The translations under genes and the position numbers were made by a program. This document shows positions 1-39,889 of a DNA stretch of 39,889 nucleotides, piece by piece. A model generated the notes under the pieces. The model had not been told where the DNA came from, ran no database searches, and was given only the letters and a program-made list of their open reading frames with translations. The stretch comes from a virus: positions 1 to 39,889 of the IMG/VR virus record IMGVR_UViG_3300044655_001400. One strand, given 5' to 3'. How positions within the stretch are numbered: position 1 is the first letter of the stretch; each line of letters opens with the position of its first letter.

Positions 1-127
1 CGCTCGTAAGCGTCCAGGCAGTCGTTGGTGCTCCACTTACCGTAGAAGCGCCGCCAGAATACGCTGGGCCGGTTACGGTGCCTACAACGATGCCGTTACC
101 AGCAGGCGTCTGAGCAGTCGTTTTAAT
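1..127. repeat. Terminal direct repeat, left copy (circular-assembly overlap)
   Basis: These 127 bases are identical to the last 127 bases of the window. They lie inside the major capsid gene, whose frame is continuous across the join. That is what a circular or circularly permuted molecule gives when an assembler leaves one overlap at both ends. The odd length of 127 matches a common assembly word size (inference). A true packaged terminal repeat inside the capsid gene is possible but less likely. Confidence 0.97.
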
Positions 128-574
128 CCACGTTGGGAAACCAGCGAGTTTACGAGCCGTTGAAGCATCGCCAGCAACCGCCGCCTGGTTTGACAGGAGG
201 ATGGTTTCCATATCGCGCTTAAGCTCTTTGCCGTGTTTAGCAATGAGGTAAGCCTCAATGGTTTTCATACCGGCTGCGTCTACAGCGCCAGACGTTCCAG
301 AGACGTTTAACGTCTTCGTGGAGATCTGCGTGTAGTTGCCGCAACGTGAAGGAGCAGTAAATGACGTATCAGTAGCGTCTGCGCCTTCGATTGCCGCATT
401 CGAGCCGTTAGCATCGGCAAGAATATCGGTCTGCCATTCGTGGTAGGTATTGTCCGCAGATGTGCGGCCAACATTGTTCATAAAAGCCGTTTTAGTTGGG
501 CTGATATTGTAAATGATATCTTCCAAATCCTCGCGGATTGAAGAAGAATAGTCATACCGAGTTACGGTAGCCAT
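1..574 (-). CDS. Major capsid protein, N-terminal part (continues at the right edge)
   Basis: The ATG is at 574-572 and the protein begins MATVTRYDYSSSIREDLEDI. Translation reads YNISPTKTAFMNNVGR, then HEWQTD and IEGAD, a pattern I recognise from the SU10 major head protein family (DUF5309). The frame runs off the left edge after 191 codons. Taking the 127-bp overlap into account, it joins in frame to the segment ending at 39338, giving 332 residues. The protein forms the icosahedral shell. The gene follows the scaffold with a 14-nt gap, the usual order portal, scaffold, capsid. The split is only an effect of where the circle was opened. Confidence 0.93.
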   Translation of the reverse strand, partial: MATVTRYDYSSSIREDLEDIIYNISPTKTAFMNNVGRTSADNTYHEWQTDILADANGSNAAIEGADATDTSFTAPSRCGNYTQISTKTLNVSGTSGAVDAAGMKTIEAYLIAKHGKELKRDMETILLSNQAAVAGDASTARKLAGFPTWIKTTAQTPAGNGIVVGTVTGPAYSGGASTVSGAPTTAWTLTS

Positions 575-588
575 AGTCTTTAGTCCTA

Positions 589-1620
589 TTACAAGAGTGC
601 TTTGATAGCCGCTGCTGCATCTTCAACGCGGCCTGATGAGGCGAGACGTTTCCGAGCTTCAAAGGCGTCTCTGTTTCTCTTCGTCTGAGGCTGAGCCGGC
701 GCGGGACTAGGTTTCAAAGCTTTTTCAAGTGGCGGGGCATTCGGACGCGGTTTGCTTTTTGATTGCAATTCGCGCCAGCGCATTCCATCCGCTGCAATCG
801 CAACAAGGCGAGCGTCATAGGCCTGATTAATCTCGTCATCCGAGAAACCGCGACCTCTGAGATAGTCTCTTACCTTTGGGCGATCTCGCTCGTAAGCTTT
901 TTGATCTTTCCACTCTGGCACAAGTTCGGGGAGCTTCGACGCATTCTCGGCCACATAGGCTTTGATTTTTTGCGCCTGCTCGACCTGATCTTTCTGCTGC
1001 ATTCTCTGCGCTTCTGACGCAGCCGCCTGCAGATCGGCCATAGCCGCCTCGTAGTTTTCCTTGCTACGAAGATAGGCTGAAGGGTTTTCATCAATCAGAC
1101 GCGGATCAGGTGGCGGCGGCAGGGTTGCCTGCATCCGCTGAACCATCACCGGCAACAATTGAGAGTAAATTTTCTCACTCTCTTGAGCTTGTTGCAGCGT
1201 TGAATGAAATTCTTTCCGCTCAGCCGCGAGGGCCATTTGCTTTTCGGTGTAATCCTTATTGCGCTGATAGCCGTTTAAAGCTTCTTTCAGCGTGACCTGT
1301 TCTTCCTTGCCGTTAATTTTAACGGTGTAGAGCGGTTCTGGCTGATCGTCGCCTTCGTCTGTTTCATCGCTTTCGGGTGTTGAGGCGTCTTCTGCGTCGT
1401 CATCTTCATCAGAAGCTAACGGCGTCTCTGCAGAATTATCCTCGTCGGCAGCTGGTTGATCTTGATCATCCGTTGCCGCCTCTGATGCTGTGACCGTTAC
1501 ATCTGGCTGTTGCCGTTTCTCGTGCTTTTTGCCCGACAGCAAAGCTTCAATTTTGGACGCAGCTTCCTCTACGGTGCCGGTGCTTTCGCTTGCCGGCATC
1601 GTCTGAGTATCTTCAGACAT
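589..1620 (-). CDS. Scaffolding protein
   Basis: This 343-residue protein has no recognisable enzymatic motif. It has a strongly acidic, disordered N-terminal third (DEDDDAEDAS, DETDEGDDQ). A Gln/Glu/Ala-rich region predicted to form coiled coil occupies about residues 120-240, and the C-terminus is basic and Pro-rich (KPSPAPAQPQTKRNRDAFEARKR). This is the usual composition of head scaffolds: an acidic body and a basic tail that docks on the capsid protein. Position supports it, because it lies between the portal and the capsid gene, 14 nt before the capsid start. No protease gene is evident nearby, so scaffold removal may not need proteolysis (inference). Confidence 0.85.
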   Translation of the reverse strand: MSEDTQTMPASESTGTVEEAASKIEALLSGKKHEKRQQPDVTVTASEAATDDQDQPAADEDNSAETPLASDEDDDAEDASTPESDETDEGDDQPEPLYTVKINGKEEQVTLKEALNGYQRNKDYTEKQMALAAERKEFHSTLQQAQESEKIYSQLLPVMVQRMQATLPPPPDPRLIDENPSAYLRSKENYEAAMADLQAAASEAQRMQQKDQVEQAQKIKAYVAENASKLPELVPEWKDQKAYERDRPKVRDYLRGRGFSDDEINQAYDARLVAIAADGMRWRELQSKSKPRPNAPPLEKALKPSPAPAQPQTKRNRDAFEARKRLASSGRVEDAAAAIKALL

Positions 1621-1638
1621 TTATTTACTCTGGGTTGC

Positions 1639-1917
1639 TCAGCGATCAGGCGTGTGGAGACGAGACAATTTCTCTCGCTGTTCCGCTTGTGCCTTCGTGA
1701 GTTTCATCGACTCAATGATCGCTACAAATTTGTTTTTGAATGTGCGCGCGCCACGAACTAAGCCGTAAGCTTCTTCACGCTCTTGAGCCGTTTTAAATTG
1801 ACCATTCGCCCACTGTTCTATTGTCTGGGCTTCCAGCTCACTCATCGCCTTTTGAAAGGCTTCAGACGTGAGGATATTGTCCGCTTGCCGAGCAAGACGG
1901 TAAATGTCTTCTTCCAT
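1639..1917 (-). CDS. Small head-region protein of unknown function (92 aa)
   Basis: The protein is soluble, charged and helix-rich, beginning MEEDIYRLARQADNIL, with no membrane segment or known motif. It sits between portal (15 nt upstream) and scaffold (18 nt downstream) and is almost certainly translated with them. A small protein at this place is common in podoviruses with this portal and capsid type. A role in head assembly is inferred from position alone. A short C-terminal basic stretch (KAQAEQREKLSRLHTPDR) is the only notable feature. Confidence 0.75.
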   Translation of the reverse strand: MEEDIYRLARQADNILTSEAFQKAMSELEAQTIEQWANGQFKTAQEREEAYGLVRGARTFKNKFVAIIESMKLTKAQAEQREKLSRLHTPDR

Positions 1918-1932
1918 TAATTAAGTTCTTAC

Positions 1933-4314
1933 CTATTGCGGCGTCATAGGCGCGGGCGCCATAGGCTGTTGTGGTTGTTGCATAGGCTGTTGTTGTGGTT
2001 GCGGCTGTTGACCGCCCTGCCCCTGCAAACCAATTTGAGAAAGCACCTGCGCATTCGCCATCTTCTCATTATCAATCAGTGATTGAGCGAGAGATTGAAC
2101 GTCTGGTCGAGGTTGCCGCGTCATTTGGATAATAGAAGGCCAATCAACCTGTTGACCGCCCTTGGCTGCAATCTCTGCAGCTTTAAGGATAATATCCGCT
2201 TCCATCTGGTCGCGTTTTAGATCTGCATCCAATTGCAATTGTGCGCGATCGATCGCCAGCTGTTGCAATTTTGCATAAGTCTCAGCCTGCGCCTTGGCCA
2301 TTTCGACCTCGGCAAGCAACTGATTTGGATCTTTCTGATTTGCCTTGGCTGCAGCTTGAGCTTGAGCCAATTGCATCTCTTGCTCTGGGCTAATCGGAGA
2401 AAAGAAGCTGTCTGGATTTTTATAACCAGCTTTTCTTACAATCTGCGCGAGGGTGTTTTGATATTGGCTGAGCTTAACGAGAGGATTGTCCATCCCCATC
2501 GTTTGAATAATCTGCTCTTGCTTTTGTGCAACAGTCGTCAGGAATGCCATCTGCTGGCTATCATCACCGCGGCCCAGTGCGACAGACACAGTGCAGTCCA
2601 TATCCGCGTCCCAGGTAGTGGGATCGATCGGCGTCCATTCACCGCGCAAACGAATAAGCAGAGGTTTGTCTTGATGCTGTGTAATAAGCTTCAGCAAGCC
2701 TCTAAACAGCTGACGCATACCGTTTTCAGCAAAAGTCCGAGCGATAATCTCGATCCGCTCTTGAGCTGCGCTGATTTGCGCACTCACTGCGCTTGCAGTC
2801 GTCGATTGTAAAAGCTCGGCGTCTAGACCTTGAGAAGCAGGCGTGACGCCCGTTCTCTGAGCTTTAATCTCGTCCAAATATTGGATAATTGGCATCGCCG
2901 ATTGACCAACAAACGGCGTAGAAAGATCCTGCACTGCGCCCATCTGGCGCATACGGATGATGGAGCCAACCTCTTTATTCAACACATCATCAATATTCGC
3001 CTGGCCTTCAACAACTGCTGTGCGAGGGAAGATTGATTGGGCTAAACTGTCCAAGGTAGCGCGTAATACGTGAGATTTAATTCTCTGCAGATCCATTGTC
3101 ACATCAGCGATCGAGTGACCAAAGATTGCGTGCGGCTCTGGATCTGGGCAAAACAGCGCAAACGGCGCGTGATCTACAACGTAATCTTTTAGAACAAAGC
3201 AGTCTCTGCCTATGCACTCAATGCAACGCAGTTCCGCAATGCCGTCACCGTCGCGATCAATACGCATATAAATACGCATATATTTTACGCGTCGGAGCGC
3301 CGGATCGTCATTATCTGTTGGAAAATATGTTCCGCGATTACGCTCAAAATCTTCCATTTGAGCGATCCAGAGATTGTCCTCTCCAGGCGAGCCGTGTTCT
3401 AAAACGTCTTCCTCGTTGTAACCCATCTCGATGAGCTCTGAGACGGTAACAAGGTCGCGATATCCAACAAGATCGAAGAATTTATCTGTGTCTCTCGCTC
3501 GGCGATCGCAAATAAAGCATTCGGGAGGAAGAGCTCTTACTCGATATTTTCTTTGCTGATCAACCAGCCTTACGCGCACCGTATAGGTCTGCTGGTAAGG
3601 GGGAATAATCTGCTCAGCTATAATATCAAGAAATTCAACGCCTGGGTTTTGCTGTTGGAAAAGGGTGATTTCCTCGTCCAGCAATCCAGAAAATTCTTTT
3701 TCAATTACGCGGTCTTCGCTCTCTGCCCACCAAGTTACGATACCGAGTTTTTTTAGTAGAGCATCTTTAAACGCACTATACAGGATCTGAAATCCTGGGT
3801 TCATATCGTTAAAGACAAAATTAATTGCGTCACTTGCCTGATCAGCAATTTTAACGTCTTCAGCCGTTCGCGGCATATATTCAACGATGCGTTGACCTGA
3901 TGTAAAAATCCTCATCAGGCTAGGCATAATTGATTGGATCGTGTCTCTAACCTCAGAGAGAACTACCTGAGATCGGCCAGCTTCCTCGTCCCCAAATGGA
4001 GCTGCGCGATAATACTCAGCCGCTTGAACGCGAGCTGGCGTAATTAGCGTGTCAATATATGTCTCAGCCGCCTGGACGGCGATACCAACTCGATTTTGAA
4101 ATTCTGTCTCATCGAGTGGATTGAGTTTCTGTCTAATGTCGGAATTGCCAGGGCCGTAAGAATTATTATTCTCTTCTTCGTCCTCGTCATCCTCAACGCC
4201 AATATCTTCTACTGCATCCTCGTCGCCTAGCTCTACGGGAGCAGTGTCAAGATATGCAGCCTGTCCCGCATCCATCGGTGACGGGGATGCGCGGCGGCGT
4301 CTTCTACGAGCCAT
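1933..4314 (-). CDS. Portal protein
   Basis: At 793 residues this is a long portal of the podovirus type. The N-terminus is extremely basic (MARRRRRRASPSP) followed by an acidic stretch (DDEDEEENNN). The core contains GHSIADVTMDLQRIKSHVLRA, then QGLDAELLQSTTASAVSAQ with AQERIEIIARTFAENGMRQ. That combination recurs in portals of temperate podoviruses and forms the crown-side helices. The C-terminal 100 residues are Gln-rich and low-complexity (QGQGGQQPQPQQQP). The portal dodecamer is the DNA entry and exit channel and the docking site for the terminase encoded just upstream (14-nt gap). Confidence 0.92.
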   Translation of the reverse strand: MARRRRRRASPSPMDAGQAAYLDTAPVELGDEDAVEDIGVEDDEDEEENNNSYGPGNSDIRQKLNPLDETEFQNRVGIAVQAAETYIDTLITPARVQAAEYYRAAPFGDEEAGRSQVVLSEVRDTIQSIMPSLMRIFTSGQRIVEYMPRTAEDVKIADQASDAINFVFNDMNPGFQILYSAFKDALLKKLGIVTWWAESEDRVIEKEFSGLLDEEITLFQQQNPGVEFLDIIAEQIIPPYQQTYTVRVRLVDQQRKYRVRALPPECFICDRRARDTDKFFDLVGYRDLVTVSELIEMGYNEEDVLEHGSPGEDNLWIAQMEDFERNRGTYFPTDNDDPALRRVKYMRIYMRIDRDGDGIAELRCIECIGRDCFVLKDYVVDHAPFALFCPDPEPHAIFGHSIADVTMDLQRIKSHVLRATLDSLAQSIFPRTAVVEGQANIDDVLNKEVGSIIRMRQMGAVQDLSTPFVGQSAMPIIQYLDEIKAQRTGVTPASQGLDAELLQSTTASAVSAQISAAQERIEIIARTFAENGMRQLFRGLLKLITQHQDKPLLIRLRGEWTPIDPTTWDADMDCTVSVALGRGDDSQQMAFLTTVAQKQEQIIQTMGMDNPLVKLSQYQNTLAQIVRKAGYKNPDSFFSPISPEQEMQLAQAQAAAKANQKDPNQLLAEVEMAKAQAETYAKLQQLAIDRAQLQLDADLKRDQMEADIILKAAEIAAKGGQQVDWPSIIQMTRQPRPDVQSLAQSLIDNEKMANAQVLSQIGLQGQGGQQPQPQQQPMQQPQQPMAPAPMTPQ

Positions 4315-4327
4315 TCAATTTCCTATT

Positions 4328-5719
4328 TTAACAGATTGCTACGCCGCGTCTTAAGGGCTTGCCAGGGAGCCACTTGAGCGCCCTGCCGCCAACTACGGCT
4401 GCTTGTCCCGCAAAGGTTAAACAGAGCGCGTCCGCAATATCGGGAGATCTCATTCCCCGCCGCTTCATCTCGCTTTTGCCTTCGACTTTAATTTTACCGT
4501 TAGATGTAAAGCTATATGTCGGGCCTAAGAGCTCAGCTCTCAAATCAGCGTCTTTTGGTATCTTTACTGCCCTGGTATCCAACCAATCTTTTACAGCAAT
4601 CCAGAGCTCATCTCTTAACCTTGCTGCAGACTGATTTAGCGCGACACTTTCCGAGACATTAACGTCTCGAACATTGTGGCCAAGTTCACGCAGGCGATCA
4701 GCAACGCCACCGCCAAGACCAATGCTATCCACACAAATCTCGTAAGGATGATCGATGCTAGCCTCGTGAACAATTCTGCCCACCGTCCCCATCAGATCTT
4801 CGCCTGACCAGAATTTGTAACCCAGAGCTACGTTTCCGCGTCTCTTGAAAATTACAGTCCTATCAGATCCAAAACGCGCAACGTCAACGCCGTAAATTAA
4901 CGGCTCTTCAGCATTCAGAACGATGTCTCGATTTTGCGCCGTATCAACCAGATCAGCCGCAATCAGACTATCATCGTCACGTAACGCAAACTCGCCGAGC
5001 ACTCTTACTCGAAAGGCGTTTGAGCCCTCTCCATAAGTCGCCTTAATCTGCTCGATAAAGTCTCGGCTAACCAGAGGATTGTCTAAACAGCTTACGTGGA
5101 GCGTTTTCCAATCACTTGATAGTTGATGATGCGTTTTAAAAAATAACCCAGTGTTTCTTGTTGGGTTTCCGATTAGAACGGTCGTCGCCTCGTGGCCCGA
5201 CATCGAGCCGGCTGCGCTTTCAAAGACCGCTTCTGGAATAGCTGACGCCTCATCGCAAATAAGGAGAACGTGCTCAGAATGCACGCCAGCAAGAGCTTCT
5301 GGACGTTCTGCACTTGATGTCCTCGCGCTTATAAAGGAGCTCTCTGGAGCGCCCTTAGAAATTATGCGATCGGTAAAAACGTCGATGCTTTCTCGTAAAG
5401 GTTCGGGCAATTTATTTGCCCAGTGTTTTACCTCTGAGAAAAGCGCATCAAATAATTGGCCAGCAGTTGGTGCAGTGCAGACGCTCTTCTGCGGCATCCG
5501 CGTCATCATATGCCAGATTAACGCAACCGCGCAGACTGCAGACTTTCCAACGCCGTGGCCAGCTCTGACAGATATTCTTCGCTCGCCTTTGGCAAGCAGT
5601 CCTAAAAACTCTTCCTGCCAAGGTAGAGGCTCAAAACCTAAAACATTCTTTGCAAATAAAACGGGCTCGTCGCGGTAGGCCTCGATGAATGTCTCTAAGG
5701 CCTCATTCAGATCTGCCAC
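4328..5719 (-). CDS. Terminase large subunit
   Basis: The 463-residue packaging motor has an ATPase with Walker A RAGHGVGKSAV at residues 52-62 and Walker B HVLLICDEAS near 150. It has an RNase-H-like nuclease with acidic residues in YGVDVARFGSDRTVIF, EICVDSIGLGGGVADRL and RSPDIADALCLTFAG. It cuts concatemeric DNA and pumps it through the portal. The order small subunit, two unrelated genes, then large subunit is unusual, because the two subunits are usually adjacent. Whether packaging is by headful or at a fixed site cannot be read from this sequence. Confidence 0.95.
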   Translation of the reverse strand: MADLNEALETFIEAYRDEPVLFAKNVLGFEPLPWQEEFLGLLAKGERRISVRAGHGVGKSAVCAVALIWHMMTRMPQKSVCTAPTAGQLFDALFSEVKHWANKLPEPLRESIDVFTDRIISKGAPESSFISARTSSAERPEALAGVHSEHVLLICDEASAIPEAVFESAAGSMSGHEATTVLIGNPTRNTGLFFKTHHQLSSDWKTLHVSCLDNPLVSRDFIEQIKATYGEGSNAFRVRVLGEFALRDDDSLIAADLVDTAQNRDIVLNAEEPLIYGVDVARFGSDRTVIFKRRGNVALGYKFWSGEDLMGTVGRIVHEASIDHPYEICVDSIGLGGGVADRLRELGHNVRDVNVSESVALNQSAARLRDELWIAVKDWLDTRAVKIPKDADLRAELLGPTYSFTSNGKIKVEGKSEMKRRGMRSPDIADALCLTFAGQAAVVGGRALKWLPGKPLRRGVAIC

Positions 5720-5749
5720 TTGACTATTGATCCCTAAGTATCATAAGAT
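5720..5749 (+). promoter_or_regulatory. Candidate plus-strand promoter with TAAGTATCAT motif
   Basis: A -35-like TTGACT (5720-5725) and a -10-like TAAGAT (5744-5749) are 18 bp apart, 20 bases before the start of a small plus-strand gene. The spacer contains CCTAAGTATCAT (5732-5743). The same 12-mer occurs in the promoter at 9637-9665, and a close relative, CTAAGGTATCAC, occurs before the excisionase gene. A shared regulator is inferred. Confidence 0.5.
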
Positions 5750-5768
5750 AATTGGTCAGGAGATCGTT

Positions 5769-5933
5769 ATGACAAAGCTAGAATTGCATAAAAACATTAT
5801 GGACAATGTTTGGAGCCTTTATGTCCAGGCATCCGTAGATGCAAACTGGATTGCTATGCCAGAGCATATTGAGAAAATTCACGATAAGATTAACGAGCTA
5901 GTTTTAGAAGCAGTCGGGCTTAAAGACCATTAA
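5769..5933 (+). CDS. Small plus-strand protein of unknown function (54 aa)
   Basis: The protein starts MTKLELHKNIMDNVW and is helical, charged, soluble and unrelated to any family I recognise. The ATG at 5769 has a good ribosome site, AGGAG, seven bases upstream. An in-frame upstream ATG at 5727 has none. The gene stands alone on the plus strand between two minus-strand packaging genes and overlaps the 3' end of the 474-aa gene by 14 bases. With its own promoter-like sequence it looks like a moron, expressed independently of the late operon (inference). Confidence 0.65.
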   Translation: MTKLELHKNIMDNVWSLYVQASVDANWIAMPEHIEKIHDKINELVLEAVGLKDH

Positions 5934-7344
5934 CAGAAGGCTGCTCAGTGCTATTTGCACCGTAAGCGCCGGCTCCTAATAACCCAGCCATTCCATAAAG
6001 TGGCATTCTACGCGTTACTAAACCTTCGACAATTTTATCAGGATCTTTTCCTGTAACGCGGCGCGTTCTTTCGATCGCCTCGTTTAAAATCTGTATCATT
6101 GGCTTACCGGCAACGCCTTTTTGCCCAAACCAGCCAAGCTCTTGAGCATTAACGGGCGCCATACCTAATTGACCAGCGACATCGTGAACTGATTGCTCAG
6201 CAGGTGAATACCATTGTGGTAATCCCTTGCCGCCTTCAGCCTTTGGATGGATCAACTCCATCATTTGCTCGTCAATAGTAGCTTTATCTTTATGGCCCAT
6301 AAAATTAGCGGCAAAGTCAAACCTTTTTGGATTTGCAGTAGCCGTAATACCCTGGCCTTGATTAATCATTTTATCGTATTGAGATAAGTTACCAGTAGCG
6401 TATCTACCGCCTATCGGCGCGTGCAACTCGTGTGCAGCCTGCGGTAGTCCCTGGCCATTTTGACGCATAAAATTAGCGTAATGCGTCATCAATAGATTTG
6501 ACGTTGGATCCATACCGCCAGTAGTAGCGGCCATCCCTTGTGCAAAATCTGTTTTAAAGGCTTCTCGACCAGCCTGCTCTCCGAGATGATCTATATAATT
6601 CTTTTCAAGCTGACCCATCGCATACCAATCCCAGGCATTCGGATCACCTTTCGCCTTTTCTATGGCGTTTATTAATCTGCCGCGGGTGGTATCGTTGTTA
6701 TATAATTGAGTAAATTTATCGATCGTTTCCTGCTTTTTCGGAAGCGCATCCGTCAATGTATTGCCAAGTAATGGATAATTATTGGCATCTACATAATAAC
6801 GGTCGGAAACCTTAAAATAGGGATCATAGCGGTCGGCGTTAATGTCCTTTTGAGCACTAGCGCGCACTTTCATAACCGCTTCAGCTTCTGGCGATTGAAC
6901 CTTGCCAATATAATCTTTGCCGGTTTTAGCATCGACCATTAACGCGCCAGGCAACCGATCAGGATATTGAACAGCCATCTTGGCTTGATCATACCCAGGA
7001 GACACAGCTGATGCAGCCTTCGCCGCCTTACCAACCTTAGTAGCAGCCGGTATCGCCATAGCCATCTTGGCGCCAGCGCCCGCCTTCGCCAACATTCCAA
7101 CGCCTGGAATTACACCAACGCCCTGCAACAACGCGTCTAAATAATTCCCGCCAGATACATTCTCACGAAGTGAGGGGCTACCAAGTAAGCCAGCCGCATC
7201 CGCTACCGCGCCAGGCGTCGTCATCCCTGCAGCCATCCGGCCAAAATTCGCAGCCGTATCCCATCCACCTTGCGGATTATACTGCGGCAATTGCGGATCT
7301 TCTGGATCGTCCAAAAGACCGCGGATGAAACTCTTTGACGCCAT
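5920..7344 (-). CDS. Putative virion-associated protein of unknown function (474 aa)
   Basis: The N-terminal part has GGWDTAANFGRMAAGMTTPGAVADAAGLLG and a Gly/Ala-rich stretch with helical hydrophobic segments (LLQGVGVIPGVGMLAKAGAG). This composition is often seen in podovirus ejection proteins. The rest is a folded soluble domain with SNLLMTHYANFMRQNGQG and RRVTGKDPDKIVEG, and it ends in a short hydrophobic segment (YGMAGLLGAGAYGA). No catalytic motif is clear. It lies within the packaging operon between the two terminase subunit genes. An ejected or head-internal protein is the best guess; an effector delivered to the host is an alternative. Confidence 0.6.
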   Translation of the reverse strand: MASKSFIRGLLDDPEDPQLPQYNPQGGWDTAANFGRMAAGMTTPGAVADAAGLLGSPSLRENVSGGNYLDALLQGVGVIPGVGMLAKAGAGAKMAMAIPAATKVGKAAKAASAVSPGYDQAKMAVQYPDRLPGALMVDAKTGKDYIGKVQSPEAEAVMKVRASAQKDINADRYDPYFKVSDRYYVDANNYPLLGNTLTDALPKKQETIDKFTQLYNNDTTRGRLINAIEKAKGDPNAWDWYAMGQLEKNYIDHLGEQAGREAFKTDFAQGMAATTGGMDPTSNLLMTHYANFMRQNGQGLPQAAHELHAPIGGRYATGNLSQYDKMINQGQGITATANPKRFDFAANFMGHKDKATIDEQMMELIHPKAEGGKGLPQWYSPAEQSVHDVAGQLGMAPVNAQELGWFGQKGVAGKPMIQILNEAIERTRRVTGKDPDKIVEGLVTRRMPLYGMAGLLGAGAYGANSTEQPSVNGL

Positions 7345-7362
7345 TATTTCCTAACATCTGGA

Positions 7363-7460
7363 GGTAGCCAGCAACACAGCTAGAGGTCTGTGCGGAGTAG
7401 GTGATGAGCCTCGCTGGCTACCAATTATGATCTCGGCTCTTGAGCCGGCTGCTACCAATA
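7363..7460. ncRNA. Structured intergenic element with 10-bp inverted repeat
   Basis: GGTAGCCAGC (7363-7372) pairs perfectly with GCTGGCTACC (7413-7422) across a 40-base loop. Inside the loop CACAG/CTGTG and GAGG/CCTC can pair as competing helices. A second hairpin, CGGCTC-TT-GAGCCG, follows near 7434-7447, and GGCTGCTACCAAT (7447 onward) partly repeats the right arm. This is the gap between two minus-strand genes and holds no reading frame. A cis-acting RNA such as an antitermination or processing element is possible. There is no T-tract, so it is not a simple terminator. Confidence 0.45.
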
Positions 7461-7465
7461 ACGAT

Positions 7466-7759
7466 TTAATTTTTATTTTTTAAACGCTCACGATACCGAC
7501 GCTGCTTCTCAGCCGGTGTAAGAGCGTTACCGTTACCGCGTGACTTGGTAACATCACGAGTAACTGCGTTACCGTTACTTATTTTAAGTAACGCTATCTG
7601 AGCCTTCAGAGCGCTTACTTCAGCAACAAGCGCATCAAACTCAACGCGGCTTATGCCACTATCTACAGGTTCCGTCAGGCTGCGAGTACGCGTCGAAAGC
7701 CTGTCCTGCGCTTTTGGAAGAGCGTTGCCGTAAGCGTCAAAGGAAGATTTAAGAGACAT
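7466..7759 (-). CDS. Hypothetical protein with coiled coil and basic tail (97 aa)
   Basis: Residues about 38-60 (RVEFDALVAEVSALKAQIALL) form a short coiled coil. The C-terminus is strongly basic (TPAEKQRRYRERLKNKN) and suggests nucleic-acid binding. The DNA encodes a 13-bp direct repeat, GCGTTACCGTTAC, at 7524-7536 and 7566-7578, plus further GTAAC copies, giving the Gly-Asn-rich stretch. The O-like protein has a similar basic AERMRRYRARK motif next to its own GTTACG repeats. No Shine-Dalgarno is seen upstream; the leader is a run of A. Function unknown; it lies directly after the small terminase gene. Confidence 0.6.
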   Translation of the reverse strand: MSLKSSFDAYGNALPKAQDRLSTRTRSLTEPVDSGISRVEFDALVAEVSALKAQIALLKISNGNAVTRDVTKSRGNGNALTPAEKQRRYRERLKNKN

Positions 7760-7964
7760 TTTTTTATATTTTTTTTAGAGATAGTGGGGGTGTGTTTCTG
7801 CAACCGCACCCGCCGGTGGTCGGCCCCAGGGGGGGCGTCGAGGCCGGCGCAGCCCTGGAGCGCGCCGATCCCCGCACACAGTCACGCAACACTACACAAC
7901 ACTTACGCTAAGTGCTTGATATCGAGTCAGTTACAACATTGCGTCACACAGCTTAGAGAGCTGT
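7760..7964. other. GC-rich non-coding spacer beside terS, candidate packaging or control site
   Basis: This 205-bp stretch has no convincing gene. Bases about 7800-7880 are far richer in G and C than the surroundings, with GGCCCCAGGGGGGG and a downstream CCCTGG able to pair with CCAGGG. The next part has the palindromes CACTTA-CGC-TAAGTG (7900-7914) and a near-perfect CTTGATATCGAG, then a loose inverted pair of CACGCAA and TTGCGTC. Packaging sites commonly lie in or next to small-terminase genes, so a cos- or pac-type function is a reasonable inference. A late regulatory site is the alternative. Confidence 0.35.
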
Positions 7965-8678
7965 CTATCGTGGTGTAACGTCTTTGTAGTCCGTCTCTAT
8001 TACCTGTTGCCTCGATGCTTTAGCCTGATCAGCCAGGCGCATCAGAACGCTCGCGTGCGCGTCTGCAACGGTTATCTGTTGGTTGATATCAACGCGCTGC
8101 GTATCACCCCACACCTTTGGATTTGTGTGAGCTGCGTGCCATTTGCGCGCATCTAATTGCACTCTCGCTTTAGCTGCGTCAGTGCAAGTGTCGGCGATTA
8201 ATATTGTTTCGTCGGCGTAAACGTGAGCCTGCATTTCTCTAGCGTGCGCGTAATCGCGGCGAAAGTCCTCGTGCTTCGACAACCACCGAAATATCGTTGT
8301 CGGATCTGGCAATCCCTCTTCTCTGAGTTTCTCTGGCACAAGTGGATTACCCTTGATCAGATACTCACAGATCCGTTTAGCCATCTCTTCGCTATATAGG
8401 CTAGGTCTACCTGTCTTAGCCTTCTCTACGATCTTGTTAGCCTGGCGCCCTAAACTTTGGGTATCCCCTGTTTCCTGGGCTTTCCGGCTGATCGTGTCCA
8501 GCGTGTCATCTGCCTCATCTACCGGCGCAATCTCTAAGCTCGCTATGTTGAGCTTCTTATTAGGCTTTATCTTGATGCGTTGCTTGGGCGCCGCTTTTTT
8601 TGACCCAGCCTCAAGTATCAACCTCTGCGAGCGCGTCAATTTTTGAGGCTCAGCAGTTGATGCTTTCGTATCAGTCAT
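7965..8678 (-). CDS. Terminase small subunit
   Basis: The 237-residue protein has a disordered, Lys-rich first 90 residues. After that comes TGRPSLYSEEMAKRICEYLIKG, a helix-turn-helix region DPTTIFRWLSKHEDFRRDYAHA, and the conserved DARKWHAAHTNPKVWGD. This matches Sf6-type small terminases, which bind the packaging site and hand the DNA to the large subunit. The family is usually 140-180 residues, so the N-terminal extension is long. The ATG lies 8 bases after the stop of a 46-aa gene, indicating co-translation. Confidence 0.87.
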   Translation of the reverse strand: MTDTKASTAEPQKLTRSQRLILEAGSKKAAPKQRIKIKPNKKLNIASLEIAPVDEADDTLDTISRKAQETGDTQSLGRQANKIVEKAKTGRPSLYSEEMAKRICEYLIKGNPLVPEKLREEGLPDPTTIFRWLSKHEDFRRDYAHAREMQAHVYADETILIADTCTDAAKARVQLDARKWHAAHTNPKVWGDTQRVDINQQITVADAHASVLMRLADQAKASRQQVIETDYKDVTPR

Positions 8679-8686
8679 CTGATTGC

Positions 8687-8827
8687 TCAGCAGCCCTTCT
8701 TTGATCCCTTAGAGCTCATTGATTTGCCGCTCTGCTTAGATCCATAAGCGCCCTTGCTCGGCGCCATAACTTTTGAGCCGCTAGCCTTCTTCATTCCAGC
8801 TGCAGGCATCTTTGATTTCTTCATCAT
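8687..8827 (-). CDS. Small basic Lys/Ser-rich protein (46 aa)
   Basis: The reading frame begins MMKKSKMPAAGMKKAS and ends SKGSKKGC. It has about ten Lys and eleven Ser with almost no acidic residues. GGAG lies before two adjacent ATG codons, and the second (8824) has the better spacing. The gene is the first after a strong terminator and is followed 8 bases later by the small terminase. Small Lys/Ser-rich proteins of this sort occur in phages as DNA-binding or virion components. A role with packaged DNA is inferred, not shown. Confidence 0.65.
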   Translation of the reverse strand: MMKKSKMPAAGMKKASGSKVMAPSKGAYGSKQSGKSMSSKGSKKGC

Positions 8828-8831
8828 TGCT

Positions 8832-8868
8832 CCAAATAAAAATCCCGCCGGCGTTTCCACCAGCGGGA
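8832..8868 (-). terminator. Rho-independent terminator
   Basis: Read on the minus strand, TCCCGCTGG (8868-8860) pairs with CCGGCGGGA (8851-8843) with one mismatch and is followed by TTTTTATTT. It ends transcription of the secreted-protein gene and insulates the packaging operon. Confidence 0.85.
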
Positions 8869-8934
8869 GATTTCAGAACCGCCTTGCGGCGATTTGCATA
8901 ATGTCTCACAAAGGCCGGTCGGCCTCAAGCATAA

Positions 8935-9195
8935 TCAATCATTTGGCGTAGTTGCCAACGGGCTGTTGGTAACTTGACCAACATAACTTCCATCAGAGCC
9001 ATACACAAATGTGTTGCGTCCCGCGTTTGCAGTTGAACCAACGTAGCTTCCATCTGAGCCGTAAACGAAATTGTTGTTCTGGCCAGCTGGCGCCATTGTC
9101 CCAAGGTATGCCCCATCAGCGCCATAAAAATTTGAATTGCCAGCAAATGCTACTGAACTGCAAAGCGCAAAAGCTATAATCAAAATGTAACGCAT
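8935..9195 (-). CDS. Secreted repeat protein (86 aa)
   Basis: A signal peptide (MRYILIIAFALCSSVAFA, residues 1-18, then GNSN) directs export to the periplasm or beyond. The mature part is three copies of a motif YGxDGxYxG: YGADGAYLG and two YGSDGSYVG, separated by short Asn/Thr-rich linkers. Small secreted proteins with this beta-type repeat are known in proteobacteria but have no established function. The start has AGGAG eight bases upstream. With its own upstream inverted repeat and terminators on both sides it is a single-gene unit, probably a moron expressed from the prophage (inference). Confidence 0.75.
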   Translation of the reverse strand: MRYILIIAFALCSSVAFAGNSNFYGADGAYLGTMAPAGQNNNFVYGSDGSYVGSTANAGRNTFVYGSDGSYVGQVTNSPLATTPND

Positions 9196-9236
9196 TGTTT
9201 TGACTCCTTGTTTTGATTTCTGCCTGAGTTAGATCT

Positions 9237-9267
9237 GGTTCATTTAATATCTGTGATTTAATGAACC
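9237..9267. promoter_or_regulatory. Inverted repeat upstream of the secreted-protein gene
   Basis: GGTTCATT (9237-9244) and AATGAACC (9260-9267) form perfect 8-bp arms around 15 AT-rich bases. The site is 42 bases before the secreted-protein start and just after the preceding terminator. A regulator-binding site is inferred. Confidence 0.5.
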
Positions 9268-9273
9268 GCAAGG

Positions 9274-9293
9274 AAAAAGGGGCCGAAGCCCCT
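9274..9293 (-). terminator. Rho-independent terminator
   Basis: On the minus strand AGGGGC-TTCG-GCCCC is a tight hairpin with a UUCG tetraloop followed by TTTTTCC. It lies 4 bases after the stop of the 103-aa gene. Confidence 0.9.
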
Positions 9294-9297
9294 CTGT

Positions 9298-9609
9298 TTA
9301 TTTTGCAAACCAAATGTCTGGGATGCGATTGTGACGACCGCTACGGCTGTCAAAACCAAAATTATATCTTTCCCAAGCTTCGCCTGTTGTAGGATCAATC
9401 TGATTGCTAATTGTAGCGCCCCAAAGCTTTGTTCCTGTGCGATAACGGCCAACAAATCCGTGAGCAACAATGTAACCATTTCCTAAAAACGCAGGCACAG
9501 TTTTTGTTTCTTTGCCAATTGTAGCTTCTACTGTTCCATCAAATGTGCGGCCATTTATCTCAATTTTTTCGGCTTTAAAGCTGTTGCGGTTGATTATTAG
9601 ATCGGTCAT
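9298..9609 (-). CDS. Hypothetical protein (103 aa)
   Basis: The protein begins MTDLIINRNSFKAEKIEING and is predicted mostly beta, soluble, with no recognised motif. It ends DSRSGRHNRIPDIWFAK. The ATG has GGAG eight bases upstream. A clear promoter (TTGACA, 17 bp, TCTAAA) starts transcription about 20 bases upstream and a strong terminator follows the stop, so it is a one-gene unit. It is divergent from the XRE regulator and shares that regulator's control region. A moron or a target of that regulator is likely; the function is unknown. Confidence 0.7.
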   Translation of the reverse strand: MTDLIINRNSFKAEKIEINGRTFDGTVEATIGKETKTVPAFLGNGYIVAHGFVGRYRTGTKLWGATISNQIDPTTGEAWERYNFGFDSRSGRHNRIPDIWFAK

Positions 9610-9636
9610 TTGCTTGTCTCCATCTGCTGTGATACC

Positions 9637-9665
9637 TTTAGATCATATATGATACTTAGGTGTCA
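9637..9665 (-). promoter_or_regulatory. Promoter and palindromic operator between divergent genes
   Basis: On the minus strand TTGACA (9665-9660) is 17 bp from TCTAAA (9642-9637). The spacer holds the perfect palindrome ATCATATATGAT (9642-9653) and CCTAAGTATCAT; AAGGTATCAC follows downstream. On the plus strand TATGAT (9648-9653) may be the -10 of the regulator gene. The XRE protein encoded here probably binds this site. Confidence 0.7.
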
Positions 9666-9683
9666 ATAGAGGATACAAAGAAA

Positions 9684-9902
9684 TTGATCACACCCGCACA
9701 AATTCGCGCAGCCAGGCAGTTAATTAATATGTCTCAACACGAGCTCGCCGAGCTTGTGGATCTGTCCGTGGTGACGATTAAGCGCGCAGAGAGCGAGCGT
9801 GAGGTTCCAATATCCTCTGAGACTGTAGAATTAATCAAAGAAACACTAGAGGCCAACGGCATCGATTTTATCGGCGTCGTCGGCGTAAAAGTTAAGGCTT
9901 AG
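9684..9902 (+). CDS. XRE-family transcriptional regulator
   Basis: A Cro/CI-type helix-turn-helix fills most of the protein: ITPAQIRAARQLINMSQHELAELVDLSVVTIKRAESE. A short C-terminal dimer-like part ends GIDFIGVVGVKVKA. I chose the TTG at 9684 (72 aa) because AGAGGA lies ten bases upstream and homologs typically begin at ITPAQ. The GTG at 9660 would overlap the promoter and lacks a ribosome site. The family is common in alphaproteobacteria. It probably autoregulates through the adjacent palindrome and may act at other copies of the TAAGTATCAT-type motif. Confidence 0.8.
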   Translation: MITPAQIRAARQLINMSQHELAELVDLSVVTIKRAESEREVPISSETVELIKETLEANGIDFIGVVGVKVKA

Positions 9903-10072
9903 ATATCTGGCTTTTTTTCTACCGTTACCGTCGCCAGGCACTTAGTAACCAGCGACCTCTCAACCTTCTTGATCTCGTCTTTAGCCCTCACACAGGCAGT
10001 CATATCGTAGAACTGGACGATATAGCTGCCCTGGAGATGTATGACGAGCATTATCACAGGAGCGATCGTCAT
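9899..10072 (-). CDS. Small protein with N-terminal hydrophobic segment (57 aa)
   Basis: I chose the ATG at 10072 (MTIAPVIMLVIHLQGSY) because AGGAGG lies five bases upstream. An upstream in-frame start gives an implausible Cys/Arg-rich extension. The first 18 residues are hydrophobic, either a weak signal or a membrane segment; the rest is charged (RAKDEIKKVERSL). The start overlaps the stop of the upstream 33-aa gene (ATGA), indicating translational coupling. Its stop overlaps the convergent XRE gene by 4 bases. Last gene of the minus early operon; function unknown. Confidence 0.6.
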   Translation of the reverse strand: MTIAPVIMLVIHLQGSYIVQFYDMTACVRAKDEIKKVERSLVTKCLATVTVEKKPDI

Positions 10073-10170
10073 CGATCCCTCCTGATCGTTACAGCGGCCG
10101 CACAGAAACCAATTATAGTTCCGGCTGCGTAGCCCAACATTACAGCTGCCAGCCATTGATCTGATGTCAT
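10069..10170 (-). CDS. Tiny membrane peptide (33 aa)
   Basis: MTSDQWLAAVMLGYAAGTI followed by IGFCAAAVTIRRDR gives a single transmembrane helix with a basic C-terminal end. The ATG overlaps the stop of the 61-aa gene (ATGA) and its own stop overlaps the next start (ATGA), so three small genes form a coupled chain. No function can be assigned. Confidence 0.55.
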   Translation of the reverse strand: MTSDQWLAAVMLGYAAGTIIGFCAAAVTIRRDR

Positions 10171-10352
10171 TGTGTCGCCCTCACATAGCAAAGGCCATTT
10201 GGCTGACAAAAATGCATAACAGGCATTTCGAGAACAGCCTTTTGAGGTGGATCAAGCAGGCGGTGGAGGATCGTCGCGCCAAGTAACAGCGCGACAATCC
10301 CAAGCAGAAAGACGAGCACTGCCGCCTCTGCAAATGCTACGACCTCTCTCAC
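10167..10352 (-). CDS. Small membrane protein (61 aa)
   Basis: A strongly hydrophobic segment at residues 10-31 (AAVLVFLLGIVALLLGATIL) is followed by a short soluble part with two Cys (MHFCQPNGLCYVRATQ). The GTG start overlaps the stop of the 117-aa gene (GTGA). The two Cys on the far side of the membrane could form a disulfide in the periplasm. Early-operon membrane proteins in temperate phages are often exclusion or lysis-delay factors, but nothing here proves that. Confidence 0.6.
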   Translation of the reverse strand: MREVVAFAEAAVLVFLLGIVALLLGATILHRLLDPPQKAVLEMPVMHFCQPNGLCYVRATQ

Positions 10353-10702
10353 GCAACCTTCTTAGCTACGTTCTGAGCTAACGGCGGCAGCTTGAGCTCA
10401 ACCTCTGGCTCATCAACGCCCATTAGCGCATCAGCCAGTTTCTTCTCAATGTTATCGAGTCGCGGATTGGCTGGCGCCTGAACACTGGACGTTAGCGGAT
10501 AGTGCTCGCGGCCTGGATCAATCTCGCTGACCTGGGCCAGCTGTAGGATCTGAGCAATCATATTTGCTCTGCGCCAATCATCATCGATCCAAGGCTTATC
10601 AAAGCGCCCGATCGCAATCTGAGCTTCTCTGACTGCATTCGTCGCAATCGTGTTGAGACGGCGATTGAGCTCGTCTCCTGTCAATCCAATTGAATTAAGC
10701 AT
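10349..10702 (-). CDS. Hypothetical early protein (117 aa)
   Basis: The protein begins MLNSIGLTGDELNRRLNTIATNAVREAQIAIG and is soluble and helical, with acidic patches and a basic C-terminus. I recognise no domain. The ATG has a good ribosome site (CAGGAGAG six bases before). It is linked to the next gene by a 4-base GTGA overlap. Its place after the replication genes suggests an accessory early function. Confidence 0.65.
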   Translation of the reverse strand: MLNSIGLTGDELNRRLNTIATNAVREAQIAIGRFDKPWIDDDWRRANMIAQILQLAQVSEIDPGREHYPLTSSVQAPANPRLDNIEKKLADALMGVDEPEVELKLPPLAQNVAKKVA

Positions 10703-10818
10703 CGGTTACTCTCCTGCCGCCTAAAAAGATAAAAACGCGCACCTTCGAGCGACGGCTCTTCGAGGTGACGCGTCCAGGCGATCCGAAATTTCGTTTCGTC
10801 CTGATTTTCCAAAACCAT
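10681..10818 (-). CDS. Possible small gene (45 aa)
   Basis: The gap between the 181-aa and 117-aa genes holds a frame starting MVLENQDETKFRIAWTRHL and ending SNRCLIQLD. Its composition looks protein-like, but no ribosome site precedes the ATG. A competing 47-residue frame starting at the ATG that overlaps the upstream stop is very basic and looks like a shadow. The stop lies inside the next gene. I list it because otherwise this 130-bp gap is unexplained. Confidence 0.35.
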   Translation of the reverse strand: MVLENQDETKFRIAWTRHLEEPSLEGARFYLFRRQESNRCLIQLD

Positions 10819-10834
10819 TTGCTGAAACTGAGGA

Positions 10835-11380
10835 TCATCGCCGAGCTCTGCCCTTTGCGATCAATCCAAAATGTGAGGCCACTGCATCGAGGCTTTCACA
10901 TAGCCGGCCCATCACGTAGCCCTCAGATCTGGAGCTGCCGGAAACGTGCACACCCTTCCAGATCTTCGCGACCTCAGAAACAAACATCCCCTCGCCTGCT
11001 ACGTTGACGAGAATTGAGTATCCAGCCTGACCCACCCCAGGAATGCTTGCAGCTTCGGCAAGCCACTTGTGTGCATCCTGCATACGTTCTGTGAGTGGAT
11101 CTGCAGGCACGCCGCCATCAACTCTGATGCGGCTGTAATCGATCGCCTGCGAAGATCCGAGCAACGCTGTTTCGTAGTGGCGCCTAAACTCATCGCCAGC
11201 TGTTTTCTGATCTGGCGTAATCCTACCCTGATGCTCTAAATAACTCAGTGCGTGCTCTCGGACGTTGCGAACAACGGTCGTTTTCTTGTCTGTCTCATAC
11301 GGATCAACAGCCTCGCCAATCACGAGCGTCTGCTGATACGAGCCAGCGAGACTGACTTTAGGCGGCTTTCGTCGCGTCAT
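10835..11380 (-). CDS. DUF6456-like protein, possible regulator (181 aa)
   Basis: I chose the ATG at 11380 (MTRRKPPKVSLAGSYQQTL) because the longer frame runs into the upstream gene. The body, with RITPDQKTAGDEFRRHYETALLG, ERMQDAHKWLAEAASI and SLDAVASHFG, resembles the DUF6456 domain that follows helix-turn-helix regions in alphaproteobacterial regulators and occurs alone in phages. Middle-operon placement would suit a late regulator, but DNA binding is not evident. It overlaps the preceding nuclease-like gene by 23 bases. Family assignment is from memory of the pattern, so only moderate. Confidence 0.55.
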   Translation of the reverse strand: MTRRKPPKVSLAGSYQQTLVIGEAVDPYETDKKTTVVRNVREHALSYLEHQGRITPDQKTAGDEFRRHYETALLGSSQAIDYSRIRVDGGVPADPLTERMQDAHKWLAEAASIPGVGQAGYSILVNVAGEGMFVSEVAKIWKGVHVSGSSRSEGYVMGRLCESLDAVASHFGLIAKGRARR

Positions 11381-11831
11381 TCGATTTGTCTCTGATTGTG
11401 ATTGGCAGCTTTTTAAAAAGGCTAAGCGGGAGCTTGATGTTAGGCTCTTGATCGTTTTGATTTGGCCTGTCTTTGCGACCAAAAACGCAGATCTCTCCAA
11501 TTGACGGCGGCTCAGTAAACCGAGCAGCCCACACCTCACCCTGGCTATCAACAACCAGGCGAAACTCTAGGCCCGTTAATTTCATCAGACTTATGGCGCG
11601 CTCAATCTTGTTGAGGTTAATCGTGTAGCCGCCAAACTTTTGCAGATCTTGAAACGCGTGTTTGTGACAACCTTTGATCTCCACAAAACCTTTGGCCTTG
11701 TTTTCCAGACACATCACAAAATCGAGATTGTAGTGAGTTGGAAGCTTGCGCAGCTCAACGTCCCAAAGCGCCTCCAGGGCGTCGGCAATGGCGCGCTCTC
11801 GTTCCAGCTGTTCGGATGTTTCCTGTCTCAT
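11358..11831 (-). CDS. Possible PD-(D/E)XK nuclease (157 aa)
   Basis: The sequence YNLDFVM with D37 and GFVEIKGC with E51-I-K53, separated by a hairpin-sized spacing, is the signature of the PD-(D/E)XK nuclease fold. A following helix begins HKHAFQDLQKFGGY. The start ATG directly follows the PP-loop gene's stop (TAA then ATG). Such small nucleases may act on branched DNA or be restriction-like. The rest of the protein (LEFRLVVDSQGEVWAARF) is plausible core strand structure. The assignment is from motif spacing only. Confidence 0.55.
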   Translation of the reverse strand: MRQETSEQLERERAIADALEALWDVELRKLPTHYNLDFVMCLENKAKGFVEIKGCHKHAFQDLQKFGGYTINLNKIERAISLMKLTGLEFRLVVDSQGEVWAARFTEPPSIGEICVFGRKDRPNQNDQEPNIKLPLSLFKKLPITIRDKSNDATKAA

Positions 11832-12626
11832 TTAAACACCGCACATCCCGTCACACTCTTGAAGAAAACCAAATTCGTTTTGGCCTTTTTCATATGAGGA
11901 TCTCAAATCAACTTGAGACAAAGGAAGCAACGATGGGTGCATATACGGTTCAAACTTTAACCTGCCTAAACCGCCATTTTCTCGAATTTTGTGATCTACA
12001 TAAATTGCATCTAAAAAACTTTCTGGATCGTTTTTTTTCATATCCATCCAGCCAATATTGTTGCGATATGGACAACCAATACAGGCGCTTTTTGGAGCAG
12101 ACCATCCACGTTTAGCTAGCCAGATTTTACAATCTGTACGGCTCATTCGAGTGTCTATTAAAGGCCAACGATAAACTTGCCATTTATCGCGTGGGTCTTT
12201 CATCCGTTGTATTTCATCAGTTGAAATGCCAATCCATACCTCAACACTTTTCGGAGGTATTCGTTGTCCTTTTTGGTAACCTAAAAGCTCCCTTAATTTT
12301 CGAGCTATTGGAACTATTTTATATTCTTTGGTGCATTGACGGCGAGCCATTCCACCATTTTCAGTAAACCAAGGAACTGACGCAAACCTCTGTCCTGTTG
12401 TATTTGTTTGCGTTAAAATATCGTCTCGTATGTTTCCTGATGAAACAATATGGACAGGAAAAGGCAACATTTCTCTTAACCGTTGCAAATGTTCATAAAC
12501 TGCTTTTGGCTCCCATCCTGTATCGGCAAAAATTGCACAATCAGGCATTGGGCCAATTTCACCATAAGCAGCCATCAGTGCTAGAGTTGTTGATTGGACG
12601 CCTGCGCCCAGAGAAATAACTCTCAT
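11832..12626 (-). CDS. PP-loop ATPase, PAPS-reductase-like protein (264 aa)
   Basis: The N-terminal SLGAGVQSTTLAL (residues 5-17) is a PP-loop that binds and adenylylates with ATP. FADTGWEPKAVYEHL continues the adenine-nucleotide alpha-hydrolase fold. Cysteines at 98, 166, 182, 185 (CIGCPYRNN), 258 and 262 suggest an iron-sulfur cluster or sulfur relay, as in tRNA thiolation enzymes and DndC. The family is common in phages without proven substrate. True PAPS reduction is unlikely in an isolated phage gene. I chose the ATG at 12626, whose A overlaps the upstream stop (TGATG); a GTG 9 bases earlier is possible. Confidence 0.8.
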   Translation of the reverse strand: MRVISLGAGVQSTTLALMAAYGEIGPMPDCAIFADTGWEPKAVYEHLQRLREMLPFPVHIVSSGNIRDDILTQTNTTGQRFASVPWFTENGGMARRQCTKEYKIVPIARKLRELLGYQKGQRIPPKSVEVWIGISTDEIQRMKDPRDKWQVYRWPLIDTRMSRTDCKIWLAKRGWSAPKSACIGCPYRNNIGWMDMKKNDPESFLDAIYVDHKIRENGGLGRLKFEPYMHPSLLPLSQVDLRSSYEKGQNEFGFLQECDGMCGV

Positions 12627-13414
12627 CACGCCCACTCTCGCTGTTGCTTGCGTTTTTTCCAGTAGTCGTCTGCCGAAAGTAGATTGTCGGGGACGCTACG
12701 CAGATCTCGTTCTTTAGGCTTAGCAACGGCGCAGGGCTGGCCAGTAGGCGCGTCAGAGATCCAATTGAGCCAGGTGCGATACCAATCTAGCTTGACGCCG
12801 TTTTTTGAGCTCAGCGACCAATTGTGCATTTTCTCTGCCTGACGGTTTATCTCTTCATCGCTGAGCCCCTTGTCACGAGCTGCTTGGCGATAGTCGTCAG
12901 GTAATTTCCAATCGGTCGGGAGGCGGTGAGCGCGCTTGCGCGCACTACTAACCTTTAGGTTAGTACTATCTGTTTCTGTATCTGTATCTGGTCGTATCGT
13001 CGGCGTAACGTCACCGTAACGCTGCCGTAACGCATCATTATCTTCTGTCTTACCGCTCTTTCTTGCACGATATCTACGCATACGCTCGGCAGCAGTTGCG
13101 TCACTCTTATCGCTCTCGTATTGTCTTTTGTCCCAATTAGTTATGAATAACTCGCCGTTGCCTCTGGAGATTAAACCAGCGCTATCTAGAGCCACTAAAA
13201 TCCGCTCAACTACGCCATCTTCAAAGTCCAAAATCGCAGACATAAAATCAGCATTACGGTAGCAAATACCTCTGTGATCGTCGTGAGAAGCATCTTCTAA
13301 GATGAAAGCCCATAACGCGATAACGTCACGCACCGTAACGCCAGCGTAACGCGCCGTAACGCGAAACTTGCCATCTTCAGTTGTTCCCTCATACCAGCGA
13401 AACCATTTACTCAT
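12626..13414 (-). CDS. O-like replication initiation protein (262 aa)
   Basis: The N-terminal half (MSKWFRWYEGTTEDGKF, then IALWAFILEDASHDDHRG and LVALDSAGLISRGNGELFITNW) resembles winged-helix replication proteins. A basic linker AERMRRYRARKSGK follows. The C-terminal domain, RLPTDWKLPDDYRQAARDKGLSDEEI through KLDWYRTWLNWISD, is the DnaT/O-type helicase-loading module seen in many temperate phages. It should bind the origin and recruit the host helicase. The gene itself carries iteron-like CGTTACG repeats, as lambda O carries its origin. Start and stop overlap the neighbours by 4 and 3 bases. Confidence 0.75.
   Translation of the reverse strand: MSKWFRWYEGTTEDGKFRVTARYAGVTVRDVIALWAFILEDASHDDHRGICYRNADFMSAILDFEDGVVERILVALDSAGLISRGNGELFITNWDKRQYESDKSDATAAERMRRYRARKSGKTEDNDALRQRYGDVTPTIRPDTDTETDSTNLKVSSARKRAHRLPTDWKLPDDYRQAARDKGLSDEEINRQAEKMHNWSLSSKNGVKLDWYRTWLNWISDAPTGQPCAVAKPKERDLRSVPDNLLSADDYWKKRKQQREWA
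12930..13361. other. Candidate replication origin: iterons and palindromes inside the O-like gene
   Basis: CGTAACG occurs at 13004, 13015 and 13026, exactly 11 bp apart, and again at 13334, 13345 and 13355, with related ATAACG at 13312 and 13320. The first three copies fall in three different codon phases, so the conservation is at DNA level. Beside them are the palindromes TACTAACC-TTTA-GGTTAGTA (12946-12965) and GCGCGC-TT-GCGCGC (12930-12943). This is the arrangement of a lambdoid origin nested in its initiator gene. Confidence 0.65.
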
Positions 13415-13653
13415 TGACCGTCACCACCTGTCGGATCTGGCCAAACATCATCAAATGCTGCTAGGCGCTCTTCACGCTCCAAGTCGCTAAAGAAATCTTG
13501 TGAGGGATATTCTGGCGTGCCAACGCCTACCCAACGATAGATGCTGCCAACCGCGACATCTGGAAAATCTGGCTCGTGATCAAAAACCCAGCCCAAAACC
13601 TCATAACGGTGTCGATGAGCGTGCGGGACAAATTGGTAAATTGGCTCTTTCAT
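13411..13653 (-). CDS. Hypothetical small acidic protein (80 aa)
   Basis: The protein begins MKEPIYQFVPHAHRHRYEVLGWVFDHEPDFPDV, with several His and aromatic residues, and ends in an acidic Gly/Asp tail. The ATG at 13653 overlaps the stop of the DnaA-like gene by one base (TGATG); the stop overlaps the next start by four (ATGA). It sits between two replication genes, so an accessory replication role is plausible, but no family is recognised. Confidence 0.65.
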   Translation of the reverse strand: MKEPIYQFVPHAHRHRYEVLGWVFDHEPDFPDVAVGSIYRWVGVGTPEYPSQDFFSDLEREERLAAFDDVWPDPTGGDGQ

Positions 13654-14252
13654 CAAGCCCCCCAGTAAGAGTGAGGCGCTGGACGATAGGCCAGCTTGTT
13701 CTCAAAATGTCTGTATTGCTCAGCGATCGATGAATTGACGAGAACGAGCTCTTCCATCTTGCCGATAGCGTGAATAACCGAGCTGTGATCCCGCTTGTAT
13801 GCTCTGCCAATCTGCGTCAGAGATGCGCCTGTGAGAGAGCGAGCTATGTAGTAAGCAAAGTGCCGAGCTAGAACCGTAGAGGAGTTACGCCTAGCTCCCA
13901 TCATCTCAGCTTGTGTAATTTTAAAATACTCGCAAACCTCTCGCCGGATCTCGGCAAGAGACGGGATGCGAACAACTGGAGCTTCCGTTAAAAATAACTC
14001 AGGCGGCAGCTGATCGATTTGATCAACCAATCTGCGCTCAATTTCTGCCTCACGCGCTAGCCGTCTTTGTTCATCCATCCGCGCCTGTTGACGCGCCGCT
14101 AATTCTGCAGCTTCCTCAAGAGCTCGACGCTGTTCAATCTGCTGCTTAACGCTCGGCAATAAAACAAGATTAGGCTTTGTCGCGGCGCCCAGACGCTCCC
14201 GCCGAGCCTTGTGAGCTTCGTGCAGTTGTCTTTGGACGCTATTCATTATCAT
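13653..14252 (-). CDS. DnaA domain IV-like DNA-binding protein (199 aa)
   Basis: The C-terminal part matches the DnaA DNA-binding domain: SLAEIRREVCEYFKITQAEMMGARR, then HFAYYIARSLTGASLTQIGRAYKRDHSSVIHA, which is the DnaA signature helix-turn-helix. The N-terminal 95 residues are instead a long charged coiled coil rich in Arg, Glu and Gln. No AAA+ ATPase is present, so it cannot act as a full initiator. It may bind DnaA boxes or the phage origin, or compete with host DnaA. A second in-frame ATG at 14246 is an alternative start. It overlaps the RusA-like gene by 14 bases. Confidence 0.85.
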   Translation of the reverse strand: MIMNSVQRQLHEAHKARRERLGAATKPNLVLLPSVKQQIEQRRALEEAAELAARQQARMDEQRRLAREAEIERRLVDQIDQLPPELFLTEAPVVRIPSLAEIRREVCEYFKITQAEMMGARRNSSTVLARHFAYYIARSLTGASLTQIGRAYKRDHSSVIHAIGKMEELVLVNSSIAEQYRHFENKLAYRPAPHSYWGA

Positions 14253-14631
14253 TCTTCCCAGTTTTTTTATTTGTTGAAATGATCCAGACAGTCGTTAAAT
14301 CGCCCTGCCCTCGATCGATTGAAATATTTTCGCAATAGCGATCGTCCACGATGACATTGTGCTCGACGCAAAGATCCTCGATTGCTTTGATGCTATTAGA
14401 GAGATCCATCCGCGTTTTCGCTGGGACAGAAATTCTCATTCCGTAATGTCCAGCAACGTGAGGCGGGTTTTGTTTCTCCAACATCACGCCGGCAGCTGCC
14501 CGCCAGGCGATATACTTTTGAGATTTTACGCGCGCGGCTTTGCCGCCTCTGTTGAAGGCGATAAACAACTCATTCGTGGAAATTGGCGGCGGGAGCTGAA
14601 ACATAGCTACCTTTGCTTGAGTTGCGCGCAT
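14239..14631 (-). CDS. RusA-like Holliday junction resolvase
   Basis: The 130-residue size is typical for RusA. The family's acidic catalytic pattern is visible: D76, N79, K82 and D86 in RMDLSNSIKAIEDL, then D96-D97 in VIVDDRY. The first motif is DLSN where RusA has DxDN. It resolves branched recombination and replication intermediates before packaging and complements the exonuclease, annealase and NinB of the other strand. An alternative start at 14604 (MFQLPPP) has a better ribosome site and loses nine residues. It is the first gene after two early hairpins. Confidence 0.82.
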   Translation of the reverse strand: MRATQAKVAMFQLPPPISTNELFIAFNRGGKAARVKSQKYIAWRAAAGVMLEKQNPPHVAGHYGMRISVPAKTRMDLSNSIKAIEDLCVEHNVIVDDRYCENISIDRGQGDLTTVWIISTNKKTGKNDNE

Positions 14632-14641
14632 TGAGATCTCT

Positions 14642-14670
14642 AAAAAGACCGAGGCAGTTCCCCGCCTCGG
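14642..14670 (-). terminator. Early terminator between cro-like and rusA-like genes
   Basis: On the minus strand CCGAGGC (14670-14664) and GCCTCGG (14655-14649) form a perfect 7-bp stem followed by TCTTTTT. Its place matches lambda tR1. Read-through or antitermination would be needed for the replication genes. Confidence 0.85.
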
Positions 14671-14687
14671 CTAGTTGTGGGAGGAAA

Positions 14688-14706
14688 GCCGCACATCCCC
14701 TGCGGC
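14688..14706 (-). terminator. Second hairpin just before the early terminator
   Basis: GCCGCA and TGCGGC form a perfect 6-bp stem with a 7-base loop, followed on the minus strand by TTTCC. The short T run makes it a weak terminator, an RNA stabiliser or an antitermination element. Confidence 0.5.
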
Positions 14707-14714
14707 ACGAGGAA

Positions 14715-14945
14715 TTACTCCCCGACTGCTTTGCGTTTCCGTTCCCAACGCCAAAGCTGAATGTCTGCGGTATAACCGCGAGATAAGAGCTCTCTGGAAA
14801 TCAGCGGAAATGTGTGTGGAGGAAAACTGTTTGCAACACGCCAGTTGCCAACGGCTGTGTCGCCAACGCCCAGGAGCTCCGCTGTTGCGCGAGTTCCTCC
14901 GAGGGTTTTTACAGTTTCGGAAACGGTGAAAAGGTGATTTGGCAT
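14715..14945 (-). CDS. Cro-like regulator (76 aa)
   Basis: The protein begins MPNHLFTVSETVKTLGGTRATAELLGVGDTAVGNWRVAN, a Cro/YdaS-type helix-turn-helix in which GDTAVGNWR is the recognition helix. The C-terminus is basic (RWERKRKAVGE). It is the first gene of the minus early operon, divergent from the repressor-like gene, which is the position of lambda cro. The promoter's -10 ends only 7 bases before the ATG, so the mRNA is probably leaderless; no ribosome site is visible. A longer in-frame start at 15041 would run through the promoter and is rejected. Confidence 0.8.
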   Translation of the reverse strand: MPNHLFTVSETVKTLGGTRATAELLGVGDTAVGNWRVANSFPPHTFPLISRELLSRGYTADIQLWRWERKRKAVGE

Positions 14946-14980
14946 AAAGCCAAAAATACCACTTTTACTGGTATCGTCAA
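14946..14980 (-). promoter_or_regulatory. Early minus promoter with embedded operator
   Basis: TTGACG (14980-14975), a 16-bp spacer and TATTTT (14958-14953) form the promoter. The operator ATACCA-N7-TGGTAT (14956-14974) starts right after the -35 and overlaps the -10. The plus-strand promoter at 15655 has the same layout. Confidence 0.85.
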
Positions 14981-15000
14981 TAAGTAGTTTCCGTGGTTTG

Positions 15001-15009
15001 CTATCCACA
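15001..15009 (+). promoter_or_regulatory. DnaA-box-like site
   Basis: CTATCCACA differs from the DnaA box TTATCCACA only at the first base. It lies between the divergent regulator genes. A single near-match can occur by chance, but the phage encodes a DnaA domain IV protein that might use it. Confidence 0.35.
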
Positions 15010-15033
15010 AATAATGGTGTAAACAATTTATTA

Positions 15034-15321
15034 ATGAGCAACTATGGATCAGTTCAGATTGGCGCGAGATTGCGCGCCCTAAGATTAGCCAAGGGTATAA
15101 AAACTCAGGGGCTAATGGCTAAAATGATTAGCTCTGACACTAATCGTTACAACAATTGGGAAACAGGTTTTCATTTGTTGCCTGTCCCGTTTGCAATTAA
15201 AATATGCGCTATAACGGGCTCGACACTTGATTATATATATAGAGGCGACAAATCCGGCTTACCTTTGGGATTAGCCACCTCTATTGATGATCAACAATCT
15301 GCTGAGAAAAAGACAGATTAA
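15034..15321 (+). CDS. Short CI-like repressor, XRE family (95 aa)
   Basis: The protein begins MSNYGSVQIGARLRALRLAKG and has the XRE helix-turn-helix in KTQGLMAKMISSDTNRYNNWETG, followed by FAIKICAITGSTLDYIYRGD, which is typical of phage repressors. No S24 autoprotease domain is present, so induction would not be by RecA-driven cleavage; short repressors of this kind occur in P2-like phages. I chose the ATG at 15034; the in-frame codon at 14998 would add twelve unlikely residues. It is divergent from the cro-like gene and is the best candidate to bind the two ATACCA operators. Confidence 0.78.
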   Translation: MSNYGSVQIGARLRALRLAKGIKTQGLMAKMISSDTNRYNNWETGFHLLPVPFAIKICAITGSTLDYIYRGDKSGLPLGLATSIDDQQSAEKKTD

Positions 15322-15500
15322 TTTTTTTCAGTTTCTGGAAAAAGATATTCCTGCACTAGTTCGTTCAAATAACTTTGAACCACCATTGCATCGCCCTTAT
15401 CCTTAGGAAGAAGGGCCGCTAACTGCATCGCTATCAATTTGAGATCGGCGTTAGGCATACAATTACCCCCCCCCCCCCCCGCATAAGCATTTGTATTCAT
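15318..15500 (-). CDS. Small protein with a 15-G tract in its start region (60 aa)
   Basis: The frame starts at the ATG at 15500 (MNTNAYA), eight bases after GAGAGGG. It then crosses 15 consecutive G, read as five Gly, and continues MPNADLKLIAMQLAALLPKDKGD to a C-terminus that overlaps the convergent repressor gene by 4 bases. With 15 G the frame is open. A gain or loss of one G would shift it, though the internal ATG at 15458 could restart translation. The soluble helical protein has no known family. The arrangement is that of a phase-variable gene. Confidence 0.6.
   Translation of the reverse strand: MNTNAYAGGGGGNCMPNADLKLIAMQLAALLPKDKGDAMVVQSYLNELVQEYLFPETEKN
15466..15480. repeat. Homopolymer of 15 C (15 G on the coding strand)
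   Basis: This is an uninterrupted run of 15 C in a genome of balanced composition. It lies in or just before the start of the minus-strand 60-aa gene. Slippage during replication would change its length. The exact count may also be affected by sequencing or assembly. Confidence 0.9.
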
Positions 15501-15654
15501 TATATTTGCCCTCTCTTATCTTGTTGTTGTTGACATTTTTTATATCATTTAGCTACACATTTTATGAATAATTTTTCTTTTTTGTATAGCCATAATTTTT
15601 GATGTTCGCAATATGTTCTAGTTAATTCATTAACCACCTTTTCTGGTTTCTTTG

Positions 15655-15682
15655 TTGTAAATACCAGAATTAGTGGTATTCT
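15655..15682 (+). promoter_or_regulatory. Promoter of the plus recombination operon with embedded operator
   Basis: TTGTAA (15655-15660), a 16-bp spacer and TATTCT (15677-15682) precede the first gene by 25 bases. The operator ATACCA-N7-TGGTAT occupies 15661-15679 in the same place as in the minus promoter. Sixteen of 19 operator bases agree between the two sites when read in promoter direction. The interval 15501-15654 holds only AT-rich DNA, with a further TTGACA at 15530. Confidence 0.82.
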
Positions 15683-15707
15683 CTCCAAATCAAATCAGGA
15701 GGGAAGG

Positions 15708-15806
15708 ATGACAGACATACAAATCGCAAGCCTGCTTTTTGCAGCGCCCTGCATAATCATAAGCACAATTTTTGCTGCAGCGATTGCCCTCGGATTGGAG
15801 GATTAA
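15708..15806 (+). CDS. Tiny membrane peptide (32 aa)
   Basis: MTDIQIASLLFAAPCIIIST followed by IFAAAIALGLED has a transmembrane helix spanning most of the peptide. The ribosome site AGGAGGGAAGG is the strongest in the region. It is the first gene of the plus operon, just behind the regulated promoter, and ends two bases before the next ATG. Being so well expressed and early, it may modify the host membrane or act in exclusion (speculative). Confidence 0.65.
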   Translation: MTDIQIASLLFAAPCIIISTIFAAAIALGLED

Positions 15807-15808
15807 CG

Positions 15809-16024
15809 ATGCAGGCAGGATCAATTTCTTTTTTTAGCGATAGAGAAATTTACGCTTCGTTTTACATCTCTGATGACACTGATGCGGCCTGGATAAAAAT
15901 AGAAGATGAGCCTCACGGGGCTGCAATCTATATCCACGTTCCACAAAAACACGCCGAGCGTTATCGCAAAGCAGTTGAAGCATTCAACGCTATATTGACG
16001 AGCGAACTTGAGAGGGCAGCATAA
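15809..16024 (+). CDS. Hypothetical protein (71 aa)
   Basis: This small soluble alpha/beta protein begins MQAGSISFFSDREIYASFYIS, with an acidic middle and a C-terminal helix YRKAVEAFNAILTSELERAA. The ribosome site is GGAGG in the end of the preceding gene, and its stop overlaps the exonuclease start (TAATG). Constant linkage to the recombination genes suggests an accessory role; no family is recognised. Confidence 0.65.
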   Translation: MQAGSISFFSDREIYASFYISDDTDAAWIKIEDEPHGAAIYIHVPQKHAERYRKAVEAFNAILTSELERAA

Positions 16025-16809
16025 TGGGCCTCTCTGCAGAACAAATCGCACTACGCAGAACTGGGCTTGGCGGCAGTGATGCAAACATTATTGCTAAAGG
16101 TGATCCAGAAGAGCTCAACAAGCTTTGGCAAGTTAAGCGCGGCGAGATCGAGCCAGATAATCTTGACGACATCCTCGCCGTCCAGATGGGGACATTTACC
16201 GAGCAACTAAATGCTGATTGGTTTACCCGCCAAACGGGACGCCTAATCACACATAGAAGCGATCACAGGATATCTCTTGAATATCCTTGGATGTCGCTCA
16301 ACCTAGATGGCCTTACAGATGACGGTAAGACCTATTGGGAAGCCAAGCACCTCTCAGCCTTTACCAAAGAGGAAGAGGCTCTAGAGCGTTATCTGCCCCA
16401 GCTTACGCACGCTATGATTGTGCTTGAGATTGATCAGGCTGTGCTCAGCTGCTTTTTTGGTAACGGCAAATGGGTGAGCCAAGACGTTAAGCTTGATCCG
16501 ATCTACGCAACTCAGCTGATAGAGCGTGAGCGCGAATTTTGGGAATGCGTCAAGAATAATCAACTACCGGCAGCGATCCCAATACAAGCCCCTATAGAGC
16601 CCGTTAAGCGCGTTGATTTCACAGGCAACAACGAGTGGGGCAATCACGCCGGCATTTGGCTGTCCAATAGAGGCTATGCACGTGAGTTTGAAGCCTCTGT
16701 GAAGGCTCTTAAATCGCTTGTTCAGCCTGACGTTATTGAGGCTTTCGGCAGCGGTATCAAAATCAGCCGCTCAAAGGCTGGCGCCCTATCAATCAAGGAA
16801 ATGAAATGA
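16024..16809 (+). CDS. YqaJ-type exonuclease (lambda Exo analogue)
   Basis: The 261-residue protein has the YqaJ viral recombinase signature: RRTGLGGSDA at 11-20, a conserved Glu near 60 (GTFTEQLN), D95 in LNLDG, and the catalytic E106-A-K108 in YWEAK, followed by LPQLTHAM. It degrades one strand from double-strand ends to make 3' overhangs for the annealing protein encoded next. The stop overlaps the ERF start by 4 bases (ATGA), so the two are probably made in step. Such pairs serve in genome circularisation, repair and recombination. Confidence 0.88.
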   Translation: MGLSAEQIALRRTGLGGSDANIIAKGDPEELNKLWQVKRGEIEPDNLDDILAVQMGTFTEQLNADWFTRQTGRLITHRSDHRISLEYPWMSLNLDGLTDDGKTYWEAKHLSAFTKEEEALERYLPQLTHAMIVLEIDQAVLSCFFGNGKWVSQDVKLDPIYATQLIEREREFWECVKNNQLPAAIPIQAPIEPVKRVDFTGNNEWGNHAGIWLSNRGYAREFEASVKALKSLVQPDVIEAFGSGIKISRSKAGALSIKEMK

Positions 16810-17441
16810 AAACTAGTGACAAGCTCGACAAGCTCGTCCCGACCTTTGCTAAAGGTCAGGAAGCTTTGCAGAACCTAATAAAAGATGCTGCAAACCCGCA
16901 TCTAAAATCAAAGTTCTTATCCCTAGCGCGCGGCGGCGAGCACATACGCGAAATCTTCTCGCCACTAGGAATAGCATTTACACAAACAACTAGATTTGAA
17001 GGCGGCCTGCTTCTTTTAGATACGCGCGCGTCTATGGGCGAGCAGTGGATGGAGAGCGAGTATCCGGTTTGCTCGTTTCCAGCGCGGCCACAGGATCTGG
17101 GCTCGCATATGAGCTATGCGCGCCGTTACAGTTTGTTCAGTTTTGTCGGGCTCGTCGGCGAAGATGAAGACGATGCAGAGGCAATAAAAAACACGCCAAT
17201 AGCTGCAGCTAAAAAGCCAGAGCCTAAACCAAAGCCTGCAGAGTTTGATGCAGAGACATCAACGGCAAAGCGCAATCAATTTGTAGCAGAATTGGCAAGG
17301 ATTACACACACGTCAAAACTAATTGATTGGAGCAATCAAACATTCGACGATCGTAACAGACTTACGAAAGACGATTACGAAGCAGTCAAAACAGCATTTG
17401 CATTAGTGCAAGCAGAGTTGAAAGGTAACAAAAATGGATAA
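16806..17441 (+). CDS. ERF-family single-strand annealing protein
   Basis: The 211-residue protein has the ERF core, with the hallmark PQDLGSHMSYARRYSLFSFVGLVGEDEDDAE at about 95-125. A Lys/Pro-rich linker (KKPEPKPKPAE) follows, then a small C-terminal helical domain. It binds single strands produced by the partner exonuclease and anneals homologous ends, as P22 Erf does. Such a protein fits a phage that must circularise redundant ends. It overlaps both neighbours, upstream by 4 bases and downstream by 8. Confidence 0.9.
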   Translation: MKTSDKLDKLVPTFAKGQEALQNLIKDAANPHLKSKFLSLARGGEHIREIFSPLGIAFTQTTRFEGGLLLLDTRASMGEQWMESEYPVCSFPARPQDLGSHMSYARRYSLFSFVGLVGEDEDDAEAIKNTPIAAAKKPEPKPKPAEFDAETSTAKRNQFVAELARITHTSKLIDWSNQTFDDRNRLTKDDYEAVKTAFALVQAELKGNKNG

Positions 17442-17772
17442 GAAATTTGATAATCGTAATACTTTTACGTTGGGCAAGAATAATGAAAAGACCGAAGATT
17501 GGCACAAAGAATATCGCGGTAAGCTTTCGTTAGACATAGAGCATTTGCTCGCTGCTCTTTCAAATATTGGAACGTCTGGAACACTAGAGCTTTTCTTAGA
17601 CGCCGATATACGCCAAGGGCCAACAGGTAAATTCTTTAGTGGTAAAGCTAAGCCTAAAGGCGGCTGGCCAGCGTCTAGAGCAGAACAGTCAATGTATGAA
17701 GATGCAGCTGATCGCACTTACAAAACTCGCGGCTCTCTCAAAGATCAATTGGACGACGACATCCCTTTTTAA
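17434..17772 (+). CDS. SSB-like protein with an SSB C-terminal tip (112 aa)
   Basis: The last six residues, DDDIPF, are identical to the tail of E. coli SSB, which recruits RecO, RecQ, Exo I and primase. The rest (MDKKFDNRNTFTLGKN, EYRGKLSLDIEHLLAAL, TLELFLDADIRQGP, FFSGKAKPKGGW) looks like a small beta domain plus a disordered linker. It is not an obvious OB-fold SSB but recalls phage proteins encoded next to ERF. Binding to single strands and to host SSB partners is inferred. Confidence 0.7.
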   Translation: MDKKFDNRNTFTLGKNNEKTEDWHKEYRGKLSLDIEHLLAALSNIGTSGTLELFLDADIRQGPTGKFFSGKAKPKGGWPASRAEQSMYEDAADRTYKTRGSLKDQLDDDIPF

Positions 17773-17827
17773 GACGCCCCCGACCGTTGTTGCTAGGGGG
17801 CAGTCGTAGAATGTGGGCTGGAGATTG

Positions 17828-18211
17828 ATGACTAGAGCGTTACTGACTTTACGAACAACCGAGGATCGCGAGAAGGCGGCGCATTGGATTGCCAAAGTGC
17901 CGCCTGGAACGCGCCTGGAGTTTAAGGCGCCCAGAAGATCCCTACCCCAGAACGATCTTTTGTGGAGCCGTTTAACGGATGTCGCTCGGCAAAAGCCTGA
18001 GTATTACGGGCATCAAATGAATGCCGAGGATTGGAAAGATGTTTTTGTGGCTGCGCTGCGTAAGTGTCGAATGCTTCCTGGGATTGATGGGGGAATTGTT
18101 CCTGTGGGTTTGCGCTCAAGCGATTTAACGAAAGAAGAGTTTACAGAATTGTTGGATCTAATCAGCCATTTCGCATCGATAAATGAAATTAGGTTGAGTG
18201 ATGAGGATTAA
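17828..18211 (+). CDS. ninB: NinB-like recombination mediator (127 aa)
   Basis: The protein matches lambda NinB (Orf) in order and motif: a basic RRSLPQNDLLWSRLTDVARQ, then MNAEDWKDVFVAALRKCRMLPGIDGGIVPVGLRSSDLTKEEFTELLDLI. NinB binds single strands and SSB and helps load annealing proteins in place of RecFOR. The ATG at 17828 has GGAG five bases upstream; an upstream alternative start is less likely. In the 55-base gap before it, GCCCCC (17776-17781) and GGGGGC (17796-17801) can pair, but there is no T-tract. The first CNNCG array starts 18 bases after its stop. Confidence 0.88.
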   Translation: MTRALLTLRTTEDREKAAHWIAKVPPGTRLEFKAPRRSLPQNDLLWSRLTDVARQKPEYYGHQMNAEDWKDVFVAALRKCRMLPGIDGGIVPVGLRSSDLTKEEFTELLDLISHFASINEIRLSDED

Positions 18212-18229
18212 TAAATTTACTGCGTGTTT

Positions 18230-18279
18230 CGTCGCTGCGCGGCGCAACGCGTCGCCCCGCAGCGCACCGCAACGCAACG
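18230..18279 (+). repeat. CNNCG pentamer array 1 (10 units)
   Basis: Ten successive 5-base units all fit CNNCG (for example CGTCG, CTGCG, CGGCG, CAACG), ending CACCG-CAACG-CAACG and then AT. It lies between the ninB and 189-aa genes, separated by 28 AT-rich bases from array 2. It holds no reading frame of its own. Confidence 0.9.
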
Positions 18280-18307
18280 ATTTATTTGTCAATTTACCAC
18301 CGTTAGG

Positions 18308-18357
18308 CTGCGCAACGCCCCACCCCGCCCCGCTCCGCGGCGCACCGCAACGCAACG
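18308..18357 (+). repeat. CNNCG pentamer array 2 (10 units)
   Basis: There are again ten pentamers, one of them (CCCCA) off-pattern, ending CACCG-CAACG-CAACG and AT, identical to the end of array 1. The 189-aa gene starts 26 bases later, behind AGGAGAG. Confidence 0.9.
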
Positions 18358-18383
18358 ATTAACAACGTATAGGAGAGTAAACG

Positions 18384-18953
18384 ATGAGAACAGTAACAAT
18401 ACAATTAGAAAGTCTAACGCCCTACAGTGCCTCTAAATACTTTGAGCCAGACATCCAAAAAGGCGAGACAAAAGACGCACACGAAAAGAGACGCTGGAAG
18501 GAAAAAGCGCACATAAATGACGTTAAAAATATATTCATTCCAGGCGTAGCATTTAAGCTTGCACTAGATGAAACGGCACAGCTTTTAAATGAAAAGATCC
18601 CTGGCAAAGGAAATCAAACTTGGACGGGACAATTCGCTACTGGCGTTGTCGCTATGTCTGACGTTGATTTGGGCATTCAATCCGATCAATTAAAATCAAT
18701 ACAAATATTTGCTCACGCAAATGGCAAGCGCGGCCCAGGAACGCGCGTAATGCGTTTCTTTCCGATCGTCTATCAATGGACGGGTGAGCTCGTAATGAAT
18801 ATTTTCAATGACACTCTGCCGGAAGAAATATTTGAGCGATTTTTCGAGCAAGCAGGCTTGTTAGCTGGCGTTGGTAGAGGTCGCCCAATTACAAAAAGCC
18901 CTGCAGGGAATGGACGGTTTAAACCAGTAAAATTTACTTGGTTTGATAGCTGA
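18384..18953 (+). CDS. Conserved-looking phage protein of unknown function (189 aa)
   Basis: This soluble alpha/beta protein starts MRTVTIQLESLTPYSASKYF. The middle reads NIFIPGVAFKLALDETAQLL with a Lys-rich IPGKGNQTW, and the end has AGLLAGVGRGRPITKSPAGNGRF. A similar layout of early strands, a GKG loop and a Gly/Arg-rich GxGRxRP end occurs in unnamed proteins of many temperate phages, always near recombination genes. I know no function. AGGAGAG lies eight bases before the start. Pentamer array 3 begins at the base after its stop codon. Confidence 0.75.
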   Translation: MRTVTIQLESLTPYSASKYFEPDIQKGETKDAHEKRRWKEKAHINDVKNIFIPGVAFKLALDETAQLLNEKIPGKGNQTWTGQFATGVVAMSDVDLGIQSDQLKSIQIFAHANGKRGPGTRVMRFFPIVYQWTGELVMNIFNDTLPEEIFERFFEQAGLLAGVGRGRPITKSPAGNGRFKPVKFTWFDS

Positions 18954-19003
18954 CCGCGCGGCGCTCCGCACCGCGCCGCACCGCTCCGCTACGCAACGCA
19001 ACG
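18954..19003 (+). repeat. CNNCG pentamer array 3 (10 units)
   Basis: Ten pentamers (CCGCG, CGGCG, CTCCG, CACCG and so on) begin directly after the TGA of the 189-aa gene and end CTACG-CAACG-CAACG, then AT. The next start codon is 23 bases on, behind AAGGTGGA. Confidence 0.9.
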
Positions 19004-19026
19004 ATCATCAACCATAAAGGTGGAAT

Positions 19027-19473
19027 ATGCGACCAATATTCAGTCAATCAAACGAAACAAAAAAGTTAATAGAGCTATTTATAGCTATGCCAATTGGATC
19101 AAGTATGTCGTTTCAAGCAGCGACACAAGCGGTTCAATTTACCGTTAAATCTGTCTTGCCAGCTTATCAAACTGCAAAACGAATTGCAGAACGCGATCAT
19201 AATGTCGTGATTGAAGCTGTGCGCGGCTTTGGATTTATGCGGATTAATGGCTCGGAAATGGTGTCTAGAGCGCCAAGGTTTTTTAGGAAAGTAAGAAAAG
19301 GAGCTCGGCGAGAGGCTCACGTTCAAAATATTGCAATCAGTCAGAATTTAACACGCGAGGAAATGATGGTTGCAACAGAACAGTTTTCTAGATTGCGGAT
19401 TTTGGAAACGACTGCAAACAACGTCAAGCGCCCTACATCTAATCGCAGAATTGTAGAAACACCTCCAACATAA
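19027..19473 (+). CDS. Hypothetical protein (148 aa)
   Basis: The protein begins MRPIFSQSNETKKLIELFIAMP, continues SFQAATQAVQFTVKSVLPAY and AKRIAERDHNVVIEAVRGFGFMRI, then a basic stretch FFRKVRKGARREA. The mix of short helices, a beta hairpin (VRGFGFMRI) and basic residues would suit a winged-helix nucleic-acid-binding fold; this is inference. It has a ribosome site AAGGTGG. It travels between the 189-aa and HNH genes, flanked on both sides by pentamer arrays. Confidence 0.7.
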   Translation: MRPIFSQSNETKKLIELFIAMPIGSSMSFQAATQAVQFTVKSVLPAYQTAKRIAERDHNVVIEAVRGFGFMRINGSEMVSRAPRFFRKVRKGARREAHVQNIAISQNLTREEMMVATEQFSRLRILETTANNVKRPTSNRRIVETPPT

Positions 19474-19485
19474 TTTAGGAAATCT

Positions 19486-19560
19486 CCCCGCGACGCGACG
19501 CCCCGCAACGCGCCGCTCCGCTCCGCTTTGCCTCGACCCGCCCCGCAACGCACCGCAACG
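19486..19560 (+). repeat. CNNCG pentamer array 4 (15 units)
   Basis: Fifteen pentamers, thirteen of them CNNCG (CTTTG and ACCCG deviate), run without a phase break and end CAACG-CACCG-CAACG, then AT. The HNH gene's ATG is 8 bases later, so the array occupies the place of its ribosome site. Confidence 0.9.
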
Positions 19561-19567
19561 ATCAATA

Positions 19568-19960
19568 ATGACTGAAGATGTAACAACAACGCCCAGGAAA
19601 AAACTTTCTCCTACAGCAAGATTAAAACTGTTTGAGAAACATAAGGGCGTTTGCTTTGTCTGCAGCCAAAAGATCATCGGTAAATTTGTAGTCGAACACA
19701 TCAGGCCGCTCGCACTTGGCGGCACCAACGAGGACAACAACCTTGCGCCAGTTCACACTAATTGCAGCGACGTTAAGACGTTCGGCAAAGAGGGCGATAT
19801 TGCAAGAGCCGCTAAAGCTAAGCGTCAGAAAATGGCGGCGCTCTCGATCGGAAAAGATAGCCCTAAACTGGTTAGCCGAGGTTTCCCAAAGTCAGACAAG
19901 CCCAGATCAATCGATCGTGGCGCCCTGCCCCAATTACCCAGACGCGCGCTCTACGAATGA
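19568..19960 (+). CDS. HNH endonuclease (130 aa)
   Basis: The zinc and catalytic residues of an HNH nuclease are visible: C29-x-x-C32 (CFVCSQ), the EH44I motif, N58 in EDNNLAPV, and H63-x-x-C66. The C-terminal third is basic and may bind DNA. HNH proteins near terminase genes act in packaging, but this one is in the recombination operon, so a homing, repair or junction-processing role is as likely. No Shine-Dalgarno precedes the ATG, only a pentamer array, suggesting weak or special translation. Confidence 0.82.
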   Translation: MTEDVTTTPRKKLSPTARLKLFEKHKGVCFVCSQKIIGKFVVEHIRPLALGGTNEDNNLAPVHTNCSDVKTFGKEGDIARAAKAKRQKMAALSIGKDSPKLVSRGFPKSDKPRSIDRGALPQLPRRALYE

Positions 19961-19991
19961 TTGTTGAGTCGGATCAATTAGATAGATAGCA

Positions 19992-20020
19992 TTGACACTA
20001 AGGTATCACAAGAGTAGGTT
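19992..20020 (+). promoter_or_regulatory. Promoter before the excisionase gene with TAAGGTATCAC motif
   Basis: TTGACA (19992-19997), 17 bp and TAGGTT (20015-20020) lie just before the excisionase ATG at 20026, so the mRNA would have almost no leader. The spacer holds CTAAGGTATCAC, related to the motif at 5732 and 9645. Confidence 0.6.
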
Positions 20021-20025
20021 AGACA

Positions 20026-20373
20026 ATGGTTGAGACAGTCAAAAACCGGCTAATCGGCCTCGAAGATGCAGCAACATATCTAGGGGTATGCGAGCGACAT
20101 CTGCGAAAAATCATCAAAGACGGAAAAATTAAATACGTCGATCTCGGCACAAAAAGCCGTCCAGCTTATCGCTTTAGGCCAGCAGACATTGACGAATTTA
20201 TATCTAGGAGAACGATGATATGCGAGCCAAAGTCAAAGGCCTCGTTAAACGAGGTGAAAATTGGCACTACGACTTCAAATTACGAGGTCATAGATTTTGT
20301 GGCTCAACGGAAATCGCGGAACGTCGCGAAGCCGAAAGGTGGCTGGCACAATTCAAAGAACAAAAGCTTGTAG
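20026..20373 (+). CDS. Excisionase-like helix-turn-helix protein (115 aa)
   Basis: Residues 8-62 form a MerR/excisionase-type DNA-binding domain: RLIGLEDAATYLGVCERHLRKIIKDGKIKYVDLG, then YRFRPADIDEFISRR. The remaining 50 residues look disordered and basic, and they are encoded in a 154-bp overlap with integrase in another frame. The domain alone is the usual excisionase size, so the tail may be a side effect of the overlap. It should bind the attachment region and bias the integrase toward excision. Its own promoter suggests control separate from the recombination operon. Confidence 0.75.
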   Translation: MVETVKNRLIGLEDAATYLGVCERHLRKIIKDGKIKYVDLGTKSRPAYRFRPADIDEFISRRTMICEPKSKASLNEVKIGTTTSNYEVIDFVAQRKSRNVAKPKGGWHNSKNKSL

Positions 20374-21311
20374 ATCTTAAGGAGCTTGAAGGTAAAAGCC
20401 CTATGAGCTTCGTTGGAGCCGCTACTCGTTGGTGGAACGATAGAGGCCAGTGCAGAAAAGATAAAAACGATATTGAGCGCTCAATTGCCTGGCTGCAAGA
20501 AAACATCGGCCCAAAAACTGCATTGCTAGCGATTGATAATAATCTTGTTGCTCAGCTCGTTTCTAAGCGCCGCGCCACTGGCGTCTCTAATGGGACTGTC
20601 AACAGAACCGTTACTGAGCCCCTGCGCGCAATCATCAAATATGCAGAATTTATTGGCCAGCCAATTAAGAGAATTTCCTGGCGGGATCTAATACTCAAAG
20701 AAGCCGCCGAGCGCGTGCGGGAGATGGGGCCAGAAGAGGAAGAGAGGCTTTTTTCCTTCCTGCGCCAGGATTATCACCCGATCGTCAAATTTTTGCTGGC
20801 TAGCGGCATTCGCCGAGCTGAAGCTTGCAAGCTGGAATGGAAAGACGTTGATCTCAACTCCGCGACAATAACGGTGCGGGGCAAAGGCGATACCGTTGAC
20901 CGGCGCCCATTATCAAACGTGGCCTTGGCTATACTGCAAGGCGAGATTGGCAATCACCCAAAACGGGTTTTTACTTTTATTGTGAAATCTAGGAGCTGGG
21001 CTGGACAGGCTAAAGGCTCACGAAAGCCCATAGCTCCAGACACCCTCTCAACGGCCTATTGGCGGGCCAGAGAAGCCGCTGGGCTTGAGGATCTGCGCCT
21101 GCACGATATTCGGCACACAACCGCTTCGCGCGTTGTCAGAGCGACGGGCAATCTTATGGCTGCGTCTAAGGTTCTAGGACACAAGCGCATAACCACAACG
21201 CAGCGCTATGCACATTTGGCGGCTGAAGATGTAAGAGCAGCGTTAAACGCAGCCGAGGAAAATCACGCCAAAAGCACGCAAAAACCAATCAAGATAGTTG
21301 TAAATAATTGA
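20220..21311 (+). CDS. int: Tyrosine integrase
   Basis: The 363-residue site-specific recombinase has an N-terminal arm-type-like segment (KRGENWHYDFKLRGHRF), a core-binding domain around 60-150, and a catalytic domain with all expected residues: R198 (SGIRRAE), K222 (VRGKG), H295 and R298 (LHDIRHT), H321 (LGHKR) and nucleophile Y330 (TQRYAHL). It integrates and excises the phage, with the tRNA-Gly half-gene 33 bases after its stop as attachment site. The start at 20220 overlaps excisionase by 154 bases. Confidence 0.95.
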   Translation: MRAKVKGLVKRGENWHYDFKLRGHRFCGSTEIAERREAERWLAQFKEQKLVDLKELEGKSPMSFVGAATRWWNDRGQCRKDKNDIERSIAWLQENIGPKTALLAIDNNLVAQLVSKRRATGVSNGTVNRTVTEPLRAIIKYAEFIGQPIKRISWRDLILKEAAERVREMGPEEEERLFSFLRQDYHPIVKFLLASGIRRAEACKLEWKDVDLNSATITVRGKGDTVDRRPLSNVALAILQGEIGNHPKRVFTFIVKSRSWAGQAKGSRKPIAPDTLSTAYWRAREAAGLEDLRLHDIRHTTASRVVRATGNLMAASKVLGHKRITTTQRYAHLAAEDVRAALNAAEENHAKSTQKPIKIVVNN

Positions 21312-21344
21312 TAAGGAATAATAAAAAACTAGATGCACATTAAA

Positions 21345-21381
21345 TTGGGAAGCTGTCGTTCTACCTCTGAACTACGCCCGC
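21345..21381 (-). other. attP core: 5' half of a tRNA-Gly(CCC) gene
   Basis: Read on the minus strand from 21381, the sequence is the acceptor 5' strand GCGGGCG, the D arm (GTTC, loop, GAAC), the 5' side of the anticodon stem ACAGC, and the whole loop TTCCCAA with anticodon CCC. Agreement stops at the end of the anticodon loop. No 3' half follows, so this is not a tRNA gene. Partial tRNA copies next to an integrase are classic attachment cores. Most phages carry the 3' half; the 5' half is less usual. Confidence 0.88.
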
Positions 21382-21416
21382 ACTTTGATGTAAATATCTG
21401 TTTTTACTAACGGTTA

Positions 21417-21441
21417 GAGGGAGCCCTAAAAAGGCTCTCTC
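21417..21441. other. Hairpin between attP core and arm-like repeats
   Basis: AGGGAGCC and GGCTCTCT pair with one mismatch around CTAAAAA. The minus-strand copy has its T run in the loop, not after the stem, so it is not a classic terminator. It may slow polymerase leaving the lysis operon, or be part of the attachment complex. Confidence 0.4.
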
Positions 21442-21468
21442 GCTCAAAAGTAGAACGAAACGGGCCTA

Positions 21469-21512
21469 TGCGGGACTCTGCGGGACTAAATATCACGCAA
21501 AAGTCACGCAAA
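21469..21512 (+). repeat. Two pairs of direct repeats, candidate integrase arm sites
   Basis: TGCGGGACT occurs at 21469 and 21479 (10 bp apart), and TCACGCAAA at 21493 and 21504 (11 bp apart). Helical spacing beside an attP core suits binding sites for the integrase N-terminal domain or excisionase. This is inference from position and spacing. Confidence 0.6.
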
Positions 21513-21528
21513 GAAACTCTTTTTGTTC

Positions 21529-21825
21529 TCAAGTTCTAGGTCGCTTATCTAAGGCCTGTCGGAGAGCCTTAACCTCTTGCCTGAGAGCCTCGACCTCGCT
21601 CGTCAGATCCTCGATCCGGCGCTCGTATCCATCGATCAAAGCTTGAAAATTATTTGTCAGGCTATTCAGTCTCGCCACCTCGGCCTCTGTCTCAATCTTC
21701 TCAGCCTCGGCTAAAATTTTCTTCCTGCCGGCGAAAAATCCGATAGTGCCAACGGTCAAAGATCCGAGGACGGGAGCTATGTATTCGCGAACGGCGTCTA
21801 AGAACCTTTGCTCATCCTCGGTCAC
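21529..21825 (-). CDS. Membrane-anchored coiled-coil protein (98 aa)
   Basis: Residues about 15-33 (YIAPVLGSLTVGTIGFFAG) form a hydrophobic helix. Residues 40-95 are a long coiled coil (ERRIEDLTSEVEALRQEVKALRQAL). The gene follows the Rz1-like gene by 9 bases at the end of the lysis cassette. The shape resembles an i-spanin or a coiled-coil membrane accessory, but a better Rz candidate exists upstream, so its role is open. It is the last gene before the attachment site. Confidence 0.65.
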   Translation of the reverse strand: MTEDEQRFLDAVREYIAPVLGSLTVGTIGFFAGRKKILAEAEKIETEAEVARLNSLTNNFQALIDGYERRIEDLTSEVEALRQEVKALRQALDKRPRT

Positions 21826-21834
21826 GATCTGTCC

Positions 21835-22050
21835 CTATCTCGCGATCCGGCAAGCGTCCCGCGTCTTTTTGTAATCGATGATCAAGCGCGCCAGGGCGCT
21901 ATCTTTTGGAAGCTTACGCAATTCAGCTGCTGCTAGTCGTTGCGTTTCCGCACTGTATTCCACCAAAGGTGGGCAACCGCCCCCGCCTCCAGTTGATTGG
22001 CAGGAGGCGAGGCTAAAACTCGCCGCGATCAAGGCTATCGGCAACCTCAT
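21835..22050 (-). CDS. Rz1-like outer-membrane spanin lipoprotein (71 aa)
   Basis: The signal sequence ends in a lipobox, LASC, with the acylated Cys at residue 17 (MRLPIALIAASFSLASCQS). It is followed by a flexible Gly run and a helical mature part. The start lies inside the upstream Rz-like gene in another frame, as Rz1 does in Rz. The lipoprotein would sit in the outer membrane, bind the inner-membrane spanin across the periplasm and fuse the two membranes at lysis. The mature part lacks the usual Pro-richness. Confidence 0.75.
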   Translation of the reverse strand: MRLPIALIAASFSLASCQSTGGGGGCPPLVEYSAETQRLAAAELRKLPKDSALARLIIDYKKTRDACRIAR

Positions 22051-22225
22051 CTTTGCTTTTATCCTTCAGCATCTCTTCCGCTTGCTTTTTGCTGTAGTCA
22101 GCGTCTTTCTGAAGCTGGTTGAGGCGCTCTTTTAAGCTGCCCTCTTCTCTGGCTATAGAAAGCGCAAAGGAAAGCGCGCCGACTACTGCAGTAATTACAA
22201 CCAGAACAACGATCAGCGTTGTCAC
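22013..22225 (-). CDS. Rz-like inner-membrane spanin (70 aa)
   Basis: A single N-terminal transmembrane helix (MTTLIVVLVVITAVVGALSFAL) is followed by a charged coiled coil (EGSLKERLNQLQKDADYSKKQAEEML). This is the i-spanin plan, though shorter than lambda Rz (153 residues). The GTG start overlaps the stop of the holin-like gene (GTGA), with GGGGA nine bases upstream. The 3' end overlaps the Rz1-like gene by 38 bases in another frame, strong contextual support. Confidence 0.75.
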   Translation of the reverse strand: MTTLIVVLVVITAVVGALSFALSIAREEGSLKERLNQLQKDADYSKKQAEEMLKDKSKDEVADSLDRGEF

Positions 22226-22395
22226 TGATATTTATCCCCGCCGGTTACGTTCCAATCTTTGGCGGCAATTAATCCAACGCCGATAAGCGCGCCCTGCAGA
22301 TCAGTGAAATTGATCGTTTTCGTTTGCCAGGCATTCCAGAGAACGCCAAGAAGCGCCAAAACGCCAGGAACAGTCGTCATCCAGTTTTTCAACAT
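22222..22395 (-). CDS. Holin-like small membrane protein (57 aa)
   Basis: MLKNWMTTVPGVLALLGVLW, then QGALIGVGLIAAKDWNVTGG with hydrophobic stretches at about 8-20 and 34-46, follows a pattern (KNW, PG, then GLIxAKDxxVTGG) recurring in small phage proteins of lysis cassettes, often annotated as holins. AGGAG lies six bases before the ATG. It would control the timing of lysis by making membrane lesions. Holin activity is inferred from size, hydrophobicity and place between endolysin and spanins. Confidence 0.65.
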   Translation of the reverse strand: MLKNWMTTVPGVLALLGVLWNAWQTKTINFTDLQGALIGVGLIAAKDWNVTGGDKYQ

Positions 22396-22404
22396 ATTTC
22401 ACTC

Positions 22405-22548
22405 CTAGTTGCAGTTGCTCGGTTGAGTAACTGTGCATTCAAAAAGATATTTTGCTGGCGCACTGCAGCCGGTAAGCACAGCTGCGCCAACGAGCGCCAA
22501 AGAAAAAACGATTGCCCAGAGAAGAAAGCGAACCGTTTCCATCTTCAT
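22405..22548 (-). CDS. Small lipoprotein in the lysis cassette (47 aa)
   Basis: The sequence has a basic N-terminus, a hydrophobic core and a lipobox LTGC with Cys at residue 28 (VGAAVLTGCSAPA). Only 20 residues follow, with two more Cys. Its ATG overlaps the stop of the 30-aa gene (ATGA); a second ATG at 22542 is possible. A second lipoprotein besides the Rz1-like protein is unusual. It may be an accessory o-spanin or an exclusion lipoprotein displayed on the cell. Confidence 0.65.
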   Translation of the reverse strand: MKMETVRFLLWAIVFSLALVGAAVLTGCSAPAKYLFECTVTQPSNCN

Positions 22549-22637
22549 TTTCGTGTGTCCATAAGATGTATGATTACGAGGGCTAGGCAGAGCGGGACAA
22601 CAAACATCATCCCGATAAATTCAATAAAAACGCTCAC
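22545..22637 (-). CDS. Tiny membrane peptide in the lysis cassette (30 aa)
   Basis: The GTG start overlaps the endolysin stop (GTGA) and the stop overlaps the next start (ATGA), so the frame is locked between two genes. The peptide MSVFIEFIGMMFVVPLCLAL followed by VIIHLMDTRK is one transmembrane helix with a basic tail. Such a size suits a pinholin, antiholin or a translational coupler. No family is recognised. Confidence 0.55.
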   Translation of the reverse strand: MSVFIEFIGMMFVVPLCLALVIIHLMDTRK

Positions 22638-23047
22638 GCGACTTTTGACGGCGGCTGCTTGCCGGCTCGCAGCTGCGCTAAAGAAAGACCGCCTGTCCAT
22701 TGCAAATGAGCCATCTCAAAAGAAAGCCCCTCTAGGCCCAGGCTCTCGCCAATCTGTCGCGCTTTTTTGAAAGCTCGCGCGTCATTCCACATCGCTTTGC
22801 CGTTAACGATCGGCACAAAGTCAAAGGCTAGTCGGTAATTATGGAAACTCTGTCCGGCCTTTGCATTCGTTACAATTCTGCCAGGCTTCGTTCTGCCCTG
22901 GGCGTAGATTGCATTTTGACTTTCGTTGTCGCGATAGGTTGACGTTATCAAAACGTCTATGCCTGCTTTTTTGCAAGCTGCAATAAATGCTTTTGCCTTT
23001 GCTGCAACTACAGGATGCAGATCTTCAATTTTTCTTGAATTTATCAT
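22634..23047 (-). CDS. Endolysin, M15-family peptidase (137 aa)
   Basis: The VanY/M15-type fold is shown by STYRDNESQNAIYAQGR, the metal-binding SFHNYRLAFDFVP (His and Asp ligands) and a third ligand His in SFEMAHLQW. These zinc peptidases cut peptidoglycan stem peptides, either L-Ala-D-Glu or D-Ala-D-Ala type. There is no signal peptide, so release depends on a holin. I chose the ATG at 23047 with GGGAG five bases upstream; longer frames run into the terminator. It opens the lysis cassette. Confidence 0.88.
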   Translation of the reverse strand: MINSRKIEDLHPVVAAKAKAFIAACKKAGIDVLITSTYRDNESQNAIYAQGRTKPGRIVTNAKAGQSFHNYRLAFDFVPIVNGKAMWNDARAFKKARQIGESLGLEGLSFEMAHLQWTGGLSLAQLRAGKQPPSKVA

Positions 23048-23092
23048 TGGAGCTCCCAAGCTACCAAACGACCTATGATGAACATCAGACGC

Positions 23093-23130
23093 ATAAAAAA
23101 AAGCGCCGCACCGATTAGGCACAGCGCTTT
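23093..23130 (-). terminator. Strong terminator between ejection and lysis genes
   Basis: On the minus strand AAGCGCTGTGCC and GGTGCGGCGCTT form a 12-bp stem with three G-T pairs and a 5-base loop, followed by eight T. It ends the tail transcript before the lysis cassette, so lysis genes need read-through or their own promoter, which I could not identify. Confidence 0.9.
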
Positions 23131-23156
23131 AAGAAAGCGGATCTCGTCTGGATTTA

Positions 23157-25175
23157 TTATTGCGCAGATCCCGCGCCGATAGCGCCTGCAGATAACAAGC
23201 CCTGCACTGCGCGTCTCTGACGCCGGCTCCATTTATTTGACTGTTGATTTGCTTGTCTAAGCAATGAGGCTAAATCAACATTCCCATTTGATAGGTAAAG
23301 CTTAGCGAGCTGCTCTCTAACTGCTGGCGTATTGCCGCCGCCATAGGTTGAAATAAATTGCCCACCAGACGACAGAGCTCCCTTGACGTTGCCGTGGAAC
23401 AACTGTCCAAGGGCCGCAAACAGTCTCGGATCTACGCCGGCCCCTTCCATATCAGCCAAATTCTCTGCAGTGCGCGAGCCGCCCAAAACTGCATTTCTAG
23501 TCTGAGACGTTGTGTTTTCCAGGCCTAATCTACGCTCAATTTCATTCGCGGGATTATTTCCACCGGGGACTGTTGGGCCTTGATACTGAGACATTGCGCC
23601 AAGCTCAGCCTCAGTCTTTGGTGTTAAAAGCCAATCTGCTGCATTTCTGCCGGAGCGATATTTTTCAAGCTGACCCTGCTTCACATCGCCATAGCCAACA
23701 CGAAAGCTTCCCTGACCCTGTGGGCTTAAAGCATTATAGTCAGCAACATTGTTTGCAAATCTGCCGCCCTTAGAAGCATCCTGGCCAGCTACAATGGCCT
23801 CTATGTCTCCTGATTGACGCGCAAATGTATCATTCGCTCTGCGATAACCAGCAGACGCATCTGCTAATGCCGCATCAAGCCTCTGCAACATTGGCCCCAG
23901 AATATACGAGGCTCTTGGATTTTTATCTAAAATAGCCTGTATTTCTGTTTTAGCCTGCAGAGCTTGATTAAAGTTACTGATGTCACCCTCTTCGCCCCTT
24001 AAAAATGAAACTGCGTCAGATACAGCTCTTTCAACGCTATTTTCTCTTGCTGGATTTGCACTTGGAACTAAATTTGTGTTTGCAAAATCGACGACAGGTG
24101 AAACATCTACCTCTCCAGCGCCTCGTCTAGCCGCTGGATAATTTATATCTGCAGCGTCTTTTCTTACTTGCGTTAAAGCTTCTTCGTAACGGCGAGCTGT
24201 CGGGCGCCCTAATTGATCCAGCCCTAAACCCTCGTCTAGAATGTTACTGACACGATCTGCCTGACCGGCCTGCCTGCGGTTTAAAAATGTTGTTGCATAG
24301 TCGCGTCCTGGGCCACTGGCGCCAGCAGCTGTGTAGAGGCGTCGTTGACCTTCCTTGCCCATAACATCGGCAAGCGTGATAGGTATGCCTGCAGCGTTTG
24401 CGTTGTCGATCTCAAGCTTAACCTGATCGATCGATTTTCCTGACGACTGTAGATCCTCTGCAAGTCTGGCAACTGCTGCGCTTTGCGGATCTCGCGTTGC
24501 CAAAATGTTGGATAAAGGCTTAGCAGCAGCTACTTTTATACCCTCGGCAGCTAACGGCAATGCGCCACCTAATGCAGCGCCAGCTACGCCGCCAGAGAAG
24601 GCTTTCCGTAAGCGATCGCTTATTCCATCACCTTCACCAGCTCCAGAAACTGCACCGTATCCAGCGCCCTCTAAAGCCCCTGCGCGAGCCATTTGGCCAA
24701 GCGTCTGTCCCTGCTTTAGTAAAGTGTAGCCGCTTCTAGCTGCGCCAACGCCTGTTCCTAAACCGCCGGCGAGCTCTGCTATAGTTCCGAGAGCTCCCGT
24801 CCTTTTGTCAGCGTCCTTTGCTCTCTCATCTTCTAGAGCTTTTTCGTAATTATATCGCTCGGCGAGAGGAACGCTTTTGTAATTTGGATCGCCAATGTGT
24901 CTTAGCGGATCAGCAACAGCCCCAAGTCCTGTTCGCATGCCGGCGACGAGCTCATCGCCAAAGCCCATCGTTGCGCCCTTGAGAAATTTATCTAAATAGC
25001 CTCCAGAGATATCCCTGCCCTTTGCCGCCTGATCATTAATCAGGTCACGAGCTCTCTGATGATATTTGTCTAACTCTGAGTGTTGACCTCGAAGAGCTGC
25101 ATAGGCTGTATTCTCATCAGGCGCGTCAACGTGATATTTCTCGCCAGAAGGTAGGGAAATCTCAAAAGTGGGCAT
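23157..25175 (-). CDS. Large ejection (internal virion) protein (672 aa)
   Basis: The N-terminus is a small beta domain (MPTFEISLPSGEKYHVDAPDE). Next comes FLKGATMGFGDELVAGMRTGLGA and a long Gly/Ala-rich hydrophobic stretch at about 130-210. The rest is charged and helical, with Gln/Arg-rich segments. Podovirus ejection proteins with such amphipathic Gly/Ala regions leave the head and form a conduit in the cell envelope. It is the last and largest of the four or five such genes here, next to the terminator. The motif RLGLENTTSQTRNAVLGGSRTAENL near the end occurs in related phage proteins. Confidence 0.75.
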   Translation of the reverse strand: MPTFEISLPSGEKYHVDAPDENTAYAALRGQHSELDKYHQRARDLINDQAAKGRDISGGYLDKFLKGATMGFGDELVAGMRTGLGAVADPLRHIGDPNYKSVPLAERYNYEKALEDERAKDADKRTGALGTIAELAGGLGTGVGAARSGYTLLKQGQTLGQMARAGALEGAGYGAVSGAGEGDGISDRLRKAFSGGVAGAALGGALPLAAEGIKVAAAKPLSNILATRDPQSAAVARLAEDLQSSGKSIDQVKLEIDNANAAGIPITLADVMGKEGQRRLYTAAGASGPGRDYATTFLNRRQAGQADRVSNILDEGLGLDQLGRPTARRYEEALTQVRKDAADINYPAARRGAGEVDVSPVVDFANTNLVPSANPARENSVERAVSDAVSFLRGEEGDISNFNQALQAKTEIQAILDKNPRASYILGPMLQRLDAALADASAGYRRANDTFARQSGDIEAIVAGQDASKGGRFANNVADYNALSPQGQGSFRVGYGDVKQGQLEKYRSGRNAADWLLTPKTEAELGAMSQYQGPTVPGGNNPANEIERRLGLENTTSQTRNAVLGGSRTAENLADMEGAGVDPRLFAALGQLFHGNVKGALSSGGQFISTYGGGNTPAVREQLAKLYLSNGNVDLASLLRQANQQSNKWSRRQRRAVQGLLSAGAIGAGSAQ

Positions 25176-25177
25176 AT

Positions 25178-26575
25178 TTAATTTACCCTTCTAATCGAAA
25201 CGCCTGAAGGCAAATCTTGCTGTTCTGGTTTTCTGTATGTTTTTAAAAGCTCGTCGCGAGTGTCATCATAGATAATCTTTTTATCACCCGCATACGGCCC
25301 CATCCCCTCTTTGTATTGGTTTTCGAGGTTTGAGGTTTTTGCAAATAGATCTTTAATTTGCTCATCAATAACGGCGCGCAATTCATCAGGGCCGCGAGCT
25401 GGATCAAAGAGTGCAGCGATTTTGGCGCGATCTTCTACGCCGCCAGCGCCATAGAATTTAGCAATTTCATCTGCCGCATTTTGAGATGTCGCTTTCCAAC
25501 GCGCAATATTTGCAGATCGACCGCTACTTTCACGCCCAGCGTTTCCAATCTTATTGACATAATAAGATCCAGGGAAACCCTGATAATTATTCAAATTATC
25601 AACCTCTTTACGCAATTCGAGCAAATGCTTGATAGCCGTATTGCCAAACACAACCTGACCGCCTGCGCTGCCTGGCGTAGTGCTTGCAAAGCCTGTTGCA
25701 GTCTTTTTGCGCGTTTCAAATGTCGTTGTCGAGTAATTTGGATCAACCATATTGACGAGAGCTTCAAGCATCTCGCCGCGCGGCCCCTTCATCAAAGATG
25801 TCGTGAATGGAACGCGACCGCTTGCAATCGCATCAACCTGATTTGCAAGCCCAGGATTATTCTCTTTGAGCTTGTCAATAACCTCTCTGCCCTGCAGACC
25901 TTTAACCTCATCCATTACACTGCCAATGCCGCCGCCAGGTTGCTGACCATTGGAGCCGGCAGGCGTGACAATCTGACCGTTAGGGGAAACGAGATTATAT
26001 TGAGGCTGACCAAATTCATTCTGCCCCGTAACCTTCCACTCTGGAGCGCTCATCTTTTGGATCTGCGCCATCAGATAAGATTCCTGTAGTGGATCTCGTG
26101 ACGCGCGTGCCTGCAGAGCAGCTTGAATGCCACCAGCGCCTAATAATCTTGCCTGCGCAGGCGTCATTCCAATTCCATTTAAAAACTCTGGATCGTTAAG
26201 CTTTTCGCTAATTTCTTGTCGTCTCTGCAGCTCGTTTTGAGCCTCTTGAGACTGCGCGCCGAGCAGTCGAGCTTGAGCCGCTTTGGCGACATCTTCTTGC
26301 ATCCCGCCCATATACTGTGGCGCTTGCGCAAGAATTGTCGCGCGCTCTCTCGGCGTCATACGCTGGCCAGCTGCAAGCAACAGCATACCGAGCTGTCCCA
26401 ATCTTTGAGATCCAGCCTCTTGCATATCCTGCTGCTGTAATTGCTGTAGTGTTGGCTGTGCTAATGCTGATGCCGTTGCATTCTGACCATTAACAGGTTG
26501 TGCAGGCTGAGACACACCAAACATTTGAGCCGGAAAGCCCAGCAAGCGTTGCTGAAATTCTGACAAGTCAATCAT
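25178..26575 (-). CDS. Ejection-type virion protein (465 aa)
   Basis: Beginning MIDLSEFQQRLLGFPAQMFG, the protein has a Gln/Ala-rich coiled-coil N-terminal half (QPTLQQLQQQDMQEAGSQRL). The C-terminal half is folded and charged, with QVVFGNTAIKHLLELRKEVDNLNNYQGFPG. That last pattern is one I associate with virion proteins of marine and freshwater podoviruses. It lies 2 bases before the large ejection gene and its start shares one base with the preceding stop. A role in DNA ejection is inferred from place and composition. Confidence 0.7.
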   Translation of the reverse strand: MIDLSEFQQRLLGFPAQMFGVSQPAQPVNGQNATASALAQPTLQQLQQQDMQEAGSQRLGQLGMLLLAAGQRMTPRERATILAQAPQYMGGMQEDVAKAAQARLLGAQSQEAQNELQRRQEISEKLNDPEFLNGIGMTPAQARLLGAGGIQAALQARASRDPLQESYLMAQIQKMSAPEWKVTGQNEFGQPQYNLVSPNGQIVTPAGSNGQQPGGGIGSVMDEVKGLQGREVIDKLKENNPGLANQVDAIASGRVPFTTSLMKGPRGEMLEALVNMVDPNYSTTTFETRKKTATGFASTTPGSAGGQVVFGNTAIKHLLELRKEVDNLNNYQGFPGSYYVNKIGNAGRESSGRSANIARWKATSQNAADEIAKFYGAGGVEDRAKIAALFDPARGPDELRAVIDEQIKDLFAKTSNLENQYKEGMGPYAGDKKIIYDDTRDELLKTYRKPEQQDLPSGVSIRRVN

Positions 26576-27063
26576 TATCCAACCCTCGAATTTCCGAGCA
26601 AGCCGTAGTTGATGTTTGCAGGATTAGCCCACTGCGTTGGCTGTTGTGGCGTCTTTAACAGCGCCTGCATTGAGTTTGGATAGGCCCACTCTTGCGCCAT
26701 CATAGGCTGTGGCCCAGCGCCTGCAGCTAAGAGAGGAGGCTGCTGACCGCCCTGCATTTGCAGTGGCATTCTGAAAGCTTGAGACGGGCTAACGAATGCT
26801 GGTTGAGCGTGAGGAATTGGCGCAGATCCAGCTAATGGATTGCCGCCGAGCTTTGCTCCTGGGAGCTGCATAGGAGCTCCAACTGCTCCTGGGAAACCCT
26901 CATTTGTGTTCGGTGTGCCGTCTGCGTTAAGGCCTCGGCGCATATTATCCATAATATTGCCGTTGGCCTTTTGTGCCGGATCTTCAAACATTCCTGACTT
27001 ATAAGCTGCAGCCATACCGCCGCCGGCAACTAGGAGCGGTAAAATATCTCTGGCAAAATTCAT
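26575..27063 (-). CDS. Small low-complexity virion protein (162 aa)
   Basis: An N-terminal hydrophobic helix (ARDILPLLVAGGGMAAAY) is followed by a Pro/Gly/Gln/Met-rich, largely disordered body (LPGAKLGGNPLAGSAPIPHAQ, MQGGQQPPLLAAGAGPQPMM). No domain is recognised. It sits between the tail lysozyme and the 465-aa protein with one-base spacing, so it is made with the ejection proteins and probably travels in the virion. Confidence 0.65.
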   Translation of the reverse strand: MNFARDILPLLVAGGGMAAAYKSGMFEDPAQKANGNIMDNMRRGLNADGTPNTNEGFPGAVGAPMQLPGAKLGGNPLAGSAPIPHAQPAFVSPSQAFRMPLQMQGGQQPPLLAAGAGPQPMMAQEWAYPNSMQALLKTPQQPTQWANPANINYGLLGNSRVG

Positions 27064-27064
27064 T

Positions 27065-27724
27065 TTACTGTCCCCCTAATAGGCCTTGCATCGACGCCAT
27101 ATGCTGACGCTGATGAAAATCATTCATAACGCGCGAGAAATCGTCGCTCTGTTGCTGAGCTAGTTGCACTTGCTGTTTGGGCTTGCCGAGTAATCCAACG
27201 GCCTGCTGCATCGGATCTGCATTTAAAAGATCCTCAATCGTTTTTGGCTGAGCGGCAGGAGCTGCAGCTTTAGCTGTCTGCTGATAGCTTACAGGCGAGC
27301 CGTAGATAGACCGAGCTGCATTAAGACGATTGTCCCAGCCGTCAACATTAGAAGCTATCCCCGTCTCTGCGCCCTTTGGTCTTTCGTAACCTAATGCAAA
27401 AGCTCCAGCCGCATCACCAGGCGATCGAGCTGACATCAGCTTTTGATACGTGTCGCCGTAACGGTTACGGAGCTCGTAATCGAGATATCCTAATTGAGTA
27501 TTGAGGTCATTGACCGAGCCTCTGTTTTGCCTTGCGTAATCTTGTAGGCCAGACCAACGATCGCCTCTCCATTGAGCGATACCGTGGGCAGAACCACTGT
27601 CGCCAGGATTGACTGTAGGATTAACGCCACTCTCTTGCACAAGGTTTCCAACGATGCCTGCAGCAGCTACTGGCGTGTAGCCCTGTGCAATTAAATATTG
27701 ATATGCTTGTTGCTGGTTATCCAT
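27065..27724 (-). CDS. Virion tail lysozyme (219 aa)
   Basis: The N-terminal 140 residues match the phage tail lysozyme family (Phage_lysozyme2): QAYQYLIAQGYTPVAAAGIV, then GNLVQE31SGVNP with the catalytic Glu, and SGSAHGIAQWRGDRWSGLQDY. It digests peptidoglycan locally so DNA can enter. The last 70 residues are a Gln-rich tail (QPKTIEDLLNADPMQQAVGLLGKPKQQVQLAQQQ) resembling those of neighbouring ejection proteins, so the enzyme probably leaves the capsid with them. It is distinct from the M15 endolysin used for release. Confidence 0.87.
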   Translation of the reverse strand: MDNQQQAYQYLIAQGYTPVAAAGIVGNLVQESGVNPTVNPGDSGSAHGIAQWRGDRWSGLQDYARQNRGSVNDLNTQLGYLDYELRNRYGDTYQKLMSARSPGDAAGAFALGYERPKGAETGIASNVDGWDNRLNAARSIYGSPVSYQQTAKAAAPAAQPKTIEDLLNADPMQQAVGLLGKPKQQVQLAQQQSDDFSRVMNDFHQRQHMASMQGLLGGQ

Positions 27725-28752
27725 TATGAAAGAAGCCCCAATAAGCCGCCCCCAATAGCACCTATGCCAGCGCCTGCTGGGCCGAAATAACTGCCGACTT
27801 TACCGCCAGCCATTGCGCCACCAAGTCCTGTCATTAACGGGCTTGACGTTTGCTGCTGAACGGGAGCCCAACCAATACTGCTCGTCGAAGATGTGCCGGT
27901 AGAGCTTGTGTCGTGCGGTGCAGACGAGACAGTTTGGTTATATACTTGCTGAGCCTGCAGTGGATATTGCGTCTGGAATTGCCAAAGTCCGTAGAGCTTA
28001 TCGAGTGCAGATTGTCCTGTTTGCTGCTCAAGACCGCCATAGGTAAGAAGATTGTTAATGTCTGCAGTATTAGCCGCTCTATTTGCTGTTCCGAGATTTG
28101 AAAGAGCCTGACCGCCAGCAAGAGCATTTTGTCTATTTAGCTGCTGCATACTGTTTTGTGTTTGAACATCCTGGCCCAGAAAATTCACAGCATTATTATA
28201 TCCAGATGAAAGCAAGTTAGCGACCAGATCATTTGTATTGCGATTGTTTTGAGCGGTAGCAACGCCCTCTTGCACGCCGTGGCGTGAGCCGCCAAAAGCT
28301 TTAGCTGCTAACGCCTGATCAGCTGTTTGAGTTAGTGCGCTGTCGAGATTTCTTTTGCTTATGTCGCTTACACTATTAACAACCTTATCAATGTAAGGGT
28401 TCATATACTGGCCTATGCCAGATAGACCGTATGCCAATGTTTTTGGATCGTTTGGCGTGAATGAGTTCTTGATAGCGTCTGATGCATCGTCATAATATGA
28501 CTGATATGCGCCCACATTATTTCTAATCAGATTTCCTGCAGCAGCTTGATCACCCGTCATTCCAACGGCTAGCGGCGCGTTATATTGAGGCGTCCCACTA
28601 TTGATAATATTTTGCGCGTTAGTAACGCCAAATTGAGAGGCGTTCGTCAACCACTGTGGGATGTATTGATTGCTAGTTGTAGCAGTATTAGATGCCTGCA
28701 CAGTAGGCGGGGCGTAGGTATACCCATTGTTGTTTTTACCGCCTTTAGACAT
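27724..28752 (-). CDS. DNA transfer/ejection protein (342 aa)
   Basis: The hallmark is YMNPYIDKVVNSVSDISKRN, then LAAKAFGGSRHGVQEG with AQNNRN, a pattern widespread in ejection proteins of P22- and SU10-like podoviruses. The C-terminus is a Gly-rich hydrophobic stretch (GLGGAMAGGKVGSYFGPAG, GAIGGGLLGLLS). Like P22 gp7, gp16 and gp20, such proteins are packed in the head and leave with the DNA. Its last codon shares a base with the tail lysozyme start. Confidence 0.82.
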   Translation of the reverse strand: MSKGGKNNNGYTYAPPTVQASNTATTSNQYIPQWLTNASQFGVTNAQNIINSGTPQYNAPLAVGMTGDQAAAGNLIRNNVGAYQSYYDDASDAIKNSFTPNDPKTLAYGLSGIGQYMNPYIDKVVNSVSDISKRNLDSALTQTADQALAAKAFGGSRHGVQEGVATAQNNRNTNDLVANLLSSGYNNAVNFLGQDVQTQNSMQQLNRQNALAGGQALSNLGTANRAANTADINNLLTYGGLEQQTGQSALDKLYGLWQFQTQYPLQAQQVYNQTVSSAPHDTSSTGTSSTSSIGWAPVQQQTSSPLMTGLGGAMAGGKVGSYFGPAGAGIGAIGGGLLGLLS

Positions 28753-29131
28753 TTTCAGTTCCCTCTATGGGTAGTTCAAAGGTTATGCACTTTGGCTTGA
28801 AGCCATATGCCGGAAATCTTTTCAGAAACCCTTTGCGTGATACGCTTGTCAGTGCGGAGCATTGATGCTCAGCGGCAAACGCTTTCACCTTTGGTAAGTA
28901 ATGCTCTAGGAGCCGGTCTAGTTCGCCAGCAGCTATAAAAAGATGAAGCGTGCGTTTCTGAGGATATTGAACTATCTCAGTGACAAGGCAGCATTTATCA
29001 TCGCCCCAATATTGGAAGCGACCTGACTTGATACCTTCCGCAATATCTTCTCTTGTGTGTGTGTTGCCGCCGAGTTTTAAGGCCTTATCAAAAAGAGCCG
29101 GTAAACTAGATTGGTGGCTGGACATCGCCAC
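28745..29131 (-). CDS. GNAT-like small virion-operon protein (128 aa)
   Basis: The segment CCLVTEIVQYPQKRTLHLFIAAGELDRLLEHYLPKVKAFAAEHQC with SRKGFLKRFPAYGFK recalls the acyl-CoA-binding core of GNAT acetyltransferases as found in many podovirus tail operons (strand, loop, helix, then GW/GF). The classical Q/RxxGxG/A loop is not obvious, so activity is uncertain. It overlaps both neighbours. An alternative ATG lies two codons in. Confidence 0.6.
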   Translation of the reverse strand: MAMSSHQSSLPALFDKALKLGGNTHTREDIAEGIKSGRFQYWGDDKCCLVTEIVQYPQKRTLHLFIAAGELDRLLEHYLPKVKAFAAEHQCSALTSVSRKGFLKRFPAYGFKPKCITFELPIEGTENV

Positions 29132-29354
29132 GCGTTGCTACAGCTGTGGTAATCACACCAGAGTTATTAACCGTCACCTCATACACAGTCCCATTAGGAG
29201 CCTGTAGTAATATTTGCTGCTGCACAATGTTTGGGCCAGCAAGTAGGCTCAATCTTCTAGACAGTAGCGACATAAAGGCTGAGAAATAGCCTGCATCATA
29301 TTGTCTAGGGACTGTGCCAAATGACGGTTGCGGTAATGGTTTTGATACCGTCAT
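29106..29354 (-). CDS. Small tail protein (82 aa)
   Basis: The protein begins MTVSKPLPQPSFGTVPRQYDAGYFSAFMSLLSRRLSLL. A short C-terminal beta hairpin follows, reading LLQAPNGTVYEVTVNNSGVITT. Such small proteins, N-terminal helix then a strand pair, occur directly after the tail hub in many podoviruses and are virion parts of unknown role. It overlaps the hub gene by 4 bases (ATGA) and the next gene by 26. Confidence 0.65.
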   Translation of the reverse strand: MTVSKPLPQPSFGTVPRQYDAGYFSAFMSLLSRRLSLLAGPNIVQQQILLQAPNGTVYEVTVNNSGVITTAVATRGDVQPPI

Positions 29355-31171
29355 CTTCGGCCACCATTTTTGTTCACATCAAATCGGATTTGACCAACAC
29401 TCCAATAGGCGTCATTTGTTGCTTCAATTCGCAATCTAATATCTCTGCCAGATACGCGTGTATCAGTATAGCCATCAGCCCTCGGAGAATATGGCCCAAA
29501 CTCTACCTCATTCTGACCAGGCGCATATTTTGATTTAAATTTAACTTGATAATTATTAACGTCACTGTCTGGATCGCTAGCGACTAGAGCCTGATTGATC
29601 TCAACGTAATTATCGCCCTGGCCAAAATCTAAAACAGACGTTTCAGCCCATACGCTACCAACTCTAGATGTTCCATCATCAGTCCAGCCGTCTTCATATT
29701 GATAGACGTTGTTATCTGTCTTAGCCAAAAGAGGATAACTAGCCGTAACAGCTCCAACAGCTGCCGTTACATTTCTTTGACCTCTAATCCAGACATTATC
29801 TGCATAGTTCCAGATAACGTAATTATTTGGCTCACCGTCTGGGGCGTGTATATCTACATAATCAAACCAAAACTCAGGAAATGCACCGTTCTCGTGCATA
29901 TGAGATCGGTAGTTCCCATATAATGGGTCATAGTTCTGTTTGATATCGCCAAACATTGGACAATCGAGAAGGCGAATAGCGCCGCCTGAGTAAACCCAGA
30001 AACCACTCTCACCAAACCAGACTGTGTAAGAGCCTCCAGATGCAATCGCGCAAGGCGCTGAGAAGGTTGTAGAACCTAGTTTCTCTACGCCATAGAAATA
30101 CGGCGCACCTACATATCGCACCAGAAAACATTCGTGTTGCGTTAGAACCAAAACGCCTTCCTTAACGCGCACGCCTGTAATAATTGGCGACGATGCCTCA
30201 AGGTCAATATAACCAGCCTGACCTGTGCTTACGTTAAAAGTCCAGCCGTTGTAGTTTTCAAAGTCAGACCAGGCTACGCGGCGAGGATTACCACCTGCTC
30301 CCATCAACATAACTGCACGCTCAGCCGTTACAGCCATAGCGTAGTTGCCTGTAGGGGCATTCGATGGAACGTCCATCTTAGGAACAACGCCAGTTGTAGG
30401 CGTTAAATGCAACAAGCGGCCATCTGATGAACACATAGCAAGCAGATCAGAACCAAACGATCCAAAGCTCCAATGGTCTGGCTTACGGAAAATTGGTGGG
30501 TTCGAGCTCCGCTGCCTTCCATAATTATCCTGACCTACAATCCAGCTTGCTGTATGCGTTCCAGAACCTGCACTTGATGTATTTATTGGAGCTCCATTCT
30601 TGCCACCAGATGCTAAACAGACCCTAAATGTGTTTGTTGATACAGGTATTACATAATAAGCAGTACCAACAACTAGACCGCTAGGCAGCGTTCCAGTTGT
30701 GGTGAATTTTACAACGTCATCAGATGTAAGTCCGTGGTCTGTCCAAGTAATAACTGCTGGAGAAGCGTTAGTAATCGTAACAGTTGCAGATGACGCAATT
30801 GTGGTTCCAGATGGATCGCTAATCGGGATCTCATCAGTTCCCCAATCAAGAGAACCGTAACCGCCACCAGCAATAGCATCCATACCAATAAACGATAATG
30901 GGGTAACATCTGTCAAAGAACCAAATAGAACGCTTACACCGCTTTCGTGACCTATAGCCGTCCATTCTCTTGCTGCATTATCTCGCCATTGGAATAGCGT
31001 TCTTACAGGAGACGGTAGTGGCTCAGATGAAATACGAGTGTTGCCGCCGATTGGCATAATACTGCCAGCTAGCCAGCGAACGTTAGAACTATTCCACCAG
31101 GTGTTTGGCGCGTCATTTGGGGTTGCCTGTCGAACAACACCAGGAGGAAATTTAATTGGAACAAAAGGCAT
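29351..31171 (-). CDS. Tail hub/nozzle protein, P22 gp10-like role (606 aa)
   Basis: The N-terminus MPFVPIKFPPGVVRQATPND followed by WWNSSNVRWLAGSIMPIGG is the start pattern of a large beta-rich family that forms the end of the short tail in podoviruses. Further along are a beta-propeller-like stretch (RVAWSDFENYNGW, VWFGESGFWVYSGG, NYVIWNYADNVW) and an immunoglobulin-like insertion at about 110-195. I chose the ATG at 31171, which has AGGG six bases upstream and starts where homologs do; a start six codons earlier is possible. It plugs the portal channel and carries the fibres. Confidence 0.8.
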   Translation of the reverse strand: MPFVPIKFPPGVVRQATPNDAPNTWWNSSNVRWLAGSIMPIGGNTRISSEPLPSPVRTLFQWRDNAAREWTAIGHESGVSVLFGSLTDVTPLSFIGMDAIAGGGYGSLDWGTDEIPISDPSGTTIASSATVTITNASPAVITWTDHGLTSDDVVKFTTTGTLPSGLVVGTAYYVIPVSTNTFRVCLASGGKNGAPINTSSAGSGTHTASWIVGQDNYGRQRSSNPPIFRKPDHWSFGSFGSDLLAMCSSDGRLLHLTPTTGVVPKMDVPSNAPTGNYAMAVTAERAVMLMGAGGNPRRVAWSDFENYNGWTFNVSTGQAGYIDLEASSPIITGVRVKEGVLVLTQHECFLVRYVGAPYFYGVEKLGSTTFSAPCAIASGGSYTVWFGESGFWVYSGGAIRLLDCPMFGDIKQNYDPLYGNYRSHMHENGAFPEFWFDYVDIHAPDGEPNNYVIWNYADNVWIRGQRNVTAAVGAVTASYPLLAKTDNNVYQYEDGWTDDGTSRVGSVWAETSVLDFGQGDNYVEINQALVASDPDSDVNNYQVKFKSKYAPGQNEVEFGPYSPRADGYTDTRVSGRDIRLRIEATNDAYWSVGQIRFDVNKNGGRR

Positions 31172-31179
31172 TATTTCCC

Positions 31180-31857
31180 TCAAGACCAAGAAATTGACAC
31201 GTAGCCATTATTTGTTCCAGCCGCACCGCTTGAGAGCGTTCTTGTCACATATCCACAAGACGTCGCGCAACAATAAGCGCATCCCCAACCACAACTACAA
31301 TAAGCTGTGCAGACACACTCATATTGTAAGTTATTGCCGCCGCCACCGCCGCCACCAACACCGCCAATTGTTACAGCAACACCTACACCCTGATTTGCTA
31401 ATACAGAATATTGATTAGCGTCAGTTACAGATAGCGAGAATGAAGCAGACGCCTGAGAACCACCTCCAAGGCTTGGCTGACCGCCTGGGCCTTCTGGGCT
31501 TTGCACATATCCGTGGAAATAGGTAATCCCACCATTACCGCCTGCACCACCAGACGTAAGGTTTCCACTTTGTCCTGCTTGTCCACCTTGTCCACTAACA
31601 ACAGTTACATTAAAATTGTTAAATAAAGGAATTGTCCAAGTCTGATTATTATATAAAGTTGTGCTACCAGCAACAACTGGACTATTATTTCTCTTACCAG
31701 CAAAATCAGAAAATGATATTGGGCCAGATGTTTGTAAATATCCACGATAATTGCTTGTGTTAAACCAACGTATTCCATAGTAATTTGTTAATGTATCACC
31801 CAAGCCAAACTCGGCTTTGATGTCGCTCATACTTATATTAGTTGTAGGAACCGTCAT
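31180..31857 (-). CDS. Gly- and Cys-rich tail tip/adhesin-like protein (225 aa)
   Basis: The N-terminal TTNISMSDIKAEFGLGDTLTNYYG and GPISFSDFAGKRN are attachment motifs of phage fibre proteins. The middle is a Gly-rich adhesin-like region (GQGGQAGQSGNLTSGGAGGNGG, GGVGGGGGGGNN) recalling the polyglycine receptor-binding domains of T-even gp38. Residues 181-201 hold eight Cys (CVCTAYCSCGWGCAYCC, then ATSC), very unusual for a virion protein. It lies directly upstream of the tail hub. A host-range determinant is likely. Confidence 0.7.
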   Translation of the reverse strand: MTVPTTNISMSDIKAEFGLGDTLTNYYGIRWFNTSNYRGYLQTSGPISFSDFAGKRNNSPVVAGSTTLYNNQTWTIPLFNNFNVTVVSGQGGQAGQSGNLTSGGAGGNGGITYFHGYVQSPEGPGGQPSLGGGSQASASFSLSVTDANQYSVLANQGVGVAVTIGGVGGGGGGGNNLQYECVCTAYCSCGWGCAYCCATSCGYVTRTLSSGAAGTNNGYVSISWS

Positions 31858-32195
31858 TGTATTTCGCCACCAATCGGATACTGACAGTTATACAAAGCGC
31901 CAATTACTGGTTCTGCAACTGTAACGCCATCAGATGTCCAGTCAGATAATGTTTTAGAATAGCGATACTCTGTAATTTCATCGCCAAACAGTTTACCGCT
32001 AGGTATTGGCGTTGAGAATGTTATTACTGAGAAAACGCCTGGATATTGGGTGCTTTCATCTGGTTGATTAGGATCTGGAACGTCTAACACCTTCGTGAAA
32101 TATCTATCAACGAAAGAATAACCTTTTTCCTCTAATGCACGCGTTTCATATCTGTAAGTTGGATAATCTGGCGCGTGTATTATAACGATCGCCAT
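31854..32195 (-). CDS. Hypothetical fibre-operon protein (113 aa)
   Basis: Starting MAIVIIHAPDYPTYRYETRAL, the protein is mixed alpha/beta and contains YSKTLSDWTSDGVTVAEPVIG. It has no signal or membrane segment. It overlaps the upstream S74 fibre stop by one base and the Gly-rich gene by four. It may be a chaperone or a small tail component; no family is recognised. Confidence 0.6.
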   Translation of the reverse strand: MAIVIIHAPDYPTYRYETRALEEKGYSFVDRYFTKVLDVPDPNQPDESTQYPGVFSVITFSTPIPSGKLFGDEITEYRYSKTLSDWTSDGVTVAEPVIGALYNCQYPIGGEIQ

Positions 32196-33121
32196 TATCT
32201 GCTCTCCATAAGCTCGATCTTATTAGATAGCTCTTTAATGGCCTCGATAAGAACGCCTACAAGATTTCCGTATGCTACAGACAGTGTGCCGTCATTCTCT
32301 TTTACAACCTCTGGAACAATATCGCGGATCTCTTGAGCTATGACGCCAACGCCAGCCTCGCCTGTATCAATACGATCGTAATAAACGCCACGCATCTGGT
32401 TTACGAGATCAACCGCGTTTTGAATTGTTTTTACGTTTTCTTTAAGTTTGGCATCCGAGTAAGCTGTGACGTTTCCTGTAGCAACAAAATTACCGCTATT
32501 ATCAGTTCTGCTGATCCAACCGCCTGATGTTCCTAAAAACCCAATAAGGCCGCTGTTGCAATGCACTTGGAATGTGCCGTTGTCCGTATCAGCCATAACA
32601 ACAGTTGGGGATGTATTCTGGATTGTTAAGTTTCCAGACATCGTGCCGCCAGCCAGATTAAGCTTTAAGGCATCAGCAGTATCAACGTAAGTCTTAGTTG
32701 TTGGGTTTGCAGAGGCGCTTGGAGTTTGAACCGTAACTGCGCCGTTAAATGTAGCGGCCCCAGTAAAAGTTGACGCGCCACCAACAGCAAGAGTGCTTGA
32801 TAAATTAACAGCCCCTGTCACACCAAGGGTTGTCCCAAATGTTGCTGCACCAGTTAAGTTGATTGTTGCAAATGTAGCAGTGCTAGTAACATTTACCGTT
32901 GATAAAGTTGCCAACCCAGACACATTAATCGTTGAAGAAAATGTCTGTGCAGCAGAAAAAACCATTGGGCCGGCAACAGTCTGAGATGTTGTCAAAGCGC
33001 GTGACAGCATATGCGTGTCAACTGTCGATAAATCTGTGTTAACGTGGGTTCCCCACGCGTTTGTATCGGCACCCACCTCCGGCTGTATGAGGTTATAGGT
33101 AGGGGTGTAAGTGTTTGCCAT
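32195..33121 (-). CDS. Tail fibre with S74-type C-terminal chaperone (308 aa)
   Basis: The N-terminus ANTYTPTYNLIQPEVGADTNAWGTHVN is a common fibre attachment domain. Residues about 50-140 are threonine-rich trimeric repeats (STINVSGLATLSTVNVTSTAT). The C-terminal 100 residues are an intramolecular chaperone of peptidase family S74: SDAKLKENVKTIQNAVDLV, GVGVIAQEIRDIVPEVV, GNLVGVLIEAIKELS. The chaperone trimerises the fibre and cleaves itself off, usually at a Ser-Asp or nearby. It is one of two such genes in the cluster. Confidence 0.85.
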   Translation of the reverse strand: MANTYTPTYNLIQPEVGADTNAWGTHVNTDLSTVDTHMLSRALTTSQTVAGPMVFSAAQTFSSTINVSGLATLSTVNVTSTATFATINLTGAATFGTTLGVTGAVNLSSTLAVGGASTFTGAATFNGAVTVQTPSASANPTTKTYVDTADALKLNLAGGTMSGNLTIQNTSPTVVMADTDNGTFQVHCNSGLIGFLGTSGGWISRTDNSGNFVATGNVTAYSDAKLKENVKTIQNAVDLVNQMRGVYYDRIDTGEAGVGVIAQEIRDIVPEVVKENDGTLSVAYGNLVGVLIEAIKELSNKIELMESR

Positions 33122-33633
33122 TATATCACCGTTGTCAGGTAAGGTGCGGGATCGTTTTTAGGCACCCAGATTGTTGGGTCATCCGGCTGATCTGGTTCAA
33201 GCCATAAGATGTATGCTTTTTGTGAATAGCTATCCGGCGTCTCTACAGCCGACATAGCTATCGTTCCCGTCATTTGTATATTAAATGCGGCAACGTCAGG
33301 CGCTTCAGTTAAATCAAAATATATGTTTTGATTATTAGCAGCAAAAGACGCTGTGTCTTGCGCTTCTGTAGCCTCTATGTATCCAAGTATTGCAAAGAAC
33401 AGCAGGCCTTCAAAAGTATCCGGCGCTTCAGTAACTGCAAATGATGCAGTGCTTCGTATCTCAAAATTAAAGTCTGTAACATCTTGAGCTTCAACAGCCG
33501 CAAGAACAATATTCTGGTTATTGATAGAAAAGTTTAGAGTGTCTTTAGCTTCTGTAGCAGCAAGAACAGCAGGATTGCCTAATACGCCCGTAGAGGCTAA
33601 AGGCGCAGCCGCTATTGGCGAAAATCCTAGCAT
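33121..33633 (-). CDS. Repeat-containing structural protein (170 aa)
   Basis: At least five imperfect repeats of about 25 residues carry the motif (A/T)EAxDTxxF: TEAKDTLNF, VEAQDVTDF, TEAPDTFEG, TEAQDTASF, TEAPDVAAF and VETPDSYS. Each ends in a beta strand, suggesting a stacked fibrous protein. The C-terminus is different (LWLEPDQPDDPTIWVPKND). Similar EAxD repeats occur in tail-region proteins of several phages. Its stop shares a base with the S74 fibre start. Confidence 0.7.
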   Translation of the reverse strand: MLGFSPIAAAPLASTGVLGNPAVLAATEAKDTLNFSINNQNIVLAAVEAQDVTDFNFEIRSTASFAVTEAPDTFEGLLFFAILGYIEATEAQDTASFAANNQNIYFDLTEAPDVAAFNIQMTGTIAMSAVETPDSYSQKAYILWLEPDQPDDPTIWVPKNDPAPYLTTVI

Positions 33634-33658
33634 TTAGCAAACCTCAAGCGGCGATATA

Positions 33659-33892
33659 TTAAAGACCTATTAATGTTTTTAGCTCATCCACGCTCAACCC
33701 CGCCGCCGCGAGCTTCTCTTGTGGCGTTAAAGGAGCGGGTTCTGGAGGTGGGACGTATGGGTTAGGCGTGTTGCCTGTGTCGATCCATTCTTGGATTACT
33801 TCAACGAGGCAGCTTTCCTGACGCCCATCAGGCCACTCGCGCCATACAATAGTGTGGTCAGCATTAGCATATTGCCAAACTGGATCGCTCAT
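33659..33892 (-). CDS. Small fibre-assembly-like protein (77 aa)
   Basis: MSDPVWQYANADHTIVWREW continues PDGRQESCLV. A Pro-rich linker (YVPPPEPAP) leads to a helix LTPQEKLAAAGLSVDELKTLIGL, a tail common to small phage fibre-assembly proteins. I chose the ATG at 33892, overlapping the upstream stop by four bases (ATGA). A role as fibre chaperone is likely from context. Confidence 0.65.
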   Translation of the reverse strand: MSDPVWQYANADHTIVWREWPDGRQESCLVEVIQEWIDTGNTPNPYVPPPEPAPLTPQEKLAAAGLSVDELKTLIGL

Positions 33893-34932
33893 AACTCGCA
33901 CCCTGTAAAATATATAACTGCGTTGCTGGTAGCCGAAGCTAATCTACAGCCGTCGCACACGGTTAATGGTGTTCCTGCCACGCCAAGCGTGACGGAACCA
34001 GTATACGGTGTTGCGTCAGAAAAAGTCATAGACGATAATGTTGTTGTTGCTCTTGCTTGAACGTAAAAATCACTGGCAGCCGATACAACAATTCCAGTTG
34101 GGCTAACTCGCGCGGCAACTGGAAGCTGGAAAATAGCTACACCTGTATTTGTTGCGTAAGTATAACCGGGCGCAAATACTTGAGGAGCGCCAGATGCTTT
34201 CCAATACGGTAAATACCTCTGACACTGCGCCAACTGCTCGGAGTAAATCTGCCGCTCATACGGAGTGGCGACTGAGCCGACTTCTAGTTGGACGCCAGTA
34301 AGGTTGAAAGACCCAGTTGTAAGCCCTGTGCCAAGCGCAATAGTAACTTGCAGGCCATTCACGCAACTTGTTGTCAGCGTGAACGTATTGCTAAAAGTTG
34401 TCCAAGTGGCGTTAGCAATACTTGGTAGTGTGTAAGTCGTCGCAGCCGATGTGGTAGATGTGTAATTGTTAGCGGCAGTCGGCGCAGCAAGCGCAATCGT
34501 CGCAGTCGTAACTGCCGAACCAGTGCTTTGATAAATACGGCCCGACACCGTAACCTGAACGCCGCTTGCCAAGTCCTGCGTGTTCACGCTCTCAATACGC
34601 TGACGAACAGCGACGTTGGTGACAGATGCCGCGCTGGCGACATTCAGACTATCAGCAAAGCCAGTCGGAATAACCGTGGTGCTTTGCGTAACCGTAACAG
34701 TCGCGCCAGTAGGCGTCACAAACCAACGGTCTAAAGTATATGCGCCTGCGGTCGTAGCCGCTACAGAGCCACGCTGATAGACGCCCATATCTCCATTTAT
34801 GATACGATTGCGCTTAAAGCTATAAGCAGGCGCAACCATACCGCCAACGGTAGCGTTGCCAGAAGCATCTAGCGTGAGGTTAGCGGTAGAACTAGAGGCG
34901 TTCTGAATTGTAGAAACGCGGAGTGTGGACAT
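33889..34932 (-). CDS. Tail fibre / receptor-binding-like protein (347 aa)
   Basis: The N-terminus MSTLRVSTIQNASSSTANLTLDASGN is the trimeric fibre start shared with other fibre proteins. RNRIINGDMGVYQRG then TLDRWFVTP begins a galactose-binding-like beta-sandwich of about 180 residues, typical of receptor-binding fibres. The C-terminal part begins QIYSEQLAQCQRYLPYWKASG, conserved in such fibres, and ends in a variable beta region with three Cys. Probably recognises a surface carbohydrate. It follows the S74 fibre gene directly. Confidence 0.75.
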   Translation of the reverse strand: MSTLRVSTIQNASSSTANLTLDASGNATVGGMVAPAYSFKRNRIINGDMGVYQRGSVAATTAGAYTLDRWFVTPTGATVTVTQSTTVIPTGFADSLNVASAASVTNVAVRQRIESVNTQDLASGVQVTVSGRIYQSTGSAVTTATIALAAPTAANNYTSTTSAATTYTLPSIANATWTTFSNTFTLTTSCVNGLQVTIALGTGLTTGSFNLTGVQLEVGSVATPYERQIYSEQLAQCQRYLPYWKASGAPQVFAPGYTYATNTGVAIFQLPVAARVSPTGIVVSAASDFYVQARATTTLSSMTFSDATPYTGSVTLGVAGTPLTVCDGCRLASATSNAVIYFTGCEL

Positions 34933-35630
34933 CAGTTAGCCTCCAAAGCGGCTATGCGCGCTTCTAGTGCGTCGTTCTTTGCGGAGAGTTCTTGGATGGC
35001 GGCTGTTAATGTAGCAACCAAATACGAAGCGTCTATGCCTTGGTATTTTGGCTTGCCACCGTCGTCTACAGCGTCTTTTTCACCCGTGACGGCGCTTGGA
35101 ACGATAGCTTGAACCTCGTGAGCGATAAATCCCTCACCGGCTTGCCCGTCGCAATCCTTCCACACCCACTTAGAGGGTTTCAACGCTAATGTCTTTTGCA
35201 GGCCGTCCGTTATAGGTGCAATCTGTTCTTTGAGCCGATAATCGGATGAAGTGTTGTAAAGAATAGCGTTTGTGGCGCCGTTCCTTGATATTGAGCCTAT
35301 ACCCGCGCCAGAGTTGTTATAAAACTGCACGAATATAGCGCCGCTTGTGGCGGTTGTAACGTCTAAACCCAAACCAGTATTGTTATTAGTCGCGTCGGCT
35401 GCGCTAAAGCTAATAGCTAATTTTGCATAGCCACCCGGATTGTTTCGGCCAATACCCACATTCTGACTGCTATCAACCCGTAACGCCTCAGTGCCGTTTG
35501 TGCTAATAGCAATATTGCCAGCCGAGGGATAAAATACGCCCGTATCAGCATCGCTGCCGCGCTCAGTTGGCGTTCCTGCCGAACCGTCAATCCCAGAGAC
35601 GCCATTCGTGCCAGATAAAGTTAATGGCAT
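34932..35630 (-). CDS. Second S74-type fibre protein (232 aa)
   Basis: The N-terminus MPLTLSGTNGVSGIDGSAGTP resembles short fibre tips. GIGRNNPGGYAKLAI follows, then the S74 chaperone: SDYRLKEQIAPITDGLQKTL, EGFIAHEVQAIVPSAVTGEKD and IDASYLVATLTAAIQELSAKNDAL, ending in a coiled coil. It differs in sequence from the chaperone of the 308-aa fibre. It probably promotes trimerisation and self-cleaves. Its start and stop share bases with both neighbours. Confidence 0.85.
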   Translation of the reverse strand: MPLTLSGTNGVSGIDGSAGTPTERGSDADTGVFYPSAGNIAISTNGTEALRVDSSQNVGIGRNNPGGYAKLAISFSAADATNNNTGLGLDVTTATSGAIFVQFYNNSGAGIGSISRNGATNAILYNTSSDYRLKEQIAPITDGLQKTLALKPSKWVWKDCDGQAGEGFIAHEVQAIVPSAVTGEKDAVDDGGKPKYQGIDASYLVATLTAAIQELSAKNDALEARIAALEAN

Positions 35631-35875
35631 TATTCAATCCCCGCGAGTTGCGTTTGATACGCAGCAATAACCTCTGGCGTCCAAGCAGCATTGCAGATTG
35701 CAACGACATTTGCTGGAACATCAGTTAAATCTTGTCCTGGCGTATAACTTGTGCGGTGATACGTTTCAGTAAACGGAACCCCATCACGCGAAATACGTGT
35801 TGCTTCACGCACAAGAACAACGCCGTTTTCTACAACGGTGATTTGGTCTATGACTTTTGTTTCTGTTAGTGACAT
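35630..35875 (-). CDS. Small fibre-associated protein (81 aa)
   Basis: MSLTETKVIDQITVVENGVV, then VREATRISRDGVPFTETYHRTSYTPGQDL and a final helix ICNAAWTPEVIAAYQ form a plan I have seen repeatedly next to tail fibre genes in phages of proteobacteria. Function unknown; a chaperone or a small tail component is likely. It lies between the 199-aa fibre gene and the second S74 gene. Confidence 0.7.
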   Translation of the reverse strand: MSLTETKVIDQITVVENGVVLVREATRISRDGVPFTETYHRTSYTPGQDLTDVPANVVAICNAAWTPEVIAAYQTQLAGIE

Positions 35876-35888
35876 TTGATTGTCCTAA

Positions 35889-36488
35889 TTATACGAAGTA
35901 GGTGCAAGTAAATATCATATCTGTGCTGCTATAATTAGCCCAGGTTCGAAATGCCGATGGGTTTCTAATTCCAAAATATGCCCCTCCGTTTTCAGTAAGC
36001 AAACTCCTATCTGGAAATGTTGCGTTGGTATTATAACCAATAGCTCCAGAAAAATAATTGGACACCACAAATGGCAAGCCTGATATATAAAGAGCGTTAG
36101 TATTTGAGTTAGCGCCAATTGTTATAAATGCGTTGACTGTGACCATCCGGCCAATTTTAACATAGGTTGCGGGATTATTAGCTGTAACTGTAACACCAGA
36201 TCCTTGATTTCCAGGCGTCCACGTTCCCTCTTCATAATCATTTAACAAGGAATTTGTCAGGCCGCTTGTATTATTAAAAGTAATACCTGCATTGGCAGCA
36301 GTAAACGTAATATTACCGCCGACGCTTTGAGCGCCAGTAGTTGTCGTTCCTGTAAATGTTGGGCTTGCTGTAAGCGCCACAGTTCCCGTAGCCGCTGGCA
36401 GCGTCAGCGTATCATTCGTAGTCGTGCCGGTTACGCTAACAAGCGTAGCAGAGCCAGAGCCGGATGAGGGTTTAATTATTAAAGGCAT
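35889..36488 (-). CDS. Fibre/appendage protein (199 aa)
   Basis: [21 protein letters not shown] and TLTLPAATGTVAL form a fibre shaft start with Thr-rich repeats. LNDYEEGTWTP then TYVKIGRMVTVNAFITIG is a conserved beta domain found in many phage fibres and tailspike-like appendages. The C-terminus is a short aromatic-rich beta end. It shares a base with the stop of the preceding fibre. There is no depolymerase or lyase motif. Confidence 0.75.
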   Translation of the reverse strand: MPLIIKPSSGSGSATLVSVTGTTTNDTLTLPAATGTVALTASPTFTGTTTTGAQSVGGNITFTAANAGITFNNTSGLTNSLLNDYEEGTWTPGNQGSGVTVTANNPATYVKIGRMVTVNAFITIGANSNTNALYISGLPFVVSNYFSGAIGYNTNATFPDRSLLTENGGAYFGIRNPSAFRTWANYSSTDMIFTCTYFV

Positions 36489-37561
36489 TATATCACTATC
36501 CAGTTGGAACCAGAGCTAATTTCCACTGTTATGCTGGAATTAATTGTAACAGGCCCAAACGTGCCTGCATTTGTTGAAGCAGGAACAGTGTAATTCGCCG
36601 TTATGGTTTGACCGTTATTCCAGAATATTTTGTCTGTAGAGCCGCCAGTTGCGCCTGCAGATATCCCCGTTAATTGAGAACCGTCTACAGCTGGGAGCTT
36701 TGCAGAGCCATCCAACTGGACAAGATTATTCGCACTCGTTCCAGCCGTTAATGTCGCAGCCGAGCCAAGTCCTAAATTCGTCCTTGCGGTTGCCGCCGTA
36801 ACATCAGAAAGATTGTTAGAGGCAAGCAAGACGCCGGAAAGACGGGAATTACTTAACGTGCCTGAGGTAATGTTTGAGGCATTCGTTGTGTCAGTAGTCG
36901 CCGAGGTGGCTAACCCAGTGACACCAGAAGCAGGCAAGCCGGTGCAGTTTGTCAAAGTGCCGCTTGACGGAGTTCCTAATACGCCACTTGGTGCAACGTA
37001 ATCCGTTCCAGCCGTAGCGTTAGCAAGAGCGCCGCCGCTATTTGCTTTTAATATTGCTGTGCCAGAAGGCGGGGCAAGATAATCCGTTCCCGCCGTTGCG
37101 GCAGTAAAGGCAGATGTGCCGTTACCTTTTAAAATACCCGTAAGCGTTGTTGCGCCAGTGCCGCCATTACCTACCGGCAATGTGCCAGTGACGCCGGTTG
37201 TAAGAGGCAAGCCAGTGGCATTCGTCAAAGTGCCAGATGATGGCGTTCCTAGAGAGCCCCCTGTCGTTACAATATCAGCAGCTAATGCCGTTAAGAATAC
37301 AGTTGCAGAGCCAGAAAGGTTTAACAGCGAACCAGTGCTAGACTGACCTAATACGCGAGTTAATGTTGTGCCTGACGAGGTATATACGCCGGTGCCGTAT
37401 TCAAAATCTGAGGCTTGTTCAATAACATAACTAACAGTGTCACCATTAGCTACGCCAGCTGATGCAAACGACTGATAGCCAGGAGACGCAGAGCCAAGCG
37501 TGATAGTTCCAGTGCCAGTTGTGGCAGTGGACATTTTTGCTCGGTTGTAAAGTTTCACCAT
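36488..37561 (-). CDS. Tail fibre shaft with repeated trimerisation motifs (357 aa)
   Basis: [29 protein letters not shown] is a widespread fibre N-terminal domain. The body repeats [16 protein letters not shown] / [16 protein letters not shown] and TAGTDYLAP / TAGTDYVAP, together with [17 protein letters not shown], features of long triple-helical shafts. The C-terminal end reads [18 protein letters not shown] and a beta sandwich. There is no chaperone domain here; those of the later genes may serve it. It is the first of the fibre genes after the neck. Confidence 0.8.
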
Positions 37562-37579
37562 TGCTTGGCGCTCGCTTTA

Positions 37580-37987
37580 TTAGCCGTGGGTAATCGTGCC
37601 AGAGGTTAATGAAACCAACTGACCTACAGAGACTGATGTGGCGTTAATGATAATGTCTGCTGCACTTGTTCCTACAGTCAGGCCAGAAACAACTGCCGTT
37701 CCAGAGTTGTTACGGATTTCAGCAAGAGCAGCCGTTCCCGTTCCAGTAGCTGTGGCAGTCAAAGGTGTGCCAGATATCGTCAACACTGCGCCAGCAACAG
37801 TTCCGGGCGTCGTAGATAATGGAAACGAAGCTAAAACGCCGGTAGCGCCAGAAAGTGCAGACGTTCCAATTACAAGAACGCCAGCAGTTGCCGTTCCTGT
37901 AGAAGCAGCTGCCGTTTTACCAGCAATCAAGTCGGCAACTAACTGCATACGATTAGTTTTAAGTGTAGCGTTGTAAGTTACAGCCAT
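37580..37987 (-). CDS. Beta-rich structural protein (135 aa)
   Basis: MAVTYNATLKTNRMQLVADL then GTATAGVLVIGTSAL, GAVLTISGTPL, AALAEIRNNSGTAVVSGLTVG and a final TSGTITHG form a pattern I know from small structural proteins of many tailed phages, often following the capsid or neck genes. The composition is almost all Ala/Thr/Gly/Val in beta strands. It may be a decoration or tail-shaft component. Confidence 0.65.
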   Translation of the reverse strand: MAVTYNATLKTNRMQLVADLIAGKTAAASTGTATAGVLVIGTSALSGATGVLASFPLSTTPGTVAGAVLTISGTPLTATATGTGTAALAEIRNNSGTAVVSGLTVGTSAADIIINATSVSVGQLVSLTSGTITHG

Positions 37988-37999
37988 TTCTATAATCCC

Positions 38000-38242
38000 T
38001 TAAAGCATTCCAACGATATTCGTTGCAGTGGTTCCAGTTGCCAAAATCTGTTTGACGCGGATTTCTAACTGCGTGCCGACAGGAACAGCAGTAAAGGTGA
38101 CTGTGTTTCCAGCCTCAGTTACGACTGCAAGATTTCCAGCGCCGCCAACATACAAGCGCGTGAAAACATTAGGCGCAGTGTCTGATGTGGTAACAGCAGC
38201 AGCCGTATCTGGAGTTAGAGATGATATCTGAGTAGCAGGCAT
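38000..38242 (-). CDS. Spike-base-like protein, RCAP_rcc01079 family (80 aa)
   Basis: The layout, TPDTAAAVTTSDTAPNVFTRLYVGGAGNLAVVTEAG then VTFTAVPVGTQLEIRVKQIL and ATGTTATNIVGML, matches the small family named after RCAP_rcc01079, the head-spike base protein of the Rhodobacter capsulatus gene transfer agent. There it anchors a fibre to the capsid. Here it follows the adaptor gene by 12 bases. The family is common in alphaproteobacterial phages and supports that host class. The assignment is by pattern recall. Confidence 0.7.
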   Translation of the reverse strand: MPATQISSLTPDTAAAVTTSDTAPNVFTRLYVGGAGNLAVVTEAGNTVTFTAVPVGTQLEIRVKQILATGTTATNIVGML

Positions 38243-38254
38243 AAGATGTTCCTT

Positions 38255-38950
38255 TTAGAAACTGCGACGTGCGGCAACGAGTTTAGATTGCGGCCTTGTG
38301 GCGCGATCTGCCTCAACCTCAATGTCTTTTAAGATTGTCTGATAGGCGCTATCCCAAACAGGTATGCGCTCATCTGCCTTTAGATACGGAGCCGTATGCA
38401 CAAGCGCGCCGTAAAGATATAAATCTGGGTAACGAGACAACGCCCAGTTGGTTGTCGTCTGATTATTTAATGGATTAAGCCGAGCGTAATACCAAAGGTC
38501 TAATTGCTCTGGCGCTTCTTGACCTGGCGCAGGAATAATTCTCAGTCTATTACCAACGATTGTATAATATGTTTGGTTTCCAATCGGGGAATAATAAGGT
38601 GGAATAATTGGTAAAGGTGATTGGTCTGGGTTCCATCCTAATGATTGAACCGTCATTGATTGGTCTGGCGTAATATATGTTATTGCATTCGATGTATTCT
38701 GATCCATCAGCTGATAGACAGATACAAAATCAAGCGGCATCGGGACATAATTATCAATAACCGAGGCTTGAGCGCGGTTAATCATAAATGGGTGTTTAAC
38801 CCTAGCCATATCTCGTTGAATGCGTGCAGTTGCTAACGTAACAAAATCTGGAATAACAGCCGTCATATCCATCCGGTTCAAAGTATCTGCGATCTTATTG
38901 CAGAGGCCTTGAAAGTCAGCCGTAAATGTTGGGTTAGCAAAGACTGTCAA
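38255..38950 (-). CDS. Head-tail adaptor protein (SU10/gp6-like, 231 aa)
   Basis: FTADFQGLCNKIADTLNRMD followed by IPDFVTLATARIQRDMARVKHP and YVPMPLDFVSVYQLM matches podovirus adaptors that extend the portal channel. Later LDLWYYARLNPL, RYPDLYLYGALVHTAPYLKADERIPVW and the C-terminal ATRPQSKLVAARRSF complete the family. It docks beneath the portal and carries the tail hub. It overlaps the 108-aa gene by four bases. Confidence 0.85.
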   Translation of the reverse strand: MTVFANPTFTADFQGLCNKIADTLNRMDMTAVIPDFVTLATARIQRDMARVKHPFMINRAQASVIDNYVPMPLDFVSVYQLMDQNTSNAITYITPDQSMTVQSLGWNPDQSPLPIIPPYYSPIGNQTYYTIVGNRLRIIPAPGQEAPEQLDLWYYARLNPLNNQTTTNWALSRYPDLYLYGALVHTAPYLKADERIPVWDSAYQTILKDIEVEADRATRPQSKLVAARRSF

Positions 38951-39273
38951 AGCGAAATATCCCTTGTAAGGAACGGTCGGCCTTCATTCATCAGCCACTG
39001 AAACAAGCGCTTTTTGTCTTGCCAGATGCCTTTTGCGACTAAATCTGATTGAATAAGCATCGGGATTGACGCGATCTTTACATCGTCGCCAAGTCGCTCG
39101 TGCTTTGAATGTTCCATTCTGCTTTCGTGAGCAGCTTTCAGAATGTGATCAACATCCTGAGTTGCTTCGAGGTGCATACCGCCTTCGTTATCAATAACAA
39201 GACGCTGACGAACACCATTTACTGGATCGTAATCAAAATTGGGGTCGTCTAATTGACGGTATTTCTCAGCCAT
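38947..39273 (-). CDS. Neck-region protein (108 aa)
   Basis: RQRLVIDNEGGMHLEATQDVDHILKAAHESRM followed by DVKIASIPMLIQSDLVAKGI is a pattern (GMHxEATQDV, then IASIPxLI) seen in small proteins following the capsid gene in many podoviruses. Function unknown; position between capsid and adaptor suggests head completion or tail joining. The stop overlaps the adaptor start (ATGA). It is the first gene after the capsid terminator. Confidence 0.7.
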   Translation of the reverse strand: MAEKYRQLDDPNFDYDPVNGVRQRLVIDNEGGMHLEATQDVDHILKAAHESRMEHSKHERLGDDVKIASIPMLIQSDLVAKGIWQDKKRLFQWLMNEGRPFLTRDISL

Positions 39274-39284
39274 TGTTTAGCCCA

Positions 39285-39314
39285 TAAAAAAAGGGCCGCT
39301 GTGAAGCGACCCTT
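39285..39314 (-). terminator. Terminator after the capsid gene
   Basis: On the minus strand AAGGGTCGCT and AGCGGCCCTT form a 10-bp stem (one G-T pair) with a 4-base loop, followed by TTTTT. It would reduce expression of the following neck and tail genes relative to the capsid. Confidence 0.9.
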
Positions 39315-39337
39315 CTGGTAGTTGATGTAAGTTACGA

Positions 39338-39889
39338 TCAGCTGTTCGTAATATTCGCTACAACTGCGTGAGCGTAAGGCGAGTTGATAACAAGCGTGTA
39401 TTCGCAGAGAAGCTGCGAACGCTTACTATCGCCTGTGCGTGCCAGCTCAGTGCGCTGGAACGGACGCAGATAAGCAACCTTCGCATAATCTGGATCTACA
39501 AAGTATGCGAATGCACCGTTACAGAAGAGCGAAGGAACGATATCGAGCGCACCAAAGTCGGACAGATAAACGTCAGCCGAGCCAACAATGGTAGCATTAC
39601 CATTCTTAACATCGGTATTAACGCGCGTCTGAGACAAGCCAGCGAAGCCAGAAACGCGGGTCTTATTGACCGGCGAAACAAGCATCATCTTAGGCTCACC
39701 GCCCTTTTGATACATATTGCGGATAGCATCTTTTAGGTTTGTTTCCGTAAAAGCAGCTGAGCCGCTCGTAAGCGTCCAGGCAGTCGTTGGTGCTCCACTT
39801 ACCGTAGAAGCGCCGCCAGAATACGCTGGGCCGGTTACGGTGCCTACAACGATGCCGTTACCAGCAGGCGTCTGAGCAGTCGTTTTAAT
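39338..39889 (-). CDS. Major capsid protein, C-terminal part (N-terminus at the left edge)
   Basis: This is the remainder of the SU10-type capsid protein. It is in frame with the segment starting at 574 once the repeat is collapsed (574+39762-39338 gives 333 codons including stop). The in-frame ATG at 39715 is internal, not a start. Visible segments include FTETNLKDAIRNMYQKGG, a run on DVYLSDFG, and DPDYAKVAYLRPFQ near the end, typical of the family's C-terminal half. A strong terminator follows 24 bases after the stop, so the capsid transcript can end here while some polymerase continues into the neck genes. Confidence 0.93.
   Translation of the reverse strand: MKTTAQTPAGNGIVVGTVTGPAYSGGASTVSGAPTTAWTLTSGSAAFTETNLKDAIRNMYQKGGEPKMMLVSPVNKTRVSGFAGLSQTRVNTDVKNGNATIVGSADVYLSDFGALDIVPSLFCNGAFAYFVDPDYAKVAYLRPFQRTELARTGDSKRSQLLCEYTLVINSPYAHAVVANITNS
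39763..39889. repeat. Terminal direct repeat, right copy
   Basis: This is the exact second copy of the first 127 bases. Removing one copy gives a circle of 39762 bp and restores a single uninterrupted capsid gene. Confidence 0.97.

Follow-up and report, generated by a model that had tools for sequence, protein, structure and literature searches.

The window, which is an entire virus record (39,889 bp) and includes an integrase gene, most likely carries a VIPR system of a CGC/NN kind. VIPR systems are RNA-guided DNA-recognition systems of phages, first described in 2026, and the one paper found on them is a preprint (PMC13142463). In that preprint, the guide RNA (vrRNA) is built of pentamers in which a GGY triplet alternates with a variable NN; through its NN series it recognises double-stranded DNA, skipping single bases, and acts against competing phages, a mechanism demonstrated experimentally for SUSP1 and P. 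fulva, and the Vipr protein is a RAMP with an RRM core, a glycine-rich loop and a thumb (PMC13142463). VIPR is proposed as a CRISPR precursor and as a programmable DNA binder of very small size, and all its types are said to use GGY/NN ‘or a related consensus’ (PMC13142463); the CGC/NN kind may already be known to the authors. An earlier note on this DNA knew of no described element resembling its pentamer arrays; the pentameric guide RNAs of the preprint are such an element.

Four arrays of the window (Table 1) are most likely genes for VIPR guide RNAs. We hold with considerable confidence that the locus is a compact VIPR system embedded in a phage operon, whose arrays are guides against rival phages and prophages.

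Table 1. Putative guide arrays, genes and linker of the array locus in the window
Feature	Coordinates	Strand	Description	NN series	Basis
Guide array 1	18230..18279	+	vrRNA-like; 10 units, 10/10 CNNCG	GT TG GG AA GT CC AG AC AA AA	sequence; similar arrays in 103 viral-contig stretches
Linker, arrays 1/2	18280..18307	+	AT-rich, ATTTATTTGTCAATTTACC...		flank comparison
Guide array 2	18308..18357	+	10 units, 9/10 CNNCG; unit 3 is CCCCA	TG AA CC CC CC TC GG AC AA AA	sequence
vipr homologue	18384..18953	+	189 aa, 20 kDa, RAMP/Cas7-like, glycine-rich loop GVGRGRPITKSPAGNGRF		
Guide array 3	18954..19003	+	10 units, 10/10 CNNCG	CG GG TC AC GC AC TC TA AA AA	sequence
vap homologue	19027..19473	+	148 aa, predicted winged helix and helices; putative DNA-binding accessory protein		
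Guide array 4	19486..19560	+	15 units, 13/15 CNNCG; deviants CTTTG, ACCCG	CC GA GA CC AA GC TC TC TT CT CC CC AA AC AA	sequence

The arrays are in phase and lie where the earlier note had placed them, each terminating in CAACG followed by AT. Array 3 directly abuts the vipr stop codon TGA (18951–18953), and array 4 stops 7 nt short of the HNH start codon (ATG at 19568). A near-identical counterpart of the linker between arrays 1 and 2 separates arrays in the relative L215. The 5-bp phase goes beyond what local GC bias yields, since the longest CNNCG run in 2000 first-order Markov simulations of 18001–19700, with the model fitted to that region with the arrays left in, was 4 units, whereas perfect runs of 10, 10, 8 and 7 units are observed. 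Folding analysis, pseudoknots aside, revealed neither a conserved RNA fold nor a structured tail for the window arrays, whose RNAs have short AT-rich flanks and fold no better than shuffles. Rfam yielded neither a hammerhead nor any other family in the window and 13 related loci, and a promoter and terminator scan put the window at background level.

Drift peculiar to this genome does not account for the arrays. The pattern (CNNCG)7CAACG is matched in 103 viral-contig stretches with differing NN series, which bears out the earlier proposal that the phase is conserved and the sequence is not. Many of these stretches contain several arrays with unrelated NN series, mostly in one orientation and ending in CAACG units, and a short tag after the array ends recurs within a genome. 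Across 404 arrays the NN are close to random and the length ranges from 6 to 59 units, mostly 9–16; the suspected clustering of unit counts at multiples of 5 is not seen. Diverse arrays of the same kind are also found in bacterial contigs (Paracoccus, Rhodospirillales, Nitrospirota, Planctomycetota and others); the majority of array matches in bacterial genomes were uniform microsatellites and were excluded. An initial tally that located many arrays within ORFs was rejected as an artefact, because CNNCG repeats are stop-free in every plus-strand frame and so open false ORFs.

Two ORF families only are widespread across array loci in an all-against-all ORF comparison, those of 18384–18953 and 19027–19473; the next clusters are their antisense shadows. 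Profile searches place vipr and/or vap at 93 of 112 array loci. Of 344 arrays, 337 lie on the strand of vipr, and the median distance to it is 127 nt. Neighbours of the arrays in the window include YqaJ, ERF, SSB, NinB, HNH and integrase genes, and the earlier note had tied the arrays to this recombination operon; the recombination genes (YqaJ, ERF, SSB, NinB, HNH) are not common to array loci, which instead share the two families.

The association can also be entered from the protein side. A vipr-family protein as sole query retrieved 19 loci, seven with CNNCG arrays and seven with CNNCA arrays and a constant linker; reading by eye showed degenerate CNNCG arrays at L215 and GATNN arrays at L228, and automatic detection alone gave no array in the L215-like loci L216, L217 and L220. 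Because arrays are recovered at loci retrieved by protein, pentamer arrays follow the protein, and the fixed triplet varies by lineage.

Several of these loci differ from the window in their arrays. Loci L221–L227 (e.g. L224:3189–4490) have long CNNCA array series with a near-constant linker CGACACGACAACCGCTTTTCC, that is a CAC/NN code, and their RAMP relatives are at 38% identity. At L228:10583–10880 the GATNN arrays, apparently a GAT/NN code, are 3′ of a distant RAMP-gene relative in an AT-rich phage. Among the loci found by array, the contig IMGVR_UViG_3300043540_000481 (stretches L015, L023, L077 and L081) has CNNCG arrays dispersed across 43 kb, and neither vipr nor vap was found in these stretches; its arrays are possibly orphan guides served by the protein of another element.

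The profile of the 18384–18953 protein finds PDB 36pp_D, ‘SUSP1 Vipr protein’ (E 2.8e-13), the one relevant solved structure, and direct comparison with SUSP1 Vipr by hhalign gives E 1e-12; the two proteins are about 20% identical. The family phrog_4652 is matched by the window protein, by SUSP1 Vipr and by 61 of 61 relatives. With the AlphaFold model (pLDDT 94.5) as query, Foldseek returns Cas7/Csm3 RAMPs, the best at E 1.3e-7. Judged by homology and modelled fold, the product is a Vipr homologue with a Cas7/RAMP fold. Pfam, NCBIfam and PADLOC assign the protein to no family, and tblastn against cultured phages yielded no match for it or for one relative, and for the RAMP protein of another relative only a weak partial match, in Pseudomonas phage LESphi2.

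The 19027–19473 family is the second gene at array loci, as vap accompanies vipr in VIPR. Its member in the window weakly matches phrog_5926, the family of SUSP1 vap, which is matched by SUSP1 vap itself and by 18 of 52 relatives, and hhalign gives E 2.7e-4 with a probability of 42%. No significant structural match was found for its predicted structure. In sequence the family appears to resemble SUSP1 vap, a weak but repeated link.

SUSP1, read directly in its phage sequence, has counterparts of vipr and vap together with YNNGG arrays. Its VIPR (type II; PDB 36pp) and the window have in common a homologous RAMP protein of ~190–200 aa, a small accessory gene of a related family, and, around these genes, pentamer arrays that combine a fixed triplet with hypervariable NN; in the window they are intergenic and of 10–15 units. 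Target reading with a 1-nt skip is demonstrated for SUSP1 VIPR and, for the window's clade, is supported in relatives. The fixed triplet is CGC/NN in the window but GGY/NN in SUSP1; the window, unlike SUSP1 VIPR, also has arrays between vipr and vap; and it has a CAACG CAACG cap and short AT-rich linkers, whereas SUSP1 VIPR has a structured 3′ tail with a pseudoknot. Since the GGY triplet is absent and no structured tail was found, we do not file the window in the SUSP1 clade. VIPR is found mainly in viruses and proviruses, which the integrase-bearing virus record and the viral-contig stretches above fit. The Pseudomonas fulva VIPR, by the preprint's description, is prophage-borne with guides aimed at other prophages, but its arrays are GGY/NN (PMC13142463).

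Cas7/Csm3 (Class 1, type VII CRISPR-Cas) are alike in having the RAMP fold and a guide-coating backbone with a fixed nucleotide step. A CRISPR spacer is contiguous, however, whereas reading in the window's system would be noncontiguous, 2 of every 5 bases; near the window arrays we saw pentamer arrays only, without the identical repeats and spacers or the adaptation genes of CRISPR-Cas.

Guides of relatives were decoded by joining the NN series under the 1-nt-skip rule of the preprint. Searching 346 guides against an initial local database of 0.98 Mb gave 2, 9, 3 and 2 best matches at 90% or better for skips of 0, 1, 2 and 3 nt. In an enlarged local database, matches of at least 95% numbered 0, 4, 0 and 1 for the same skips, and shuffled guides gave none. 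The four skip-1 matches amount to two independent guides, because one is circular and another pair comes from a single guide present in two contigs; the circular one, a 100% match of window guide 1, was dropped since its targets (L229–L236) had been fetched with that pattern. At 90% or above and skip 1 the enlarged database gave 17 real matches vs 11 shuffled, which is uninformative.

One L035 guide matches the SNF2-like helicase gene of L018, another VIPR phage, at 20/20 over units 2–11, its sole match among the viral contigs; another L035 guide fits that gene at 18/20. The guide shared by L051 and L068 matches a DEAD-box-like helicase of L041 (817–2595, match at 2300) at 19/20, which suggests that VIPR phages target one another. 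L041 is a close relative of the window phage.

The first guide of the Paracoccus prophage L205 finds one homologous site, in the terminase large subunit, in three Paracoccus genomes, two of them at 20/20 over units 2–11; skips of 0 and 2 give 1 and 0 matches, at 3 mismatches. Its 20-base pattern is exact in 24 viral contigs, where the chance expectation is of the order of 0.1 matches (our own estimate, assuming ~5e10 bases). In every one of the 24 the match falls in the gene for the terminase large subunit and in a single frame, such that the skipped bases are third codon positions, at which the contigs vary among themselves. The third L205 guide matches 117 sites spread over 63 of 125 Paracoccus genomes, against 0 when the pattern is reversed, and the three sites that were opened are all in a serine recombinase (22/22 over units 2–12). 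Because homologous sites do not represent separate events, each guide is counted once. In these matches the opening unit and the terminal AA units mostly do not fit the target; probably neither that first unit nor the CAACG CAACG cap is read. A Roseomonas guide yielded no target.

By such matching the 1-nt skip is found in relatives of the window within its own clade. The phage terminase, serine recombinase and helicase are natural targets, and for a lineage far removed from SUSP1 they support noncontiguous reading with a 1-nt skip. With the terminase, a use of skipping the third codon base becomes apparent as well, in that one guide fits 24 contigs differing at the skipped bases. A widespread phage clade has a different fixed triplet from characterised VIPR, as recognised from sequence alone.

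The arrays, the two-gene linkage, the homology and fold, and the decoded targets of other CGC/NN members support this system directly; from them we infer how it would work in the window. The four arrays would be transcribed from the plus strand as guide RNAs (vrRNAs), on which copies of the 20-kDa RAMP protein would align, gripping the CGC triplets and exposing the NN pairs. The NN series would pair with double-stranded DNA, one target base being skipped between pairs, and rival phages or prophages would thereby be recognised and repressed, with the winged-helix protein presumably serving as the accessory protein vap. Among the roles considered in the earlier note, a protein or RNA reading 5-nt steps survives, while a recombination site, a translation regulator and a selfish repeat fit poorly with the RAMP/winged-helix linkage and the relatives' decoded targets.

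For the window's own four guides no target was found. Exact scans with guides 1, 3 and 2 gave 8, 14 and 11 matches, of chance order and without a plausible shared phage target, and guide 4 had 0 matches in viral contigs and in 249 genomes from the taxonomic order to which L144's host belongs. If the first and the last two or three units are unread, as is probable in relatives, a 10-unit array would read ~7 units, or ~14 bases. Both points weigh against the VIPR reading, as do the failure to find a conserved RNA fold, a structured tail or a promoter signal above background, the Roseomonas guide that found no target, and a fixed triplet of CGC in place of GGY. It is conceivable, though unlikely, that the system is decayed or untargeted in this phage and is inactive: one unit of array 2 and two of array 4 are imperfect, three arrays have just 10 units, and there are the missing targets. 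Yet vipr and vap are intact and conserved and arrays 1 and 3 are perfect, and for scans not directed at a known host and its phages a missing target is expected; for the same reason the null scan neither supports nor refutes function.

Binding sites of TRAP, the trp RNA-binding attenuation protein, consist of about 11 triplets with 2-nt spacers and a 5-nt period. The window arrays have this period and spacing and immediately precede the start codons at 18384, 19027 and 19568, as they would if they were cis-acting RNA leaders whose triplets are coated by a TRAP-like protein that governs how the operon is translated or transcribed, DNA guidance playing no part. We give this little credence, because the NN should then be free of information, yet in relatives they decode to phage genes; relatives moreover have many arrays in tandem and downstream of genes, and the TRAP family (TrpBP) has no Pfam match among the ten genes around the arrays. 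That the arrays are selfish or recombinogenic repeats or simple-sequence slippage, functionless for the phage, is scarcely tenable and already contradicted for relatives: identical unit runs common to some arrays suggest local duplication, and genuine CNNCG microsatellites exist in other bacteria, but the NN are hypervariable while CNNCG is kept, arrays lie near vipr and nearly all share its orientation, and targets can be decoded.

Within the VIPR reading, we see an even balance for and against a more specific proposal, that of a distinct lineage in which the fixed-triplet code has changed (to CGC here, CAC in L221–L227 and GAT in L228) with the 1-nt skip kept, an unread first unit and a CAACG CAACG cap have been added, and triplet and protein co-evolve as orthogonal guide-protein pairs.

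Some further features were observed. GC-rich hairpins occur in inter-array linkers of relatives (L212:10636–10709; L219 between 10584 and 10722; L085:605–1029) and could be terminators or processing signals. In the window, identical copies of a 127-bp direct repeat occupy 1–127 and 39763–39889, so that the record probably represents either a full circular genome or one with terminal repeats. Repeats of ~11 bp on CGTAACG at 12993–13032 and 13324–13362, within or beside an upstream reading frame on the complementary strand, may be replication-origin iterons.
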